DNA of 14,130 nt. It comes from Thoreauomyces humboldtii. Taxonomy: Eukaryota; Chytridiomycota; Chytridiomycetes; Spizellomycetales; Powellomycetaceae. Of the stretch, positions 1-14,130 are shown one piece after another. The position numbers and the translations under genes are program-made. The first letter of the stretch is position 1. Each line of letters starts with the position of its first letter. The notes beneath the pieces are model-generated. The model did no database searches. It was not told where the DNA came from and worked only from the letters and a program-made list of their open reading frames with translations. The stretch is taken from positions 1-14,130 of the forward strand of contig JADGJA010000407.1 of assembly GCA_027596035.1 (NCBI GenBank), given 5' to 3'.

Positions 1-1
1 C

Positions 2-946
2 TATGCAGGCTACCTCGACGGCGTCCACTCCCTGATCGCTGAACTTCCCCTCGCTCACTACCACGCCATCCATCATCGACAGATAACGAGACTTGTGCCG
101 CCTTCCGCTGCCGTCGGACGGGGATCGGTCGCGATGGGGTCTGGGGACGGGGAGGGGGAGGGAGAGAGTTTCCAAGTCCATGATGTGGCGGCAGCCGTAA
201 TGGTGTTCCCGACCGTGAGGATGAAGTTCTGGGTCAAAGGCGAAAGGGAAGCAGCCGTGAAGAGGATGAACGAGTGAGTGTTTTTCCTCTTTTCAAAGCT
301 TCTTGGGCAGAAAAGTGATGCTTGACGCGATCAATGAGGGAAACCCCCCACGTCCTTTCTGACATCTAATCTTCAACCCCTTCCCAGAACGATAGCAAAC
401 ATGTTCGCTTGGCTGACCGTCCCTTCCCAACACCCACAATCCAATGCCGATGCCTCTTCTACTTCCGATCCTCGGTCATCCACCATCCCAGATCCACTTC
501 CCGTCGCCATCCATCCTCGACGCAACCGTCTCACGAGAACAACCCACGTGACCGCCCTCTCCTCCCCCGACCCTCCCGCTCCAGACGACCACCCGTCGTC
601 CGCGACACCCGTCTGGACGGACCCGTGGCCGGCCTTCCACAGCGCGGTCGAAGCCTGCACGAACGGTCCGGGCACCCCCGTCGGCGACGTCGCGAGGACG
701 TTCGCGGCGGTGCTCGGGGATGGAGATCGCGGCAGGTGGGGACAAGAGAGGGGGAAGAGGAGGAGGGAGATGGAGGTCGCGGAGCGGAGGGTCAGGGCTA
801 GGATGAGGGATCTGTTGGGCGGTGATGGTAACGGATCGGCCAATGCGGGAGGAGGAGGGCCGAGGGAAGCGGAGATCAAGGAGGTGGTGGATCAGTTGAG
901 GAAGACGTATGTCGAGGAGACGCTGTATGCCATGCATCTGTTGTGA
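2..946 (+). CDS. Unrecognised protein, C-terminal part (two exons, 5' end outside window)
   Basis: The reading frame is already open at position 2, with no convincing ATG before the first intron, so the gene starts upstream of the window. The model is exon 2-273 joined to exon 388-946. The 114-nt intron starts GTGAGT and ends TTCCCAG, and splicing keeps the frame (codon GA|A). The visible part is about 276 aa. It begins with a segment that looks structured (YAGYLDGVHSLIAELPLAHY), then has a Gly/Glu-rich linker, a second conserved-looking block before and across the splice site (VFPTVRMKFWVKGEREAAVK), a long Pro/Ser-rich stretch, and a basic, helical C-terminus ending in YAMHLL. I do not recognise the family. 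It converges on threonine synthase with 140 bp between the stop codons. The coding status is well supported by splice-frame agreement; the function is unknown. An ATG at 401 exists but lies inside the second exon. Confidence 0.65.
274..387 (+). other. Spliceosomal intron of the first gene
   Basis: The intron runs from GTGAGT to a pyrimidine-rich CCCCTTCCCAG acceptor and is 114 nt long. A stop codon lies at 275-277 if it is retained. Removing it joins two open frames exactly (GA + A, then ACG ATA GCA AAC ATG). Confidence 0.7.
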
Positions 947-1086
947 AAAGAAAAAAAAAAACACGGAGGACGATGGAAAAACTTGAGCAAACACTTGTTT
1001 TCCCCGCTTACGGTAACCGGTATGTCGTATGTATAAATGTAGATAGTTTTGCTTCAGCTAGAGGAGGTTCGTTCTGTTTGCTTTTT

Positions 1087-3215
1087 TCACTTTGCGAACT
1101 TTTGCCCGACCGTCTCCTCGACCGCCTGCATGACCTTCCTCAACCCGACCGACTTGTCGCCCCCGGTCTCGACCGTCATGCAGCGTTTCGGGAGACCCGC
1201 CAGGTCCACCAACCCCTTCGGGGCGATGTCCTCGTACCGCACCTCCACGAACCCTCCCCTGACGGCCTCCTCGGACGCTCCACCGTCGTTGATGCTCTTG
1301 AGCACGCTCTCGGGGAACTTTCCTGGACTCGCCGTGGCGAGACACAACGTGTGGGTCGTACCGGTCAGTGGCGACCCCACGAGGATCTGCTCGGCGGCGA
1401 CGACACCGACGGCGGTGTGCGGGTCCAGCGTGTAGGACACGGGACGGTCCGACGGGACGACGGTTCGAGATCCGGGCTCGTACTGATGGTGATGGTACCT
1501 CCTTATGGCGTCGGCCGTCAGGTGGTCCGACGTGCAGAAGGACGTGAAGAGATCTTTGGATCTCCCGTGGACCTCCTCTGGGACCGTGAACCCACCACGA
1601 TCCTTCAGATCCTTCATCCACCCTTCGATGGCGGTGGAAGCCCTCTTGACGCTGTCTTGATCGTCCTCGTTCGCATCCCCCACGTGCCTGCCGTCCCCTC
1701 GAACGAGGTACCACAGGAGACGTTCGAAGTTGGAACTGACGAGGATGTCCATCGCGGGCGACAGGGTCATCTTGACCTGTTCCACCTCGCCATCGAGATC
1801 ACCGTGCTTCTTCTTCTCGTAGGTCCCGGACTGGAAGAATCGATGGAGGATGTCGTTCTCGTTGGTGGCCACGATGAGGCGATCGATGGGAAGACCCATC
1901 CGAACCGCGTAGTACCCGGCGAGGACGTCGCCAAAGTTTCCGGTCGGGACGCTGTATTGGATCTTGGCATCGGCGGCGGCATCGCGGCCGCCGATCTGCT
2001 TCCGGATGGAGAAGTACGAGTAGAAGTAGTAGGACGTTTGAGCGAGGATGCGGGCCCAGTTGATCGAGTTGACGGCCGCGAGGTGGAACCTCGTTCGGAA
2101 GGATTCGTCGCCGAAGGCGGCCTTGACGATGTCCTGACAGTCATCGAAGGTGCCTTCCACGGCGATGTTGTGAACGTTCGGGTCCATCACACTGTGGGGG
2201 AAACAAGAGGGGAAAGAAAAAACGACGATGTGATGGATCAGTCGATGGACCATGACTTTCCCACATTCGTACGCGATGGTAGTGGACGGTGAAGGATGAT
2301 GGATGGATGGGACGGATGGTCCGCTTCGCTCGTGCAAAGGGCCCTGCGCTTCGCGCAATGACAGATGGCCGCGCTTCGCGCGGCAACAAAGACGGTGCTC
2401 GCTTTGCTCGCACGGGAAGTTCCGCCGCTCCGCGCGGTTGAAGCATCATGCGCTTCGCGCACGACAGATGGCCGCGCGGCATCAAAAGACGGTGCTCGCT
2501 TCGCTCGCACGGGAGCGTCCCGCGCTCCGCGCGGTCAAGTCATCTCGCGGTTCGCGCAGAGGGAAAGTGCCGCGCTTTGCGCGGCATGGATTGCTCGACT
2601 AGGACCGACGAAAGAGCACGCCTACCTCGTCATCTGCTGTTCCTGGACGGGCGAGATGCGACCCTTTGGATGCAGGATGAACACGTCCACGTTCTTCTTT
2701 CCTCTCAATCCGTATATGGCGGCACCTCCCGTGTCCCCGCTGGTTGCACCCAGGACCGTGATCCCATACTGCTGCTGCTGCTCGACGCCTTCCTTCCCCC
2801 TGTTCCTCCTCTCGAGAAAGTACTCGAACAGGTTCCCCAAGACCTGCAGGGCCACGTCCTTGAACGCAAAGGTGGGTCCGTGGAACAGCTCCAGGACCCA
2901 CAGATCCTCGGTCCTCCCGCCTGTCGTCGGCAGCCTCCTGACGGGTGTGACCTCGGGCGTGGAGAAGGTGGCGAAGGAGCGGTGCACGAGGGCCTCAAGA
3001 TGGTCGTCTGGGATCTCGGCTGGGTCGATGAACTTTCGGAAGATGGAGGTTGCGAGCTGTGGGTAGGTGAGTTCGGACCATGATGCGAGGTCGACGGCGG
3101 TGATGGTGGGGATCGAGTGGGGAATGTAGAGTCCTCCGTCCGGCGCCAGACCCTGGAAGACGGCTTCTTCGAACGAGAGACCCGAGGACTGTCCTCGCGT
3201 CGAGAGGTAGAGCAT
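1087..3215 (-). CDS. THR4: Threonine synthase (PLP enzyme), two exons
   Basis: Converts O-phosphohomoserine to threonine and phosphate, the last step of threonine synthesis. The model is exon 1 3215-2626 and exon 2 2191-1087, giving 564 aa, somewhat longer than yeast Thr4 (514 aa). Family hallmarks are the N-terminal block STRGQSSGLSFEEAVFQGLA with DGGLYIP at about residues 26-32, the PLP-lysine motif FHGPTFAFKD (Lys119), the phosphate-binding SGDTGGAA at about 159-166, and NVHNIAVEGTFDDCQDIVKA just after the splice junction. Splicing gives QQMT-S-VMDPNVHN, matching the family across the junction. The start at 3215 is the first ATG after an ATG-free leader and fits the usual yeast N-terminus; the frame stays open further upstream but without ATG. 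Two insertions (for example EGVEQQQQ) account for some extra length. CCAAT boxes lie upstream. Cytosolic location is expected from the family. Confidence 0.93.
2192..2625 (-). other. Threonine synthase intron (434 nt)
   Basis: On the minus strand the exon ends ACGAG, the intron starts GTAGGC and it ends with the acceptor CCCCCACAG, followed by TGTGATGGACCC. The phase fits (AG|T). The intron is much longer than the other introns in the window because it carries a palindrome-rich tandem repeat. Confidence 0.88.
2318..2590. repeat. GC-hairpin minisatellite inside the threonine synthase intron
   Basis: About 2.5 degenerate copies of a 97-103 bp unit. GACAGATGGCCGCG recurs at 2360 and 2463, and GACGGTGCTCGCT at 2391 and 2488. 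Each unit carries several short perfect or near-perfect palindromes with a CTTCG or CTTTG centre, such as CCGCG-CTTCG-CGCGG and TGCG-CTTCG-CGCA. The same hairpin style is repeated with small substitutions, as in a family of dispersed GC palindromes. Confidence 0.85.
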
Positions 3216-3359
3216 TCTGCGCTGCGAGGTTGCTTTTGGTTTGGTTGCGCTGCGTGGAAAGGTCCCAGTCTCACTCTTCCTGCGATAGAACGGAATGGGG
3301 GGACCGAGTTCTGGAACCTCTGCTGGAACCTCTGGCGGGCCTGGTAAGCGACGAAGCTG

Positions 3360-3364
3360 ATTGG
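3360..3364 (-). promoter_or_regulatory. CCAAT box upstream of threonine synthase
   Basis: ATTGG on the plus strand reads CCAAT on the coding strand of threonine synthase, about 145 nt before its ATG. A second one (CCAATCAG) lies at 3603-3610. The spacing is typical for a fungal CCAAT-binding (HAP complex) site, but the match is short. Confidence 0.35.
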
Positions 3365-3431
3365 CTGTGCTCTGCTGATGAGTGGTGCGGGGGGGAGAAC
3401 TGGCCGGCGACCCTCTGCGCGCCGCACACAC

Positions 3432-4021
3432 AGATCAGGAAAAGATTAGATGGTCCGAAGTTTCTCCCCCCGCCGCGCCCCCGCGCCCCCGCGGCTGCTT
3501 TCGAACTCCCCTCCATGGTTGACCGCCTTCCTTCATATGTGGACGGGGGATACACAAGGCACGGACACCGACCCCCAAGATCATCATCGCATGCAAAGCA
3601 CACTGATTGGTTCAGCAGGCCCACTCCATGCACGAAGCCGTCGGGGCCTCTTGCATTCTTCTTCAGGACGATGACCGGAAAGAAAAGGAATTACTTTTTC
3701 AACGGCCCGCAGAGATCATCGTTGATCGAAACAGATCAAGAGAAGAGCAGGGCCATCAGAAGACCATCAGCGGAAAGCAAGGCCCATCTATTAGTGGAGG
3801 TTTGCTTGTTTTCTTGCTTTTCATCGTCGCCCATGCGCTGTCCAAAAGGAATGTTTGAGATGAGGATCTACATGCAAAAAGCAACAATGCATCCAGTCGC
3901 AACTATCATAGAAGGAAGATCGAGGGGAAAGCACTGTATGAGCACTTTCATCTCCTTCACGCTAGCCACAAGGCCAAGCAATTATGATACGGATCCCGAA
4001 GAGTGCGAAGCCGCCATGACA
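3432..4021. other. Spacer between threonine synthase and the SbcCD-like gene; no gene seen
   Basis: A long plus-strand open frame crosses this interval, but it runs antisense into the SbcCD-like gene and shows no recognisable domain, so I treat it as a shadow. The left part has a C-rich tract (about 3465-3505). From about 3660 the composition becomes more A/T-rich than the flanking genes. It should hold the threonine synthase promoter and the 3' end of the SbcCD-like transcript. I found no inverted or direct repeat matching the other side of the two-gene module. Confidence 0.5.
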
Positions 4022-7000
4022 CTATTGTTGCTGGAGGCGATCCAGCGTAAACGTGCTGCATGTATGTGGACCCATCTCCTGCAGCACCGGCAGCACGTCG
4101 CTGCTGTGCGCGATAAGGTAAACCGTGAGCGGCTGTCCGAGGTAGTCGACCTGGCGTTGGGCTTCCCTCTGCACGCACTCTAGGCACACCTTAAAGCCCG
4201 CTACGTCAACGTGGCAGAACACCTCATCGAGGAAGATCACGCTCGAGGCGAGGCCGAGGCGTTGGTACATCATGCGCCTCAGTGCGCAGCTCAGGCCCAG
4301 TGCCATGGAATTTTTCTGCCCCTGGGAACAGTTGCTCCACGAGCGGCGACCACCGTTTTTCAGGCACGCATAGATGGTGACCTGCGTTGAACCGTCCAGC
4401 TCCTCGATGGCGATCGGCGGCCGAGTAGGGAAGTGCTGCTGCAAGATGACGTTTGTGAGGTTGGTAAGCGCTTTGTAAACGTGACAACGAAGCTGCCTGG
4501 CGGCCGGACCGTCATGTGCCGCGGCATCTCGGATGGCTTGATAAATCTTCTGTTCACGCTCGCACGATTTGACCTTGCAGTCTTCCGCATCCGCTCTCGT
4601 TTTGAGATCATCACAGTTCTGGAAACTTACGTCATACCGTTGTTGTGCGGTCTCTTGCTGGCCTAGCAAGTCCACCAGCTTGCGAAGACATAGGAGTTCC
4701 AGGTAGGCCTGATAGCGAACGCTCTCTTTCAACTGCTGAGCTTGAGTTCTGATCTCTTTGACGTGTCCCTGCCAAATGTGAGCACGCTGTCCAACTTCGC
4801 GAATCCTCTGCGGCAGCTGCTGCAGCGATAGTCCAATGACATCTTGAACATTTTTGTCATACGCCGCGACGCTTGCCCAGGCGAGCTGGACGGCGAGCTG
4901 CTTCTTGGCGAGTATTCGCTGTGCTGTGTTGCATGTGCATGAACGGCACTTTGCCTGCTCCGCCTCCTGAAGCTGATCAAGGAGCTCTTGCAGTTGTACT
5001 TTCAACGCATGCAACGTCGATATGGCTTGGTCACCGTCTTTAATCTGGGACCGAAGCTTGTTTAGCGCTTCCGATGATGATTGGCCAACAACGGCTTCTC
5101 TCTTGTCCAATTCCTTCTTGAGCTCCGGTAAAGTCAGCGCCGTGAACGGCAGGGTCTTGGAGGCTGCTCGCTGCGCAAGAACTTGTTGTTCTGTCGCCTT
5201 CAACGCTTGCTGGCATTGCTGCAAAACACTTTTGGCTTCCTCGTGAAGCTTGGCCTGCTTGCTGCTCTCCTTGCGTGCGGCCTCGTACTTCTCGGAGCGC
5301 GAGGTATAAGCTTCCGAGGCGGCATGGAAGAAGCGTCTGAGTTTGGCGAGTCGGAAGCGTGCAAATACGGTAAGCTCGGGTAGCTGGGTCGCAGGGTTTT
5401 TGCTCGTGAGTTGCGAGATCCAGTCGGACATAGAATCGTTGTGCTGAAAGGTCGTGAGCGACAGCAGGGTTCGAGCGGCCGTGAAGATGTCCGGTTCGTT
5501 TGCCGCGAACGAAGGATCGATGCGACACAGGTGTTTAAACAGATCGCAGGCAGTCGAAGCTGCATCTGTGGTGGTGCGCGCCTGCAGCGCGGTGGGACAG
5601 GCGTTTGCTCGCGGATCAGTGTGCAGAACAAAGTTCACGTCGACACTCGCATGGGCTTGCCTCCCCAGCGCTTCCACTGCATCCTCATTTATAAATTCGC
5701 AGACGTCGTCGTTGGTTGGGCTGACGACGCTGCGCACGCTACCGGTGAGCGCCCACTGAAGTGCCAGCATGAGGCTGCTCTTACCGGCTCCATTTTCGCC
5801 GGCCAGATGCACGATGTGAGCACGACGACTAAGGGAGCCGAATCGAGCGAGCTGGTACTTCCGCGAAGCACCGTGCACGAAGGAAAACTCGGTCAGAGTC
5901 GCCGCCATCACCTCGACGAAAGGGAAGCGAGGCAGCTCCTCAGCCGCCTCGACGCCGGAGGACAGTCCGTTCCAGAGGTCCTGAGCAGCCTTCATGCGTC
6001 GCGGCAGCTCTTCGCGGAGTAGCATCAGTTTCGATTGGTAAACGGCAGCATTCGCTGCCAATGGTACACGACCTTCGTGCTGCTTGCACTCGTCTTGCCC
6101 GAGCCGGGCCACCGTGTCGAGGATGAGTTGCTCAACGAAGGTTGCATCATCAGCGTCCTCCGAGCCAAGCTCGTTCCAAACACGACCCTCGTCCTCATTT
6201 TCATGCACAGGGGCAATCAGTGCCACCGACTCGAATGGATCAGATTTTTCCTCCTCTCCCTCGCCGGACAGTTTCATGCGCTTCGACGGTCGCGCGACGA
6301 ACTTGCGTTTCACTTCGAGCTTCACGATCGCTTTTACGCGCTGCTCGATTGCTGCCTTATGCTTCAGCACGGCCGTCTCTTCCGTTTGTTGGTAGTGCAC
6401 GACAATCGTATCGCCGTCGAGGTACGATGACGCCATTGTGCGTAAGAACGGCGCACCATCTGTGTACAGGAAGAACCGTTCTACCAGCATCAGCTCGATG
6501 GAGGAGAGCGGCGCACCACCCGGGCGCGCCGACTCGATCGTCAGGGCGCGGCGCAAAGGACTGCCGTCCTCAAGATCGAGCTGGAACGGCGATCCGACTG
6601 TGTAGAGAGCGGACGTGCCGGACAGCTGGTTGCATGGTACACGTTCGAAGCCGCTGACCAGCGTGAAGGTGTCTGTGGGCAGTAGGTCGCTGGCGAAGAC
6701 AGCGGGCAGGCCGTGAAGGGTGTTGCAATCGGCTGCAGGGTCGCGAGCCCCGAGCGAGAGCGGGTTGCACACGCAGACCGTATGGATGCTCGGGTCATTC
6801 ACTCGAGCGGCGCGGATGAGCTTCAGCAGGCAGATATCGGGCTGCCGGACAAAGGGCACCAGCAGCAGGCCATGGAACTGCGCTTTTAGATGCACGCGAA
6901 CCGCATCGATGTGCAGGACCTGAATCTGCGCCACGCCAGCACCTTGCAAAAGGAACAGAAAGCTCGCATCACTGTCGCTGTCGGCGATGATGTCTCGCTG

Positions 7001-7441
7001 ACCTGCGACCAGCACGAGGTCGAGCTGCGAAGGAAACTCATCACGAAAGTAGTTGCGCACCTCGAGCAGCAGCGCCATCTCCGCGCTGCGCTCGCTGGAT
7101 ATGCGCTGTGCGGCGAAGAAACTACCTAAGTGCACTATGCGCTGGTGGCCCTCAGCAACACAGTGCCGTGCGAGCCCATCCAGCACACGCTTGCACAGTG
7201 GCCAGCTGGAGCGACTGACGCACAGATTGCTCACCACCAGCGACGAACCGTTAGCGACGACCTGCGACGGAGCGGAAGAGGGCATCGGCGAGGAAGCGGG
7301 TGGGGGTGCGACTGCGGCAGCGTCGCGGTGCAGTTCCTCGCAAAAGTCGTCCGCCATCAAGAGCCACTCGTCGCCAGCTGACTTGTGCTCGCGAACAGTA
7401 GTGGCCGGAATAGCTGCCGTGGTATCACCTACAGCGCTCAT
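4022..7441 (-). CDS. Fused SbcD/Mre11-like (inactive) and SbcC/Rad50-like ATPase, 1139 aa
   Basis: Single uninterrupted exon. ATG at 7441 opens the frame and no ATG lies in the leader back to about 7661. Residues 68-292 follow the SbcD/Mre11 phosphoesterase order: SNLC (canonical SDxH), HLGSFF (GD), VAGQRD (GNHD), VPFVRQPD (the SbcD PYLRxRD-like strand), CNPLSLGA (the H..GA strand), GFER (GHxH) and YTVGSP (YxGSP). The fold markers survive while the metal ligands are replaced. A possible bipartite NLS (KRKFVARPSKRMKL, 378-391) and an acidic stretch follow. Residues 508-1139 form a Rad50/SbcC ATPase: Walker A GENGAGKSS (548-556), Q-loop around Q666, two coiled-coil arms, zinc hook CRSC (832-835), signature CSQGQ (1038-1042), Walker B IFLDE (D1072-E1073) and H-loop H1112. 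The arms are much shorter than in eukaryotic Rad50, nearer to phage or bacterial SbcC. Probable role: DNA-end binding or tethering ATPase working with its divergent neighbour. Family assignment is strong; the biological role is unknown. Confidence 0.88.
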   Translation of the reverse strand: MSAVGDTTAAIPATTVREHKSAGDEWLLMADDFCEELHRDAAAVAPPPASSPMPSSAPSQVVANGSSLVVSNLCVSRSSWPLCKRVLDGLARHCVAEGHQRIVHLGSFFAAQRISSERSAEMALLLEVRNYFRDEFPSQLDLVLVAGQRDIIADSDSDASFLFLLQGAGVAQIQVLHIDAVRVHLKAQFHGLLLVPFVRQPDICLLKLIRAARVNDPSIHTVCVCNPLSLGARDPAADCNTLHGLPAVFASDLLPTDTFTLVSGFERVPCNQLSGTSALYTVGSPFQLDLEDGSPLRRALTIESARPGGAPLSSIELMLVERFFLYTDGAPFLRTMASSYLDGDTIVVHYQQTEETAVLKHKAAIEQRVKAIVKLEVKRKFVARPSKRMKLSGEGEEEKSDPFESVALIAPVHENEDEGRVWNELGSEDADDATFVEQLILDTVARLGQDECKQHEGRVPLAANAAVYQSKLMLLREELPRRMKAAQDLWNGLSSGVEAAEELPRFPFVEVMAATLTEFSFVHGASRKYQLARFGSLSRRAHIVHLAGENGAGKSSLMLALQWALTGSVRSVVSPTNDDVCEFINEDAVEALGRQAHASVDVNFVLHTDPRANACPTALQARTTTDAASTACDLFKHLCRIDPSFAANEPDIFTAARTLLSLTTFQHNDSMSDWISQLTSKNPATQLPELTVFARFRLAKLRRFFHAASEAYTSRSEKYEAARKESSKQAKLHEEAKSVLQQCQQALKATEQQVLAQRAASKTLPFTALTLPELKKELDKREAVVGQSSSEALNKLRSQIKDGDQAISTLHALKVQLQELLDQLQEAEQAKCRSCTCNTAQRILAKKQLAVQLAWASVAAYDKNVQDVIGLSLQQLPQRIREVGQRAHIWQGHVKEIRTQAQQLKESVRYQAYLELLCLRKLVDLLGQQETAQQRYDVSFQNCDDLKTRADAEDCKVKSCEREQKIYQAIRDAAAHDGPAARQLRCHVYKALTNLTNVILQQHFPTRPPIAIEELDGSTQVTIYACLKNGGRRSWSNCSQGQKNSMALGLSCALRRMMYQRLGLASSVIFLDEVFCHVDVAGFKVCLECVQREAQRQVDYLGQPLTVYLIAHSSDVLPVLQEMGPHTCSTFTLDRLQQQ

Positions 7442-7656
7442 CGTAGCCCGGAAGTTCTTGCGGCTGTTGTTGCTGTGTGGTGGGCGGCTGGGGCGAACTA
7501 GCGGCGCACGCCTGCACCAAAGGCAGCCAAAACGCGCCTTCCTGACGGTCGCACGTACCGCGCGAGAAGAGGGAGAAGAATGTGGAAGTGCGACGATGCA
7601 ACTTGAAGTCGGGGTGGTCTCTGTCCTGCACTTAGGTCGCTATGCGTACCCGTAAT

Positions 7657-7678
7657 AGTCATGACTCATGTGACTCAC
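7657..7678. promoter_or_regulatory. Composite AP-1/Gcn4-type bZIP sites in the divergent promoter
   Basis: A 10-bp palindrome AGTCATGACT (7657-7666) overlaps a perfect ATGACTCAT (7661-7669), followed at once by GTGACTCAC (7670-7678). This gives two full TGACTCA cores plus an extra half-site within 22 bp, midway between the two divergent genes. Such sites bind AP-1, Gcn4 or Yap-type bZIP factors in fungi. Stress or starvation control of both genes is inferred from this clustering. Confidence 0.55.
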
Positions 7679-7710
7679 AAAAGGACGTCGAACGCTTCCT
7701 TCCCTCTTAT

Positions 7711-7716
7711 TATATA
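7711..7716 (+). promoter_or_regulatory. TATA box for the NERD-helicase gene
   Basis: TATATA in the context TTATTATATAGG, 92 nt before the ATG at 7803 and about 33 bp downstream of the paired bZIP sites. It is the only TATA-like element in the 361-bp divergent spacer. No counterpart was seen for the minus-strand gene. Confidence 0.5.
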
Positions 7717-7802
7717 GGCTCCCTCTGAGTTGAATCGCGCAACCGCAGGCGAGTTCCACGACCTGCCGCTTCTCATTGCAGCAGTCGTACCGTTTGCTCA
7801 CC

Positions 7803-10211
7803 ATGTCCTTCGCAGCGTCAAGTGCAGGAGATGTGCCGGCCTCAGCTACCGCGCCTTCCGCTGCGATGATGGTCGACGTAGTTCCGACAATTGAGACCGA
7901 GATCCCTGACGGCCGTGACATCTCTTCGAATCATCTCCTCGGCGCGCTGCACTCGGTCCCACTCGGGCGGGTCGGCCTGCTGCCTGACTCGGCAGCTCTG
8001 CTCTCTGCGTCGACGACGACGGGTGAGCAACTGCTTTATGACAGGATCGCCGAGATGCAACTCGATCCCAAGGAGCGCTTGCTGTGCCTGTTCGGATACA
8101 AGTATAATTCCCCCAGGGACAAGGCACCTGCTCCACTCGCCAACCGCCAACCCCTCGCGGCTGATGAGAACTCCGAGCACTACTGCTACGCGCCGGGCGA
8201 GTCCGACGCAGCTCTGTTTTACCAGCACCAGGACTGGACCTCTCCGCCGCTTCTGCTGTGTCTCGAGGTGAAGGACAAGCACGGCAACCCCAACGGTATC
8301 TCGAGTGTGGCACAGGAAGCCGTGATTCAATGCGTGCGCGCGTGCGGCGAGTTTTCGACACGGTGGTTCCGCCACCACGCAGGCAAACCCGCGCCGCTCC
8401 TGCAGTTTGCATGGGGCGTGGTGCTTCCTGTCTCCAACCAGAGGGAACTGCCTCGGCTTCAGTCGGAGGATACGCGCTACACATTGGCCCAACAGCTCGA
8501 GCCGGTGGAGCAGGACCCGGCAGACGCGTACGGCCTCGCCACACCCAAGGCTCTTCTATTGGAACCCGAGGCGAAGCATCTCGGTCCACGGCTTGCGTGC
8601 TGGGAGCAGCAGCTGGAGTCGTCGGACACGTTACTCGCCTGGATTCGCGACCTTGCGACCGGATGGAAGAATGTGTATCAACATTACGCTTCGGCCGGTG
8701 CAAATCCGGGTGATGATCACTGGATGAGGGTGGCCATGCGTACGCGGGCGCTATACTTCAGCGGGCACCCTGTCTACACATTAGCCACCGCAAGCGATGC
8801 AGCCACCTTCTTTCACTCGCTGTGCCCGCTGACCTCCTCCCGCCTCGCGTTCCACCTGGACGAGTCCAGGCAGACGATTGACAGGATAAGCAAAAATGTT
8901 GTGGGTCTGGGAGGCAAGAGACTTGTTGCCACTTCAGAGCAGTACGTCGTGCTCAAGACAAAAATACAAGATCTGCCCCGTCACGTCGTTGACGGGTTTT
9001 CCGGTACAGGCAAGACACTCTGTGCACTCCTCCGCGCAGAATCCCTTGCGAACAATCTCACCAAAGGCGAAGACAAGGTGCTCTTCCTGTGCTCGACGAA
9101 GCCGCTGCTTTCTTTCCTCTCCGCTACCTGGAAGCACGAGGCGATCCTGTACCACAACATTCATCGCTTCCTGGCCGCTCTGCTTAACACTCTTGGAATC
9201 ACGGAGCCGCTCAGCCAGGAAGAAGCGGCCACACTTCTGTTAAAGAATTATGCCTCTCAGTTACCGGCGTGTGTCCGCAAGGCGTTCGGCTGCACGATCG
9301 CTCACCTGGTACTAGACGAGGGCCAGGATTTTGTGCCGCAATCGCTACAGCTACTTGAACTTATCATGCAGCCGCAAGCTGACGGCACGTTTTGGATATT
9401 CCGCGACGTGCTGCAGGCTTATTACTCGGGCACCTACCAGAATCTGAGTAAATGCGACGAAATGCCAAATTTCAAGGATGACGAGCCTAGCACGCTGACT
9501 TACATCCTGCGTCACTCGCGCGAAATCCACGATCGCGTGGCGGATAGTCTCGCTCGGCGTCTCCAAACCCTGGACGAGCTCGGCGTCCGGACTAGTTCCA
9601 TTGCCTCCTGCGTTTTGGCCTTTGACCAGCTGCCAAAAGGTACACCTGTCGCCACTCACTACCTCAACGATTTCCCAGATCAAGCGGCGTTTACATACGT
9701 TCGCAAAGCCTTGGTGAAGCTGCTGGCCGCCTGCGACGTCAGTTCTCGCAAACAGCGCCTGCTCGATCGCAATTACCGTACCGTGCCGCTCGCGATCCTC
9801 ACATCTTACTCCGACAACACGAATACCACCAGGCAATTTGTTAGTGGTTTGCGCAAGGTCGTTGACGAGATCCTAGACCGTCACAAAGCCACACACATCA
9901 CGGTGGTCGACGCTGAGCAGTACTACGTCAACCCGCCAAGCGATACGGTGCTGCTTCCGTCAGGCGGGCAGCCGAAAGTCAGCATCGTGATGGATACGTT
10001 TAAGCGCTTTGCCGGTTTGGAGGCCCTTGCCGTGATAGCCATTGATCCGTTTCCTGCTCCTGCCGCTGACACGCTGAAGCCCCTGTATCTCTATACCGGC
10101 CTCTCGCGAGCCATAGGCCACTTAGAGATGATCCTGCACTCATCATACGAGGGTTACCTAAAGCCGGACGCAAAAAACAAGAAGCAGAAGAAGAAGTCGC
10201 CACTCGCTTAG
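7803..10211 (+). CDS. NERD/PD-(D/E)XK-like nuclease fused to UvrD-like SF1 helicase, 802 aa
   Basis: Intronless. The first ATG is at 7803 in good context (CTCACCATGT); the frame is open 27 nt further upstream but without ATG. Residues about 74-175 look like a nuclease-related (NERD) domain: G74-E75 opening, D135 (ESDAALF), E155-V-K157 (CLEVKDK) and Q172, the D...ExK pattern of PD-(D/E)XK nucleases. The helicase core follows: Walker A GFSGTGKT (398-405), motif II LVLDEGQD (502-509), motif III FWIFRDVLQAYY (530-541), motif IV YILRHSREIH (567-576), motif V-like DTFKRFAGLEALAV (731-744) and motif VI YTGLSRA (764-770, R769 as arginine-finger candidate). The C-terminus is lysine-rich (AKNKKQKKKSPLA), a likely nuclear-localisation or DNA-contact tail. 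It diverges from the SbcCD-like gene across a 361-bp spacer. The helicase call is strong; the nuclease is likely but rests on a short motif. Confidence 0.85.
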   Translation: MSFAASSAGDVPASATAPSAAMMVDVVPTIETEIPDGRDISSNHLLGALHSVPLGRVGLLPDSAALLSASTTTGEQLLYDRIAEMQLDPKERLLCLFGYKYNSPRDKAPAPLANRQPLAADENSEHYCYAPGESDAALFYQHQDWTSPPLLLCLEVKDKHGNPNGISSVAQEAVIQCVRACGEFSTRWFRHHAGKPAPLLQFAWGVVLPVSNQRELPRLQSEDTRYTLAQQLEPVEQDPADAYGLATPKALLLEPEAKHLGPRLACWEQQLESSDTLLAWIRDLATGWKNVYQHYASAGANPGDDHWMRVAMRTRALYFSGHPVYTLATASDAATFFHSLCPLTSSRLAFHLDESRQTIDRISKNVVGLGGKRLVATSEQYVVLKTKIQDLPRHVVDGFSGTGKTLCALLRAESLANNLTKGEDKVLFLCSTKPLLSFLSATWKHEAILYHNIHRFLAALLNTLGITEPLSQEEAATLLLKNYASQLPACVRKAFGCTIAHLVLDEGQDFVPQSLQLLELIMQPQADGTFWIFRDVLQAYYSGTYQNLSKCDEMPNFKDDEPSTLTYILRHSREIHDRVADSLARRLQTLDELGVRTSSIASCVLAFDQLPKGTPVATHYLNDFPDQAAFTYVRKALVKLLAACDVSSRKQRLLDRNYRTVPLAILTSYSDNTNTTRQFVSGLRKVVDEILDRHKATHITVVDAEQYYVNPPSDTVLLPSGGQPKVSIVMDTFKRFAGLEALAVIAIDPFPAPAADTLKPLYLYTGLSRAIGHLEMILHSSYEGYLKPDAKNKKQKKKSPLA

Positions 10212-10481
10212 AATGCCGTCATTCCCAGCGAGGCCAGCACGATTGAACGTGCTGTCAGCCCGATGTGCCCGTTACCTTTGCGAGCTAAGGCACGCTACAT
10301 GATGTTTCCGCGTTACATATACGATACGATGGATTGGGCGATCCATAGCGGTCACATTGCGGTGCTAGCCTGGTGGGAACAAAGCAGTCTCGAGCTCAAA
10401 TACAGCAAGGATGCGCTGGATTGGGCTAGTAAGATAGTTCACATCGCTGCGCTAGACTGGTGGAAACTTCTGGTGGGATAG
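10212..10481 (+). pseudogene. Ankyrin-like repeat remnant, in frame with the helicase gene
   Basis: From ATG 10263 a 72-residue frame contains two copies of an ankyrin-type unit: MDWAIHSGHIAVLAWW and LDWASKIVHIAALDWW. They are separated by SSLELKYSKDA, which resembles the usual linker of this repeat type. At DNA level the two units also align (GGATTGGGC...GCTAG.CTGGTGG). The frame is the same as that of the helicase gene and contains no stop between its TAG (10209-10211) and the TAG at 10479-10481. Such repeats normally occur in long arrays, so two units look like the debris of a larger gene. Alternatives are a genuine small protein or a C-terminal extension of the helicase reached by stop readthrough or lost by a recent nonsense mutation. 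Confidence 0.5.
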
Positions 10482-10509
10482 GACAGCGGTGCGTGAAAAT
10501 GGGGGAAGT

Positions 10510-10546
10510 ATCTGCCCTTGTCCCGACATCTGCCCTTCGTCCCGAC
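10510..10546. repeat. Tandem duplication of an 18/19-bp unit
   Basis: ATCTGCCCTTGTCCCGAC (10510-10527) is followed directly by ATCTGCCCTTCGTCCCGAC (10528-10546), differing by one inserted base. Confidence 0.75.
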
Positions 10547-10564
10547 TTGCAAGCGAGCTTACCC

Positions 10565-10606
10565 AGGAAGTATGGCTCAGGAAGTATGGCCCTGGAAGTA
10601 TCAGAG
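10565..10606. repeat. 14-bp tandem repeat, left array
   Basis: Three consecutive 14-bp units: AGGAAGTATGGCTC, AGGAAGTATGGCCC and the degenerate TGGAAGTATCAGAG. The same unit reappears at 10904-10931. Confidence 0.8.
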
Positions 10607-10903
10607 GTTCGGGGAAATTGCAAGACATACCTTTTTTGACAAATCCAAGGATCCTGTTGCCAGAAGGTTTATCGTTCCAGGTTGACGATACTGTCTCTTG
10701 GGTGCATGGTGCGCCGTTCCGGGCGAGACAAAGTTGCTAGCAGAGCCAACCCGCAATCCGGTGCCCGCCATGATGCCGGTACTGGCATGTTGTGTTTTAC
10801 TGCGGCGCAGTTCAAGCTGTGTCTTGACTAACAACTTGAGAGCATCCATTCGTAAGCCCGCCTCCGAGTTGCATTCCAACTCGGTCCAAGTTGGATTCAA
10901 ACC

Positions 10904-10931
10904 CGGAAGTATGGCCCTGGAAGTATGGCCC
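10904..10931. repeat. 14-bp tandem repeat, right array touching the tRNA gene
   Basis: Two 14-bp units, CGGAAGTATGGCCC and TGGAAGTATGGCCC. The last four bases of the second unit (GCCC, 10928-10931) are also the first four bases of the tRNA acceptor stem. With the left array this brackets a segment of about 300 bp in direct orientation. Confidence 0.8.
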
Positions 10932-11000
10932 TTGTAGCAAAGCGGTCAATGCGTCTCCCTCGTAAGGAGAAGGTCCCAGGTTCAAATCCTGGTGAGGGTA
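10928..11000 (+). tRNA. tRNA-Thr (anticodon CGT)
   Basis: A 73-nt cloverleaf without intron. Acceptor GCCCTTG pairs with TGAGGGT (three wobble pairs), with discriminator A. The D arm closes with GCA/TGC. The anticodon stem TCTCC/GGAGA holds the loop CTCGTAA, so the anticodon is CGT (10961-10963), reading ACG. The T arm is CCAGG-TTCAAAT-CCTGG. The pol III A box (TAGCAAAGCGG) and B box (GGTTCAAATCC) are both present. The weak acceptor pairing and three-pair D stem leave a small chance that it is a decayed copy. Confidence 0.9.
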
Positions 11001-11006
11001 CTCACA

Positions 11007-11011
11007 TTTTT
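11007..11011 (+). terminator. Pol III terminator of the tRNA-Thr gene
   Basis: A run of five T residues seven bases after the tRNA 3' end, as usual for RNA polymerase III genes. Confidence 0.7.
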
Positions 11012-11428
11012 GTCAATCTTTGGTCCAAGGCGGAGGTCTTTTGAAGTGCCTTGGGATCCTACAGCAGTCTCGAGGATAGATTCCATTTACTCACACGCCC
11101 CCCCGCCCTCCGTCCGGTCATTCATCGCCTTCGGTGCATCGTGTTCAGACCAAAGGACGAACGGTAACGACGATTGGGCTGGAGACCGAGTGAGAGCTTT
11201 GGTCAAGTCAAAGGTTCGATGAAAAAAGACGACGACCACGCCGACGGGTGACCGCTGTCACCACGCGACATCTGCTCGAAACAGTCACGGACGTTGGAGA
11301 GGCCATCATTTGTATTTCTATGTAACAGTGGGAGATCCGACAGCAAGGGAGGAAGGGGGGAAAGGGGGTTTTGACTAAGGAATCAAAGGGAGGAATGGTA
11401 TCGTGGTGCTTGAAGTTTTAATTAAGGA
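11012..11428. other. Spacer after the tRNA gene; nothing recognised
   Basis: No convincing coding frame. It contains a C-run near 11096-11105 and a G/A-rich tract at about 11345-11370. It probably includes the 3' untranslated region of the minus-strand cysteine-rich gene. Confidence 0.4.
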
Positions 11429-12169
11429 TCAGGGCTTGATCCACGAGGTAAGGCCGGGGCTGGTATAGAGCGCTAAGCTGGAATTGACGATGACCTGGCA
11501 ATAGCCGCCGCCGAAGATGAAACCGCGACACGTCGTCATAACGGCGCACATGGCTCCACAGGTGTCCGCAGTGATCTCGCAGTTTGCGGCCTCTCCGAAC
11601 TGGCAGAGTTGTTTATAAACCGCGTAGGAGACCTCTTCGTCGCGTCGAAAAGTCGCGTTGAAGGTTGCTGGCCAGGCTGTGTAAACTTTCGAAGGAGGAA
11701 TGAGAAGTAGGTTATTAGGTCCTGAGATCGGGGTCTGCGACAGTGAGGCCGCACTGCCCGCTGTTGTAGTTGCAAGCGATGCAGCCTCGCGTTTGTTGAC
11801 AGGCTGTCACACAGTCTTCAGTTGTCAAATTGGCCCCCGACGTCGGAAACGGATTTGCTGGCGGAAGGTTAGCGTCGGGGAAAGCCAGCCCGACGAGCGA
11901 CAACCATTGAGATGGGAGGAGAACAGGAGCACTCGAAGGAGTTGGAGGCGAAACATGCGAGGTTGGAACGGTTCGCCCCCACCTGCAACGAAACTCTGAG
12001 AACTCGGGAAACATGTCAGTAAGAGGCATAATCTCCTTCACTAAGATTGCAACTTACCCACAACTGCACCCGGGATTTTGCACTTCGGGATTTTGCAACT
12101 TACAGCACAATCCTCCCTGAATTGTTGCTACGCTCGCGGTGACGTAGCCTTCCGGGAACTTGGCGGTTG
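11429..12169 (-). CDS. Cysteine-rich PAN/WSC-like, probably secreted protein; several exons, model uncertain
   Basis: Four coding blocks can be read on the minus strand. Block 12169-12058 gives AKFPEGYVTASVATIQGGLC and ends in GCSCG at a GTAAGT donor. Block 11995-11925 continues in phase with cysteines (NLACFASNSFECS). Block 11857 to about 11720 gives ANLTTEDCVTACQQTRGC and then IACNYNSGQCGL, with the regular Cys spacing and Thr-x-Glu-x-Cys start seen in PAN/Apple or WSC modules. Block 11676-11429 gives LCQFGEAANCEITADTCGAM, CRGFIFGGGYC and the stop codon. The third and fourth blocks lie in different frames. The sequence before 11676 looks like an intron end (CTAAT branch, pyrimidine tract, TTTACACAG), but I could not find a donor with matching phase. 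The first exon and signal peptide were not identified; a short hydrophobic start (MPASTLALAWLP) lies upstream near 12250. It could be an intact gene with an unusual donor or a frameshifted relic. Confidence 0.45.
11996..12057 (-). other. Intron in the cysteine-rich gene (62 nt)
   Basis: Donor GTAAGT, branch-like TTACTGACATG and acceptor TTCTCAG. Its removal joins CSCG to VSLQVGANRSNLACF in frame. The next intron, 11858-11924, has a perfect GCTAAC branch and a CGCCAG acceptor but a weak GTTCTC donor. Confidence 0.6.
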
Positions 12170-13281
12170 CTTAGCAAGCTCTCGTGGTGGTCCCTCGGTC
12201 ATTAGTGATCGAACATGGGTAGCCATGCCAAGGCGAGAGTAGACGCTGGCATGACGGAGGTTTGATAGGCAAGAAGCAGCCGAACTGTAGGTTCGGCTGC
12301 TTCTTGGAAATTCGGGGATCTTCGAGGTGCGAATGGGCTTGTCGGGTTTTTGGACGCGCGGGTTTCTCGAGCACAGGACAGAGGGCAAAGGAGAACTACC
12401 TTTTTGGGTCGACGACAGCGATGCAGCCAACGTGGAGGCGATGGGCCCAAGAAGACGGAAGAAGACGGAGTCGCCTGCCGCTCGACAGGGGGTCTTGGAA
12501 CTGTGCACCCCGGTCCTGGGGAACTCTGGGATTGACGACAAGGAATGAGGGAGGCTGATACTGCTTGTATGACCTAACGAGTGAAGGCGGGAGCTGGTTG
12601 CGATGCGTGGCCCAAGAATACATTCTGCTAGGACACTGGCATAGCCGCCCAGGTCTCCCAGGTAGCTGCCTGACGATACTTTCGACAGAGGTATCGGTGT
12701 GCCTTGTGTAGAGCGAAAGCCCAGCTCCTGTTCAAGACTGCCATCCGGGGACTTGCATCTCATGCAACGGAAATACTGCTTCGGGAGGCACCTTGGGTCC
12801 GGATGAGCACCTGCGTTTCGTTCGGTGTGTTCATAGAAAGTGGAGGGAGGAGAGTCGGGGAGAAGCTCGGGCGACGTAAAGGCAGGGGAGTAGAGGCGTC
12901 GATTCTGGTCGGACGCAGACCGCTCAGACTACCGCACTGCGCATCCCTCTATTCATCGTCAAAGCCAATCTAACCCACCCGCTTCTCTCCCACCTGAAAA
13001 GTGAACGACAAGGTAATGACAGGAAAGGTTTCGTCATTTGCAAAAATGAGTTCAACAACGTGAAGAACAAGAAAAGTGAGGAACGATGGTGTACATCAGA
13101 TACAAGGAGGAAGGGTCCCAAAGAACATGGGTAGGAAAGACCAAACCGTCCCGACGCTATTTACAAACAAAAGGACAGATAAAAAGGACAAATAAAAAGC
13201 AAGAAAAAAAAGATACACGGACGAACAGCGACGAGCATGAGCACGACCAATCACCCGTGGTCACCTCACTCCCTTCGTCAC
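12170..13281. other. Long region without a supported gene
   Basis: Open frames of up to about 210 codons occur on both strands but overlap each other, start at arbitrary places and show no domain, so I do not call them. The interval holds a perfect hairpin at 12270-12306. From about 12985 to 13260 there is an A-rich stretch that would be the 3' flank of the minus-strand gene to its right. The unseen first exon of the cysteine-rich gene may start near 12250. Confidence 0.45.
12270..12306. repeat. Perfect 16-bp inverted repeat with a 5-nt loop
   Basis: CAAGAAGCAGCCGAAC, loop TGTAG, then GTTCGGCTGCTTCTTG: sixteen uninterrupted pairs. Pairing stops directly outside. It lies in otherwise non-coding sequence, or in an intron or 5' leader of the cysteine-rich gene. 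Confidence 0.9.
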
Positions 13282-14130
13282 TCAAAACTGAGGCAGGTCG
13301 AACGACAGGACGGGTGTCTTCGGACAGAACACGGACACGGCGGGAGTCGACAGATGCAGGTCGGAGGTCGTGTCCGCGAACTCTGGCCACGCCATCGTGA
13401 ACGAGAAGCTCGTGGACTGGTTCGCCAGGAGCGGGGTGTTGAAGAGAGCTTGAGGAGGCGTGAACAGGTAATGGGGGTTGGCGGCGAACTGGTAGCTTCC
13501 GCCCGCGATGTGGGCGCCTCGGTATCGGTTGACGTACTGCTGGTCGTTGCAGGTGTTGACGAGGGCAAAGTAGCCGAACTCGACGGGTCCGTCCGCGTCG
13601 GCGGTGATGGTCACCGTGTAGGTGCATCCGTCCGCGTTCTGGTTCTGCAGAGGGAACGAGCAGGCGCCTCGCGCGATCGTGAAGCTGCATTGCGTCCGGT
13701 TGGCGGGGATGAGCGGTGGGTCGGATACCTCGCAGTCGGCCCGACCTGGAGGTCGACCGCCGCTGGCGTTGGGTGGGCCGGGGATCGTGGCCGTGACTGT
13801 GGCAGTGGCGCTTCCCGTTGTGGCGGTAGGCGTGCCGGTGATGCTGACGGAGCCTGTGGAGATGATGGTCGTGGAAACGACAACGGGGCTCGTAGTGGGA
13901 CCTGCGGTTCCCGTGGCCGTGCCCGTTGCACTGCGAGTAGGGAGACTTCCGACGTTGATCGGCACGCTGCTGATCGAAGCCGAGGTGGTGCCGACGCTTG
14001 TGGTTCCTGTCGATGTAGCCACGGCGGAGGTGGTACCGCTGGGAGTGAGCGTGACGGTGACGACAGATACGCTGACGGAGACGGGCGTGGTGGAGACAGA
14101 TGCCGTCGCGACGGTAGTGGAACCACCAGC
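13282..14130 (-). CDS. Ser/Thr-rich secreted-type protein with a C-terminal cysteine domain, 5' end outside window
   Basis: The frame is open from the right edge (first codon at 14130) to TGA at 13284-13282, giving 282 visible residues without an intron. There is no ATG at the upstream end, so the start lies beyond the window. About the first 120 residues are almost only Ser, Thr, Val, Ala, Gly and Pro (for example TSVGTTSASISSVP), the low-complexity type that becomes O-mannosylated in fungal wall or secreted proteins. The last 160 residues form a globular, beta-rich domain with six cysteines (motifs NRTQCSFTIARGACSF, DGCTYTVTITADADGPVEFG, LVNTCND and VSVFCPK) and N-glycosylation sequons NRT and NQS. 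The C-terminus (SFDLPQF) is not hydrophobic, so there is no sign of a GPI anchor. I do not recognise the domain; secretion is inferred from composition. Confidence 0.75.
   Translation of the reverse strand, partial: AGGSTTVATASVSTTPVSVSVSVVTVTLTPSGTTSAVATSTGTTSVGTTSASISSVPINVGSLPTRSATGTATGTAGPTTSPVVVSTTIISTGSVSITGTPTATTGSATATVTATIPGPPNASGGRPPGRADCEVSDPPLIPANRTQCSFTIARGACSFPLQNQNADGCTYTVTITADADGPVEFGYFALVNTCNDQQYVNRYRGAHIAGGSYQFAANPHYLFTPPQALFNTPLLANQSTSFSFTMAWPEFADTTSDLHLSTPAVSVFCPKTPVLSFDLPQF

Follow-up and report, generated by a model that had tools for sequence, protein, structure and literature searches.

A divergent gene pair in a chytrid fungus encoding a degenerate Mre11/Rad50-type fusion and a NERD nuclease-helicase: a possible two-gene DNA-end system

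The window analysed here is the 14,130-bp contig JADGJA010000407.1 of Thoreauomyces humboldtii, taken whole from an assembly of 20.67 Mb in 823 contigs, and at its centre lie two long, divergently oriented open reading frames. ORF A (4022..7441, minus strand) encodes 1139 amino acids in a single uninterrupted frame, in which a degenerate SbcD/Mre11-like domain appears to be fused to an SbcC/Rad50-type ATPase. ORF B (7803..10211, plus strand), likewise a single uninterrupted frame, encodes 802 amino acids and is predicted to join a NERD-type nuclease to a UvrD-like SF1 helicase; the frame was listed as 7776-10211, which opens with TTG, and we count the protein from the first ATG at 7803. The preliminary description of this locus had reported a divergent pair separated by one gap of 361 bp and this holds exactly, since the intergenic region common to the two genes (7442..7802) measures 361 bp from start to start when ORF B begins at the ATG at 7803. 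Within the gap are two copies of TGACTCA (7662-7668 and 7671-7677, 9 bp apart), which we take to be bZIP/Gcn4-like sites. They are the only two TGASTCA matches in the whole window, where 2.19 would be expected. We found one copy of ORF A and one copy of ORF B in the genome, and their third-position GC contents (0.678 and 0.682, respectively) fall inside the host range of 0.49-0.76, as determined from 16 open frames of at least 250 codons in 48 kb of host sequence, not all of which need be genes. Five of these 16 frames span 540-812 codons; long intronless frames are therefore unremarkable in this host.

To the left of the pair, and on the same contig, Pfam matches identify pieces of THR4 (threonine synthase), and to the right lies a tRNA-Thr gene (10928-11001). 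A GC-rich direct repeat of 74 nt (2388-2461 and 2485-2558, 82% identity) sits between two THR4 frame pieces, perhaps within an intron. On the other side of the pair, a 14-bp GGAAGTATGGCCCT-like unit is repeated in tandem at 10549-10612 and again at 10902-10951; these repeats flank approximately 300 bp directly upstream of the tRNA-Thr gene and reach into that gene. Between the end of ORF B and the tRNA-Thr gene, the 716-bp stretch 10212-10927 is single copy in the genome. Contamination as the source of the contig was rejected on account of the 16 matches across the genome to the Zn2Cys6 domain, which is fungal, of the THR4 pieces on the same contig and of the host-like third-position GC.

By its sequence motifs the C-terminal half of ORF A is a complete SbcC/Rad50-type ATPase with a short coil and a zinc hook. 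ORF A matches the Pfam model AAA_23 over the model cut-off (9.7e-8) and its ATPase half matches an SbcC-like PHROG family (2.8e-14); the best NCBIfam match of this half is RecF (3.8e-8), far under the cut-off of that model. A tblastn search against phages returned 162 records, all of partial coverage and with the C-terminus matched. Among the 20 of these matches listed, identity to ORF A ranged from 22.6 to 31.0%, and those that are annotated are mostly exonuclease, nuclease or SbcC-like subunits. The same type of search against plasmids gave no match, a comparison of ORF A with PDB sequences gave nothing at E values up to 1 and single-protein scans of viral contigs found none. Nor was ORF A found in 23 whole genomes that contain related helicases, although an empty result from such a scan carries no weight. 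A six-row alignment of ORF A with five SbcC-like proteins of phages shows no variation at the Walker A residues, C832/C835, S1039/G1041, LDE 1071-1073, D1079 or H1112. Walker A (GENGAGKSS, residues 548-556) is encoded at 5774..5800, the zinc-hook-like CxxC formed by C832 and C835 lies inside the coiled-coil region (4937..4948), the signature is present as S1039/G1041, and Walker B (FLDEVF, with its Glu intact) and the D-loop together occupy residues 1070-1082 (4196..4234), all on the minus strand.

The N-terminal part of ORF A has no match in Pfam, PHROG or NCBIfam. By eye it follows the order of SbcD, and hhalign against an SbcD profile of 44 rows, some of them redundant, places a degenerate SbcD/Mre11 domain at about residues 65-295 (6557..7249, minus strand) with a score of 38.84 (E 2.8e-4, probability 41%, 198 colinear columns). 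Control scores were 23.69 for the reversed sequence, 15.94 for the ATPase half of ORF A and at most 22.92 for 60 shuffles. Larger control sets reached at most 30.68 (396 decoys, which are long open frames in six frames and not all real proteins) and 27.22 (400 further shuffles), all below 38.84. The same part gave no match when compared by hhalign with five SbcD-like sequences. A single-sequence AlphaFold2 model of residues 55-400 was poor (pLDDT 41.7) and a fold search with this model returned no match at E 0.001, so the SbcD assignment rests on the profile comparison; the likeness is that of one sequence to a profile, and is recognisable only in this way.

The metal-site windows of ORF A read NLC (72-74), GS (106-107), AGQRD (146-150), CNPL (225-228) and SGFER (263-267). 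Of the residues expected from DxH, GD, GNHD, H and GHxH, D150, which ends GNHD, is the sole one retained, with the register uncertain in some windows, and two conserved motifs that are not catalytic, VPFVRQP (195-201) and VGSPFQ (282-287), are present. The catalytic residues of the nuclease half seem to be gone, and the replaced residues of the metal-site motifs argue for the inactive Mre11-like half that had been claimed for this gene. A basic patch, KRKFVARPSKRMKL (residues 378-391; 6269..6310, minus strand), resembles a nuclear localisation signal; its basic density was matched in 275 of 1000 shuffles and is not above chance.

In its predicted architecture ORF A fits the class of Mre11/Rad50 fusions, but it fails on the nuclease motif. 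One frame carries an SbcD/Mre11-like domain (by profile score only) followed by an SbcC/Rad50 ATPase, and Walker A, signature and Walker B are complete; the DxH / GDxxD / GNHD metal-site motif and the later histidines are absent. Thirteen Mre11/Rad50 fusions are reported from Mimivirus, one phage, bacteria, plasmids, moss, slime moulds, a diatom and green algae, with no fungus among them in the available part of the survey (PMC3175470, Virol J 2011). The same part of that survey proposes that the fusions were spread by viruses or plasmids and states that all cellular carriers except one also have the normal genes. As far as this source extends, ORF A shares with the fusions (for example Mimivirus R555) the single chain with Mre11 at the N-terminus and Rad50 at the C-terminus, the status of an extra to the host RAD50 and a sporadic occurrence; it differs from them in being fungal, in its replaced metal-site motifs (R555 retains nearly all of these residues), in its short coil and in having a nuclease-helicase gene alongside. 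The Deferribacter fusion was not located on its megaplasmid. Canonical Mre11-Rad50 consists of separate subunits with intact Mre11 motifs whereas in ORF A the two are fused and the motifs replaced, which places ORF A outside the canonical kind. In T4 gp46/gp47 and T5 D13/D12 the ATPase half is of similar size and has zinc-hook cysteines, as in ORF A, but these are two separate proteins whose nuclease motifs are intact.

The RAD50 of the host was identified by PDB match on another contig (C811), on which ground ORF A was rejected as the host RAD50. SMC2, SMC4, SMC5 and SMC6, assigned by eye, also lie elsewhere in the genome. With these genes accounted for, ORF A comes in addition to them and is non-canonical. 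MRE11 was not found in the genome with PF04152 (the control for which was empty), TIGR00583 or an 18-base pattern, a result that introns or assembly gaps could explain.

ORF B aligns over its full length with bacterial NERD-UvrD nuclease-helicases. Its NERD nuclease domain, of PD-(D/E)XK type (about residues 75-250; 8025..8552, plus strand), retains G132-E133-x-D135 and E155-V-K157, and its SF1 helicase domain (about residues 372-780; 8916..10142, plus strand) carries Q380, GFSGTGKT (398-405), DEGQDF (505-510), Q538, R570, RFAGLE (735-740) and SRA (768-770). In an alignment of ORF B with 58 relatives, D135, E155 and K157 are invariant in 59 of 59 sequences, as are the core helicase positions Q380, G398, G401, G403, K404, DEGQDF 505-510, Q538, R570, G738 and R769; E133 is conserved in at least 90% of the 59. 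A second alignment gave the same result, the nuclease and core helicase residues being invariant in 61 of 61. Both the GExD/ExK nuclease residues and the SF1 helicase motifs of NERD-UvrD proteins are therefore found in ORF B, which matches the PADLOC defence models NERD+UvrD (1.7e-8) and RTasNERD-Hel (4.2e-5). The Pfam NERD model (PF08378), applied to ORF B and to the 58 helicase loci (out of 83) that are aligned with it, reaches 50 of the 59 members and does not reach ORF B. A tblastn search with ORF B against phages gave no match. Compared with the bacterial NERD-UvrD proteins (PADLOC C3a187, RTasNERD-Hel), ORF B has the domain order, the nuclease D/E/K and the core SF1 residues in common but the identity is 18-24%; ORF B is extended at its N-terminus and contains insertions, and its C-terminal tail is basic. 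The tail includes the patch KNKKQKKK (residues 791-798; 10173..10196, plus strand), and its basic density was matched in 21 of 1000 shuffles; this patch, like that of ORF A, resembles a nuclear localisation signal.

The structural model of ORF B was built with the alignment of relatives and is thus not independent of it. The model is weak in the first 400 residues, and the closest solved folds to its helicase part are SLFN11, SLFN14 and UvrD. Schlafens, including those of group III (SLFN11, SLFN14, SLFN5), have an N-terminal RNase module, whereas Pfam gave no match in residues 1-400 of ORF B. One VIA-align row places the ORF B model (44-780) on 7zel_A (393-899) at an rmsd of 12.9 and covers the nuclease region and the SLFN11 middle region. 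A connection of NERD with the linker domain of Schlafens is one possible reading of this row. In the available part of an account of BREX, NERD figures as a defence nuclease within PglW (PMC12839542).

The preliminary description had also proposed that co-occurrence of the two genes be sought. We assembled 83 loci with an ORF B-type helicase, chosen by helicase similarity (the best 80 genome matches and 3 viral ones), for which the fetched flank was at least 2.5 kb on one side in 73 and on both sides in 48; the profile used for finding ATPase neighbours includes ORF A itself. An SbcC-type ATPase was present in the fetched flank at just two of the 83 (L087 and L104), and neither of these ATPases was seen fused to SbcD. 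The other profile matches, at L048, L074 and L084, look by eye like ABC transporters. Co-occurrence is thus hardly seen in these prokaryotic and viral loci, and in this 83-locus set the ORF A/ORF B-type pair is not a conserved prokaryotic operon.

Several loci with related helicases have noteworthy neighbours. At L087 (7305-13750) the helicase adjoins DrmA- and DrmB-like genes and the SbcC-type ATPase adjoins a PDC-S31 gene, and at L015 (1-7014) and L016 (1-7005) bacterial NERD helicases adjoin helicase and DUF1998 genes. These three loci suggest that DISARM-like systems recurrently have a NERD helicase beside them. L104 (6801-16618), a Chloroflexota cluster, combines an ORF B-related helicase with a UvrD plus PD-(D/E)XK gene and an SbcC-like AAA_23 ATPase. 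In the titles and abstract openings of the best literature matches, a body of literature with most subscription journals outside it, we found neither a fungal NERD helicase nor a pairing of the ORF A/ORF B kind.

Since ORF A and ORF B each have known relatives, neither is new alone. Both proteins are of known kinds, and what is new is the apparently nuclease-dead fusion and its pairing with a NERD helicase. The reading we favour, with a probability of about 0.42, is that the two are host-resident, probably nuclear DNA-processing proteins that share a divergent promoter and take part in one joint mechanism. The SbcC heads of ORF A would dimerise with ATP and clamp DNA ends, its zinc hook would bridge molecules, and its Mre11-like part would serve, with no nuclease activity of its own, as a scaffold for docking or DNA binding. 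ORF B, as an ATP-driven SF1 translocase, would unwind DNA and cut it with its NERD nuclease. Mre11-Rad50 works with the nuclease-helicase Dna2 in end resection, and by analogy ORF A would find or tether ends and ORF B, as an outsourced nuclease, would resect or degrade them, an end-tethering ATPase again being matched with a nuclease-helicase; the nuclease and helicase types of Dna2 differ from those of ORF B. The motifs support the anatomy that had been claimed for the pair and the predicted split between end binding in ORF A and unwinding and cutting in ORF B. We infer for the two proteins a nuclear location, these biochemical activities, a physical partnership and a target that would be either host breaks or foreign DNA.

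The case for partnership is drawn from the adjacency of the genes, their shared promoter and the complementary loss and retention of nuclease motifs. Had the nuclease been handed over, one would expect it to be lost in ORF A and intact in ORF B, as the motifs indicate. Short divergent intergenic regions are frequent in compact fungal genomes, so the shared promoter is weak evidence of partnership. Against it also stands that the 83 helicase loci yielded no second example of the pair. A single system made up of ORF A and ORF B is plausible, at somewhat below even odds.

A substantial possibility, if a minority one, is that two unrelated repair genes of prokaryotic or viral type became neighbours by accident and each acts alone, ORF B as a repair nuclease-helicase and ORF A as an end-tethering factor, their shared promoter being incidental. 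The presence of an SbcC-type ATPase near related helicases at just two of the 83 loci (best 80 and 3 viral), neither of them seen fused to SbcD, is consistent with this, as is the statement in the available part of the fusion survey that such fusions are sporadic and were probably moved laterally (PMC3175470). On the other hand, chance adjacency of two rare prokaryote-type DNA-end genes would, by a rough reckoning, be improbable provided that a genome of several thousand genes has few of this sort, and the loss of nuclease motifs in one protein with their retention in the other fits complementation. We consider it rather unlikely that the pair is a genome-defence module, in which an ABC-type sensor and a nuclease-helicase effector would act against virus, plasmid or transposon in the manner of Lamassu or Gabija. 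Both of these systems combine an ABC-type ATPase with a separate nuclease or helicase partner, as ORF A and ORF B do; the ATPase half of ORF A is about the size of LmuB and has a zinc hook, as described for LmuB in the accessible part of a review of SMC defence (PMC10586767), and ORF A matches LmuB in PADLOC at 2.8e-17. ORF B matches the two NERD defence models given above, and bacterial relatives adjoin the DrmA/DrmB-like genes of L087 and the helicase and DUF1998 genes of L015 and L016. However, five of five SbcC/gp46 controls match the LmuB model better than ORF A does (8.9e-20 to 6.1e-29). The LmuB match is therefore generic and does not discriminate, and it lends Lamassu membership no support. 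Neither ORF matches LmuA or LmuC in PADLOC at E up to 1, and a change of Glu to Gln at Walker B, general for LmuB according to the same part of the review (PMC10586767), is not seen in ORF A, where FLDE (1070-1073) has the Glu. The analogy with Gabija that had been drawn for this pair survives as a functional one only: at E up to 1 ORF A matches neither GajA nor TOPRIM, so Gabija membership is not supported, and ORF B alone matches GajB weakly (0.0056). The ORF B family profile matches GajB structures at 1.4e-12 in a PDB profile search that also gives TAL effector rows, probably spurious.

It is improbable that the insertion of a mobile element or large DNA virus beside THR4 brought the genes there as cargo or left them as a relic. 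Mre11/Rad50 fusions do exist in Mimivirus, one phage and plasmids, according to the available part of the survey (PMC3175470), and the C-terminus of ORF A matches the phage exonuclease and SbcC-like subunits noted above. Yet the window holds no inverted repeat of at least 30 nt and just short, imperfect ones around the pair, the Pfam matches of six window ORFs include no transposase, the 716-bp flank beyond ORF B is single copy and base composition is host-like; the missing inverted repeat, the single-copy flank and the composition together argue against a mobile element. Very improbable, finally, is a role for ORF A as a nuclease-dead competitor or regulator of host Mre11-Rad50, unrelated to ORF B. 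The host does have its own RAD50, and an Mre11-like domain that is catalytically dead could still form dimers or bind DNA while leaving it uncut, but the best matches of ORF A are of phage or SbcC type, which makes assembly with host subunits doubtful; the best NCBIfam match of its ATPase half, RecF, is far under the cut-off.

The joint mechanism of ORF A and ORF B can be put in a more specific form, which we offer tentatively and regard as on the unlikely side: a eukaryotic two-gene DNA-end machine in which the fusion gave up its nuclease and delegates cutting to the divergent NERD helicase, for resection or for the destruction of foreign DNA. Should the two proteins act together, they would make up an end-processing complex of eukaryotes whose labour is divided in a new way: a nuclease-dead Mre11-Rad50 chain would sense and tether, and a NERD helicase would cut and unwind. 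NERD helicases, which adjoin DISARM-type genes at a few bacterial loci, would then be linked to eukaryotic DNA repair or defence, and ORF A would provide a natural separation-of-function case for the role of the Mre11 domain without nuclease activity.
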